Shown: piece by piece, positions 1 through 38,009 of the stretch | Numbering within the stretch: position 1 is the first letter of the stretch | How the letters are laid out: each line of letters opens with the position of its first letter | Source of the DNA: Planctomycetota bacterium | Lineage (GTDB): Bacteria > Planctomycetota > MHYJ01 > WSZJ01 | DNA length: 38,009 nt | Direction: 5' to 3' | Assembly: GCA_021413805.1 (NCBI GenBank) | Contig: JAIOPR010000329.1 | Location: 1 to 38,009 of the forward strand | The notes under the pieces: model-generated | Told to the model about the DNA's origin: nothing | Database searches by the model: none | The model's input: the letters and a program-made list of their open reading frames with translations, nothing else | Made by a program: the position numbers and the translations under genes

Positions 1-1
1 C

Positions 2-271
2 GTCGGCCTCCCCGGCGGCCTCGAGCCGCGCCACGACCAGCTCAAGGAACTCGTCAAGTCCGGCGCCATCGACTTCTACGAGGTCCGCGGCCGCGAAGTC
101 GTCCTCTACTGGCGCTGCATGAAACCCCAGCAGGAAAGCAAGCTCGTCCTCAGCTGCATCGCCGCCGTCCCCGGCAAATACCGCGGCCCGGCGAGCCGGG
201 CGTACCTGTATTACACCGACGACGACAAGCAGTGGAGCGAAGGGCTGGCGGCGACGGTGACAAGGAAATAG
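2..271 (+). CDS. Alpha-2-macroglobulin family protein, C-terminal fragment
   Basis: This is an open frame entering from the left edge and ending at TAG 269-271, 89 residues visible. It contains LPGGLEPRHDQLKELVKSG, then a YEVRGREVVLYW stretch and a PASRAYLYY motif. These match the C-terminal receptor-binding-like domain of bacterial alpha-2-macroglobulins, where a PPSRAY.YY segment is typical. Family members are large periplasmic protease traps that help defend the envelope. The catalytic or bait regions lie outside the window, so thioester status cannot be judged. The gene ends in a hairpin terminator. Confidence 0.75.
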   Translation, partial: VGLPGGLEPRHDQLKELVKSGAIDFYEVRGREVVLYWRCMKPQQESKLVLSCIAAVPGKYRGPASRAYLYYTDDDKQWSEGLAATVTRK

Positions 272-277
272 ACACAG

Positions 278-317
278 TCCGGGCGGTCGGCGTGGAGCCG
301 GCCGCTCGGATTCTTTC
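278..317 (+). terminator. Rho-independent terminator after the alpha-2-macroglobulin gene
   Basis: The arms 278-291 and 297-310 form a 14-bp stem with two G-U wobbles and a 5-nt loop, followed by TTCTTTC. The wobbles pair only in the plus-strand transcript (they are A-C mismatches on the other strand), so it should terminate the plus-strand gene and not the facing minus-strand gene. Confidence 0.75.
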
Positions 318-320
318 GAT

Positions 321-779
321 CTAAATCACGTTCTTGATGTCGAAGAGCGCGACGTACGCGGTAGAGGTCGGCGACATCGCATAACGATACGGCGCTTCCG
401 CCTTCATGATGTGAAGCGCGATCGCGAACAGCCTCACCGCATCTTCTTCGCTGCACGGCATGCGTTCCGAGGTCAGCGCCGCGACGCGCTGCTTGTGCCC
501 GAACGCGCGCACCTCCTCGACAGATTCGCAAACCGCGGGATCGAGCGTCTCGTCCGCCCACGCCCAGAACCACGAGCCTGAAGCGCTGGACCATGTCCCC
601 ACGAACTGCATCCGCGCCGTGAGCGACGTCCGCCCCTGGCTGTCCGTCAGCGCGAATTCCCCGGTGACCTGCGAGCCGTTCCAGGAACCGCCTTCCTCCG
701 GCGGCGGAAGAAGGGCCTGCCTGTCCTCGAGTTCCTTGAGCGCGAGGGACAAAAGGGCTTCGAACTCTGCTTCGTTCAT
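321..779 (-). CDS. DUF6882-like hypothetical protein
   Basis: This 152-residue soluble protein has no signal peptide or membrane segment. The centre holds a GSWFWAWADETL segment, resembling the Trp-rich core of DUF6882-type proteins, and the tail is helical (EEDAVRLFAIALHIMKAEAPYRYA). I chose the ATG at 779 because a GAGG lies about 9 nt upstream and the next 19 in-frame residues upstream are Arg/Gly-rich and look untranslated. Function is unknown. It is divergent from the arsR-led operon, across a 188-nt gap in which I saw no further gene. Confidence 0.6.
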   Translation of the reverse strand: MNEAEFEALLSLALKELEDRQALLPPPEEGGSWNGSQVTGEFALTDSQGRTSLTARMQFVGTWSSASGSWFWAWADETLDPAVCESVEEVRAFGHKQRVAALTSERMPCSEEDAVRLFAIALHIMKAEAPYRYAMSPTSTAYVALFDIKNVI

Positions 780-933
780 ATTTCGGCCTCGGCGCGATGA
801 AACTCGGGAACCGCCTGCTGCGTGGCGGCCGATCATAACCGCACGTATGCGTGTTAGAACGGATGCTCGGTTGAATCGCTCGCCGGCCGGAAGCTCGCGT
901 TGAACCCATCACCTCCATTTGCTCATTCGTCAC

Positions 934-961
934 TTGACATATTCCCATATCAGCATATGAT
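934..961 (+). promoter_or_regulatory. Sigma-70-type promoter of the SRPBCC/DoxX operon
   Basis: TTGACA (934-939), a 16-bp spacer and TATGAT (956-961). Initiation about 7 nt after the -10 box falls on or next to the A of the arsR-type ATG at 968, which has no Shine-Dalgarno in front of it. The transcript is therefore probably leaderless or nearly so. Confidence 0.75.
938..959 (+). promoter_or_regulatory. Candidate operator with CATAT repeats
   Basis: CATAT at 938-942 and ATATG at 955-959 are mirrored, with a third CATATC at 946-951 between them. The array fills the spacer and overlaps the -10 box, which is where an autoregulating ArsR-type repressor encoded 8 nt downstream would be expected to bind. 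Confidence 0.5.
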
Positions 962-967
962 TCCCGC

Positions 968-1321
968 ATGGCTCGAAGACCCACCACGTTCGATCCCTTC
1001 AATGCCGTCGCCGAACCGAGGCGGCGCAAGATCCTCAACCTGCTCATGCGGGGCGAGCGGTCGGTGAACGGCGTCGCGCGGATGCTGCACTTCAAGCAGC
1101 CGCAGGTCTCCAAGCACCTTCGCGTCCTGAAGCAGGTCGGGCTGGTGCGGGTGCGGGGGGCGGGGAAGCAGCGGATGTACCGGCTGAACGGGAAAGGGTT
1201 GAAGCCGATGCACGACTGGGTCAGCTCGTTCGAACGCTTCTGGAACGAGAGCTTCGACAGGCTGGCGGACTACTTGAAGGAACTTCAGAGCGAGGAGAAG
1301 CCGCATGGGCCGAAAGAGTGA
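968..1321 (+). CDS. ArsR-family (SdpR-like) winged-helix repressor
   Basis: This is a 117-residue DNA-binding protein. The helix-turn-helix is at about residues 30-60 (VNGVARMLHFKQPQVSKHLRVLKQVGLV), followed by a beta-hairpin wing (VRGAGKQRMYRL) and a C-terminal dimerisation helix. The ELCVC metal-site signature is absent and there is no cysteine at all, so it should sense something other than arsenic, like the SdpR-type repressors that accompany SRPBCC genes. It opens a nine-gene operon, overlaps the next gene by 17 nt, and sits on a promoter with CATAT repeats. The N-terminal FDPFNAVAEPRRRKIL segment is typical of this subgroup. Confidence 0.9.
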   Translation: MARRPTTFDPFNAVAEPRRRKILNLLMRGERSVNGVARMLHFKQPQVSKHLRVLKQVGLVRVRGAGKQRMYRLNGKGLKPMHDWVSSFERFWNESFDRLADYLKELQSEEKPHGPKE

Positions 1322-2270
1322 CGCCGGGGCGGGGACGGCGGACCGGGAGATTGTGATCACGCGGGTTTTCGAAGCGCCGCGGGAAATGGTTTTCAGCGCG
1401 TGGACGGACCCGAAGCACATCGTGCGGTGGTGGGGCCCGCGCGGGTTTTCGAATACTTCGAAGGAGATCGAGATCCGGCCGGGCGGCAAATGGGTCTTCA
1501 CCATGCACGGCCCCGACGGGCGCGACTACCCGAACGTCGTCACCTTCCTTGAGATCGCGGCGCCCGAACGCATCGTCTACGCGCACGGCGACCCGAAAGA
1601 CGCCGACAAGTTCGGGACGACGGTGACGTTCGAGGCCCAGGGCGCGAAGACGAAAGTCACCATGCGCGCGCAATTCCCCAGCGCCGCGGCCCGCGAGCAG
1701 GTCATTCGCGATTTCAAGGCCGACGAGGGCGGGAAGCAGCACATCGAGCGCTGCGCGGAGCACGTGGAACGGATGAAATCCGCGAAGGGGCCGTTCGTGA
1801 TCACCCGGGTTTTCAACGCGCCGAGGGAGAAAGTGTTCCGCGCGTGGACCGAGGCGTCGGAGCTTCAGAAATGGTTCGGGCCGAAGGGGTTCACGATGCC
1901 GGTCTGCAAACTCGACCTGCGCCCCGGCGGGGTGATGCACTTCTGCCTGCGCGGCCCGGACGGGAGCGACATGTGGGGGAAGTGGATCTGGAAGGAGATC
2001 GTGGCGCCGCGGAAGCTGGTGACGCTCACGGGTTTTTCCGACCCGGCCGGCGGCTGGACGCGGCACCCGATGGCGCCCGTCTGGCCGCTCGAGACGCTCT
2101 CGACGACGACGTTCGAGGACGAAGGCGGCAAGACCCGGATGACGCTCGAGAGTACGCCGTACGAAGCGAGCGCGGAGGAGCGGGCGATTTTCGACACGAT
2201 GCACGATTCCATGAAGGGCGGCTGGACGGGAACGATGGAGCAGCTCGAGGCGTACCTCGCCGGGAATTAG
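1305..2270 (+). CDS. Double SRPBCC (AHSA1/START-like) protein
   Basis: This 321-residue protein contains two complete SRPBCC domains, at about 15-155 and 163-320. Each begins with ITRVF.APRE.VF.AWT and has the WWGP.GF or WFGP.GF turn, a RPGG strand and an HGPDG or RGPDG hairpin. Single AHSA1-like proteins are about 150 residues, so this is an in-frame tandem fusion. The family forms a hydrophobic ligand-binding cavity; the ligand is not predictable. The ATG at 1305 has GAGGAG upstream and overlaps the repressor gene by 17 nt, suggesting translational coupling. A second double protein lies at 2719. Confidence 0.9.
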   Translation: MGRKSDAGAGTADREIVITRVFEAPREMVFSAWTDPKHIVRWWGPRGFSNTSKEIEIRPGGKWVFTMHGPDGRDYPNVVTFLEIAAPERIVYAHGDPKDADKFGTTVTFEAQGAKTKVTMRAQFPSAAAREQVIRDFKADEGGKQHIERCAEHVERMKSAKGPFVITRVFNAPREKVFRAWTEASELQKWFGPKGFTMPVCKLDLRPGGVMHFCLRGPDGSDMWGKWIWKEIVAPRKLVTLTGFSDPAGGWTRHPMAPVWPLETLSTTTFEDEGGKTRMTLESTPYEASAEERAIFDTMHDSMKGGWTGTMEQLEAYLAGN

Positions 2271-2296
2271 AACTCTTCAACCATCACGGAGGCCCG

Positions 2297-2722
2297 ATGC
2301 CCGAAGGAAAGTCGTTCACGCGGTTTTTCCCGATCATCGCGAGGGTCCTCATGGGGCTCCTCTTCACGATGACCGGCCTCAACGGTTTCCTGAACTTCCT
2401 GCCGCAGCCAAAGGAGGCGATGCCGGAGTTCGCGGTGGCGCTTGCGAAGACCGGGTACATGTTCCCGATGATCATGGGGACGCAACTCCTGTGCGGGCTC
2501 CTGTTCCTGTCGGGGCGCTTCGTCCCGCTGGCACTGGCGCTTCTTGCCCCGGTCGTCGTGAACATTGTCGCGTTTCACCTTTTCCTGGCGCAGAACGGCA
2601 TCGCGATGGCGATGGTCGTGCTGCTCCTGGAGCTGTACCTCGCGGGGGCCTACCGCGGGGCGTTCAAACCGATGTTGGCCATGAACGCGGCCCCCGGCAC
2701 CAACTCAGGAGGATCCCGATGA
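2297..2722 (+). CDS. DoxX-family membrane protein
   Basis: This 141-residue protein has four hydrophobic segments, starting with FFPIIARVLMGLLFTMTGLNG and ending with MVVLLLELYLAGAY. This is the four-helix layout of DoxX/DoxD-like proteins, which act in the cytoplasmic membrane and are often linked to quinone or thiol redox chemistry. It starts at ATG 2297 after an ACGGAGG ribosome site, and its stop overlaps the next start as ATGA (2719-2722). The position between two double SRPBCC genes suggests a shared pathway, but no substrate can be named. Confidence 0.8.
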   Translation: MPEGKSFTRFFPIIARVLMGLLFTMTGLNGFLNFLPQPKEAMPEFAVALAKTGYMFPMIMGTQLLCGLLFLSGRFVPLALALLAPVVVNIVAFHLFLAQNGIAMAMVVLLLELYLAGAYRGAFKPMLAMNAAPGTNSGGSR

Positions 2723-3618
2723 GCGCGAAATCCGCAGCTCTTCCGAAAGTCGTCTTCACCCGTCTCTTTGACGCGCCGCGCGCCACGGTCTGGCGCGCGT
2801 GGACCGACGCGAAGCACCTCGCTAAATGGTGGGGGCCGATCGGGTGGACGGCGCCGGTTTGCCGGCTCGACGCGCGGGTCGGCGGCCGGATCCATGTCGT
2901 CATGCGCGGCCCGGACGGGGAAGAGCACCCGATGGAAGGCACGGTCACGGTCCTGGACGCGCCGCGCCGATTCGCTTTCGTCAGCAGCGTCCCGGACAAG
3001 GCCGGAGCGACGATGTTCGAGGTGGAGAACAGCGTTCTGTTCGCAGCGCGACGGAGGAAGACTTTGGTCACGCTGACCGCCCGCGTCACCAGGATCACGC
3101 CCGTCGCGGCGCCTTACATCGCCGGGATGGAAGCCGGCTGGTGCCAGTCGCTCGAGAAACTCGACTCGACGCTTTCCGGCTCGGCGAAGCGCGAGATCGT
3201 CAGCGTCCGCTGCCTCGAAGCCTCGCCGGCGCAGGTGTACCGCGCCTGGACCACTTCGAAAATCATCACCCGCTGGTGGGGGCCGAAGGGTTTCACGAAC
3301 ACCATCTCCCGGTTCGAGCCGCGTGCCGGCGGCCGTTGGAACCTCGTCATGCACGGCCCCGACGGCAAGGACTTCCCCAACGCCTGGCGTTTCCTCGAAC
3401 TCGAGCGCCCGCGCCGCATCGTCCTTGAGCATCCGTCGAAGGGGCACCACTTCCGGATCCTCGCGACCTTCTCCGGCATGGGCCCGCGCACCATCCTGAT
3501 CTTCCGCCAGGTTTTCGGCGAGGGCACGGCGATGAACCCGAAATTCCGGGCATTCCTTCAACAGGCAAACGACCAGATGTTGGACCGGATGGAGACGGAA
3601 CTCGCCCGGATTTTGTAA
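2719..3618 (+). CDS. Second double SRPBCC (AHSA1-like) protein
   Basis: This 299-residue protein has two SRPBCC domains, at about 8-150 and 155-298. Landmarks are FTRLFDAPRATVWRAWT and WWGPIGW in the first and VYRAWTTSKIITRWWGPKGF and MHGPDGKDFPNAW in the second. The second domain resembles the first domain of the protein at 1305 (WWGP.GF.NT, MHGPDG.D.PN), so the pair probably arose by duplication. The AGGAGG at 2707-2712 supports the ATG at 2719, which overlaps the DoxX stop by 4 nt. The two domains are too divergent from each other to be a recent internal repeat. Confidence 0.9.
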   Translation: MSAKSAALPKVVFTRLFDAPRATVWRAWTDAKHLAKWWGPIGWTAPVCRLDARVGGRIHVVMRGPDGEEHPMEGTVTVLDAPRRFAFVSSVPDKAGATMFEVENSVLFAARRRKTLVTLTARVTRITPVAAPYIAGMEAGWCQSLEKLDSTLSGSAKREIVSVRCLEASPAQVYRAWTTSKIITRWWGPKGFTNTISRFEPRAGGRWNLVMHGPDGKDFPNAWRFLELERPRRIVLEHPSKGHHFRILATFSGMGPRTILIFRQVFGEGTAMNPKFRAFLQQANDQMLDRMETELARIL

Positions 3619-3657
3619 GATTCGTTCCTACAGCCGGACCTTTAGGAAGACACGCCC

Positions 3658-4071
3658 ATGCTCTCCCCGCTGACCGACCGGGTTTACGCCGTTGTCCGGA
3701 TCGTGGTTGGGCTGATGTTCAGCTTTCACGGGATGCAGAAGCTCTTCGGCCTCCTCTCCGACCACCCGAAACCCGCCGTCGGCTCGCAGGTCTGGGTCGG
3801 CGGCGTCATCGAACTCGCCGCGGGGCTCCTGATCGCCGCCGGATTTTTCAGCCGGTGCGCGGCGTTCGTCGCCAGCGGCACGATGGCCGTCGCCTACTGG
3901 CAGTTCCATGTCGGCGGCAGCAAACTCGAGGGCATCAGCAAGTTCCTCCCCGGCACCAACGGAGGCGAACTCGCCGTCGTTTACTGCTTCCTCTTCCTTT
4001 TCATCGCCTGCAAGGGCTCCGGCCCGATGAGCCTCGATGCCATGCGCGAGAAGAAATCTAACTCCAAGTAA
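3658..4071 (+). CDS. DoxX-family membrane protein
   Basis: This 137-residue protein has four predicted membrane helices. It has the DoxX hallmarks R(I/V)VVGLMFSFHGMQKLFG near residue 15-30, a GG.IEL..GLLI..G segment, and a central VAYWQFHVGG loop. It is closer to classical DoxX than the product at 2297. It starts at ATG 3658 with AGGAAG upstream, 39 nt after the SRPBCC gene and 14 nt before the propeller gene, so it is most likely co-transcribed. Its role is presumably membrane redox or small-molecule handling; not determinable here. Confidence 0.88.
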   Translation: MLSPLTDRVYAVVRIVVGLMFSFHGMQKLFGLLSDHPKPAVGSQVWVGGVIELAAGLLIAAGFFSRCAAFVASGTMAVAYWQFHVGGSKLEGISKFLPGTNGGELAVVYCFLFLFIACKGSGPMSLDAMREKKSNSK

Positions 4072-4085
4072 CCAGGGGGACCTCC

Positions 4086-5210
4086 ATGGCGGATCGCGTC
4101 GTCGTCTGCGTCGGCACCAAGCGCGGCCTGTTCGTGTTCGAGTCGTCTGCGAAGCGCAAAGACTGGAAACTGCGAGGGCCGTTCCTCGAAGGATGGCACA
4201 TCTACCACGCGACCGTGGACACGCGGAGCACGCCGAGAATCCATGCGGCCGCGGTGAGCGACGTGTTCGGCTCGACGACGTTTGCCGGCAACCTCTCCGA
4301 CGCGAAATTCACCGGCGCGAAGAAGCCGCCAGTCCCGCCCAAGCCGCTTCCGCAGCACGAGAAGTTCTACAAGGAGTGGGGGATCTCAAAGGCGCAGCGG
4401 GTGTGGCACGTCGAGCCGGGGCGGAAGGGCGAGAAGGGCGTGCTGTACGCGGGGACGGCGCCGGCGGGGCTTTTCCGCACGGAGGACGACGGGAAAACCT
4501 GGGAGCCGGTGAACAGCCTGAACAACCACCCGACGCGGAAGAAATGGATGCCGGGCGCGGGCGGGATGTCGGCGCACTCGATCCAGCTCGACCCGGCGGA
4601 CACGAAACGCATGTACGTGGCGATCTCGGCGTGCGGGGCGTGGCGGACGGACGACGGCTGCAAGTCGTGGACGCCGATCAACAAGTCGGTGGCGAAATAC
4701 CCCGGCGCGCCGAAGGACGGCGAGGTCGGGAGCTGCGTGCACAAGCTGCTCCTGCACCCCGCGGTGCCGGGGCGCCTCTACCAGCAGAACCACGTCGGCG
4801 TCTACCGCTCTGACGACTACGGCGCGACCTGGAACGCGATCCACATGGGCCTCCCCAGCGAATTCGGCTTCGGCCTCGCCCTCGACGCGAACAACCCCGA
4901 CACCTGTTTCACCGTCCCGCTCAAGACCGGCACCAACTACCAGTTCCGCGCGACCAACGGCCCGTTCCGCGTCTACCGCTGGAACGGCCCGGGGAAAGGC
5001 TGGACGGCGCAATCGAAGGGCCTTCCCGCGGACGGCGCGTACCTCAGCGTCCTGCGCGAAGGAATGTCCGCCGACACCCTCAACCCGTGTGGCGTCTACG
5101 TCGGCACCGGCACCGGGCACGTGTTCCACAGCGCCGACGCCGGCCGCTCGTGGAAGTCGCTCGCCGAGTTCCTCCCGCCGGTGCTCTCCGTCAGCGCAGC
5201 CGTCGTGTAA
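4086..5210 (+). CDS. Asp-box (BNR/sortilin-like) beta-propeller protein
   Basis: This is a 374-residue protein with at least four Asp-box turns: RTEDDGKTW (131-139), RTDDGCKSW (187-195), RSDDYGATW (241-249) and HSADAGRSW near the C-terminus. They mark successive blades of a six- or seven-bladed propeller like those in sialidases and VPS10 proteins. No signal peptide is visible, and the sialidase arginine triad and RIP motif are not evident, so a glycosidase activity should not be assumed. The start at ATG 4086 follows AGGGGGA. Its stop is 2 nt before a MoaD/ThiS-like gene, implying a tightly coupled pair. A propeller used as a binding scaffold is my best guess. Confidence 0.8.
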   Translation: MADRVVVCVGTKRGLFVFESSAKRKDWKLRGPFLEGWHIYHATVDTRSTPRIHAAAVSDVFGSTTFAGNLSDAKFTGAKKPPVPPKPLPQHEKFYKEWGISKAQRVWHVEPGRKGEKGVLYAGTAPAGLFRTEDDGKTWEPVNSLNNHPTRKKWMPGAGGMSAHSIQLDPADTKRMYVAISACGAWRTDDGCKSWTPINKSVAKYPGAPKDGEVGSCVHKLLLHPAVPGRLYQQNHVGVYRSDDYGATWNAIHMGLPSEFGFGLALDANNPDTCFTVPLKTGTNYQFRATNGPFRVYRWNGPGKGWTAQSKGLPADGAYLSVLREGMSADTLNPCGVYVGTGTGHVFHSADAGRSWKSLAEFLPPVLSVSAAVV

Positions 5211-5212
5211 CG

Positions 5213-5506
5213 GTGGCCGGCCCGGTCGCCGTGGACGTCGTGATCCCTTCCATGCTCCACGCTTCCGTGGGCGCGAAGAAACTCCGCGTCGAGGCGACAA
5301 CGCTCGCAGAAGCAATCGAAGCGGCGTTCCTCGCCAGGCCGGTCCTCCGCCATCACCTCTGCGAGGACACGGGAAAGCTCCGGCCGCACGTGCTGTGCTT
5401 CCTCAACGACACGAACACGCGGGACATGAAGACGCTTGCGGTGGCGCTCAAGGACGGCGACGAGATCGTGTTCGTGCCGGCGATTTCGGGCGGTGCCGTT
5501 CACTGA
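5213..5506 (+). CDS. MoaD/ThiS-family ubiquitin-fold sulfur-carrier-like protein
   Basis: This 97-residue beta-grasp protein has VDVVIPSML at the first strand, LRPHVLCFLNDTN in the middle and LKDGDEIVFVPAISGG at the end, all typical of MoaD/ThiS carriers. Family members carry sulfur as a thiocarboxylate on a C-terminal Gly-Gly, activated by an E1-like enzyme. Here the Gly-Gly is followed by Ala-Val-His, so a trimming step would be needed before activation. The GTG at 5213, 2 nt after the propeller stop, is the most upstream sensible start; GTG 5231 is an alternative. No E1-like adenylase or JAMM protease is encoded in the window. Confidence 0.8.
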   Translation: MAGPVAVDVVIPSMLHASVGAKKLRVEATTLAEAIEAAFLARPVLRHHLCEDTGKLRPHVLCFLNDTNTRDMKTLAVALKDGDEIVFVPAISGGAVH

Positions 5507-5548
5507 CCTGAAACTGACTTTCACCCGTGACAAGCAAGGAGACATCCC

Positions 5549-6019
5549 ATGGCGAAAACCGCCCTGAAAGTTGCCAGGAAATCCTCAAAGAAGGCGACGG
5601 CGTCCTCCGCTTCCAACATGGGCCCTAAGCCGCTGCATGGGGAATTCATGTGGAACGAACTCATGACGCGCGACGACGAGAAGGCGCTCGCGTTCTTTGA
5701 GAAACTTCTCGGGTGGACGCACCAGGACTGGCCGCTCGGCCCGGGCAAGGCGCCGTACCGGATCGCGAAGGCGGGCGGGAAGCCGGTGGCGGGCATCATG
5801 AAGATGACTGAGCCGGAGTTCCCGGCGCCGGTGCCGACGCACTGGTGCGGCTACATCGCGGTGCGCGACGTCGATGCCTCTTGGAAGCAGATCGCGAAGC
5901 TCGGCGGCACGCAGATCCACCCGCCCACCGACATCCCGAACGTCGGCCGCTTCTGCGTTTTCAAGGACCCGACCGGTGCGGTCCTCGCCCTGATGACTCC
6001 CGCTGGCGGCGTGATTTAG
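5549..6019 (+). CDS. VOC-superfamily (glyoxalase/bleomycin-resistance fold) protein
   Basis: This 156-residue protein has a basic 27-residue N-terminal extension followed by one VOC domain of two beta-alpha-beta-beta-beta modules. Module one begins FMWNELMTRDDEKALAFFEKLLGW, and module two begins HWCGYIAVRDVDASWKQIAKLGG and ends FCVFKDPTGAVLALMTP. VOC proteins dimerise to form metal- or ligand-binding sites; the reaction here is unknown. The ATG at 5549 has a strong AAGGAG, so the basic extension is probably translated. It is 42 nt after the MoaD-like gene and 11 nt before the DUF2277 gene. Confidence 0.88.
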   Translation: MAKTALKVARKSSKKATASSASNMGPKPLHGEFMWNELMTRDDEKALAFFEKLLGWTHQDWPLGPGKAPYRIAKAGGKPVAGIMKMTEPEFPAPVPTHWCGYIAVRDVDASWKQIAKLGGTQIHPPTDIPNVGRFCVFKDPTGAVLALMTPAGGVI

Positions 6020-6030
6020 GAGACTCTTCC

Positions 6031-6315
6031 ATGTGCCGCAACATCCGCACCTTGTTCAACTTCGCCCCACCCGCCACCGACGACGAAATCCGCGCCGCGT
6101 CGCTCCAGTTTGTGCGCAAGATCAGCGGATTCAACGCGCCGTCGAAGGCGAACGAGGCCGCGTTCAACCGCTCCGTGGAGGAAGTCGCCCACATCGCCCG
6201 CCACCTCGTCGATGCGCTCGTGACTGAGGCCCCGGCGCGCGACCGGGCTGTGGAAGCGGCGAAGGCGAAGGCCCGGTCGGCGGAGAGGTTCGGGCGGACA
6301 GATTCAGGGCTTTGA
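6031..6315 (+). CDS. DUF2277 family protein
   Basis: This 94-residue protein begins MCRNIRTLFNF, the diagnostic N-terminal motif of DUF2277 (PF10041). It continues with PPATDDEIRAASLQFVRKISGF, also standard, and ends with a basic helix. The function of the family is not known; members are small cytosolic proteins. It is the last gene of the arsR-led operon. Its stop overlaps the stop of the convergent vapC gene by 12 nt, and no terminator hairpin fits in between. Confidence 0.9.
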   Translation: MCRNIRTLFNFAPPATDDEIRAASLQFVRKISGFNAPSKANEAAFNRSVEEVAHIARHLVDALVTEAPARDRAVEAAKAKARSAERFGRTDSGL

Positions 6316-6735
6316 CCCGGCGGCCGGGGAATAGAGTTCCACGGACAAAAGGTCCCGGTAACGCTCGAAATCGCGGTCGAGCGTGAAAACCTGAATCTTC
6401 CTGTTGAGCGCGACGGCGCAGATGAGGCAGTCCGTCGAGGAACTCGCTGCGCCGCGGGCGGCCAATCGATTGAAACAGCGCGCGGCTTCCTCGTAGTCGG
6501 CCGCATCGAGCGGTTCGTCGGCGAACGCCGAAAGCTGTTCCCGGATTCGTTCGAATCCGGGGCTGTCGCTGATTCCTGAGAGAATTTCCTGCCGCACCGG
6601 GCCGAGAAAGATGACGGCGCGCGCATGGATCAGGTCCTGCAGGGCGAGGACCAGGATCCTGTCGCGCGGCGCGAGGTCGCCACGCCGGCGCCTGAGAGCC
6701 AGCGACCAGATGGGCGTATCGACGAGGACCTTCAA
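6304..6735 (-). CDS. vapC: VapC-type PIN-domain ribonuclease toxin
   Basis: This 143-residue PIN-domain protein shows the acidic metal-site residues D6 (LVDTPIW), E50 (RQEIL), D102 (STDCLICAVAL) and D120 (FTLDRDF). Such toxins cleave RNA, often tRNA or rRNA, using Mg2+. Its start overlaps the antitoxin stop by 4 nt (6732-6735), the usual toxin-antitoxin coupling. All catalytic residues are present, so the toxin looks intact. It ends inside the convergent DUF2277 gene. Confidence 0.93.
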   Translation of the reverse strand: MKVLVDTPIWSLALRRRRGDLAPRDRILVLALQDLIHARAVIFLGPVRQEILSGISDSPGFERIREQLSAFADEPLDAADYEEAARCFNRLAARGAASSSTDCLICAVALNRKIQVFTLDRDFERYRDLLSVELYSPAAGSKP

Positions 6736-6938
6736 TGCCTGGCCCGCAGTCGCGCCGCCTTGTAGTCAAACTTCGGGTTGAAATCGACCGTCCCGAACGA
6801 TTCCAGGATGCGCAACTGTCCGAGATGCCGGACGTAGGTCTCGAGCGCGGCGGTCACGGCGTCCTTCTTCGATCGATGATGCCCGAGCCGTTTGGCCTTC
6901 GTGATCAGGCGGTCGTCGAGGTCGAGGTTGGTGGCCAT
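6732..6938 (-). CDS. vapB: VapB-type antitoxin (DUF2191, ribbon-helix-helix)
   Basis: This 68-residue protein starts MATNLDLDDRLITKAKRLG, the DUF2191/VapB signature. It has a ribbon-helix-helix DNA-binding N-terminus and a C-terminal toxin-binding tail (GTVDFNPKFDYKAARLR). It neutralises VapC and with it represses their shared promoter. An inverted repeat at 6951-6966 and a good promoter at 6973-7001 lie just upstream. It precedes vapC with ATGA-type overlap. Confidence 0.92.
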   Translation of the reverse strand: MATNLDLDDRLITKAKRLGHHRSKKDAVTAALETYVRHLGQLRILESFGTVDFNPKFDYKAARLRARH

Positions 6939-6950
6939 GTGTTAACTCCT

Positions 6951-6966
6951 ACACAGAAGATTGTGT
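6951..6966 (-). promoter_or_regulatory. Candidate VapBC operator
   Basis: ACACA-N6-TGTGT (6951-6966) is a perfect 5-bp inverted repeat located between the vapB start codon and its -10 box, over the expected transcription start. This is a normal site for a ribbon-helix-helix antitoxin to bind. Confidence 0.55.
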
Positions 6967-6972
6967 GAAATC

Positions 6973-7001
6973 ATTCTATCCCTGGACCGCGCATGGATCA
7001 A
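6973..7001 (-). promoter_or_regulatory. Promoter of vapBC
   Basis: Read on the minus strand, TTGATC (7001-6996), a 17-bp spacer and TAGAAT (6978-6973). Initiation would fall near 6966, at the edge of the ACACA-N6-TGTGT repeat. Confidence 0.7.
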
Positions 7002-7034
7002 GCGGGGAGTCGATCCGGCCGATATCATCCTTCG

Positions 7035-7778
7035 ATGCCCCTTCACCTCCAAGGCACCCTCCTCCGCTCCGACCGCTTCCCGGCGCCGCACGCGTTCACG
7101 ACGCGTCTGGGCGGTGTGAGCGCCGGGACTTACGAGTCGCTCAACATCGGGTTCCGGAAGGGCGACCCGCGCGAGAATGTCGTGAAGAACCGCGAGATCG
7201 CCGCGCGGGCGGCCGGGGCGCCGGGGACGATCTTCGCGCTGAGCCAGAAGGTCGAGGACGGCGTGGTGATCCTGGGGCAAGGCGATGAAGGCGACGCGCT
7301 GGTTACGGACCGGCGCGGGGCGGCGATCATGACGTACTCGGCGGACTGCAACCTGCTGCTGCTCGCGGACGTGAGGGCCGGCGTCGTCGCGAGCGTGCAC
7401 GCTTCGCGCCCCGGCACACGAGGGCGAGTCGCGGTGAAGGCGGTCGAAGCGATGCGGTCGCTCGGCGCGCGGGACATCGCCGCGGTTGTCGGACCTTCGA
7501 TCGGGCCATGCTGCTACGACCTTTACGGCCCGGTGCTCGACGACTGGCGCGCGTTCGGGCCGCGGTTCCTCAGCGAGCGCGGCGGAAAAACATTTCTCGA
7601 CCTCAAGGCCGCGAACGCCGCGCAACTCGCCGAGGCCGGCGTGCGCGACATCGACGTCTGCGACCTCTGCACGTTTTGCCGCGCCGACTGGTTTTTCTCG
7701 ACGCGGAGAGATGGGGCGGAGACGGGGAGGTTCGGGGGGATTGTGTGGAAAGCTCAGGGGATAGGGGATGGTGGATAG
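7035..7778 (+). CDS. pgeF: PgeF/YfiH (LACC1-like) family protein, atypical metal site
   Basis: This is a 247-residue protein of the family known as YfiH, PgeF or polyphenol oxidase, whose members act on purine nucleosides or edit peptidoglycan. Family landmarks are FTTRLGGVSAGTYESLN (21-37), SADCNLLLLAD (102-112), GPSIGPCCY (153-161) and a TFCRADWFFSTRRDG segment. Of the three conserved metal ligands, C105 and H122 (VHAS) are present. The first histidine, usually in QVHG, is replaced in QKVED (71-75), most likely by E74. The usual GWRG after VHA is also changed, to SRPG. I chose ATG 7035; an in-frame ATG at 6993 would add 14 unlikely residues. Confidence 0.85.
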   Translation: MPLHLQGTLLRSDRFPAPHAFTTRLGGVSAGTYESLNIGFRKGDPRENVVKNREIAARAAGAPGTIFALSQKVEDGVVILGQGDEGDALVTDRRGAAIMTYSADCNLLLLADVRAGVVASVHASRPGTRGRVAVKAVEAMRSLGARDIAAVVGPSIGPCCYDLYGPVLDDWRAFGPRFLSERGGKTFLDLKAANAAQLAEAGVRDIDVCDLCTFCRADWFFSTRRDGAETGRFGGIVWKAQGIGDGG

Positions 7779-7806
7779 GGGATAGGAACGGCGGGTTGAC
7801 CACGGG

Positions 7807-7848
7807 TGTATCTCGTGAAGGGACAATTTTGTGACATCACGAGATACA
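7807..7848. repeat. Nested inverted repeat in the gap before the first hydrolase
   Basis: Perfect 12-bp arms TGTATCTCGTGA (7807-7818) and TCACGAGATACA (7837-7848) enclose an 18-nt loop that itself contains ACAA-TT-TTGT (7823-7832). No T-run follows on either strand. It could be a terminator lacking a T-tract, a protein-binding site, or a mobile-repeat remnant. ATAGGGGAT is also directly repeated at 7761-7769 and 7775-7783, across the preceding stop codon. Confidence 0.7.
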
Positions 7849-7959
7849 GCGGACTCGACCCCGAAGGATTGAATTGTGAAGGCCCATCCCCGGGCCGGAA
7901 CAAACGACCAGAATCGGCCCACCCTCTCTCCATCCTCTGGCCTGTGATTAAATAACCCC

Positions 7960-9939
7960 GTGCCCCCCGCCCCGCGCTCCGGCCCCTCCGCCGCCTGGCT
8001 CTCCGTCGGCGTCGGCGCGGCCGTCCTCGCGGTCGTGCTGGCCTACGCGTGGCACGTGGAGCAGGAAAATGCCGCGGCGCGGGCGAAGGCGCGGGACATC
8101 GTGGTCAACGACCGGCCGCCGATTCACTACGGGACGGGCGGGGACGAAGACGCCCTGCCCGCGCGCCTGCCGCTTCCGCCCCGGACGGCTGCGGCCGAAT
8201 TCGATTCGGAGCGCCGCGCGGCGGAGACGCTCGCCGACCAGGGGGAATTTGCTGCGGCGCTCGATGCGGTGAATCTGCTCGCCTCGCGGTTGCCGAAGCG
8301 GGCGCCGGAACTCGATGGGCTGCGCACGGAGATAGATGCGCTGGTGGATGCGGCGTGCGAAGAGGCTGAGGCGCGGGCGAAGAAAGATCCCGTGAAGGGC
8401 CTGGACGCGCTGGACGAACTGGCGGGGCGCGTGCCAGCGGCGGCGGGGGCGAAACTCGGCGTGCTGCGCGGGCAGCTCTCCGCGAACGCTTCGCGCGAAG
8501 CGGCGAAAGCGCGGCTCCTGCAGGCGGACATGCTGGAGAAAGACGGGAAGTTCGACGAAGCGGTGGTGGCGCTTCTCGACGCGGCGCACGGGCTGCTCGG
8601 GGACGCGAAGGAGCGGGCACTGATCCGGGCGGCGCGGCTGCTTCAGCGGGCGCGGTACGAGGGCGTGGTGACGCCGGCGCGGCTGGCGGCACTGGACCTG
8701 GTGAAGCTGGACGCGGTCGAGCGCGCCGTCGAGCGGGCGCTCGCCGCGGCGGACGACAAGGCGTTCAATGACGCACTGCGTCAATTGCAGGCGCTTCCCG
8801 AATCGGACCCGGAGCTGGTCGGCGCGGTGATCCTGCGCGGCGGCACGCCCGTGGACGCGCCGACGGGGGAGCGGGTGTACGAGCACAGGCTGGCGGGCGG
8901 CGAGACGCGGCGGTACGCGGTTTCGGTCCCCGACGAAGGGCTGCCGACGCGCCCGCGGCCGCTTCTCCTCCTGCTCGAGCCCGGCGCCTCTTCACCCGAG
9001 AGTGCCCGCGGCGTCGCGCGGGGGTGGCGAAGCGCGCTGGGGGGCGAGGCGATCGTGGCGGTCGGCGTTCCGGACGAAGCGGCGGGGTGGGGGCCGAACC
9101 GGCGCGGGGAGGACCAGGTGCCGGCGATCCTGGCGGATCTGCGGAAGCGGCATCTTTTCGATCCGGACCGGGTCGTCGTGGCGGGGAAGTCGGCGGGGGC
9201 GCACGGCGTGTGGTTCCAGGCGATGCGGTACGGCGACCGGTACGCCGCGTTCGTGGGCGTCGCGGGGACGCCGTATTCGCCGATGTACGGGAGCCACTGG
9301 CTTGAATGGATCGGGAATCTCACGCTCGCGCCGGCGCGCGCGCTTGCGGGGGCGAAGGACGAGGTTTTCCCGATCGCCGGGCCGCGGCGCTTCGCGGAAA
9401 TCGCCAAGGAGCGCGCGTGCCGCGTCGAGCTCGTCGAAGTTCCGGACCGCGGGCACGAACTCGCGATGGAGGACCTCCGCAAGGCACTGGCGTGGGGGCT
9501 GGAGCAGAAGCGGGACTCGTTCCCAAAGGAGCTCGACTGGTCCACCGACAATGTCGCGAACGGCCGCTGCGCGTGGATCGAGATCGCGGGGATCTCGAAA
9601 GACGCAGGCGAAGTCACCGTCAATTTCGTCGATGACGCGGGGAAGACGGTCGAGCGGCGCCGGATCTCAAAGGATTGCGCCCGGGTCCGCGCCGCGGTGC
9701 GCGCCCAGCGGATCGAGATCACGGCCGACCTCGTCTCGAAACTGCGGATCCTCTGGAGCGACCGCTTCATCGACGTGGCGAAATCCGTCACCGTCGTCGT
9801 CAACGGCCGCGAACTCTCGACCGGCGTTCCCGGTGCTTCGGCGGCGTTCGCCGTCGGTGAAGCGCGGCGCAGCGGGCGGCGGGACCGCGTGTTCGTCGGG
9901 GAAACGGTGATCGACGTCCCGGAGCCCGCCCGGAAATGA
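7960..9939 (+). CDS. Membrane-anchored alpha/beta hydrolase with helical N-terminal domain (paralogue 1)
   Basis: This 659-residue protein has an N-terminal membrane anchor at about 12-30 (WLSVGVGAAVLAVVLAYAW). An Ala-rich helical, TPR-like region runs to about 300. An esterase-type alpha/beta hydrolase follows, with nucleophile S411 in GKSAGAHG, D467 in AGAKDEVF and H499 in DRGHE. The last 140 residues look like a beta-rich C-terminal domain. The hydrolase part resembles the PHB-depolymerase/prolyl-oligopeptidase-like esterases; the substrate is unknown. GTG 7960 is the first start after an in-frame stop (7945-7947) and has no clear Shine-Dalgarno. A same-length paralogue lies at 11078, with a thioredoxin-fold gene between them. 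Confidence 0.8.
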   Translation: MPPAPRSGPSAAWLSVGVGAAVLAVVLAYAWHVEQENAAARAKARDIVVNDRPPIHYGTGGDEDALPARLPLPPRTAAAEFDSERRAAETLADQGEFAAALDAVNLLASRLPKRAPELDGLRTEIDALVDAACEEAEARAKKDPVKGLDALDELAGRVPAAAGAKLGVLRGQLSANASREAAKARLLQADMLEKDGKFDEAVVALLDAAHGLLGDAKERALIRAARLLQRARYEGVVTPARLAALDLVKLDAVERAVERALAAADDKAFNDALRQLQALPESDPELVGAVILRGGTPVDAPTGERVYEHRLAGGETRRYAVSVPDEGLPTRPRPLLLLLEPGASSPESARGVARGWRSALGGEAIVAVGVPDEAAGWGPNRRGEDQVPAILADLRKRHLFDPDRVVVAGKSAGAHGVWFQAMRYGDRYAAFVGVAGTPYSPMYGSHWLEWIGNLTLAPARALAGAKDEVFPIAGPRRFAEIAKERACRVELVEVPDRGHELAMEDLRKALAWGLEQKRDSFPKELDWSTDNVANGRCAWIEIAGISKDAGEVTVNFVDDAGKTVERRRISKDCARVRAAVRAQRIEITADLVSKLRILWSDRFIDVAKSVTVVVNGRELSTGVPGASAAFAVGEARRSGRRDRVFVGETVIDVPEPARK

Positions 9940-9941
9940 AA

Positions 9942-9970
9942 CCGGGCCGCCCCTGATCGGGACGGCCCGG
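9942..9970. terminator. Hairpin between convergent genes, likely bidirectional terminator
   Basis: CCGGGCCG (9942-9949) pairs with CGGCCCGG (9963-9970), with further CCC/GGG pairing inside. It lies between the stop of the hydrolase gene (9939) and the stop of the convergent thioredoxin-like gene (9993). It has no strong T-tract. Confidence 0.6.
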
Positions 9971-9992
9971 GTTGCTCACGCCTTTGAGATGG

Positions 9993-10865
9993 CTACTTCC
10001 TGGGGTTGGCCGCCTTATCCGCCGCCAGCACGTCGGCCATTGCCTTGTCCGCGTCCTTCGCAACCGGCTGGCCCTTGAAATCGGTCTGCACAGACTTCAG
10101 GATTTCTTTCGCCTTCGCGAAATCCCCGGCGTCCTTCGCCTTCACCGCGTCCTCGATCCGGCTCTTCGCGCCCTCAACGAGCTTGTCCAGCGCGGCCTGT
10201 GCCTTCTCGACCCACGGTTTGGCCGCGGGATTCTTCGCCATGGCCTTGATGGCGGCCGTGTAACCGTCAACCGCGTCGTGGATCTTCCCGTCCGTCACGG
10301 ACTTCTCGCCGGCGGAGAGTTTTCCGGTGAGGAAGAGGTACTCGTCCTCGCCCAGCCCGACGCCGACGGCCTTCTCGGCCTCCGCCATTTTCTCGATGAG
10401 CTGCTTCGCCGACATCCCGCCCTGGTTCTGCCCGATCTGCTTCCCGGTCACGTCGCACCACACCGTCGCGGGCGTGCCGAACGTGCCCTTGAAGTACCCG
10501 CCGGCCGAAGCCCCCGAGTCGCACGCGACGTGGTCCGCGCACGCGATTCCAGGGACAAGCTTGCACATGTCCTTGCCGTCCACCTTCTCGGTCCCGTGCC
10601 CCGTGTCCCGGTTGCAGTACACGTTCACCCACCGCTTCGACGCCGCGATGAAATCCTTCTGGTTGTACACCGACGCATCCATCCCGGTGCATTTCGGGCA
10701 GTTGTCCTTGTGGAACGTGACATGGATAGGCACGTTCCGCTCCTTCGCCTCCTTGACCGCATCTTCCCAGCTGTGCTGCCAGCGAATGCCGGGCTCCGGC
10801 GGTTTGGCCATGGCGGGAAGCGCCGCGAGCACGGCGGCAGCGAAGGTCAGGGTCAGTCGGCGCAT
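9993..10865 (-). CDS. Secreted thioredoxin-fold protein
   Basis: This is a 290-residue protein with a signal peptide (MRRLTLTFAAAVLAALPAMA, cleavage after residue 20). A thioredoxin fold follows: HVTFHKDNCPKC with the CxxC at C56/C59, and the cis-proline in FGTPATVW. Between them lies an unusual insert with several extra cysteines (NVYCNR, DMCKLVPGIACADHVACDS). A helical Ala/Lys-rich region of about 130 residues, perhaps TPR-like, forms the C-terminus. It is predicted to act on thiols or disulfides in the periplasm. ATG 10865 has GAGGAG upstream and starts the signal peptide; an upstream in-frame ATG at 10928 would bury it. It lies between two paralogous hydrolases on the other strand. Confidence 0.85.
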   Translation of the reverse strand: MRRLTLTFAAAVLAALPAMAKPPEPGIRWQHSWEDAVKEAKERNVPIHVTFHKDNCPKCTGMDASVYNQKDFIAASKRWVNVYCNRDTGHGTEKVDGKDMCKLVPGIACADHVACDSGASAGGYFKGTFGTPATVWCDVTGKQIGQNQGGMSAKQLIEKMAEAEKAVGVGLGEDEYLFLTGKLSAGEKSVTDGKIHDAVDGYTAAIKAMAKNPAAKPWVEKAQAALDKLVEGAKSRIEDAVKAKDAGDFAKAKEILKSVQTDFKGQPVAKDADKAMADVLAADKAANPRK

Positions 10866-11077
10866 CGGGTGGATCTCCTCGTTGAAAGGGAAGTTTGAGT
10901 AATACGATGGAGCGGATTGGTTGCACACGATTGTACGCCCTCGCCCGGGGGGGAATGGAAGCGCAATCGCGTTTCAATCATGACTCCCGGGGACATGATT
11001 TTCCGCGTTCGACGCGGCGTTCCGGCCCGGTTATCATCGATCTCGAAAGCGGTCGGGGGGCCATCGGGAATCCAAGA

Positions 11078-13057
11078 ATGGGGCAGGACCGGACGGTCGT
11101 CGTCGCGGCAGCCACGACCCTCGGCCTCGCGGCCGCAGCGCTCGGGCTGGTGTTCGCGCTTCGCGACCAGCCGCCTCCCGCGACGCCTTCCGTCGCCGTG
11201 GTCGAACTCAGCAGTCCTGAACCGGCCCCGCGGCCCGCGCCTCCCGTGCAACCCGAGAAGCCGGTTGTCAACCCCCTGCGGCCCGATCCGCCGATTTCCC
11301 CGCGCCTCCAGGCCGAGCAGGACCGCGCTTACGCCGCTTCGACCGCGGCCGCGGACACGGCGCTCGCCGAGGGGCGTTTTCGGGATGCGGATTTCGAAAT
11401 ACGCGCGCTTCTGGAATCGCGCCCGGAGAAACAGGCCGAACTCGACAAGAAACTTTCTGAAATCGCCCGGTTGGCGCAGGCGGCATTCGAGGAAGTGCTC
11501 GCATCGGCGCGGCGCGACCCGGACAACGCCCGCACGGCACTCGCATCGATGGCGGCCCGCGCGCCTGAAGAAATTGCCCGGAAGGCGAATGCCGCGCTTC
11601 AGGAAATCGACGACGCCCGGGGCCGTGAAGATGCGGGCAAGAAAGTGGCGGACGCGGAGAAGCTTGCGGCCGGGGGAAAATTGAAGGACGCGGCCGAACT
11701 GCTCGATGCCGTCGCGGCGGCGTTGCCGGAAAACGAGTCGCGCGGGGTGAAGGATCGCGCGGCGCTGTGGCGGCGACTGGCGAATTACGTCGGGGCGATG
11801 GACCCGGCGGAACTTCTCGCGGTGGACGCGGCGACCCTCGACGCGGTCGAGCCGGCCGTGGAGGAATTCCTGGCGACCGGCGATGCGGACAAGCGCAACG
11901 CGATCGTCCAGAAACTTCAGGCGCTTCCCGCCGCCACGCCGGACGTCGTTGCGGCGGTGCTGCTCCGCGGCGGATCGTTCGAAGCGATCTCGCCCGGCGA
12001 CCACGTCGAGAAGTTCGCGCTCCCCGGTGGCGAAACGCGCGACATCGTGATCAGCGTTCCCCAGGGTTACACGCCTGACCACCCGTGGCCCGTTTTCCTG
12101 AATCTCCACGGCACCAACGCGACGCTCGATTTCTGCCAGGGCTACGCGCCGTATTTCCGCCGGGTCGCCAAGGGCCGCTACATCGTCGCGCAGCCCGTCG
12201 CCGAGCGCAGTTCCGGCTGGGGCCCGATGAAAATCGGTGAGCAGCAGGCGCCCGCCGCGCTTCAGTTCCTCCGCTCGAAATTTCCCATCGACCCCGACCG
12301 CGTCTGGCTCGCCGGGCAGTCGATGGGCGCGCACGGCACCTGGCAGCAGGCGATGCGCCACGGCGACCTTTACGCGTGCTACATCCCGCGGTCCGGCCCG
12401 CCGTACAAGGCCGCGTACGGCCTGAACTGGGAAGCCTACCTCGACAATCTGCACCTCGCCCCCGCCTGGTACATCCACGGCGCCCTCGACGCGCTTCTCC
12501 CCGTCGAGACCGCCCGGGAATTTCACAAGATTGCCGAAGCAAAGAAGCTCAACGTCACCTACCTCGAGTTCGCGCACAACGGCCACGAAGGCGCCCCGGA
12601 GGACGAACTCCTCAAGTCGTACGAGTGGGCGATCGACAAGGTCCGCGCCCCGTACCCTAAGAAATTCCAGTGGACCGCCGACCACCTCGACTACGCCCGC
12701 TTTTCCTGGGTCGAGGTCACGCGCTTCAATGCGTCCGGAAAGCTCGACCACGTCAAGTTCAAGGACAACCAGGGCAACATCGTCGAGACCCGGCCGACGC
12801 TGAATGTCCCCGCGCATTTCGACGTCGATGTGAAAGGACAGTCGATCGAGCTGAAGACGAAGGAAATCGAGAAGATCAGGATCTGGTGGAACCCGGCGGT
12901 CGTGGACCTCGCGAAGGAAGTCACGATCAAGGTGAACGGGAAATCGAAGTGGAAAGGCGTGCCCGCGGTGTCGATCAAGGTGATGCTGGACGACGCGGCG
13001 AGGACGGGGCGCCGCGACCTGGTTTTCTACGGCGGCGTGGAAGTGGACGGGCAGTAG
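11078..13057 (+). CDS. Membrane-anchored alpha/beta hydrolase with helical N-terminal domain (paralogue 2)
   Basis: This 659-residue protein is identical in length to the product at 7960. The membrane segment is VVVAAATTLGLAAAALGLVF, followed by a Pro-rich linker (PRPAPPVQPEKP). A helical region leads to an esterase domain with S415 in GQSMGAHG, D471 in HGALDALLP and H503 in NGHEG. The S-D and D-H spacings (56 and 32 residues) equal those of the paralogue. A FLNLHGTNAT oxyanion-type motif is better preserved here than in paralogue 1, so this copy looks more canonical. The ATG at 11078 is preferred because it gives a proper anchor; the frame is open further upstream to 10895. The 212-nt gap to the divergent thioredoxin gene must hold both promoters, but I could not define them. 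Confidence 0.82.
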   Translation: MGQDRTVVVAAATTLGLAAAALGLVFALRDQPPPATPSVAVVELSSPEPAPRPAPPVQPEKPVVNPLRPDPPISPRLQAEQDRAYAASTAAADTALAEGRFRDADFEIRALLESRPEKQAELDKKLSEIARLAQAAFEEVLASARRDPDNARTALASMAARAPEEIARKANAALQEIDDARGREDAGKKVADAEKLAAGGKLKDAAELLDAVAAALPENESRGVKDRAALWRRLANYVGAMDPAELLAVDAATLDAVEPAVEEFLATGDADKRNAIVQKLQALPAATPDVVAAVLLRGGSFEAISPGDHVEKFALPGGETRDIVISVPQGYTPDHPWPVFLNLHGTNATLDFCQGYAPYFRRVAKGRYIVAQPVAERSSGWGPMKIGEQQAPAALQFLRSKFPIDPDRVWLAGQSMGAHGTWQQAMRHGDLYACYIPRSGPPYKAAYGLNWEAYLDNLHLAPAWYIHGALDALLPVETAREFHKIAEAKKLNVTYLEFAHNGHEGAPEDELLKSYEWAIDKVRAPYPKKFQWTADHLDYARFSWVEVTRFNASGKLDHVKFKDNQGNIVETRPTLNVPAHFDVDVKGQSIELKTKEIEKIRIWWNPAVVDLAKEVTIKVNGKSKWKGVPAVSIKVMLDDAARTGRRDLVFYGGVEVDGQ

Positions 13058-13113
13058 ACTGAGGGGCAGGGAAGGGGCGTTTCGTGTCTCATTCGCACGC
13101 GAGGAGAGATCAC

Positions 13114-13497
13114 GTGGCCAAAGCCAAGCCTGAAGCGGGCTCTATCACATGGTTCGACCTTACGGTGATCGACGCGAAACGCGTCCGGGATTTCTACAGG
13201 AAGGTCGCCGGCTGGAAATCCACGGGCCTGGACATGGGAGGCTACGAAGACTTCTGCATGAATCTCCCCAAGTCCGGCAAGACCGTCGCGGGTATCTGCC
13301 ACGCGCGCGGGCCGAACCGCGGACTGCCCCCGCAGTGGCTGCTGTACATCAACGTCGCGAGTCTCGCGAAAAGCCTCCTCGCGGTCCGTCGCGCCGGCGG
13401 GAAAGTCCTTCGCGGTCCTCGCGAAGCGGGGCCGTACCGCATGGCGGTCATCCGCGATCCCGCCGGGGCCGTCTGCGCCCTCATCCAGACGGTGTAG
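13114..13497 (+). CDS. VOC-superfamily protein
   Basis: This 127-residue single VOC domain starts SITWFDLTVIDAKRVRDFYRKV. The second module is QWLLYINVASLAKSLLAVRRAGG and the end is RMAVIRDPAGAVCALIQ. It is of the same general type as the protein at 5549 but shorter, and lacks its basic N-terminal extension. GTG 13114 has GAGGAG 7 nt upstream; GTG 13084 upstream is possible but lacks a ribosome site. The metal ligands usual in glyoxalase I are not obvious. It is followed after 4 nt by an acetyltransferase gene. Confidence 0.85.
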   Translation: MAKAKPEAGSITWFDLTVIDAKRVRDFYRKVAGWKSTGLDMGGYEDFCMNLPKSGKTVAGICHARGPNRGLPPQWLLYINVASLAKSLLAVRRAGGKVLRGPREAGPYRMAVIRDPAGAVCALIQTV

Positions 13498-13501
13498 AGA
13501 A

Positions 13502-14086
13502 ATGGCCGCCGCACTGAACGACAACGCGATCACCCGCTGGATGCCCGGCATCCTGTGGTCGGAAACCGTCCACCGGTTCTTCTCCTCCTCCATCCCCTCG
13601 ATGCCCGCTTCTCCCGCCGACGCCGAGTTCCGCGCCGGCACCCCCGACGACGCCGCGGCAGTGACCGCGGTCTTCCCGCACGTCCCGTTCGAGCAGCGCC
13701 TCGCCCTCGGGGATCTCTGCTGGCTCGCTTTCATCGGCGGACGCCTCGCGCACCAGACGTGGACATCCTCGACGCGCGCGTTCATTCCCCAGGTCCGCTA
13801 CGAGCGCCGCCTCGCCCCCGATGAAGTCTATTTCTACGATTGCGTCACCGTCCCCGACTTCCGCGGCCGCGGCCTCTATCCCGCCGCCGTCGCCCTCGCC
13901 GCACGCCGCCACCTCCCGCTCGGCCGCACCCGCGCCGTCCTCGGCATCCTCCGCAACAACACCCCGTCCCTTCGCGGCGCCGCCAAGGTCGGCTTCGTCC
14001 CCGAATTCGATCACTTCTTCCGCAAATGCCTCGGCCTCTGCTGGCAGCGCGAGGTCCGCCTCCCCCCGCGGCCCATTTCAATTTGA
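13502..14086 (+). CDS. GNAT-family N-acetyltransferase
   Basis: This 194-residue protein has a GNAT fold. The acetyl-CoA motif is CVTVPDFRGRGLYPAAVALAARR (the R/Q-x-x-G-x-G/A type loop, RGRGLY), followed by the typical NNTPSLRGAAKVGFVPEFDH segment. It transfers an acetyl group to an amine; the acceptor is unknown. The first about 35 residues are outside the fold. It lies 4 nt after the VOC gene and ends in a tandem 20-bp repeat, just upstream of the ribosomal operon promoter. Confidence 0.85.
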   Translation: MAAALNDNAITRWMPGILWSETVHRFFSSSIPSMPASPADAEFRAGTPDDAAAVTAVFPHVPFEQRLALGDLCWLAFIGGRLAHQTWTSSTRAFIPQVRYERRLAPDEVYFYDCVTVPDFRGRGLYPAAVALAARRHLPLGRTRAVLGILRNNTPSLRGAAKVGFVPEFDHFFRKCLGLCWQREVRLPPRPISI

Positions 14087-14110
14087 AAATGCCCATTCAA
14101 CTTTGAACAT
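14071..14110. repeat. Tandem, near-identical 20-bp repeat
   Basis: Positions 14071-14090 and 14091-14110 read as two adjacent copies of a GCCCATTCAACTTTGAACAT-like unit that differ by small indels and a substitution. Each copy is itself nearly palindromic (TTTCAA-T-TTGAAA at 14076-14088). The repeat spans the stop of the GNAT gene and lies 22 nt before the -35 box of the ribosomal operon. It is AT-rich in a GC-rich context. Confidence 0.6.
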
Positions 14111-14131
14111 CCCGCACCCGGCCCTTTTCTC

Positions 14132-14159
14132 TTGACAGGCTCTTCGCCATCCCTAGAAT
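14132..14159 (+). promoter_or_regulatory. Promoter of the ribosomal (spc/alpha) operon
   Basis: TTGACA (14132-14137), a 16-bp spacer and TAGAAT (14154-14159), a near-consensus promoter. Initiation near 14166 would leave a leader of about 145 nt before rpsQ. No S10-operon gene lies upstream, so this should drive the whole cluster. Confidence 0.8.
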
Positions 14160-14165
14160 CCTCCC

Positions 14166-14310
14166 TCCCCAAAGTTTGGGAACCACCCGGACGGCCGTCG
14201 GACTGAGGACGGAACCAGACGGGTGTGGCGCACGCTGAGCCCGGTTGGAAAGGGTTCATGCGAGGCGCCCTTTTCGTCGTTTACAGGCGGCCCGGAGGAG
14301 AAGGAAGGAC
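14166..14310 (+). promoter_or_regulatory. Structured 5' leader of the ribosomal operon
   Basis: The leader begins with a short palindrome CCCAAA-G-TTTGGG (14168-14180). It continues with nested stems: an outer CACCCG (14184-14189) with CGGGTG (14220-14225), and an inner CCGTC (14195-14199) with GACGG (14208-14212) across an 8-nt loop. Ribosomal protein operons are commonly autoregulated through such leaders, but this does not match a leader class I can name. Confidence 0.45.
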
Positions 14311-14314
14311 ATGA
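14258..14314 (+). CDS. Possible 18-residue leader peptide overlapping rpsQ
   Basis: An ATG at 14258, preceded by GGAAAGGG, opens a frame [18 protein letters not shown] that stops at TGA 14312-14314. This overlaps the rpsQ start as ATGA. The frame runs through the purine-rich ribosome site of rpsQ, so its translation would affect rpsQ initiation. It may be chance; conservation is untested. Confidence 0.3.
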   Translation: MRGALFVVYRRPGGEGRT

Positions 14315-14754
14315 CTGTGGAAGCGGCGAAGACGGCGGCCCCAGTGAAGGCCGCGGCGTCGGCGGATCGTGGCCGGCGCAAGATTGCGGTGGGCCTCGTG
14401 ACCTCGACCAAGATGCAGAAGACGATTGCGATCTCGGTCGACCGGATCGTGCGCCACGGGAAGTTCGAAAAGCAGCTGACGCGCCAGACGGTTTTCAAGG
14501 CGCACGACGAGAAGAGCGAAGCGAAGCTGGGCGACCTGGTTGAGATCGTCGAGACGCGCCCGCTTTCGAAGACGAAAAGGTGGCGGCTGGTGCGCATCGT
14601 GCGCAAGTCGCAGCTGGCGACGGTGACGGGTGCGCAGGACACGCACGACGTCAGCAAGGTCAAGGGCGGGCAGAAGGGCAAGAAGAAGGACGAGAAGCCC
14701 GTCGCAGGAACGGCCGCGAAAGCTGAGACCCCCGGGAAGGGGAAGGAGAAGTAG
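14311..14754 (+). CDS. rpsQ: 30S ribosomal protein S17, extended at both ends
   Basis: This 147-residue S17 binds 16S rRNA early in small-subunit assembly. The OB-fold core at about 24-97 has [34 protein letters not shown] and [18 protein letters not shown], all S17 signatures. The usual length is about 85 residues; here an Ala/Lys-rich N-terminal extension of about 23 residues and a Lys-rich tail of about 45 ([13 protein letters not shown]) are added. ATG 14311 follows the strong GGAGGAGAAGGAAGG site. It is the first gene of the cluster; L16 and L29, which normally precede it, are absent. Confidence 0.97.
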
Positions 14755-14756
14755 CC

Positions 14757-15122
14757 ATGATCCTGATGAAGACAAAGATGGACTGTGCGGACAATACCGG
14801 GGCGAAGATTGTCCAGTGCATCAAGGTGCTGGGCGGGACGCGTCGCCGTTATGCGCACATTGCGGACGTCGTGATCGGCGCGGCGAAAAAAGTGACGCCG
14901 GGCGGCGGGGTGAAGCAGGGAGAGATCGTGAAGGGCGTGGTCGTCCGGACGGTGCGTCCCATCGGGCGCGACGACGGCAGCTACGTCCGTTTCGACCACA
15001 ACGCGATCGTGCTTCTCGACGCCGAATTGAATCCCCGCGGGACGCGCATCTTCGGCGCGGTGCCGCGCGAGCTTCGGGCGAAATTCATGAAAATCATCAG
15101 CCTTGCGGCGGAGGTTGTCTAA
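14757..15122 (+). CDS. rplN: 50S ribosomal protein L14
   Basis: This 121-residue protein is of standard length. L14 binds 23S rRNA and contacts S12 and L19 at the subunit interface. Signatures are [20 protein letters not shown] and the [21 protein letters not shown] segment, ending [10 protein letters not shown]. It starts 2 nt after rpsQ, and its stop overlaps the rplX start by one base (TAATG). Confidence 0.98.
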
Positions 15123-15445
15123 TGCCGCACATCCTCAAGAATGACAAGGTCAAGCTGCTGGCGGGCGTGGACTCCGGCAAGGAGCCGTCGCGCGTCGTGC
15201 GGGTGAATGCCGACAAGGGCACCGCGATCGTCCAGGGGCGGAACATGGTGTGGAAGCACCTGCGCCGTTCGCAGGACTATCCGCACGGCGCCCGCATCCA
15301 GAAAGAAGCGGCGATCCCGATTTCGAAGCTGATGGTGGTCTGTCCCGCGTGCAACAAGCCGACGCGGGTGAAGCACGCGATCACGGAAAAGACGAAGGTG
15401 CGCGTTTGCGCAAAGTGCAAGAAACCGCTGGGCGAGGGCAAGTAG
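15122..15445 (+). CDS. rplX: 50S ribosomal protein L24, zinc-ribbon form
   Basis: This 107-residue protein initiates 50S assembly and lines the tunnel exit. A KOW motif is near the start (LKNDKVKLLAGVDSGKE, RVVRVN), followed by HLRRS and the family P.GARIQKEAAI segment. The C-terminal part carries C74, C77, C96 and C99, a four-cysteine zinc ribbon that many L24 proteins have lost. It is coupled to rplN by TAATG overlap and lies 2 nt before rplE. Confidence 0.98.
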   Translation: MPHILKNDKVKLLAGVDSGKEPSRVVRVNADKGTAIVQGRNMVWKHLRRSQDYPHGARIQKEAAIPISKLMVVCPACNKPTRVKHAITEKTKVRVCAKCKKPLGEGK

Positions 15446-15447
15446 CC

Positions 15448-15993
15448 ATGGCGAGACTGCTCGAGAAGTACAACAAGGAAGTCGTGCCGAAGATGAAGGA
15501 AAAATTCGGCTACAAGAACCCGATGGCGGTCCCGAAGCTCCAGAAGATCACGCTGAACATGGGCGTGGGCAAGGCCATGGAGAACAAGAACCGCATCGAG
15601 CACGCGGTCCGGGACATGGAAGCCATCTCGGGCCAGAAGCCGATCGTGACGCGCGCCAAGAAGGCCGTCGCCGGCTTCAAGCTGCGCGAAAACCTGCCTA
15701 TCGGCGTCAAGGTCACGATCCGCGGCAAGCGGATGTACGAGTTCCTCGACCGCCTCATCGCGGTCGTCCTGCCCCGCATCAAGGACTTCCGCGGCATGCC
15801 GCGCAAGTCCTTCGACGGCCGCGGCAATTACTCCTTCGGCCTTCACGAGCAGGTCACCTTCCCCGAGATCAACCTCGAGAACCTCGAGTTCGTCCAGGGG
15901 ATGGACGTCACGCTTACCCTGACAGGCAACGACGACGAAGCCTCCGCTGAGCTCCTGACGCTCTTCGGCTTTCCTTTCCGCCAGCAGAAATAG
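15448..15993 (+). CDS. rplE: 50S ribosomal protein L5
   Basis: This 181-residue protein is of normal length. L5 joins L18 and 5S rRNA in the central protuberance. Recognisable segments are [14 protein letters not shown], the [20 protein letters not shown] loop, [13 protein letters not shown], and the [23 protein letters not shown] region. It lies 2 nt downstream of rplX. Codon choice turns strongly towards C-ending codons in the second half, unlike the G-ending codons of rpsQ and rplN. Confidence 0.98.
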
Positions 15994-16003
15994 AGGAACG
16001 ACG

Positions 16004-16189
16004 ATGCCCCCGTTGACCTGGCGCCTCAAACAGCAGAAGCCCGCCAAATTCAAGACCCGCGCGTACAACCGCTGCCAGATCTGCGGTCGCCGCCGCGGCT
16101 TCTACCGGAAATTCCAGATCTGCCGCATCTGCTTCCGGGAACTCGCCTCCAAGGGCGAAATCCCCGGCTGCAAGAAAGCCAGCTGGTAA
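16004..16189 (+). CDS. rpsN: 30S ribosomal protein S14, zinc (type Z) form
   Basis: This is a 61-residue short S14 with two CxxC pairs, C24/C27 (CQIC) and C40/C43 (CRIC), forming one zinc site. It binds 16S rRNA in the 30S head. The C-terminus [11 protein letters not shown] is the standard S14 ending. It lies 10 nt after rplE and 9 nt before rpsH, its usual place. A zinc-independent long S14 may exist elsewhere. Confidence 0.97.
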
Positions 16190-16198
16190 AGGAACAAC

Positions 16199-16594
16199 AT
16201 GACCACCGATCCCGTCGCTGACCTCCTCACCCGCATCCGCAACGCAAACCTCGCCGGCCACCTGTCGGCCGACGTCCCCGCTTCCAAGCTCAAGGCCTCC
16301 GTGCTCGACGTCCTCAAGCGCGAAGGCTATATCCAGGACTACTCGAGGATCAAGGCCGGCCCCCAGGGCGTCCTTCGCATCACCCTCAAGTACAGCTTCG
16401 GCGGCGAAAAGGCGCTCAAGCACATCGAGCGCGTGTCCAAACCCGGCTGCAGGATCTTCCGGGGAGTCAACGATTTCGGAAAGGTCCTCGACGGCCTCGG
16501 CATCCATATCATCTCGACGCCGAAGGGCGTGAAGAGCGACAAAGAAGCGAAGAAGCTGAACGTGGGCGGCGAAGTTCTGGCGCGGGTCTGGTAG
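16199..16594 (+). CDS. rpsH: 30S ribosomal protein S8
   Basis: This 131-residue protein is of standard length. S8 binds the 16S central domain and, in Escherichia coli, represses the spc operon by binding its mRNA near rplE. Signatures are TDPVADLLTRIRNAN at the start, LKYSFGGEKALKHIERVSKPGCRIF, and the end EAKKLNVGGEVLARVW with the usual (G)G..L..VW close. No S8-like hairpin was confirmed in the rplX-rplE junction, which is only 2 nt wide. Confidence 0.98.
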   Translation: MTTDPVADLLTRIRNANLAGHLSADVPASKLKASVLDVLKREGYIQDYSRIKAGPQGVLRITLKYSFGGEKALKHIERVSKPGCRIFRGVNDFGKVLDGLGIHIISTPKGVKSDKEAKKLNVGGEVLARVW

Positions 16595-16608
16595 GCACGG
16601 AGAAACCC

Positions 16609-17154
16609 ATGTCGCGAATCGGAAGAAAGCCTGTCGATGTGCCCCAGGGGGTGAAGGTTGCCGTCGCGGGGCCCGTCGTCCGGGTTGAAGGGCCGAAAGG
16701 CAAGCTGGAGTGGAAACTGCACCCGATGGTCACCGTCAAGGTGGACGCGGGGAAGGTGACCTGTACACGTGCCGGTGAGTCGCGCCTCGAGAAGGCCCTT
16801 CACGGGCTGACGCGGGCCACGATCAACAACATGGTCGCGGGAGTGCAGAAGCCGTTCGAGCGCACTCTCGAGATCAGCGGCGTCGGTTACAACGTGAAGC
16901 TGGTGGGAAAAGAGCTGCACTTCTCGGTGGGCTTCTCCCACCTCGTGAAGCTTCCGATCCCGGACGGGCTCACGGTTACCTGTCCCTCGGTGACGCGCGT
17001 GCATGTGACAGGGGCGGACAAGCACCTCGTCGGCCAGTTTGCGGCGAACGTGCGGTTTGTGCGTCCTGTCGAGCCGTACAACATGAAGGGCATCCGGTAC
17101 ACCGACGAAATCGTCAAGAAGAAGCAGGGCAAGACCTTCGTCTCGGGCGGCTAG
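16609..17154 (+). CDS. rplF: 50S ribosomal protein L6
   Basis: This 181-residue protein is of standard length, with two L6 domains. L6 sits near the sarcin-ricin loop and factor-binding site. Landmarks are MSRIGRKPVDVPQGVKV at the start, VEGPKGKLEW, and the C-terminal ADKHLVGQFAANVRFVR with PYNMKGIRYTDEIVKKKQGK. The start is preceded by CGGAGAAA. A 44-nt gap, with nothing else recognised in it, separates it from rplR. Confidence 0.98.
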   Translation: MSRIGRKPVDVPQGVKVAVAGPVVRVEGPKGKLEWKLHPMVTVKVDAGKVTCTRAGESRLEKALHGLTRATINNMVAGVQKPFERTLEISGVGYNVKLVGKELHFSVGFSHLVKLPIPDGLTVTCPSVTRVHVTGADKHLVGQFAANVRFVRPVEPYNMKGIRYTDEIVKKKQGKTFVSGG

Positions 17155-17198
17155 TTTTACTCGCCTGACGGGGCGGCCTGCATAAAAGGAAACGAAAG

Positions 17199-17567
17199 AT
17201 GCTTCACCTTCAGAAGGTCAGGTTCAAGGCGGCGCGGCGTGCAAGGCGCGTCCGCAAGAATGTCAGCGGGACGGCGGAGCGGCCGAGGCTTTCCGTGCAC
17301 CGGACGCTGGCGCACCTGTACGCGCAGGTGATCGACGACGTCGCGGGCCGGACGCTTGTTTCCGCCTGCACGACGGAAAAGGAATTCAAGGCGAAGACGG
17401 CGTACGGCGGGAACAACAAGGCGGCGATCGCGATCGGGCAGTTGATCGCGGAGCGGGCGAAGGCGAAAGGGATCGCGAAGGTCGTTTTCGACCGCGGCGG
17501 CTTCCCCTATCACGGTCGTGTGAAGGCTGTGGCAGAAGCGGCGCGCAAGTCGGGACTTTCGTTCTAG
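17199..17567 (+). CDS. rplR: 50S ribosomal protein L18
   Basis: This 122-residue protein binds 5S rRNA together with L5. The family pattern is clear: [44 protein letters not shown], and the C-terminal [28 protein letters not shown]. Length and order are normal. A 37-nt gap to rpsE holds repeated AACCAG units and the ribosome site AGGGAACG, nothing more. Confidence 0.98.
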
Positions 17568-17604
17568 CCAGTCAACCGGGCAACCAGCAAACCAGGGAAC
17601 GAAC

Positions 17605-18105
17605 ATGGCACGGCAGGGACGGGAACGCAGCAGCGAAAAGGCAGAATCCAACGAGATCGTCGTCAAGGTCAAGCGTTGCGCCAAGGTCATGAAAGGCGGC
17701 AAGCGCTTCTCCTTCGCGGCCCTCGTCGTTGTAGGCGACCGCAAGGGAAACGTCGGCTTTGGCCACGGGAAGGCGAAGGAAGTGCCTTTCGCGGTGGAGA
17801 AGGCGATCAAGGATGCGCGGAAGAACATGATCAGCGTCCCTGTGATCCGGACGACGATCCCGCACACGATCAAGGCGAAGTCGTGCGCCTCGATCGTCAT
17901 GCTGCGTCCCGCGTGCCCCGGGACGGGCATCATCGCCGGCGCGCCGGTCCGTGCAGTCATGGAGCTGTGCGGCGTGAAAGACATCCTGACGAAAGTATTC
18001 GGGTCAACGAACCCGACGAACGTGGTGAAGGCCGTCTTCGAGGGGCTCAAGATGCTCCGCTCCAAGCAGGGCGTCGAGGCCGAAAGAGGAGTCGCCGTCG
18101 TATGA
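17605..18105 (+). CDS. rpsE: 30S ribosomal protein S5
   Basis: This 166-residue protein has an N-terminal dsRBD-like domain ([28 protein letters not shown], with [17 protein letters not shown]) and a C-terminal domain ([26 protein letters not shown]). S5 acts in mRNA entry and decoding fidelity. Its stop overlaps the rplO start by 4 nt (ATGA, 18102-18105). L30 (rpmD), which usually sits between these two genes, is missing. Confidence 0.98.
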
Positions 18106-18743
18106 ACCTGACCCAGGTCCACAGCATCCACACCGGCCGTCGCAAGGACAAGCGCGTCGGCCGCGGTCTCGGCTCCGGCAAGGGAAAGACTTGCGGCCGC
18201 GGCGGCAAAGGCCAGAGCGCCCGCTCGGGCTGGCACGCCAAGTATTACTTCGAGGGCGGCCAGATGCCCCTCGTGCGCAAGCTGCCGAAGCGCGGGTTCT
18301 CCAACTTTAATTTCCGCAAGGTCTACGCGACCTTGAACCTGCGGGACCTCGACGGGCACGACCTCGCGAAGCCGTTTGATACCGCGCGGTTCCTCGCCGA
18401 GGGGCTGATCAACTCGATCCAGGACGGCGTCAAGATCCTGGGAGAGGGCGAGCTCAAGGGCCCGGTCACGATCAAGGCCCACCGCTTCTCGGCGTCGGCG
18501 ATGGAGAAGATCACGAAGGCCGGCGGGAAGTTCGAGTGGCTGGACGCTCAGCCGAAGCCGGAGAAGAAATTCAAGAAGCCGGTGGCGCCGAAGGGCGAGA
18601 AGCCGAAGAAAGTCAGCCTGAAGGCGGAAAAGAAGGAGAAGGTTGCGAAGGTCGAGGGAGCTCCCCAGGCAGGGAAGCCCGCCGGTGGCCCGCAGCACAA
18701 GAAGCCTGAAGGTGGTAAGCCCCAGGGGGGCAAGAAAGAGTAG
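18102..18743 (+). CDS. rplO: 50S ribosomal protein L15 with long basic tail
   Basis: This is a 213-residue L15; Escherichia coli L15 is about 144. The core starts [38 protein letters not shown], the Gly-rich, rRNA-inserted arm, and includes [16 protein letters not shown]. The last about 70 residues, after about 145, are a low-complexity Lys/Pro/Gly tail ([32 protein letters not shown]). The tail is probably disordered and could contact rRNA on the ribosome surface. It is directly coupled to rpsE and 12 nt before secY. Confidence 0.97.
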
Positions 18744-18755
18744 AGCGAGCATAGC

Positions 18756-20099
18756 GTGAGCCGATTCTTCGAAGTCATTCGCAACATTTTTTCGATCCCG
18801 GAGCTCCGGAGGCGGATTTATTTCACCTTCGGGCTGCTGGCCGCGTTCCGTTTTGGCGTGTATATCCCGCTGATCGGGATCGACATGAAGGTCCTGGCGA
18901 AGATGATGCAGGCGGCGGATTCCGCCGGCGGAGCCGGGCGCCTGCTGGGCTGGCTGAACGTGTTCTCCGGCGGCGGCATCAAGCAGATGTCGATCCTCTC
19001 GCTCGGGATCATGCCCTACATCAGCGCGAGCATCATCTTCCAGCTGCTCTCCAAGGTCGTTCCGCGCCTCGAGGCGATCGCGAAGGAAGGACCGAGCGGA
19101 ACGCGGAAGATCGCGAACTGGACCCGTCTCTCCACGATTCCCATCTGCCTCGTGCAGGCCATCTTCCTCGTGAAATACCTCGGCTCGCCCGGGGCGAACC
19201 GGATGGCCGAGGGCGTGATGGTCCCCGATCCCGGGTTCTTCAGCTTTTACCTCCCCGGGGTCGTCGCTCTTCTCGCCGGCACCATGATGGTCATGTGGCT
19301 GGGCGACCAGATCACCGAGCACGGCATCGGGAACGGCGCTTCTATCATCATCATGACCGGCATCGTCGGCCGCATGCCCCAGGCTTACCTCGAAATCCAG
19401 CAGCAGATCAAGACCGGGTCGATGGAGTGGGCAACCCTCCTGATCATCATCGGTCTTTACGCCGCGGTCATCGTGGCGGTTGTCTTCACGACGCAGGCGC
19501 AGCGCAGGATTCCTGTCCAGCACGCGAAGCACATGAAAGGACGCCGGATGTACGGCGGCCAGAAGCATTACCTGCCGCTTCGCGTGAACCAGGCCGGCGT
19601 CATGCCTGTCATCTTCGCGTCTTCGATCATGGTTCTCCCCGGCATGCTTGCGTCGGGACTCCAGTGGCAGGCCGGCAAGGAGATCTTCAGCCGTTACGGC
19701 TTCATCTACACCACGATGTACCTGATCCTCGTGTTCTTCTTCACCTTCTTCTGGACGGCGCTGTTCTTCCAGCCGACGGAGATGGCGAACAACCTGAAGG
19801 AATACGGCTCGTTCGTCCCCGGGATCCGGCCGGGTCGCAAGACGGCGGAGCACCTGGAACACGTGATGACGCGCGTGACGCTGGTGGGCGCGACCTTCCT
19901 GTGCCTGATCGCGGTGATTCCTGACCTGGTCGCCCAGATCCTGGGTGTTGACCGGATCATCACTTCGTTCCTCGGCGGCACGGGCATCCTGATCGTGGTC
20001 GGCGTCGGGCTGGACATGATGCAGAAAATCGAGAGCTACCTGCTGATGCGGCAGTACGAGGGTTTCATGAAGAAGGGACGTATCCGCGGGAGGAGATGA
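18756..20099 (+). CDS. secY: Preprotein translocase subunit SecY
   Basis: This 447-residue protein has ten membrane helices and forms the channel of the Sec translocon with SecE and SecG. Landmarks are the N-terminal FFEVIRNIFSIPELRRRIYFTFGLLAAFRFGVYIPLIG, SILSLGIMPYISASIIFQLL (plug/TM2 region), and the late cytoplasmic loop with GIRPGRKTAEHLE. It starts at GTG 18756 after GAGCGAG. The last four bases overlap a possible ATG (20096) of adk, so the two are coupled. The length is normal. Confidence 0.98.
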   Translation: MSRFFEVIRNIFSIPELRRRIYFTFGLLAAFRFGVYIPLIGIDMKVLAKMMQAADSAGGAGRLLGWLNVFSGGGIKQMSILSLGIMPYISASIIFQLLSKVVPRLEAIAKEGPSGTRKIANWTRLSTIPICLVQAIFLVKYLGSPGANRMAEGVMVPDPGFFSFYLPGVVALLAGTMMVMWLGDQITEHGIGNGASIIIMTGIVGRMPQAYLEIQQQIKTGSMEWATLLIIIGLYAAVIVAVVFTTQAQRRIPVQHAKHMKGRRMYGGQKHYLPLRVNQAGVMPVIFASSIMVLPGMLASGLQWQAGKEIFSRYGFIYTTMYLILVFFFTFFWTALFFQPTEMANNLKEYGSFVPGIRPGRKTAEHLEHVMTRVTLVGATFLCLIAVIPDLVAQILGVDRIITSFLGGTGILIVVGVGLDMMQKIESYLLMRQYEGFMKKGRIRGRR

Positions 20100-20749
20100 T
20101 GAACCTTGTCTTCCTGGGCCCCCCGGGGGTCGGCAAAGGCACCCAGGCTGTCCAGGTTGCCCGCGCGCTCGGGTTGGCGCATGTGGCGACAGGGGACATC
20201 CTGAGGGCTGCGATTCGTGCAGGGACGAAGACAGGGCTGGAAGCCAAGACGCACATGGACGCGGGCAAGCTGGTGCCGGACGACGTTGTGAACCGGCTGG
20301 TTCGCGAGAGACTGGCGGAGAAGGACACGGAAAACGGCGTGGTGTTCGACGGGTACCCGAGGACGAGGGCGCAGGCGCGGGCGCTGGACCTGGCCCTGGC
20401 CGCGGCTGAGCGGAAAGTGACCGGCGTCTTCGACTTCCAGGCGTCGGACGAGATCGTCGTGAACAGGATCAGCGGTCGAAGGACATGCGGAAAGTGCCAG
20501 TCGGCGTATCACGTGTCGTTTGCGCCGTCGAAGAAGGGTGAACAGTGCGAGAAGTGCGGCGGGGCGCTCGTTCAGCGTTCCGATGACTTGCCGGAAACGG
20601 TGCTTCAGAGGCTAGAGGTTTACCGGAAGGACACGGCTGGAGTGAGCGACTACTACAGAAAATCAGGCAATTACGCGGCGATCGATGCCAACCGGCCGAT
20701 CGACGTCATCGCCGCGGACCTGCTGACCAGGATCAAGAAACAGTCGTGA
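20099..20749 (+). CDS. adk: Adenylate kinase, zinc-LID form
   Basis: This 216-residue enzyme makes 2 ADP from ATP and AMP. The P-loop is GPPGVGKGT (7-15), the NMP-binding region starts HVATGDILRAAI, and the DGYPRTRAQA motif is at 84-93. The LID holds C130, C133, C150 and C153, the four-cysteine zinc site of Gram-positive-type kinases, which many Gram-negatives lack. Two start codons overlap the secY end; ATG 20099 has better spacing (5 nt) from GGAGG (20089-20093) than ATG 20096. Its stop overlaps the map start (GTGA). Confidence 0.97.
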   Translation: MNLVFLGPPGVGKGTQAVQVARALGLAHVATGDILRAAIRAGTKTGLEAKTHMDAGKLVPDDVVNRLVRERLAEKDTENGVVFDGYPRTRAQARALDLALAAAERKVTGVFDFQASDEIVVNRISGRRTCGKCQSAYHVSFAPSKKGEQCEKCGGALVQRSDDLPETVLQRLEVYRKDTAGVSDYYRKSGNYAAIDANRPIDVIAADLLTRIKKQS

Positions 20750-21504
20750 GCATCATTTACAAGAGTCCGCGTGAGATCGAAAAGATGCGCGCGGCGGGCA
20801 AGGTTGCGGCCGGAACGCTCGCCATGACGGCGGCGTTGATCAAGCCCGGGGTGACAACAGAAGAGCTGGACGCGGCGATCGAGAAATACATTCGATCGGC
20901 CGGCGGGGTGCCGACGTTCAAGGGGTACAGGAGTTTCCCCGCGTCGGCGTGCATTTCCGTGAACGAGGAAGTTGTTCACGGGATACCCGGGAAGCGCGCG
21001 CTGAAAGAGGGTGACATCGTGACGGTCGATGTCGGTGTGACCCTCGATGGATATGTCGGCGATACCGCGTGGACCTGGCCTGTCGGCCGTATCTCGACCA
21101 AAGCCCAACGGTTGCTCAAGGCGACGAAGGATTCTCTCTTCCTCGCCATCGAGCAGGCTAAAGTGGGAAGCCGTCTGTCGGAAGTGTCCCGTGCCGTGCA
21201 GAATTACGCGGAGTCGAACGGTTACACGGTGGTCCGCAAGTTTGCGGGGCACGGGCTGGGAAGGGACCTGCACGAGGAGCCGCAGGTCCCGAATTACGTG
21301 GACGCCATGACTCGCGGGAACGACCCCCTGATGAAAACGGGACTCGTGATCGCGATCGAACCGATGCTGAACGTCGGACATTACGACGTCAAGACGTTGC
21401 CGGACAACTGGACGGTCGTGACGAAGGACGGCGAGCTTTCCGCCCACTTCGAACACACGATCGCGGTGACTGAGAACGGGCCTGACATTCTGACCATGGC
21501 GTAA
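20746..21504 (+). CDS. map: Methionine aminopeptidase type I
   Basis: This 252-residue metalloprotease removes the N-terminal Met from nascent proteins. All five metal ligands are visible in family motifs: the two Asp in VTVDVGVTLDGYVGDTAW, His in FAGHGLGRDLHEEP, Glu in VIAIEPML and Glu in HFEHTIAVTENG. It starts at GTG 20746, overlapping the adk stop by 4 nt. The order adk-map-infA is standard in many bacteria. Confidence 0.98.
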   Translation: MSIIYKSPREIEKMRAAGKVAAGTLAMTAALIKPGVTTEELDAAIEKYIRSAGGVPTFKGYRSFPASACISVNEEVVHGIPGKRALKEGDIVTVDVGVTLDGYVGDTAWTWPVGRISTKAQRLLKATKDSLFLAIEQAKVGSRLSEVSRAVQNYAESNGYTVVRKFAGHGLGRDLHEEPQVPNYVDAMTRGNDPLMKTGLVIAIEPMLNVGHYDVKTLPDNWTVVTKDGELSAHFEHTIAVTENGPDILTMA

Positions 21505-21525
21505 GACGGAGAGAGAAGCGAACGA

Positions 21526-21747
21526 ATGGCGAAGGAAGAACCGATCCGCGTGGAGGCCACCGTCAAGGAGGCGCTTCCCAACGCGATGTTCCGTGTGACG
21601 CTGAAGGGCGCGAACCATGAGGTTCTGGCCCACATCAGCGGCAAGATGCGCATGAACTTCATCAAGATCCTGCCCGGCGATAAGGTCACGGTGGAAATGA
21701 GCCCGTATGACCTTACGAAGGGGCGGATCGTGTACCGGGAGCACTAG
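21526..21747 (+). CDS. infA: Translation initiation factor IF-1
   Basis: This 73-residue OB-fold protein binds the A site of the 30S subunit during initiation. The sequence has the IF-1 landmarks [54 protein letters not shown] and YRE. The length is standard. The start follows GGAGAGA and the gene lies 2 nt before rpmJ. Confidence 0.98.
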
Positions 21748-21749
21748 CC

Positions 21750-21866
21750 ATGAAAGTCAGAGCGAGCGTGAAGAGGATTTGCGAAAGCTGCCAGATCATC
21801 CGGCGGCGCGGGCGGGTGCGCGTGATCTGTGCGCGTGACCCGAAGCACAAGCAGCGTCAGGGATAA
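21750..21866 (+). CDS. rpmJ: 50S ribosomal protein L36, zinc form
   Basis: This 38-residue protein binds 23S rRNA near the stalk base. It begins [19 protein letters not shown] and keeps the zinc ligands C11, C14, C27 and H33. It lies between infA (2-nt gap) and rpsM (12-nt gap), its normal place. This is the zinc-binding (C+) version. Confidence 0.96.
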
Positions 21867-21878
21867 CAGGAGAAAAGA

Positions 21879-22262
21879 ATGCCCCGTATTGCAGGCGTTG
21901 ACATTCCCCTCGACAAGCCGGTGTCCATCGGGCTCGGGTACGTCTACGGGCTGGGGGATGCCCTGGCGATGAAGATCCTGAAGGACGTCGGGATCGACCC
22001 GGGGATCCGGACCAAGAACCTCTCCGAGGAGCAGGTCGCGCGCATCAACGCGATCATCGACAAGAACTACGTGGTCGAGGGCGCGCTTCGCCGCCAGATC
22101 GCGCAGAACATCCAGCGCCTGAAAGACATCAACTGCTACCGTGGGCTCCGGCACCGCCGCGGCCTTCCCGTGCGCGGCCAGCGCACGCGCTCGAATGCGC
22201 GGACCCGCAAGGGGCCGCGGAAGACGGTCGCGGGCAAGAAGTCAGTGAAGGGCCTGGGCTAG
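21879..22262 (+). CDS. rpsM: 30S ribosomal protein S13
   Basis: This 127-residue protein in the 30S head contacts P-site tRNA and the 50S subunit. Signatures are [33 protein letters not shown] and the basic tail [30 protein letters not shown]. The start is preceded by AGGAGAAA. A 57-nt gap with a small hairpin follows before rpsK. Confidence 0.98.
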
Positions 22263-22281
22263 TCCAAGACGGAGTGTATTC

Positions 22282-22296
22282 CCCGGGAAACCCGGG
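22282..22296 (+). other. Short hairpin in the rpsM-rpsK gap
   Basis: CCCGGG (22282-22287), loop AAA, CCCGGG (22291-22296), a perfect 6-bp GC stem without a following T-run. It is unlikely to be a full terminator inside this operon; an mRNA-processing or pausing signal is possible. Confidence 0.4.
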
Positions 22297-22319
22297 TCAA
22301 CTGAGGAACGGAAACAAGC

Positions 22320-22748
22320 ATGGCCGAGAAAGAAAAAGAGAAGGTCGAGAAGAAGGACGAGAAGCCGGCGGCGGCTCCGAAGCGCCGCAAGGTGAAACGT
22401 GTCGTGCAGAAGGCGATCGCGCACGTCTACGCGTCCTTCAACAACACGATCATCACGATCTCCGATCCCAAGGGCGAGACGCTCTGCTGGGCCTCGGCCG
22501 GCACGATCGGCTACAAAGGCTCCCGCAAGTCCACCCCGTTTGCCGCCCAGAAAGCCGCCGAGTCCGCGGCCGAGAAGGCGACGAAGTTCGGGGTGAAAGA
22601 GGTCGACGTGCGTGTCAAGGGCCCGGGCAGCGGACGCGAATCCGCCATCCGCGCGCTTCAGGCTTCCGGCCTCGAGGTCAAGGCGATCGAGGACTGCACG
22701 CCGCTTCCCCATAACGGTTGTCGCGCGCGCAAAAAGCGCCGCGTCTAG
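22320..22748 (+). CDS. rpsK: 30S ribosomal protein S11 with charged N-terminus
   Basis: This 142-residue protein of the 30S platform lies near the E site. The core matches S11: [68 protein letters not shown] and the end [15 protein letters not shown]. The first about 25 residues ([20 protein letters not shown]) are a Lys/Glu-rich extension compared with the usual about 129 residues. It is 12 nt upstream of rpsD. Confidence 0.98.
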
Positions 22749-22760
22749 GCGAGGAGAACC

Positions 22761-23378
22761 ATGGCCAGGATTCGAAACAGGAAAGTAGCGATCAGCCGCC
22801 GTGAGGGTGTGAACATGCACCTGAAGGGCGGGCGGTACGAGAACATGGACTTCGGTGGCGAGAAGCCGCCCGGGGTGCATGGGGACCGCCGGTCGCGTGC
22901 GACGGATTACGGGATTCACTTGCGCGAGAAGCAGAAATGCAAGCGCTGGTACGGGGTGCTGGAGCGCCAGTTCCGGCGTTACTTCGACCAGGCGCTGGCG
23001 ATGCCCGGGAACACGGGGCAGAACCTGCTGGTCGTGCTGGAGAGCCGGCTGGACAACGTGGTGTACCGTCTCGGGTTTGCGCCGACGCGGAACATGGCCC
23101 GGCAGATGATCGTTCACCGGCATGTGATGGTGGACGGGAAGCGGGTATCGGTGCCGTCGTGGCCGGTGAAGGCGGGGATGAAGATCTCTTTCTCGCCGCG
23201 GGAGGGTTCGCAGAAGCTGGCGAAGGCGGGGCTGGATTCGCCGAAGACGGACTTCATGCCTTCCTGGCTGATGCGGGAAGACAACCAGCTGGGTGGAGTG
23301 GTTGTAGCGCGGCCGACGCGTGAAGAAGTGCCGATTGCCATCAAAGAACAGCTGATCGTCGAGTTCTGCTCCAAATAG
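22761..23378 (+). CDS. rpsD: 30S ribosomal protein S4 (cysteine-free N-terminus)
   Basis: This 205-residue protein nucleates 16S 5'-domain assembly. The GEKPPGVHGDRRSRATDYGIHLREKQKCKRWYGVLERQFRRYF region and the S4 RNA-binding domain (LESRLDNVVYRLGFAPTRNMARQMIVHRHVMVDGKRV) are clear. The N-terminal zinc motif found in some S4 proteins is absent, so this one is the C- type, in contrast to S14, L24, L31 and L36 here. The last residues are EFCSK. It is 9 nt upstream of rpoA. Confidence 0.98.
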   Translation: MARIRNRKVAISRREGVNMHLKGGRYENMDFGGEKPPGVHGDRRSRATDYGIHLREKQKCKRWYGVLERQFRRYFDQALAMPGNTGQNLLVVLESRLDNVVYRLGFAPTRNMARQMIVHRHVMVDGKRVSVPSWPVKAGMKISFSPREGSQKLAKAGLDSPKTDFMPSWLMREDNQLGGVVVARPTREEVPIAIKEQLIVEFCSK

Positions 23379-23387
23379 GAGATATCC

Positions 23388-24416
23388 ATGCGCGTACGCT
23401 GGAAAGATTTCGAACTGCCGACGAGGGTGGTGGTGGAAGAGAAGACGCTCACCAGCACTTTCGGGACTTTCGTTGCCGAGCCGTTTGAGCGGGGGTACGG
23501 GATCACGATCGGCAACAGCCTGCGCCGCGTGCTTCTGTCCTCGATCGAGGGGGCTGCGGTCACGAGCGTGAAGATCAAGGGTGTGTCGCACGAATTCTCG
23601 ACGATCAAGGGTGTGGTCGAGGACGTGACGGACATCATCCTTTCGATCAAGAAGCTTGTCGTGAAGCTTGAGACGGAGGGGACCCGGACGCTCCGGATCG
23701 AGAAGAAGGAAAAGGGCGAGGTCCGTGCGGCGGACATCATTGCGGACTCGCAGGTGACGGTCGTGAACCCGGATCTCCACATCGCGACGCTGACGGAAGA
23801 CGTCGAGTTCGTGGTGGAGATGGAGGTCCGCAAGGGGCGGAGCTACGTGACGAGCGACGAGAACGAGAAAGAGGACCGGGAGGTCGGCACGATCTCCGTG
23901 GACTCGATCTTCTCGCCGGTGCGCCGCGTGAAATACCGCGTTGAAAACACGCGCGTCGGCAAGCTGACGAACTACGACAAGCTCGTGCTGGACATCTGGA
24001 CGAACGGCACGGTGTCGCCGGAGCTGGCGCTCGTCGAGGCCTCCAAGATCCTCCGCAAGCACCTGAACCCGTTCGTGCAGTACTTCGAGCTCGGCCGCGA
24101 GTTGCAGATGAACGAGAAGAAGGAAGAGGAAGCCCGGAAGCGCGAGAAGTACATGGAGGAGCTGAAGCAGAAGCTCCAGATGAGCGTTTCGGAGCTCGAC
24201 CTCTCGGTTCGCGCGTCGAACTGCCTGACGAGCGAGAACATCCAGACGATCGGGGAGCTCGTGGTGCGTTCGGAGGCGGAACTCCTGAAGGTGCGCAACT
24301 TCGGCAAGACCTCGCTCAAGGAGGTCAAGAAGAAGCTCTCCGACATGGGTCTCTCTCTCGGAATGGAACTCGAGACCATCCTCGGAACCACGGGAGTGGA
24401 CAAAGATGCGACATAG
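23388..24416 (+). CDS. rpoA: RNA polymerase subunit alpha
   Basis: This 342-residue protein is of normal length. The N-terminal dimerisation domain has FVAEPFERGYGITIGNSLRRVLLSSIEGAAVTSVKI and carries the assembly interface. The linker is Glu/Lys-rich (EKKEEEARKREKYMEELKQ). The C-terminal domain (about 262-330) starts SELDLSVRASNCL and contains LLKVRNFGKTSLKEVKKKL, the region that contacts UP elements and activators. ATG 23388 follows AGGAGATATCC. It overlaps rplQ by 11 nt. Confidence 0.98.
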   Translation: MRVRWKDFELPTRVVVEEKTLTSTFGTFVAEPFERGYGITIGNSLRRVLLSSIEGAAVTSVKIKGVSHEFSTIKGVVEDVTDIILSIKKLVVKLETEGTRTLRIEKKEKGEVRAADIIADSQVTVVNPDLHIATLTEDVEFVVEMEVRKGRSYVTSDENEKEDREVGTISVDSIFSPVRRVKYRVENTRVGKLTNYDKLVLDIWTNGTVSPELALVEASKILRKHLNPFVQYFELGRELQMNEKKEEEARKREKYMEELKQKLQMSVSELDLSVRASNCLTSENIQTIGELVVRSEAELLKVRNFGKTSLKEVKKKLSDMGLSLGMELETILGTTGVDKDAT

Positions 24417-24933
24417 GTATGTCGGAAGGAAGCTCGGCCGCGGGCGTCCGCATCGCGAGGCGATGCGCCGCCAGATCGTGAGCGACCTCTTCCTCAACGA
24501 ACGGATCATCACGACCGTCGAGCGTGCGAAGGAGTTCCGTATCTTCGCCGACCGGATCATCACGATCGGGAAGAAGTACCAGGCGGCGAAGGACCAGGCG
24601 GTGAAGATCCACTACCTGCGCCAGGCGCACCGTCACCTGCAGGATGAGGCGATGGCGAAGAAGGTCTGCCTGGAGATCGCCCCGAGGTTCACGGAGCGTC
24701 CGGGCGGGTACACGCGGGTATTGAAGCTCGGCGGATCGCGCTGGAGCGACAATGCGAAGTACGCGATGCACCGGCTGGGCGACAACGGGGAGCGGGCGAT
24801 TCTCGAGCTGGTGGTGAAGAGCGACGCGCCTGAAGAGGCGCCGGAGCCGGCCGCGAAGGCGGCGAAGAAGCCCAAGGCGAGCGAATCGACGACGAAGGCA
24901 AAGAAGGGCAAGGAGTCGGCGGGCGGGACGTAG
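24406..24933 (+). CDS. rplQ: 50S ribosomal protein L17 with Ala/Lys tail
   Basis: This 175-residue L17 is about 50 residues longer than the usual about 125. The core is MRHRYVGRKLGRGRPHREAMRR, FLNERIITTVERAKEFR and GGYTRVLKLGGSRWSDNAKYA, followed by ILELV. The tail after about 137 is PEEAPEPAAKAAKKPKASESTTKAKKGKE. The start overlaps the rpoA end by 11 nt. It is the last gene of the cluster, with a terminator 24 nt downstream. Confidence 0.98.
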   Translation: MRHRYVGRKLGRGRPHREAMRRQIVSDLFLNERIITTVERAKEFRIFADRIITIGKKYQAAKDQAVKIHYLRQAHRHLQDEAMAKKVCLEIAPRFTERPGGYTRVLKLGGSRWSDNAKYAMHRLGDNGERAILELVVKSDAPEEAPEPAAKAAKKPKASESTTKAKKGKESAGGT

Positions 24934-24956
24934 CGTTGACGGAACGGTGAAACCAG

Positions 24957-24986
24957 AGCCCCGGGCAGAGTTGCCCGGGGCTTTTT
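24957..24986 (+). terminator. Rho-independent terminator of the ribosomal operon
   Basis: A perfect 11-bp stem, AGCCCCGGGCA (24957-24967) with TGCCCGGGGCT (24972-24982), and a GAGT tetraloop, followed by T-run 24982-24986. It lies 24 nt after rplQ and is the clearest terminator in the window. Confidence 0.95.
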
Positions 24987-25011
24987 CATGGGCTGGGCGA
25001 GGGGAGGACCG

Positions 25012-25515
25012 GTGAACGCCGCGTGCACCCTGGTCGGGATCGTTTCCGACTCCCACGACAACGGGGAGGCGGTCCTGGAGGCGCTGGCGGGCCTTCAGGC
25101 GCGCGGCGTCACGGACCTCATCCACTGCGGCGACGTCACCACGGCCGCGACGCTGGAACTTTTCCGCGGCTTCCGTTTCCGCGTCTGCCTCGGCAACAAC
25201 GACTCCGCGAGGGAGCTTTCCGCCGCGGCCGAGCGCCTGGGCGGCAGCTACGCCGCCTGCCTGGACATCCGGATCGGCGGGAAGCGGTTTTTCGTGGGGC
25301 ACGGGGACAGGGAAGGGCCGCTGAACGCGGCGGCGTCCTGCGGGGATTTCCACTATGTGCTATACGGGCACACGCACCGGAAAGACGACCGGCGGGTGGG
25401 AAAGGTGCGGGTGATCAATCCCGGGGCGCTGTACCGGGCACCGGCGTATTCGTACGCCGTCCTGGACACGGCGACGGACGCGCTGGAGTTCGTGGCGGTG
25501 GGGAAGCCCGCCTAA
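25012..25515 (+). CDS. YfcE/MJ0936-type metallophosphoesterase
   Basis: This 167-residue calcineurin-like phosphodiesterase has the metal-site motifs in order: SDSHDN (11-16), HCGDV, LGNND, GHGD and YGHTH. The family hydrolyses phosphodiesters in vitro with two metal ions; the physiological substrate is unknown. GTG 25012 has GGGGAGG 5 nt upstream; an ATG at 24988 lies right after the T-run of the rplQ terminator and is less likely. Its stop overlaps the mtnA stop by 4 nt, with no terminator between the convergent genes. Confidence 0.93.
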   Translation: MNAACTLVGIVSDSHDNGEAVLEALAGLQARGVTDLIHCGDVTTAATLELFRGFRFRVCLGNNDSARELSAAAERLGGSYAACLDIRIGGKRFFVGHGDREGPLNAAASCGDFHYVLYGHTHRKDDRRVGKVRVINPGALYRAPAYSYAVLDTATDALEFVAVGKPA

Positions 25516-26552
25516 GGGCGCCCGGCGGCCTTCGCCGATCTTCCGCCCGTGATCCGCTGGATCGAGGCGCCATACGGCGCGCGCACAACCCCCGCTTCCG
25601 TGATGATCGCCGTCACGAATTTCGCCGGCGTCACGTCGAACGCGGGGTTCCACGCGCCGATCCCGCGCGCGGCGGTGCGGCGGCCGGCCGAGGTCAGGAC
25701 TTCCTTCGCGTCCCGCTGCTCGACATGGATGCCGCGGCCCGTCGGCGTCGCCACGTCGAACGTCGAGAGCGGCGCGGCCACGAAAAACGGGACGCCGTGC
25801 TCCTTCGCCGCCAGCGCCAGCGCGTACGTCCCCACCTTGTTCGCCACGTCCCCGTTCGCCGCAATCCGGTCCGCGCCCACGACGACGCTCCGCACTCTTC
25901 CCGAAGCGATCAGCCCTGCCGCCGCGCCGTCCACGAGCAGCGTCACGTCGACCCCGGCGCGCGAAAGTTCCCACGCCGTCAGCCGTGCGCCCTGCAGAAG
26001 CGGACGCGTCTCCGTCGCGAAGACCCACATCTTCTTCCGTCGCGACAGCGCTTCGTAGATCCCCGCCAGCGCCGTCCCCGAGCCGCCCGTCGCCAGCGAC
26101 CCCGCGTTGCAGTGCGTCAGCACCGGCTCTTTCAGCAGGAAATACGCGTGCTTCCCGATCCGCTGGCACGCCGAACGGTCCTCGGCGTGGATGAGAAGCG
26201 CTTCGCTCAACAGGCGCCGGCGGTCGAGGGTCTGGAGGGCGAGCATGCGTCTGACGGCCCAGGCGAGGTTGACGGCGGTGGGCCGCGCGGCGATGAGGCG
26301 GGCGCCGGCCCGGGCGAACTGTTTCAGGGTGCGGCAGCCGCGCGCGGCGAGGACCATGCCGTAAGCCGCGGCGATGCCGATCAGCGGCGCGCCCCGCACC
26401 TGCAGCCTGCGGATCGCATCAAAAACAATGCGCGGGTGCCGGCAGCTTCGCCACCGCACCCGCGCAGGAAGTTCAGTCTGGTCCAGCACCTTCAGGACGC
26501 CGCCCGGCCCGCCAATCCAGCGCACGCCCGGCGGCGGCAGCTTGACGGGCAT
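25512..26552 (-). CDS. mtnA: S-methyl-5-thioribose-1-phosphate isomerase
   Basis: This 346-residue enzyme converts methylthioribose-1-phosphate to methylthioribulose-1-phosphate in methionine salvage. Motifs are RGAPLIGIAAAYG (53-65), catalytic C148 in THCNAGSLATGGSGTAL, and D228 in VVVGADRIAANGDVANKVGTY. The family is related to eIF2B subunits, but the CNAG..TGG and full-length N-domain support MtnA. It starts 2 nt after rpsP, so it belongs to the ffh-rpsP transcription unit, an uncommon place: rimM or trmD usually follows rpsP. No other methionine-salvage gene is present in the window. Confidence 0.93.
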   Translation of the reverse strand: MPVKLPPPGVRWIGGPGGVLKVLDQTELPARVRWRSCRHPRIVFDAIRRLQVRGAPLIGIAAAYGMVLAARGCRTLKQFARAGARLIAARPTAVNLAWAVRRMLALQTLDRRRLLSEALLIHAEDRSACQRIGKHAYFLLKEPVLTHCNAGSLATGGSGTALAGIYEALSRRKKMWVFATETRPLLQGARLTAWELSRAGVDVTLLVDGAAAGLIASGRVRSVVVGADRIAANGDVANKVGTYALALAAKEHGVPFFVAAPLSTFDVATPTGRGIHVEQRDAKEVLTSAGRRTAARGIGAWNPAFDVTPAKFVTAIITEAGVVRAPYGASIQRITGGRSAKAAGRP

Positions 26553-26554
26553 GG

Positions 26555-26878
26555 TTACTTCTTGGGAGCTGCCTTCGCGGCCGGCTTGGCTTTCTTGGCC
26601 TTCGGCTTCGCCGTCTTCGGCGCGACGGGCATCTTGAGCCCGCAGTGGCGGAAGAGCTGGGCGACGGCGGGCGTTGCGAGCGCGCCCTGGTGGACCCAGG
26701 CGGCGAGGCGATCGGCATCGACCTTGACCTTGTCCTTCGGCTCATGCACCAGGGGGTCGTAGGAGCCGAGCAGCTCCAGGTAGCGGCCATCGCGGCGGGT
26801 CTGCGCGTCGAACACCGCGATGCGGTAATGCGGCCGGTTCTTGCGGCCGAAACGGGTCAGGCGGATGCGGACGGCCAT
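26555..26878 (-). CDS. rpsP: 30S ribosomal protein S16 with basic tail
   Basis: This is a 107-residue S16; typical length is about 80-90. It starts MAVRIRLTRFGRKNRPHYRIAVFDAQTRRDGRYLE and continues LLGSYDP, the defining segment. The C-terminal part after about 85 is a Lys/Ala/Pro tail (APKTAKPKAKKAKPAAKAAPKK). S16 helps 30S assembly. The start has GAAGGAG upstream. It has a 134-nt gap to ffh with a possible promoter, and a 2-nt gap to mtnA. Confidence 0.97.
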   Translation of the reverse strand: MAVRIRLTRFGRKNRPHYRIAVFDAQTRRDGRYLELLGSYDPLVHEPKDKVKVDADRLAAWVHQGALATPAVAQLFRHCGLKMPVAPKTAKPKAKKAKPAAKAAPKK

Positions 26879-26943
26879 GCGGTCTCCTTCGAGTCGGAAG
26901 TGCGCCTGGCCCCATGGACCGGGCGGATGGATTTGGGGGGAGA

Positions 26944-26949
26944 ATTCTA
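26944..26949 (-). promoter_or_regulatory. Possible -10 box for rpsP
   Basis: TAGAAT on the minus strand (26949-26944) lies about 66 nt upstream of the rpsP ATG in the ffh-rpsP gap. The hexamer 17 nt before it (TGGCAC) is a poor -35, so this is tentative. The same TAGAAT occurs at other promoters here. Confidence 0.35.
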
Positions 26950-27012
26950 GCGTTGAGGGCGGCGCGGTGCCATGAATTTCCTGCGGCCGGCCCGGGGGAA
27001 GCGCGCCGCTCC

Positions 27013-28344
27013 CTATTTCCGGTGTTTCCCCATCATCTTCGAAAGCCTGCCACCGCTGAAGCCCTTCATCATCTTGCGAAGGTCCTTGAACTGCTTGAGC
27101 AGGTTGTTGATTTCCGGGAGGGTGCGGCCCGCGCCCTGGGCGATGCGTTTGCGGCGGGAGCCGTCGATGATCTCGGGGTGCTTGCGCTCGTCGAAGGTCA
27201 TGGACTGGATGATGGCTTTCATGCGCTTGAACTCGCCCTGCATGTCGTCTTCCTTGCCGCCCATCATCTGGCCCATGCCGGGGATCATCCCGATGATCTG
27301 GGAGATGGGGCCCATCTTTTCCATCTGGCCGATCTGCTCGAGGAAGTCCTGGAGGTCGATTTCGTTCTTGTGGAGCTTGGTGGCGAAGCGGCGTGCGGTG
27401 TCGGCGTCGACGTTCTCCTGGGCTTTCTCGACGAGGGAGATGACGTCGCCCATGCCGAGGATGCGCTGGGCCATGCGGTCGGGGTAGAACTCGGAGAGGT
27501 CGTCGATTTTTTCGCCGACGCCGACGAACTTGATCGGCTTGCCGGTGATGAACTTGATCGAGAGGGCGGCGCCGCCGCGGGTGTCGCCGTCGAGTTTCGT
27601 GAGGACGACGCCGGTCAGCGGGAGCTTTTCGTTGAACTGCTTCGCCGAGTTCACGGCGTCCTGGCCGGTCATCGAGTCCACGACGAGCAGGATCTGGTCG
27701 GGCTTCGTGACGTCGGCGATTTCCTTCACCTCGGCCATCAGCGCTTCATCGATGTGCAGGCGGCCGGCCGTGTCGAGGATCACCAGGTCGCGCCCCAGCT
27801 TGATCGCTTCCTCGATCCCGCGCTTGCAGATCATCGGCGGGCGGCCCGAGGCCTCGGCGTGGACGGGACACTCGATCGAAGCGCCGAGCGTCTTCAACTG
27901 CTCGATGGCGGCGGGGCGCTGCGTGTCGGCGGCGACGAGGAGGGGCTTGGCGCCCTTTTTCATGAAGAGCTTCGCCAGCTTGGCGCAGGTCGTCGTTTTC
28001 CCGGAGCCCTGGAGGCCGGCCATCATGATGACCGTCGGGCGGTTCGGGTTCTTCGCGATCGCCGCGTCCGCCGGGCCCATCAGCGCGACCATCTCGTCGT
28101 AGATGATCTTCACGATCTGCTGCGAGGGTTGCACCGACTTGATCACGTCCTCGCCGACCGCCTTCGCCGAGACGTTCTTCAGGAATTCCTTCACGACGAT
28201 CAGGTTGACGTCGGCCTCGAGAAGGGCCACGCGGACTTCGCGCATGCCTTCCTGGATGTTGGCCTCCGTGATGCGCCCCTTCCCGGCGAGGCGGCGCAGG
28301 ACGCCAGTCAGCTTGTCAGTCAGGCTCTCGAACATGCGGGGCAT
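27013..28344 (-). CDS. ffh: Signal recognition particle protein Ffh (SRP54)
   Basis: This 443-residue GTPase binds 4.5S RNA and signal peptides and targets nascent membrane proteins to the translocon. The N domain begins MFESLTDKLTGVLRRLAGKG. The G domain has GLQGSGKTTTCAKLA, DTAGRLHIDEALM and TKLDGDTRGGAALS. The Met-rich M domain includes IIGMIPGMGQMMGG and GSRRKRIAQGAG, then KQFKDLRKMMK. ATG 28344 or the internal ATG 28335 (MFESL) may be used; neither has a clear ribosome site. Only 36 nt separate it from the anti-sigma stop. Confidence 0.97.
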   Translation of the reverse strand: MPRMFESLTDKLTGVLRRLAGKGRITEANIQEGMREVRVALLEADVNLIVVKEFLKNVSAKAVGEDVIKSVQPSQQIVKIIYDEMVALMGPADAAIAKNPNRPTVIMMAGLQGSGKTTTCAKLAKLFMKKGAKPLLVAADTQRPAAIEQLKTLGASIECPVHAEASGRPPMICKRGIEEAIKLGRDLVILDTAGRLHIDEALMAEVKEIADVTKPDQILLVVDSMTGQDAVNSAKQFNEKLPLTGVVLTKLDGDTRGGAALSIKFITGKPIKFVGVGEKIDDLSEFYPDRMAQRILGMGDVISLVEKAQENVDADTARRFATKLHKNEIDLQDFLEQIGQMEKMGPISQIIGMIPGMGQMMGGKEDDMQGEFKRMKAIIQSMTFDERKHPEIIDGSRRKRIAQGAGRTLPEINNLLKQFKDLRKMMKGFSGGRLSKMMGKHRK

Positions 28345-28380
28345 TGTGCGGCAAGCGGCGGAAGCGGGAAAGCGGTTTTG

Positions 28381-28953
28381 TTACTTCCGGATGTCCACCA
28401 CGTCGGGGCGTTCGCTCGCCGCGACCCACAATTTCCGGGCGATCGGGCAGTACGGGACCATGTCGAACACCGCTTTGTCGGCGTGGATCGCCTTGCAGCT
28501 GATGCCGTCGTATTCGACCGAGACTTGTTTCTTGTAGACCTGCTCCAGGGCGAGGGCGAGGAGGAAGAGGTCCCCGTCGTCCGCCTTCGAGGGCTTTTCG
28601 ATTTCCTGCACCGTCGCGACGATCTTTTCCCGGTCCACATAGATCTTCACGGTCTCGGGCGCCGCCGCCGCTGTTTTCCCCGTGTCCCGGCCGACCGCGA
28701 TTCCTCCCGCAAAGGCCAGCGCCACCGCCGCGGCGGCCGCAACGATCCACGCCGGCCCCCGGGCTCTCCCCGGGAACGCCGCTTCGACCACGCGATCCCG
28801 CAGACCTGGCGGTACTTCAGGCACGGCGCCGCGAAGCGCCCGCAGATGGGCGAACTCCTCCCGGCACCGCGGGCACGATTCGACGTGCTCCCACCCCGCG
28901 ACCGAAATCGCCTGCCCCGAATCCACCGCGCCCCTCAGTTCGTCACACTTCAT
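28381..28953 (-). CDS. Zinc anti-sigma factor (ZAS/zf-HC2), membrane-anchored
   Basis: This is a 190-residue protein. The cytoplasmic N-terminus has the anti-sigma zinc motif H23-x3-C27-x2-C30 (WEHVESCPRC) plus C3, which forms a zinc-binding sigma-binding domain. One membrane helix (PAWIVAAAAAVALAFAGGIAVG) lies at about 68-88. The outer domain (about 100-190) has no family I recognise and includes two cysteines. ATG 28953 is preceded by GAGGG and lies inside the sigma gene (11-nt overlap), so sigma and anti-sigma are translationally coupled. It probably holds the ECF sigma until a signal arrives. Confidence 0.87.
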   Translation of the reverse strand: MKCDELRGAVDSGQAISVAGWEHVESCPRCREEFAHLRALRGAVPEVPPGLRDRVVEAAFPGRARGPAWIVAAAAAVALAFAGGIAVGRDTGKTAAAAPETVKIYVDREKIVATVQEIEKPSKADDGDLFLLALALEQVYKKQVSVEYDGISCKAIHADKAVFDMVPYCPIARKLWVAASERPDVVDIRK

Positions 28954-29470
28954 GGCCAGCCCTCGCAAAATGCTCCCGCAGCATCCGCCTTCCGCGCGCC
29001 ACGCGCGAACCTACCGTCCCCGTTTCACAGCCCATCACTTCCGACGCCTCCTGGTACGACATCCCCATCGCGTCGCACAGCCACAGCGCTTCACGGAACT
29101 CGTCCGGCACCTGCCGAAGCGCCGTCTCGACGGCCTCGCGCGCGTCCGCGTCCGGGCCCGCCGGCGCCGCACGCGAGAGGATGGCGTCTTCCGCCCCGAC
29201 TTCCTTGCGGACCTTGCGCCTCCGGATCAGGTCGATCGATGCGTTCCGCGCGATCGTCAGGAGCCAGGAGAGGAAAGGCCTTGAAGGATCGTATTTCCGT
29301 CCGCCGAGCAGACCCACGAACGTCTCCTGCACCACGTCCTCCGCGGCCGACGGGTCACGCACGATCCTCAGGGCGTACCCGAAGACCCCGCCGGAGTGGC
29401 GGTCGTAGAGCGTCGTGAAGGCGGCTCGGTCGCCTTTCAACGCGCGCGTCAGCAGGGTGGCGTCGGTCAT
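28943..29470 (-). CDS. ECF-type RNA polymerase sigma factor
   Basis: This 175-residue group-4 sigma factor has region 2 (AFTTLYDRHSGGVFGYALRIVRDPSAAEDVVQETFVGLL, then FLSWLLTIARNASIDLIRRRK). It has a short linker and region 4 (LRQVPDEFREALWLCDAMGMSYQEASEVMGCETGTVGSRVARGRRML). Regions 1.1, 1.2 and 3 are absent, as expected. Its promoter targets are unknown. ATG 29470 is my choice; ATG 29482 upstream sits at the base of a 10-bp hairpin. Neither has a Shine-Dalgarno sequence. Its stop overlaps the anti-sigma start by 11 nt. Confidence 0.92.
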   Translation of the reverse strand: MTDATLLTRALKGDRAAFTTLYDRHSGGVFGYALRIVRDPSAAEDVVQETFVGLLGGRKYDPSRPFLSWLLTIARNASIDLIRRRKVRKEVGAEDAILSRAAPAGPDADAREAVETALRQVPDEFREALWLCDAMGMSYQEASEVMGCETGTVGSRVARGRRMLREHFARAGHEV

Positions 29471-29484
29471 AGTTTCGGGCATGG

Positions 29485-29516
29485 GGGAAGCGCCCGCGGT
29501 CAGGCAGGCGCTTCCC
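29485..29516 (-). promoter_or_regulatory. Hairpin upstream of the sigma factor gene
   Basis: Perfect 10-bp arms GGGAAGCGCC (29485-29494) and GGCGCTTCCC (29507-29516), with a 12-nt loop, lie between the Cys-rich gene stop (29549) and the sigma start. No T-run follows in the minus direction. It might terminate or attenuate transcription from the Cys-rich gene, or occlude sigma initiation. Confidence 0.5.
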
Positions 29517-29548
29517 ATCCTACTTTTCTTTGTTCCGGCAACCCGCCT

Positions 29549-30055
29549 CTACTTGTTCTCGGCCGTCTTCGCCATCGTGTCGAGGCACGTCTTCGACATT
29601 TCATCGACGCAGGCGTCGCAGAGCTTCCCGGTGAGGAAGGTGCACTCGACTTCGTGCTCCTTGCCGGCCGCGTCCTTGACGGTGTGCTTGACTTCCTTGT
29701 TCATCTCGCCCATCCGCTTCGAGATCCGGGCCTTGAGCGCCGGGCCGAAGACTTTCTCGTTCAGGCTCGCGCATTCCTTGCAGCCGGCGGCCCTGCAGGT
29801 GCCGGCGACGTGGGCGTTCGCGTCTTTCTTCGTTTCGGCCTTCACCGCCGCGGCGACCTTCACGTGCATCGCGACCAGCGCTTCGCCGCCCTTGTCGCAC
29901 AGCTTGCGGCATTCGCCTTCGCAGTCGCCGTGGAACGGGCACATGATCGACTCGAGCGGGCACTTGTGGGGCTTCTTGTCCTTGTTGTCGTCGGCGCAGA
30001 CCGCGAAACCCGCCGCCAGTGCGGCCACCATCACAAAGGCGATCCGAAGGCGCAT
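29549..30055 (-). CDS. Secreted cysteine-rich hypothetical protein
   Basis: This 168-residue protein has a signal peptide (MRLRIAFVMVAALAAGFAVCA, probable cleavage before DDN). The mature part has 12 cysteines, mainly in CPLESIMCPFHGDCEGECRKLCDKG, TCRAAGCKECAS and LCDACVDEMSKTC. The spacing does not match a c-type haem (no CxxCH) or a standard ferredoxin. It is likely a disulfide-bonded or metal-binding periplasmic protein. ATG 30055 follows AGGAG. It lies immediately upstream of the sigma/anti-sigma pair, separated by a hairpin, so a link to that stress system is possible. I do not recognise its family. Confidence 0.75.
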   Translation of the reverse strand: MRLRIAFVMVAALAAGFAVCADDNKDKKPHKCPLESIMCPFHGDCEGECRKLCDKGGEALVAMHVKVAAAVKAETKKDANAHVAGTCRAAGCKECASLNEKVFGPALKARISKRMGEMNKEVKHTVKDAAGKEHEVECTFLTGKLCDACVDEMSKTCLDTMAKTAENK

Positions 30056-30151
30056 GCTTTTCTCCTGTAGGGGGGAGCCGGCGAATCGTGCCGGCATGTC
30101 AACCTCTACGGGGAGGGCGGGCCGGATCTTCCCGAAAACCGCGAAGACGCC

Positions 30152-31423
30152 CTACTTCACGCGCTTGATGCCGGCGCCGAGGCCGTTCAGCTTCTCTTCG
30201 ATCCGCTCGTACCCGCGATCGATGTGGTGGATCTCGTGCACCTCGGTCGTCCCCCACGCGGCGCAGCCGGCGAGGACGAGGGCGGCGGAAGCGCGGAGGT
30301 CGCTGGCGCGGACGGGCGCGCTGGTGAGGTGGGGAACGCCGTGCACGACGACGGTGGACCCGGTCTTGCGCAACTCGGCGCCCATGCGGAGAAGCTCGGG
30401 GACGTGCATGAACCGGTCGGGGTAAATCTTTTCCGTCACCACCGAGATGCCGTCCGCGACGCAGAGCGCCGCCATGAATTGCGCCTGCAGGTCGGTGGGG
30501 AAGCCCGGGTAGACCAGCGTGGTCAGGTCGACGGGGCGAAGGGGCGTTTCGGGGTGTTTCGCGCGGATCGAGTCCTTGGCGACCTCGAGGATCATGCCCA
30601 TTTCGCGAAGGGTGTGGGTGGCGGCGCGGAGGTGGTCGGGGCGGCATCCGGTGACGGTCACGTCGCCGCGGGTCATAGCCGCGCCGGCGAGGAACGTGCC
30701 CGCCTCGATGCGGTCGGGGATGATCGTGTGGTCCACGCCCTTCAGGTTCTTGACGCCCTCGATCGTCAGGCGCGGCGAGCCGATGCCCTCGATTTTCGCG
30801 CCCATCTTCACGAGAAGCTCGGCGAGGTCCACCACCTCCGGCTCGCACGCCGCGCTCTCGATGATCGTCGTCCCGTTCGCGTAGACGGCCGCCGTGAGGA
30901 CGTTCGTGGTGCCCGTGACGCTCGAGCCGAACGCGCCCCCGAGGAAAATCTCGGTCCCCGTCAGGCCCTTCGGCGGAACCTCCGCCACCAGGTACCCCGC
31001 CTCCAGCGTCATCCTCGCCCCGAGCGCGGAAAGGCCCTTCTCGTGAAGGTCGATCGGCCGCACGCCGATGACGCAGCCGCCGGGCATCGACACCTTGGCG
31101 TACTTGCGTCGCCCGATCAGCGGGCCCAGGACGCAGACGCTCGCGCGCATCTTGGAGACGAGTTCATACGAAGCGGTGCAGACTGACTCGTCCTTCACTT
31201 CGATCTCGATCGCGCCGTCGGCGCGCCACTCCACCCGGCAGCCGAGTTCGCGGATGATCGCGAGCAGGATCTCGACGTCGGACAGCCGCGGCACATTCCG
31301 GATGACGCTCGTGCCCTCGGCCAACAGGCAGGCCGCCAGAACCGGCAGCGCCGCGTTCTTGGATCCGCTTGCGGGAACACGGCCGATGAGCCGCTTCCCC
31401 CCCTCGATTACGAGTTTTTCCAT
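30152..31423 (-). CDS. murA: UDP-N-acetylglucosamine 1-carboxyvinyltransferase MurA
   Basis: This 423-residue enzyme transfers enolpyruvate from PEP to UDP-GlcNAc in the first committed peptidoglycan step. Motifs are GSKNAALPVLAACLL (20-34), the active-site loop MPGGCVIGVRPIDLHEKGL with C117, and the late DLRASAALVLAGCAAWGTTEV. With Cys, not Asp, at the active site, it should be of the fosfomycin-sensitive type. It overlaps the prmC end by 16 nt, so it is the last gene of prfA-prmC-murA. It supports a lineage with peptidoglycan. Confidence 0.97.
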   Translation of the reverse strand: MEKLVIEGGKRLIGRVPASGSKNAALPVLAACLLAEGTSVIRNVPRLSDVEILLAIIRELGCRVEWRADGAIEIEVKDESVCTASYELVSKMRASVCVLGPLIGRRKYAKVSMPGGCVIGVRPIDLHEKGLSALGARMTLEAGYLVAEVPPKGLTGTEIFLGGAFGSSVTGTTNVLTAAVYANGTTIIESAACEPEVVDLAELLVKMGAKIEGIGSPRLTIEGVKNLKGVDHTIIPDRIEAGTFLAGAAMTRGDVTVTGCRPDHLRAATHTLREMGMILEVAKDSIRAKHPETPLRPVDLTTLVYPGFPTDLQAQFMAALCVADGISVVTEKIYPDRFMHVPELLRMGAELRKTGSTVVVHGVPHLTSAPVRASDLRASAALVLAGCAAWGTTEVHEIHHIDRGYERIEEKLNGLGAGIKRVK

Positions 31424-32253
31424 CGTCGCGCCGTGACGATCCGATCGAGGCCCTGGAAATCCTTGAGGACGCGGATGCTATCAAAGTCGCGTGTGCGGTC
31501 CAGCGAATCCGCGAACTTCGCGGTCTGGGCCGGCGCCATCTCGACGGCGAGGAGGCCGCCGGGCCAGAGGAGATGGGAAGCGTCCTCGGGGATACGGTCG
31601 AGCAGGGTGGTGCCCTCGGGTCCCGAGACGAGCGCCTGCCGGGGTTCCCAGTCGCGGACTTCGGCCTGAAGCGCGGGGAATTCCGCCTCGGTGACGTAGG
31701 GGGGATTGGCGGTGATGACGTGGAAGGGCATGAGGAAGGGGCGGAGGAGGTCGGCGCGGACGAAGTTCACCTCGAGCTTGAGTTTCTTTGCGTTCTCGCG
31801 GGCGAGGAGCAGCGCCTCCTGGCTGACGTCGGAACCGAGGACGCTGAGTTCTTTCCAGCCTTTCTTGGCGGCGAGGGCGATCGCGCCGCTTCCCGTGCAG
31901 ACATCGAGCATCCGGGCGGGCTTGTCGTTCCTGTGGGCGAGCACGAGGTCCACGATCTGCTCGGTCTCGGGGCGCGGGATGAGGGCGCGCTTGTCGATCT
32001 GGAGCCGGAGGCCGGCGAAGGAGACGGAACCGGTCACGTACTGCAGAGGCTCGCGTTTTTCGCGGCGGGCGACCATTTCGTCGAACTTGCGCTTGCGGTA
32101 GGGAGGAAACTCGTCGGTGCCCTTCGAGATGAGATCGAGGGCCGACCAGGTGAGGGCGGCGGCGGCCATGGAGTTGGCGTCACGGTCGGCGTCGGGAACG
32201 CCGGCGGCCGCGAGGCGCGCGGTGGCCTTGTCGATGGCGTCCTGGACTTTCAT
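31408..32253 (-). CDS. prmC: Release factor glutamine methyltransferase PrmC (HemK)
   Basis: This 281-residue SAM-dependent enzyme methylates the Gln of the GGQ motif in release factors. The N-terminal helical domain ends with REPLQYVTGSVSFAGL, then RALIPRPETEQIVDL. The SAM site is LDVCTGSGAIALAAK (116-130), and the catalytic NPPY is at 183-186. It lies 27 nt after prfA, whose product is its substrate, and overlaps murA by 16 nt. Confidence 0.96.
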   Translation of the reverse strand: MKVQDAIDKATARLAAAGVPDADRDANSMAAAALTWSALDLISKGTDEFPPYRKRKFDEMVARREKREPLQYVTGSVSFAGLRLQIDKRALIPRPETEQIVDLVLAHRNDKPARMLDVCTGSGAIALAAKKGWKELSVLGSDVSQEALLLARENAKKLKLEVNFVRADLLRPFLMPFHVITANPPYVTEAEFPALQAEVRDWEPRQALVSGPEGTTLLDRIPEDASHLLWPGGLLAVEMAPAQTAKFADSLDRTRDFDSIRVLKDFQGLDRIVTARRWKNS

Positions 32254-32280
32254 GGGGTCGCGGCGCGGTTTCCGATGTTT

Positions 32281-33366
32281 TTATTTAGCAGACGCCAGCG
32301 CCTTGATCTTCGCTTCGCGATCCGCATCCAGAAGCGCCTGGATCAGCTCGTCGATGTTGCCGCCCGCCATCACGACAGGGAGGTTGTGCACCGAGAAACC
32401 GATCCGGTGGTCGGTGATCCGGCTCTGCGCGTAGTTGTAGGTGCGGATCTTCTCGCTCCGGTCGCCGGTCCCGATCTGCGACTTCCGCAGGTTGTCCCGC
32501 GCCGACTTGAGCGCGTTGGCCTTCAGCTCGTACAGACGCGCCCGCAACAGCGTGAAGGCCAGCTCCCGGTTCTGGTGCTGCGAACGCTCGACCTGGCACC
32601 GGATCTGGATGCCGCTGGGTTTGTGGAAGAGCAGCACGCAGGAGGACGTCTTGTTCACGGCCTGCCCGCCGGGGCCGCCGGACCGCGTGAACTGCATCTC
32701 GACGTCGCTGGGGTTGAGCTCGACGTCAACTTCCTCGGCTTCCGGGAGCACCGCGACGGTCGCGGTCGAAGTGTGGACGCGACCCTGCGATTCGGTCTCG
32801 GGCACGCGCTGCACGCGGTGTGTCCCGCTTTCGTAGCGCAGGAACTTGAAAACGTCGGGGCCCTCGACGCGGAAGGAGACGTGCTTGAGGCCCCCGCGCT
32901 CCGCTTCGCCCGAGTCCATGATCTCGACCTTCCAGCCGCGCTTTTCCGCGTACTTCGTGTAGAGCTTGAGCAGGTCGGCGACGAACAGCGCCGCCTCCTC
33001 GCCGCCCGGCCCGGGGCGGATTTCGACGATGGCGTTGCGGTGCGAATCCTCGTCCTCGGTCAGGAAGTCGTTCTGGATTTCCTGCATCAGGACGTCGAGC
33101 TGTTTCCTCGAAGCGTCCATTTCCTTCTGGGCCTCGGCGCGCATGTCGGCGTCGGGGTCCTGGAGGAGGGAGCGTGCATCGTCGAGGGACTTCTGGAGGC
33201 TTTCCAGGCGCCGGGCGCGTTCGTGCTGGCGGATCAGGCCGCCGCGCTCCTTCATGAGCGCGGAGTAGCGTGCGCCGTTCGAGATGACGGCGGGATCCGT
33301 GATGAGCCGGTCGATTTCATCGAATCGAGCGGCGGCGGCTTTTAGCCCGGACAGGATCGGGTCCAT
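32281..33366 (-). CDS. prfA: Peptide chain release factor RF1
   Basis: This 361-residue class I factor reads UAA and UAG. The GGQ loop is at 233-235 (RSGGPGGQAVNKT), and the anticodon-like P-x-T is PET (189-191) in HRVQRVPETESQGRVHTS. Domain 1 is helical, and RPGPGGEEAALF starts the core. The length and context (prmC next) support RF1 over RF2. A terminator for the upstream rpmE (33480-33512) implies a separate promoter in 33367-33480; a TAGGAT (minus, 33431-33426) is the best -10 but lacks a good -35. Confidence 0.97.
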   Translation of the reverse strand: MDPILSGLKAAAARFDEIDRLITDPAVISNGARYSALMKERGGLIRQHERARRLESLQKSLDDARSLLQDPDADMRAEAQKEMDASRKQLDVLMQEIQNDFLTEDEDSHRNAIVEIRPGPGGEEAALFVADLLKLYTKYAEKRGWKVEIMDSGEAERGGLKHVSFRVEGPDVFKFLRYESGTHRVQRVPETESQGRVHTSTATVAVLPEAEEVDVELNPSDVEMQFTRSGGPGGQAVNKTSSCVLLFHKPSGIQIRCQVERSQHQNRELAFTLLRARLYELKANALKSARDNLRKSQIGTGDRSEKIRTYNYAQSRITDHRIGFSVHNLPVVMAGGNIDELIQALLDADREAKIKALASAK

Positions 33367-33478
33367 GGGACTGGAACGGCCTCACGGGGTGGAAGAAAGC
33401 GCACGCCTGAAATCCGACGTCTATGATCCTAACATCTTACGACATAAGGCTTTATCGCGATCTTGCTGTCCCCAGCAC

Positions 33479-33512
33479 AAAAAAAAGCCGGTCCCATGGG
33501 GGGACCGGCTTT
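33479..33512 (-). terminator. Terminator of rpmE
   Basis: AAAGCCGGTCCC (33484-33495) pairs perfectly with GGGACCGGCTTT (33501-33512), with a 5-nt loop. In the minus direction the stem runs into a T-run (A-run 33479-33486 on plus). It lies 13 nt after the rpmE stop. Confidence 0.92.
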
Positions 33513-33524
33513 GTTCGATCGTCA

Positions 33525-33980
33525 CTAGGACTTCGGGACTTCGCCCTCAGCCGGAACGCCGTCGCTCTTCGACGCTTCCGACACCGCCGCTGACTCCGCT
33601 TCCGCCGCCTTCTTGGCCGCAGCTTCCGTCTGGCGCTGCACCCACGCATCGCGCTCGACACCCTTCTTCTTGCGCTCCTCTTCCTTTTTCTTCCGCTCGT
33701 CGTCGATCTTCTTCGCGTGCTCGGCGAGCTTCGCCTTCCGGTCGTCCTCGTCCTTCTTCTTCTTCGCAGCAACCGCATCCTTCACAAGGTCGAACTTCTT
33801 CTTGAACTTGTCGACCATCCCGGCCGCGTCAACGAACTTGTCCTTGCCGGTGTAGAAAGGATGGCACTGCGAGCAGATTTCCACAAAGAGGCGCTCCTTC
33901 GTGGCGCGCGACTTGAATGTGGTTCCGCACCCGCAGACGACGGTGCAGTCAACGTACTTCGGATGAATGTTTGCCTTCAT
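33525..33980 (-). CDS. rpmE: 50S ribosomal protein L31 with long charged tail
   Basis: This is a 151-residue L31, twice the usual about 70. The core (1-70) starts [19 protein letters not shown] and has [18 protein letters not shown]. Zinc ligands C16, C18, C36 and C39 are kept, so it is the zinc form. The remainder is a highly charged, probably coiled or disordered tail ([32 protein letters not shown]), then a Ser/Ala-rich end. ATG 33980 has GGAG upstream; the frame is open further upstream but not L31-like. Its own promoter (34015-34043) and terminator (33479-33512) make it monocistronic. Confidence 0.95.
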
Positions 33981-34014
33981 GGCGACTTCTCCAAGGACCT
34001 GTTGTGGGCGGGGA

Positions 34015-34043
34015 AGTGTACGGATCGGCCGGGCGCCCGTCAA
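34015..34043 (-). promoter_or_regulatory. Promoter of rpmE
   Basis: Minus strand: TTGACG (34043-34038), 17-bp spacer, TACACT (34020-34015). It lies between the DUF486 stop (34055) and the rpmE ATG (33980), giving a leader of about 30 nt. Confidence 0.75.
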
Positions 34044-34054
34044 TCCCTTGTCGG

Positions 34055-34411
34055 TCATTTCACCTCGAACCCGGCGGGCCTGCCAATCATCGCCACGGCC
34101 ACGCCGGCGAAGATCAGCGCGAATCCCGCGATCTCGGGCCAGCGGGGGGCCTGCTTGAAGTACCAGAGGGAAAACCCGACGAAGACGGTGATGGAGATCG
34201 CTTCCTGGATGATCTTGAGCTGGGCCACGGAGAAGGACCCGGAGCCGATCCGGTTGGCGGGGACCTGGAGGGCGTATTCGGGCAGCGCGATGCACCAGGA
34301 GACCAGGATCACGAGCCAGAGGGCCGCGCCCTTGTGCTTGAGGTGGCCGTACCAGGCGGCGGTCATGAAGAGGTTTGAGGCGCACAGGAGGAGGATCGGG
34401 ATGGCTTTCAT
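34055..34411 (-). CDS. DUF486 (DMT-like) membrane protein
   Basis: This 118-residue protein has four membrane helices. It starts [24 protein letters not shown], the standard DUF486 N-terminus, and has a [22 protein letters not shown] segment. The family is a half-size relative of drug/metabolite transporters; no substrate is known. ATG 34411 (with GGAGGAG nearby in the leader) is chosen over in-frame ATG 34441. A possible promoter TTCGTG-17-TAGAAT lies at 34485-34457 on the minus strand. It is divergent from the arsenic operon. Confidence 0.88.
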
Positions 34412-34456
34412 GGGGTCTCCGCGGGTCGGGGGCGTGGGCAACAGGGTTGGGGGAGG

Positions 34457-34485
34457 ATTCTAGGCGGGAATCGGGAATTCACGAA
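34457..34485 (-). promoter_or_regulatory. Possible promoter of the DUF486 gene
   Basis: Minus strand TTCGTG (34485-34480), 17-bp spacer, TAGAAT (34462-34457). The -10 is good; the -35 is weak. Confidence 0.4.
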
Positions 34486-34516
34486 CTCCGGGCGCGGGAC
34501 AAAATGCATCCGGCCC

Positions 34517-34545
34517 TTGCAACCCCGGCCGCTTCGGGATATACT
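34517..34545 (+). promoter_or_regulatory. Promoter of the arsenic operon
   Basis: TTGCAA (34517-34522), 17-bp spacer, TATACT (34540-34545). Initiation near 34552 places the start inside the inverted repeat at 34544-34561, as expected for a repressed promoter. Confidence 0.8.
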
Positions 34546-34561
34546 TCGTTAGTTGACGAAG
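34544..34561 (+). promoter_or_regulatory. Candidate ArsR operator
   Basis: CTTCGT (34544-34549), 6-nt spacer, ACGAAG (34556-34561), a perfect 6-6-6 inverted repeat overlapping the -10 box and start site of the arsR gene. Binding here would block polymerase until arsenite releases ArsR. Confidence 0.7.
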
Positions 34562-34575
34562 CAACGGAGCCACGC

Positions 34576-34941
34576 ATGAACGCCTTTCTCGACATCACGA
34601 AAGCCCTCTCCGACGAAACCCGCGTCCGTGCCCTCCTTTCGCTGCGCGGCGGCGAACTCTGCCTCTGCCAGGTCATCGAGTTCCTCGGGCTCGCCCCTTC
34701 CACCGTCTCCAAACACATGGACCTCCTCCACCGGGCCGGCCTCGTCGAGCGGCGCAAGGAGGGGCGCTGGCAATATTTCCGGCTCGCCGGGAAGGAGAGT
34801 TCCCGCGAAGCCCGGGGCGCCCTTCGATGGGCCCTCGAGGCGCTTCGCGGCGAAAGATCGCTGAAGGACGACGAGCGGGTGCTGAGCGGCGTGCGGAAGA
34901 AAGGCCTGGAGGAGGTGAGCGCATGCTACCGGGCAAGCTGA
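34576..34941 (+). CDS. arsR: Arsenic-responsive repressor ArsR
   Basis: This is a 121-residue winged-helix repressor. The metalloid site ELCLCQ (C29 and C31) lies in the alpha-3 helix, the classical ArsR layout, with a further C117 near the end. The recognition helix is in APSTVSKHMDLLHRAGLV and the wing is RRKEGRWQYFRL. It should repress the operon until As(III) binds the cysteines. The ATG at 34576 is 15 nt after a perfect inverted repeat. It overlaps arsC by 19 nt. It differs from the cysteine-free repressor at 968. Confidence 0.94.
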   Translation: MNAFLDITKALSDETRVRALLSLRGGELCLCQVIEFLGLAPSTVSKHMDLLHRAGLVERRKEGRWQYFRLAGKESSREARGALRWALEALRGERSLKDDERVLSGVRKKGLEEVSACYRAS

Positions 34942-35369
34942 AAGTGCTGTTCCTGTGCACGGGCAACTCGTGCCGCAGCCAGATGGCGGAAGGCTGGGCG
35001 CGGGCGTTGAAAGGCGGGGAGATCGAGGCGTTTTCGGCGGGGATTACGTCGCATGGCCTGAACCCGGACGCGGTACGGGTGATGGCGGAAGCGGGTGTGG
35101 ACATTGGCGGGCAGGCATCGAAGACGGCGGAGGCGGTGAAGGACGTGGCGTTCGACTGGGTGGTGACGGTGTGCGGCAACGCGCACGAGAGCTGCCCGGT
35201 CTGGCTGGGGAAGAAGGCGAAGGTGATGCACGCGGGGTTCGACGATCCGCCGGCACTGGCGCGGTCGGCGAAGAATGCGGAGGAAGGCTTGAACCATTAC
35301 CGGCGGGTCCGGGACGAGATTGCGGCGTTCGTCCGGACGCTTCCGGGATCCCTGAAGGAAGTCCGATAA
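34923..35369 (+). CDS. arsC: Arsenate reductase, thioredoxin-coupled (ArsC)
   Basis: This 148-residue low-molecular-weight phosphatase-type reductase converts arsenate to arsenite. The loop LCTGNSCRSQ has C12 and C17, and the disulfide relay C84 and C91 is in VTVCGNAHESCPVW. This matches Staphylococcus ArsC Cys10/15/82/89 with an offset of two. This indicates thioredoxin, not glutaredoxin, coupling. ATG 34923 has GGAGG upstream and overlaps arsR by 19 nt. The next gene, arsM, begins 15 nt after it. Confidence 0.95.
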   Translation: MLPGKLKVLFLCTGNSCRSQMAEGWARALKGGEIEAFSAGITSHGLNPDAVRVMAEAGVDIGGQASKTAEAVKDVAFDWVVTVCGNAHESCPVWLGKKAKVMHAGFDDPPALARSAKNAEEGLNHYRRVRDEIAAFVRTLPGSLKEVR

Positions 35370-35384
35370 ACGAAGGAGAACGCC

Positions 35385-36266
35385 ATGGGCTGCTGCGACA
35401 CGCCGAAACCGAGGAAAAGCTACGACGGCAAGGACATCCACGAGACGGTGCGCGAAGGCTACGCGCGGATCGCGGAGACGGGGATCCTGAGCACCGCGAC
35501 GGCGCCGAAGGGCGGGGGGTGCTGCGGCGGCGTGAGCGCCGACGAGCTGGCGAAGCAGATCGGCTATTCGGCGGACGAAATCCGGGCGCTGCCGGAGGGC
35601 GCCAACATGGGGCTCTCGTGCGGGAACCCGACGGCGATTGCGAACCTCAAGCCGGGGCAGGTCGTCGTTGATCTCGGCTCGGGCGGCGGGTTCGACGTGT
35701 TCCTCGCCGGCCCGAAAGTCGGCCCGACGGGGCGCGTGATCGGCGTGGACATGACGCCCGAGATGCTCGGGAAGGCGCGCCGCAATACCGCGAAATACCG
35801 CGAGCGCACCGGGCTGGACAATGTCGAATTCCGCCTCGGCGAGATCGAGCACCTGCCGCTCGCCGACGCGAGCGTGGACGTCGTCATTTCCAACTGCGTC
35901 ATCAACCTCTCGCCCGACAAGCCCGCCGTCTGGCGCGAAATCGCCCGCGTCCTGAAACCGGGCGGCCACGTCGTCGCTTCGGACATGGCCCTCCTGCGCC
36001 CGCTGCCGGCTTCCGTGGCGCAAATGATGGAAGCGCTGGTCGGGTGCGTGGCGGGTGCGGTGCCGCTGGAAGAATACCGCTCGATGGTCGTGGCGGCCGG
36101 GCTGGCGGATACGGTGCTCACGCCCAAGCCCGAGTACGTGGCCTCGCTGACCGACGTCCAGGACCCGCTCTTTCAGGAAATTGCGAAAGCGCTTCCCAAG
36201 GGCACGACCGCCGCGGATTTCATCACCAGCGTCGATGTGACGGCGCGGAGGCCGGGGGCTCGTTGA
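35385..36266 (+). CDS. arsM: Arsenite S-adenosylmethionine methyltransferase ArsM
   Basis: This 293-residue enzyme methylates As(III). The SAM motif is [16 protein letters not shown] (93-108), and the family [17 protein letters not shown] is present. The four functional cysteines of ArsM are all kept: C46 or C47, C79, C171 and C221. Two further N-terminal cysteines (MGCC) exist. It is linked by a one-base overlap (TGATG) to the acr3 gene. Its product could detoxify the arsenite generated by ArsC in parallel with efflux. Confidence 0.95.
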
Positions 36267-37360
36267 TGCCGGCTGTCGCGAAGAAGCTGTCGTTCCTGGA
36301 CCGGTATCTCACGGTCTGGATCTTCATGGCCATGGGCCTGGGGATCGGCATCGGCTTCGCGTTGCCAGGCTCCCAGGACTTCGTCCACCGTTTTGAGTTC
36401 GGCACGACGAACGTCCCGATCGCCATCGGCCTGATCCTGATGATGTTCCCGCCGCTGGCGAAGGTGCGATACGAAGAGCTGGGCGACGTGTTTCGGAACC
36501 CGAAAGTGCTCGGGCTGTCTCTGGTCCAGAACTGGGTTATCGGTCCCGTGCTCATGTTTGCGCTGGCGGCCCTGTTTCTCCGGAACCACCCGGAGTTCAT
36601 GATCGGTCTGATCATGATCGGGCTGGCGCGGTGCATCGCGATGGTCATCGTCTGGAACGAACTCGCCCGCGGGGACACGGAGTACGCCGCCGGGCTGGTG
36701 GCGTTCAACAGCGTCTTCCAGGTCCTCCTCTACAGCCTCTACGCGTGGCTCTTCGTCAAGGTCATCCCGCCGCTCTTTCACATTTCGCTCGGCGACGTCG
36801 ATCTCTCACGAATCACCATGGGCGGGATTGCACGAAGCGTGGCGATCTACCTGGGGATCCCTTTCCTCGCGGGGATGGCCGTCCGGTTTGCGCTGGTCAA
36901 ATCACGGGGACGCGATTGGTACGAGAAGCGCTTCATTCCAAAAATCAGCCCGATCACCCTGGTGGCCTTGCTCTTCACGATCGTCGTGATGTTCGTGATC
37001 CAGGGCGACAAGATCGTGCGGCAGCCCTGGAACGTGGCGCTGATCGCGGCCCCGCTGCTGATCTATTTCGTGGTGATGTTCCTGGTGAGCTTCTGGATGG
37101 GCTGGAAGATCGGCGCCGACTATTCCCGCACCGCGACGATCTCCTTCACCGCCGCCAGCAACAATTTCGAACTGGCCATTGCCGTCGCGGTGGCCGTCTT
37201 CGGCATCAACCACGGCGCCGCCTTCGCCGCGGTCATCGGGCCGCTGGTCGAAGTCCCGGTGCTCATCGGGCTCGTGAAGGTGAGCCTTGCCCTGCGGCGG
37301 CGTTGTTTCGGTGAAGATCCGTCCGGGGAAGAGGAGTGCGCAGGCTGTTCCCGGGCCTGA
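36266..37360 (+). CDS. acr3: Arsenite efflux transporter Acr3
   Basis: This 364-residue protein has ten membrane helices and extrudes arsenite. The conserved TM4 cysteine is C123 in [13 protein letters not shown], and the TM9 glutamate lies in [18 protein letters not shown]. Length and motifs fit the ACR3 family, not ArsB. The C-terminus [10 protein letters not shown] ends in a cytosolic CxxC that might bind metalloid; I infer this and do not know a precedent. It is the last gene of arsR-arsC-arsM-acr3. It stops 10 nt before the stop of the convergent macro-domain gene, with no terminator between. Confidence 0.95.
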
Positions 37361-37369
37361 GGGGAGGCC

Positions 37370-37900
37370 CTACTTCTTCCACAACCTCCGGAGCGTCTCC
37401 TCGAAGACCGAAAGCGCGGCAAGGTCCGCGAGCGCCACGATCACGTGAGCCGGCGCGCCGTCCTGCTGGAGGCGGGCGATGGCGGTCTTCACGATCGCCT
37501 CCGCCGCCACATCCATCGGTACGCCGAAATTGCCCGTCGAAATCGCGGGAATCGCAACGCTCTGGACCCCGTTCTTCGCGCAGAGGTCGAACACCGCATC
37601 CGTCGCAGAAGCGATCTTCTCTTCTTCTTCCCCCTCACCCATCCGAGGTCCCACGGCGTGGATGATGTGCCGGACCGGCATTTCGCCCGCGCCGGTGATC
37701 ACGGCGCTTCCCACCGGGCACCCGCCCAGCTTGTCGCACTCGCGCTGGATCATGGGGCCGCCCTTGCGCGCGATCGCGCCTGCGACGCCGGCGCCCAGTT
37801 TCAGGAGGTGATTCGCCGGGTTCACGATCGCGTCAACGTCCTGCTCCGTGATGTCGCCCAGCACCAGCTCGAGGTCGGATTCGTGGATTCTTGCCTGCAT
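37370..37900 (-). CDS. Macro-domain (ADP-ribose-binding) protein
   Basis: This is a 176-residue single macro domain of the YmdB type. It shows LELVLGDITEQDVDAIVNPANHLLKLGAGVAGAIARKGG, the GDIT and NAAN-like (NPAN) loops, and the AIPAISTGNFGVPMDVAAE phosphate-binding loop. Such proteins bind or hydrolyse ADP-ribose and O-acetyl-ADP-ribose. ATG 37900 follows AAAGGAG. It is convergent with acr3; a functional link to arsenic is not indicated. Confidence 0.92.
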   Translation of the reverse strand: MQARIHESDLELVLGDITEQDVDAIVNPANHLLKLGAGVAGAIARKGGPMIQRECDKLGGCPVGSAVITGAGEMPVRHIIHAVGPRMGEGEEEEKIASATDAVFDLCAKNGVQSVAIPAISTGNFGVPMDVAAEAIVKTAIARLQQDGAPAHVIVALADLAALSVFEETLRRLWKK

Positions 37901-37928
37901 GGTTCGGTCTCCTTTCGTGAAGCGGATC

Positions 37929-38009
37929 TTACCGTTTCAGCCGGAATCGGGCGCAGCATCCTTCGACGGTGAGGCCGACCTCTCCCTCGGCGGGAGTGCG
38001 GAAAATCTC
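37929..38009 (-). CDS. Possible C-terminal gene fragment at the right edge
   Basis: On the minus strand a frame is open from the edge to TAA 37931-37929, giving 26 residues (TPAEGEVGLTVEGCCARF then RLKR). Spacing before the macro gene start (28 nt) fits an operon. The fragment is too short to assign. Confidence 0.3.
   Translation of the reverse strand, partial: EIFRTPAEGEVGLTVEGCCARFRLKR

Follow-up and report, generated by a model that had tools for sequence, protein, structure and literature searches.

What does a beta-propeller protein do when its gene is coupled to that of a MoaD/ThiS-like carrier whose Gly-Gly end is blocked? This question is raised by two genes (Table 1) of the window, the whole 38,009-nucleotide stretch of Planctomycetota DNA analyzed here. 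The preliminary description placed the genes 2 nt apart and read the carrier end as ISGG-AVH instead of Gly-Gly, and both readings were borne out. The gap is 2 nt with GTG 5213 as the carrier start, a value that presumes this codon, as further in-frame GTGs occur at 5231 and 5240, and the translated C-terminus is PAISGG-AVH.

Table 1. Coordinates of the propeller-carrier pair in the window
Feature	Position	Strand	Remark
Asp-box (BNR) beta-propeller, 374 aa	4086..5210	+	3b7f family; Cys member of a Cys/Sec/Asp family
Codon TGC, Cys217 (GSC-V-H219)	4734..4736	+	TGA (Sec), Cys, or Asp codon in homologues
Counterpart of SECIS-like hairpin, CCCCGCGGTGCCGGGG	4757..4772	+	fold disrupted in the window Cys gene; CCCGGC-GGC-GCCGGG at this place in TGA relatives
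Propeller stop codon TAA	5208-5210	+	
ThiS/MoaD/SAMP1-like Gly-Gly carrier, 97 aa	5213..5506	+	start GTG 5213, stop TGA 5504-5506
Gly-Gly codons of the carrier (GGC GGT)	5489..5494	+	
Post-Gly-Gly tail Ala-Val-His of the carrier	5495..5503	+	variable even within the genus

The propeller and carrier as a conserved pair

Profile searches revealed in the window carrier the beta-grasp domain of the ThiS/MoaD/SAMP1/CysO carriers, with matches to PF02597 ThiS (E 2e-8), Urm1 (2e-5), and NCBIfam SAMP1 (E 6e-12, under the model's cut-off); its closest solved structures are CysO-type carriers and SAMP1. The exposed C-terminal Gly-Gly of such carriers is absent from the protein as encoded and would appear only once it is trimmed. 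The propeller matched Sortilin/BNR profiles, of which only Sortilin-Vps10 passes its Pfam cut-off (34.4 vs 33 bits), while BNR falls under its cut-off and NF045728 scores 51 of 175 bits. No glycosidase family of Pfam or NCBIfam matched the propeller at a curated cut-off; the name "glycosyl hydrolase" is based on the repeats alone.

Comparison with solved structures placed the window protein over its full length in the family of 3b7f (Reut_B4987, a BNR-repeat protein of Ralstonia eutropha; E 2.6e-63). An AlphaFold2 model of the propeller (pLDDT 93.9) gave 3b7f as the clear top Foldseek match (TM 0.89). The 3b7f protein, for which no assigned function was found, has Asp at the position of Cys217 of the window protein. 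A homologue in Cupriavidus metallidurans adjoins a Gly-Gly carrier, as in the window.

The search for propeller homologues covered 59 relatives and was then widened to 343 genomes of the phylum. The surroundings of 126 propeller loci from about 100 genomes were read, and at 115 of these loci a carrier gene lay adjacent and on the same strand, in both gene orders. Further pairs were present in Cupriavidus and Nonomuraea records, so that the pair reaches past this phylum. The proposed coupling of propeller and carrier is thus strongly supported, and the two genes almost certainly form a conserved pair. Among the loci read, the ArsR/AHSA1/DoxX/VOC neighbours recurred around G001, where the set is complete, and around G002, where part of it is present, but nowhere else, indicating that the pair is the unit; conserved neighbours were accordingly rejected as a clue to function. 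A search of the open-licence literature found no description of a propeller/MoaD pair or of a Sec propeller, and this widespread two-gene pair is apparently undescribed so far.

The carrier tail and the enzymes that could act on it

The preliminary description pointed to the blocked Gly-Gly end and suggested a check of tail conservation in homologous pairs. By that check the blocked end is not a property of the system but a lineage-specific, non-conserved extension. Nearly all homologous carriers end exactly at Gly-Gly, the exceptions falling in three lineages, one of them the window's genus, and in seven genomes altogether (five of the genus, G023, and G025). Within the genus the five tails are AVH, LPTGPA, ATAGE, RG, and, in G002, an AHSA1 domain read in frame; paralogous carriers of the genus end in ASST or continue into a fused LMW-phosphatase domain. 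In the window's own genome, the carrier of a second, paralogous pair ends at plain Gly-Gly. Two G023 tails arise by overlap with the start of the next gene, and one of the two G025 carriers reads on past Gly-Gly into a fused DinB. Because most carriers stop at Gly-Gly and the tails are unrelated, the tail carries no conserved signal, and we rejected it as a conserved functional element. With metagenome-assembled genomes, a misassembly or a false start or stop might be suspected behind the tail, but this is hardly credible, given that all five genus genomes independently read past Gly-Gly with differing tails.

In-frame fusions past Gly-Gly were observed as carrier-AHSA1 (L018/L085, G002) and carrier-DinB_2 (L025/L096, G025), both in JAMM-positive genomes. 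In two paralogous pairs, L079 (G004) and L081 (G002), the carrier is fused in the same manner to a low-molecular-weight phosphatase/arsenate-reductase-type domain, and these two fusions offer natural substrates for testing release by JAMM. Carriers of the opposite kind were also encountered: that of L138 has no recognisable Gly-Gly, whereas L104, L120, and L135 were rejected as Gly-Gly-less candidates, being profile misplacements or the result of a contig end.

QbsE/QbsD and HcyS-type carriers have residues after Gly-Gly. Like them, the window carrier has post-Gly-Gly residues and its genome encodes a JAMM with an intact motif; in contrast to them, the JAMM lies outside the operon, on another contig, and the tail is unrelated among the tailed carriers and missing in most homologues. 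As previously noted, neither a protease nor an E1-like enzyme is nearby, and a profile search of the window contig gave no JAMM or ThiF match. The search of the whole genome that had been suggested located both activities elsewhere. One strong JAMM of the Mec+ type, with the intact motif HSHPDHPARPSEGD (84 bits), is encoded on contig C166, and two ThiF/MoeB (E1) genes lie on C218 and C69, one of them a rhodanese-MoeB fusion. Both missing enzymes therefore exist in trans.

The JAMM gene sits in a cassette of Rrf2, CysM-like, JAMM, and CysO-like genes, matching the CysO-CysM-Mec+ pathway of Mycobacterium tuberculosis. The cassette CysO-like protein resembles M. tuberculosis CysO (E 4e-23), to which the window carrier is more weakly related. 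In the genus, the AIAGG of the cassette protein is followed by K, AR, TEWGVLSIE, or no further residue. The window carrier differs from the components of that pathway in that it adjoins a propeller, not CysM or JAMM. Trimming of the window carrier by this JAMM is opposed by the fact that the protease already has a CysO partner of its own.

Among the pair-bearing genomes, tails occurred in 7 of the 26 with a strong JAMM and in none of the 73 others (Fisher 4e-5), a strong JAMM being one with E 1e-19 or better, a threshold chosen after the data were seen. Since the association comprises three independent lineages only and the threshold is post hoc, we take it as supportive and no further. Three genomes whose orthologous carriers end at Gly-Gly (G011, G012, and G014) gave no JAMM match. 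The earlier proposal that a tailed carrier needs a JAMM-type protease thus stands as plausible in that a JAMM is available in trans and tails appear only in strong-JAMM genomes, but it fails to extend to a conserved tail. On balance we lean towards the idea that a resident JAMM licenses the carrier tail. The release of fused ThiS/MoaD domains by JAB proteases was predicted in 2006 by Iyer and colleagues (PMC1779556), and the distribution of tails and JAMM represents a natural experiment for that prediction.

The rhodanese-MoeB of the window genome contains a TGA at the conserved crossover-loop Cys (APG-U-NEAGVLGVLPG), accompanied by a hairpin of -33 kcal/mol. Uba4 uses the catalytic Cys of this loop to form a thioester with Urm1, and MoeB conserves the residue (PMC7911844). 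Sec-containing MoeB is a known selenoprotein family (PMC1088965, PMC13188914), and this E1 of the window genome is predicted to be a selenoprotein.

These enzymes could also be read in terms of ubiquitin-like conjugation, with the propeller as target or E3-like platform for the carrier and JAMM as deconjugase. The similarity of the carrier to SAMP1 and the presence of JAMM and E1 in the genome fit such a role, yet the JAMM belongs to a cysteine-synthesis cassette, a strong JAMM is missing from many pair-bearing genomes, and the propeller has a catalytic-looking Cys/Sec/Asp site, making this explanation very unlikely. A less remote alternative, though one we also consider improbable, is that the carrier regulates the propeller or forms a stable subunit of it without a catalytic role, with Gly-Gly used for docking and a harmless tail that is never removed. 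The pair persists while other neighbours change, the tails are short and unrelated, and in the Nonomuraea gerenzanensis record (L047, 4081-4392) the carrier beside a Cys-type propeller ends in VLPALA, without any Gly-Gly, all of which would suit a subunit. Against it, nearly all members still have Gly-Gly as their last two residues, as expected for adenylation, and tails and fusions are confined to JAMM genomes.

Probable selenocysteine at residue 217 in relatives of the propeller

A genome search flagged a single in-frame TGA inside many propeller homologues. Across the alignment it falls at residue 217. There, 13 homologues, belonging to 11 genomes, have TGA (Sec), 39 rows have Cys, and 68 have Asp; the residue is followed by x-His in a nearly invariant motif, and homology runs on for ~150 residues past the TGA. 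The window propeller has TGC in place of any in-frame TGA and represents a Cys member.

In 12 of the 13 Sec homologues, a hairpin (CCCGGC-GGC-GCCGGG) begins 20 nt downstream of the TGA. Among the 11 orthologues, the Pro and Ala codons of this hairpin show no synonymous change, against a mean codon agreement of 0.66 elsewhere, and the joint probability of the four invariant codons is 10^-9.6 when computed from each gene's own codon usage with relatedness ignored. The fold is lost in Cys genes of the same genus. SelB scored above cut-off in all Sec-propeller genomes except G003, where the match is partial, and tRNA-Sec was above the gathering score in all of them, with G014 marginal. Relatives of the window propeller accordingly display a TGA aligned to Cys, a SECIS-like hairpin, and SelB with tRNA-Sec, and very probably contain Sec at residue 217. 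To fit the tree, Sec must have been gained or lost about six times, with at least three of these events forced by supported branches; repeated exchange of Cys and Sec is usual for selenoproteins.

MoeB is among the 119 prokaryotic selenoprotein families inventoried in 2026, but no propeller, sialidase, or BNR protein is, and the NCBIfam selenoprotein models gave no match to the propeller. Sec-MoeB is thus already known, and the Sec propeller is outside that list. The latter adds a fold absent from the known prokaryotic selenoproteins searched, in a protein annotated only as "sialidase family". A propeller that exchanges Cys for Sec and is tied to a sulfur carrier is a stronger finding than the tail, which is conserved least of all in the pair.

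A tRNA-Sec-like body was detected on contig C10 of G000 (4768-4858; L224 369-459, minus strand) with 53 bits to RF01852 but a Cys anticodon, GCA, like the selC* tRNA-Cys known in other phyla. A UCA tRNA-Sec was not found in the assembly of the window genome (82% complete) and is present in G001. We also compared propeller residue 217 (Asp versus Cys/Sec) with the carrier residue before SGG (Leu versus Val/Ile). The match was near-perfect, and co-evolution was nevertheless rejected, because the tree shows a single split and the match is no independent evidence. A small clade of propellers (L161, L172, and L178) has Thr at 217, with the motif T-P-Q replacing C/D-x-H, and no adjacent carrier was found for these, which suggests a joint loss of motif and carrier.

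A possible role of the propeller in sulfur transfer

Residues T11, H164, S181, H219, Q234, H236, and R324 of the propeller are invariant in the alignment. They occupy corresponding strand ends in several blades, so that together with residue 217 they probably line one face of the propeller channel. Where selenocysteine occurs, the site is usually catalytic or binds a metal, and its repeated appearance at 217 therefore suggests an unrecognised reactive centre. The invariant cluster around the Cys/Sec/Asp position points to an enzyme. As to the roles first suggested for the propeller, the cluster indicates that it is probably not merely a target or a processing platform.

In the scheme we propose, the carrier would be a beta-grasp protein of the CysO/SAMP1 type that works through a Gly-Gly end. 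Its reading frame would have drifted past Gly-Gly in the window lineage, which would be tolerated because a Mec+-type JAMM in trans could trim the product. From the families involved, the JAMM of the CysM/CysO cassette on contig C166 would remove the AVH tail, and the rhodanese-MoeB E1 would adenylate and thiocarboxylate the trimmed carrier, as expected from family biochemistry. The thiocarboxylated carrier would then dock on the propeller, an enzyme using the thiocarboxylate at a site that, by conservation, may comprise residue 217 with H164, H219, H236, Q234, S181, and R324. As a whole, this scheme of a conserved sulfur-carrier module with JAMM trimming, E1 charging, and use at 217 is close to an even call, slightly on the doubtful side; the assignment of the propeller as a thiocarboxylate-using enzyme is tentative.

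Several observations weigh against the scheme. Besides the JAMM's own CysO partner and the UCA tRNA-Sec missing from the window assembly, one is the Gly-Gly-less carrier beside the Cys-type propeller of L047. Another is Asp217 in most of the family, which misfits a sulfur-accepting nucleophile in all members; its presence in sister clades allows a metal-ligand role as well and constitutes the main doubt on the propeller step. Residue 217 and the invariant histidines might accordingly bind a metal in the channel, with the carrier supplying sulfur to the centre or to a substrate. Asp, Cys, and Sec, all possible ligands, swap at this one position beside invariant H164, H219, and H236, and the position pattern appears to put these residues on one propeller face. 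We nonetheless regard a metal site as unlikely.

A bolder form of the sulfur-transfer scheme is a selenium-assisted relay, in which a Sec-E1 would charge the carrier, the Sec/Cys propeller would use the thiocarboxylate, and JAMM would release tails and fused domains in a polyprotein-like manner. It is speculative and rather doubtful at present; if true, the Sec/Cys beta-propeller would be a new enzyme class encoded beside its carrier. Because the propeller is so closely linked to a ubiquitin-like sulfur carrier, an unassigned branch of the carrier family becomes testable.

The pair is flanked in the window by other gene groups. Positions 968-4071 hold an ArsR-like gene followed by alternating AHSA1-like and DoxX-like genes, the AHSA1-like proteins each looking like two tandem domains. 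On the minus strand at 6304-6938 is a pair resembling a PIN-domain toxin and a VapB-like antitoxin, as judged by eye from the translations.

Follow-up and report, generated by a model that had tools for sequence, protein, structure and literature searches.

A cysteine-bearing thioredoxin-fold gene between two duplicated planctomycete esterases: a probable replacement of selenocysteine

In a stretch of 38,009 nucleotides from a Planctomycetota bacterium (hereafter the window, meaning the whole of the DNA analysed), two genes for membrane-anchored alpha/beta-hydrolases, hydA and hydB, flank a gene for a secreted thioredoxin-fold protein, trx (Table 1). An earlier note on this DNA had described the product of the middle gene as cysteine-rich and oppositely oriented, and both points hold, since trx lies on the minus strand, starts from the ATG at 10865 (protein start MRRLTLTFAAAVLAALPAMA) and encodes 7 Cys in 290 residues. 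Between the convergent hydA and trx lies a terminator-like hairpin whose statistics are weak, with 3 such sites in the region against 4.6 expected from shuffles, although its stem is the strongest listed. For a regulatory element common to the space between the divergent trx and hydB, an alignment of the window genome (G000) with two congeners (G001 and G002) revealed little conservation.

Table 1. Features of the hydA-trx-hydB locus, in window coordinates
Feature	Position	Strand	Description
hydA	7960..9939	+	659 aa, membrane-anchored alpha/beta-hydrolase (esterase) paralogue, oxyanion His replaced (LLEPG)
hairpin	9942..9970	-	12-pair, GC-rich, terminator-like, between convergent hydA and trx
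trx	9993..10865	-	290 aa, secreted Thioredoxin_7/AGR-ERp18-like domain and TPR-like helical C-terminus
place of the SECIS-like hairpin of Sec relatives	10664..10683	-	alignment columns 18-37; fold lost in the window copy
Cys56 codon TGC	10698..10700	-	first Cys of CPKC; aligns with in-frame TGA (Sec) in 18/24 homologues
intergenic region	10866..11077	.	212 bp, between divergent trx and hydB
hydB	11078..13057	+	659 aa, membrane-anchored alpha/beta-hydrolase (esterase); LHG, GQSMG, D and H motifs intact

The similarity between hydA and hydB (38% identity over 549 residues, BLASTP E 2e-110) is well past chance, and as judged from their sequences the two are true paralogues. The spacing of Ser, Asp and His, which the earlier note had reported as identical, is borne out by the alignment, where the triad columns coincide (S411/D467/H499 in hydA and S415/D471/H503 in hydB, 56 and 32 residues apart in each). 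The equal length of 659 residues, to which the same note had drawn attention, exists with the chosen starts (GTG at 7960 for hydA, ATG at 11078 for hydB) but hinges on the start codon, hydB having seven possible starts that yield 720 to 619 residues, and is not kept in the orthologues (661 and 656 residues for hydA, and 662, 495 and 645 for hydB; overall range 495-662). Because orthologue lengths differ, equal length was dropped as a sign of common architecture, and the exact match is a coincidence; the N-terminal part of the alignment is gapped in both sequences. In a phylogeny with 24 other homologues, the orthologues of hydA and of hydB are each monophyletic (0.993 and 0.998) and are sisters of one another (1.000), which upholds the proposed duplication and indicates that it was a tandem event predating the divergence of the genus.

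The active sites of the two paralogues are not equivalent, since hydA is devoid of the HG oxyanion histidine that hydB retains. HydB possesses this motif as well as the Ser-Asp-His triad, scores above the Pfam cut-off for PF00756 (23.2 vs 22 bits) and looks catalytically complete. The best Pfam match of HydA, PF00326, is below its cut-off (18.5 vs 22.6 bits), and its oxyanion histidine is replaced in 4/4 orthologues (EPG, QPG, EPG, TPG); HydA thus has neither the family score nor the HG motif of PF00756/CE1-like esterases, but the alignment points firmly to homology with HydB. Orthologue comparisons (NG86) give dN/dS values of 0.19-0.30 for hydA, hydB and trx, while the paralogue value of 0.64, obtained at a dS of 1.1, is saturated and was set aside. 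HydA is under purifying constraint although its oxyanion site is altered, and would thus be a modified esterase or else an accessory protein.

Both proteins show an N-terminal hydrophobic segment, in line with the membrane anchors initially proposed, and the predicted structure of HydB contains the expected long helical N-terminal part and C-terminal beta region: a helix at residues 6-29, a helical region at 75-297, the alpha/beta domain, and the beta region at 529-657; model confidence near the active site is no more than moderate (mean pLDDT 76.3). The hydrolase domain and triad are common to CE1-like and EstA-like esterases, a group that includes feruloyl esterases; HydB resembles the C-terminal domain of LC-Est1 (3wyd, E 1.6e-15) and a Thermotoga esterase (3doh, Foldseek E 2.1e-9), and reaches Z 15.3-16.9 with many esterases in a comparison with the PDB that was taken up by the hydrolase domain. 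Unlike these esterases, HydA and HydB carry an N-terminal membrane anchor followed by a helical region of ~230 residues, as well as a C-terminal beta region common to planctomycete paralogues, and the oxyanion motif is altered in HydA. The hydrolase pair itself is ordinary, and would represent tandem duplicates of an extracytoplasmic, membrane-anchored planctomycete esterase.

The Trx protein exceeds the Pfam cut-off for Thioredoxin_7 (PF13899; 30.5 vs 27 bits), a family matched at E <= 0.01 by 19/19 members of the trx family, and its predicted model (pLDDT 90.4) displays a thioredoxin fold with a CxxC-type site and a conserved proline before the last strands. Residues C56, C59 and P132 are invariant in all 19 members when Sec is written as C; Cys101/Cys109 and His90/His112 are further invariant residues of the family. 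Together with the PF13899 match, export and the CxxC-type site are shared with the AGR2-AGR3-TXNDC12 (ERp18) group, in which AGR2 and p19/TXNDC12 provide sequence matches of ~1e-6; the structural comparison, which covers the thioredoxin domain only, places this group at Z 12.7-13.5 (ERp18 1sen, 13.5; AGR2, 12.9). Three traits set the trx family apart from that group, namely the UxxC site of most close relatives, the additional invariant cysteines and histidines, and a helical, TPR-like C-terminal half, which spans residues 173-286 and lies beyond the segment aligned with those chains. The C-terminal domain of DsbD (DsbD-gamma, 1uc7, E 2.7e-5) and DsbH (2ju5, E 3.1e-4) have the same fold and are among the best Foldseek matches, but unlike DsbD, Trx is not fused to a membrane transporter, and the NCBIfam model of DsbH is weakly matched by 2/19 members. 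Families with Sec in a thioredoxin-like site, Trx7/PDZ (NF041199), TsoB (NF045694) and VPGUxxT (NF041382/NF041383), show weak similarity in the thioredoxin part, the window protein being far below the cut-offs of NF041199 (23.5 vs 300), NF045694 (22.1 vs 805) and NF041382 (22.5 vs 350); moreover, Trx7/PDZ has a CxxU motif, according to the part of PMC13188914 available, whereas the relatives of Trx have UxxC. The UxxC selenoprotein among thiol:disulfide interchange proteins of PF13098, a family matched by 14/19 members at E <= 0.01, is alike at the level of that family.

The selenocysteine history of trx, which lay outside the reach of the earlier note, is the interesting part of the locus. 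Among 24 aligned homologues (the first 25 listed minus one truncated copy), 18 carry a single in-frame TGA, in every case in the column of Cys56, where the window copy itself has a cysteine codon. These include the trx orthologues that occupy the corresponding place in G001 and G002, between the same two esterases, and Sec copies make up 13/16 of the aligned copies of the genus. The window genome also keeps Sec paralogues, of which the copy on contig C285 is 64% identical. A scan of 84,980 genomes with a pattern for the UGA form yielded 18 matches on 16 contigs from 11 metagenome-assembled genomes (MAGs), all titled Planctomycetota, Planctomycetia or Brocadiia and none from another phylum, while 27/27 TGAs in 20 loci outside the genus, chosen for carrying TGA and 5 of them not new to the comparison, lie within U-x-x-C. 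A search for related loci with the trx alignment, whose pattern specified Cys at the codon that is TGA in the family, found none. The TGA data suggest Sec insertion at the Cys56 column of the relatives, and the alignment makes trx a Cys representative of a family in which its close relatives are for the most part selenoproteins.

Among these relatives the usual active site would be Sec-x-x-Cys, its Sec specified by UGA together with a SECIS-like hairpin located downstream. In the 13 Sec genes of the genus, the region following the UGA folds at -9.02 kcal/mol (RNAalifold), with 95.2% of cells paired and 9 two-sided cells; neither this pairing nor the covariation was reached by any of 500 shuffles, and slid controls paired at 20-50%, although the number of pairs changed on both sides (2 vs 1.9 in shuffles) is not above expectation. 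Over all 22 aligned regions RNAalifold found no common structure, although 79.5% of cells are paired in this helix there too, a value attained by 0/500 shuffles; distant members of the family fold differently. Stem codons have a GC3 of 0.67 vs 0.90 elsewhere in 21 Sec genes. Comparison of folds indicates that the hairpin is absent from the window copy. With regard to the Sec machinery, SelA and SelD are above their cut-offs in 5/5 genomes of the genus and SelB in 4/5, with a complete SelB in the window genome; no SelB above the cut-off was found in G003 (assembly 85% complete), though Sec genes are present. One TGA also occurs in the best SelD gene found in every genome of the genus. A tRNA-Sec is above the cut-off in G001-G004 (4/5), and none was found in the window assembly (MAG, 82% complete), where the only match above the gathering score is a tRNA-Cys according to ARAGORN.

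The order hydA-trx-hydB is retained in 3/5 genomes of the genus (G000, G001 and G002), at 62-69% protein identity; in G003, hydA and hydB overlap by 4 bases (GTGA) and there is no trx between them, while G004 is unscorable because its contig starts inside hydB. The most likely course of events is that trx was inserted into an ancestral two-gene hydA-hydB operon and that the genes are neighbours without forming a functional module. G003 being deepest in both esterase subtrees, gain and loss of trx have equal cost by parsimony, and only four loci are scorable; we nevertheless find it rather unlikely that trx already lay between the genes when they duplicated and that G003 later lost it, as an exact GTGA overlap is more readily preserved than produced by a deletion. 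We consider it unlikely that the C285 Sec copy and the window Cys copy constitute a selenium-dependent isozyme pair within an undescribed, Planctomycetota-wide family of exported Sec-x-x-Cys thioredoxin/TPR selenoproteins, the gene having been recruited beside hydA in three genomes with HydA as its client by way of extra cysteines 133 and 573.

The earlier note had envisaged a duplication around an envelope protein, perhaps an assembly or degradation island. In a functional island of this kind Trx could serve both hydrolases, for instance by keeping a HydA disulfide right. The persistence of the arrangement in three genomes and the constraint on all three genes agree with such an island, as does the presence of Cys133 and Cys573 in 3/3 HydA proteins with an adjoining trx and their absence from that of G003, but the latter pattern cannot be told apart from an effect of phylogeny (n=4), the hairpin separates hydA from the convergent trx, and the G003 pair does without trx altogether. 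Furthermore, no hydA or hydB homologue was found in the 5-11 kb fetched around 9 other trx loci of the genus and 20/20 loci outside it, so that the hydrolase-thioredoxin-hydrolase linkage was seen in three genomes of the genus and homologues occur mostly without the thioredoxin, a finding which that note had itself named as evidence against its proposal. These neighbourhoods speak against the functional island, which we regard as quite improbable.

According to a 2026 review (PMC13188914) and a 2006 survey (PMC1794560), change in bacteria runs mainly from Cys to Sec, and the reverse is rare and seen mostly in FdhA and SelD. In the wider family Cys forms are represented by two G011 copies, and many further matches recorded as having no stop may be others. 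An ancestral Cys at this locus, with Sec gained by the relatives, would conform to that trend; this is nonetheless very unlikely, since most genus copies carry Sec, independent gains would each require the same hairpin, and the window copy is nested within a clade of Sec copies (99.1/98), though its position inside that clade is poorly supported (15.8/47). Fitch parsimony places a Sec to non-Sec change on its branch, and tree and parsimony together show, at the level of sequence, a Sec to Cys direction at the window copy. In this genome Sec would have been replaced by Cys (UGA to TGC) and the hairpin lost, with Sec paralogues, SelA, SelB and SelD retained. We consider it probable that the esterases are tandem duplicates and that trx is their accidental neighbour, in which Cys has recently taken the place of Sec within an AGR/ERp18-like family of thiol oxidoreductases exported by planctomycetes. 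Although the named relatives are all MAGs known from DNA alone, it is scarcely credible that their TGAs arose from sequencing mistakes, mark pseudogenes or encode an amino acid other than Sec, given that all of them occupy a single column of the active site across independent assemblies (18/18 and 27/27), frames that remain open downstream, a covarying hairpin, and genomes encoding SelA, SelB, SelD (itself with a TGA) and tRNA-Sec.

Standard annotation stops or skips genes at UGA, so that planctomycete members of such a family readily end up truncated or overlooked. The window copy provides a whole-gene Cys key to its UGA-bearing relatives. With a decayed SECIS, Sec paralogues and Sec genes kept, and Sec positional orthologues in congeners, the replacement amounts to a clean natural experiment on Sec loss. 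The available portions of PMC13188914, PMC9312934, PMC4807772 and PMC1794560 contain no mention of the family that we could find, and the supplementary candidates of PMC4807772 (planctomycetes P1, P2) could include a member.

We infer that Trx acts as a periplasmic thiol-disulfide reductase or isomerase, its redox role being as putative as its client and partners. Sec or Cys56 would perform the attack and Cys59 the resolution, the Cys101/Cys109 pair may pass electrons on, and the TPR-like tail is a candidate for client binding; two relatives have neither Cys nor Sec (G000C180 and G001C147), so some family members may not be redox enzymes. Pfam searches of 20 adjoining ORFs yielded no common partner outside orthologous positions, the neighbours comprising M3 peptidase, AAA, amidohydrolase, ABC, M24, trypsin-like, WD40 and other proteins, plus five ORFs that had no match. 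A LOG/lysine-decarboxylase-like gene adjoins three Sec trx loci (L090, L095 and L100).

When relatives were searched with trx, the gene for a secreted thioredoxin-fold protein that lies between the esterase paralogues hydA and hydB, 18 of 40 genomes had matches, and 24 of the first 25 rows were aligned, one truncated copy being omitted. In 18 of these 24 copies a single in-frame TGA falls precisely at the column of Cys56, the first cysteine of the CPKC motif of the window copy, within the motif H-K/Q-D-x-U-x-x-C (U, selenocysteine or Sec; one variant reads GKDHU). The TGA-bearing copies include the positional orthologues of the congeneric genomes G001 and G002, which are flanked by the same esterases, and the Sec form accounts for 13 of 16 genus copies. 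The six copies that lack TGA are the window copy, three copies from another genome, G011 (CSGC, CPAC and NPGC), and G000C180 and G001C147, from the source genome and G001, in which neither site holds Cys or Sec.

An IUPAC pattern that includes TGA, run over 84,980 species with one genome each, yielded 18 matches on 16 contigs from 11 MAGs, all of them planctomycete and every one inside a long frame of the trx family; well under one match is expected by chance, in a calculation that assumes even base composition. Among 392 surveyed Planctomycetota genomes the family occurs in 84 at E <= 1e-15, with TGA in 22 of the best 26 rows (E <= 1.4e-64) and many weaker rows without a stop. All 27 TGAs in 20 loci outside the genus, five of them already known, occur as U-x-x-C; these loci were taken from TGA-bearing rows, and thus inform on the position of TGA, not on its frequency.

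The 13 genus Sec genes have a SECIS-like hairpin that RNAalifold scores at -9.02 kcal/mol; its 8-pair stem (columns 18-25 with 30-37) closes a 4-base loop and starts 14 bases downstream of the UGA. The helix is paired in 95.2% of cells, nine cells have both sides changed, and none of 500 shuffles equals it in pairing, two-sided cells or covariation; versions slid along the alignment are 20-50% paired. Over the same 13 genes, pair counts and pair-type counts show no excess over shuffles. Once the alignment also included the window copy and eight distant Sec members (nine additional rows), RNAalifold returned no common structure, and the given helix was still 79.5% paired (0/500 shuffles). Stem-codon GC3 is 0.67 versus 0.90 for the remaining codons of 21 Sec genes, a noisy value since each gene contributes six codons; a low value is expected if codon choice is limited by RNA folding.

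In an IQ-TREE phylogeny of 27 family members, the window copy groups with the Sec copies G000C285, G002C10, G001C117 and G004C12 (99.1/98), its exact place inside the Sec clade being poorly supported (15.8/47). Fitch parsimony with midpoint rooting requires four changes, and a Sec-to-Cys change falls on the window branch. A sequencing error is unlikely because the hairpin codons of the window copy have changed as well. A different fold occupies the place of the hairpin in this copy, and its stem-codon GC3 is 0.83 versus 0.90. The two copies without Cys or Sec, L056 (G000:C180) and L064 (G001:C147), group together (100/100); ADG and EAG stand where the active-site residues were lost, a sequence pattern suggesting that a non-redox branch may exist. 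A second, truncated copy (L055/L133, G000:C211:11081-11596) adjoins a Sec copy at a contig end, and G002:C281 and G003:C162 carry two tandem Sec copies each.

The genus has machinery for Sec insertion, with SelA and SelD above cut-off in all five genomes, SelB in four, and a strong tRNA-Sec in G001-G004. In the source genome G000 (4.57 Mb, 82% complete, 377 contigs, the window being its C321 of 38,009 bases) tRNA-Sec was not found, the sole match over cut-off being tRNA-Cys. The best SelD match in each of the five genomes has one TGA inside. Two SelD genes above the family cut-off lie on G000:C243 (10126-11052 and 24809-25732); an in-frame TGA occurs in just one of them, and they are perhaps a second Sec/Cys pair.

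Selenoproteins as such were already known in planctomycetes (PMC4807772). The family table of a 2026 review includes UxxC thioredoxin-like selenoproteins, one of them under PF13098, as well as the Trx7/PDZ selenoprotein, whose CxxU site differs from the UxxC of the Sec relatives of trx; PF13899 and the word Planctomycet are absent from its main text (PMC13188914). The same review and a 2006 survey describe replacement of Sec by Cys in bacteria as a rare event, known mostly from FdhA and SelD (PMC13188914, PMC1794560). Six NCBIfam models matched the window protein and 18 aligned relatives at E <= 0.001, all scores of the window protein being far under cut-off.

The trx model (19 sequences, pLDDT 90.4) consists of a thioredoxin domain up to about residue 167, followed by five helices up to 286. 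Its closest fold is ERp18/TXNDC12 (Z 13.5, rmsd 2.3, 116 aligned), with AGR2, AGR3, DsbH and DsbD-gamma also among the nearest; a few family members match TPR models weakly. C56, C59, C101, C109, H90, H112 and P132 are invariant in 19/19 sequences (Sec written as C). The inferred product is an exported thiol-disulfide oxidoreductase whose tail would bind a client. No conserved neighbour partner of the family was found among the loci examined. A LOG/lysine-decarboxylase-like gene adjoins Sec trx in conserved order in G002, G004 and G003 (L136, L137, L138).

The gene layout agrees with an earlier description of two hydrolase paralogues flanking an oppositely oriented thioredoxin-fold gene, and their proposed paralogy holds (38% identity across 549 residues, E 2e-110), as does the equal spacing of Ser, Asp and His, which occupy aligned columns; their same length is accidental.

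Genes of the esterase-thioredoxin locus in the window
Gene	Position	Strand	Description
hydA	7960-9939		esterase paralogue
trx	9993-10865	minus	thioredoxin-fold gene
hydB	11078-13057		esterase paralogue

HydB exceeds the Pfam Esterase cut-off (23.2 vs 22 bits) and HydA falls below it. The solved structures closest to HydB are the C-terminal esterase domain of LC-Est1 (3wyd, E 1.6e-15) and a thermostable Thermotoga esterase (3doh); over residues of about 304-523, the HydB model (mean pLDDT 76.3, six-row alignment) matches many esterases, with Z of 15.3-16.9. All five HydB orthologues retain LHG, G-x-S-x-G, Asp and His. The four HydA orthologues all keep Ser and His, three keep Asp (Glu in G001), and all have lost the oxyanion His. 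Low NG86 ratios (hydA 0.25 and 0.27; hydB 0.30 and 0.19) indicate that both genes are constrained. G000 holds 11 matches to the pair at E up to 10; apart from the pair itself, three of them (C154, C335, C84) have E values of 4e-14 or better and extend at least to residue 644, so that hydA and hydB belong to a family and are not a lone pair. In the G001 HydB orthologue (L091:2516-4000; 495 residues from the first ATG), a signal-peptide-like start stands in place of the anchor and the first part of the helical region, so the mode of export may have changed. A homologue in another genome, G027 (L020), has substitutions of the triad Ser and His (GFAEG, RGRR); inactive members thus seem, from sequence, to exist in this family.

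In a tree that combines nine HydA/HydB proteins with 24 further homologues, HydA (0.993) and HydB (0.998) are each monophyletic and sisters (1.000), with G003 as the deepest branch in both subtrees. The order hydA, trx on the opposite strand, hydB is found in G000, G001 and G002; in G003 hydA and hydB overlap by GTGA, and the G004 contig begins within hydB. Tree and overlap together imply that the duplication predates divergence of the genus and that the pair has existed as a coupled operon. Loss of trx in G003 is a possible order of events; insertion of trx into the hydA-hydB pair is preferred. VOC-like and GNAT-like flanking genes and a downstream ribosomal-protein region are common to the compared loci. 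Elsewhere in the window, long candidate ORFs at 22242-24563 (minus), 26914-29418 (plus) and 31573-33345 (plus) have no Pfam match at 1e-4, and adjoining proteins at 1305-2270 and 2491-3618, with two AHSA1 stretches apiece, represent another local duplication.
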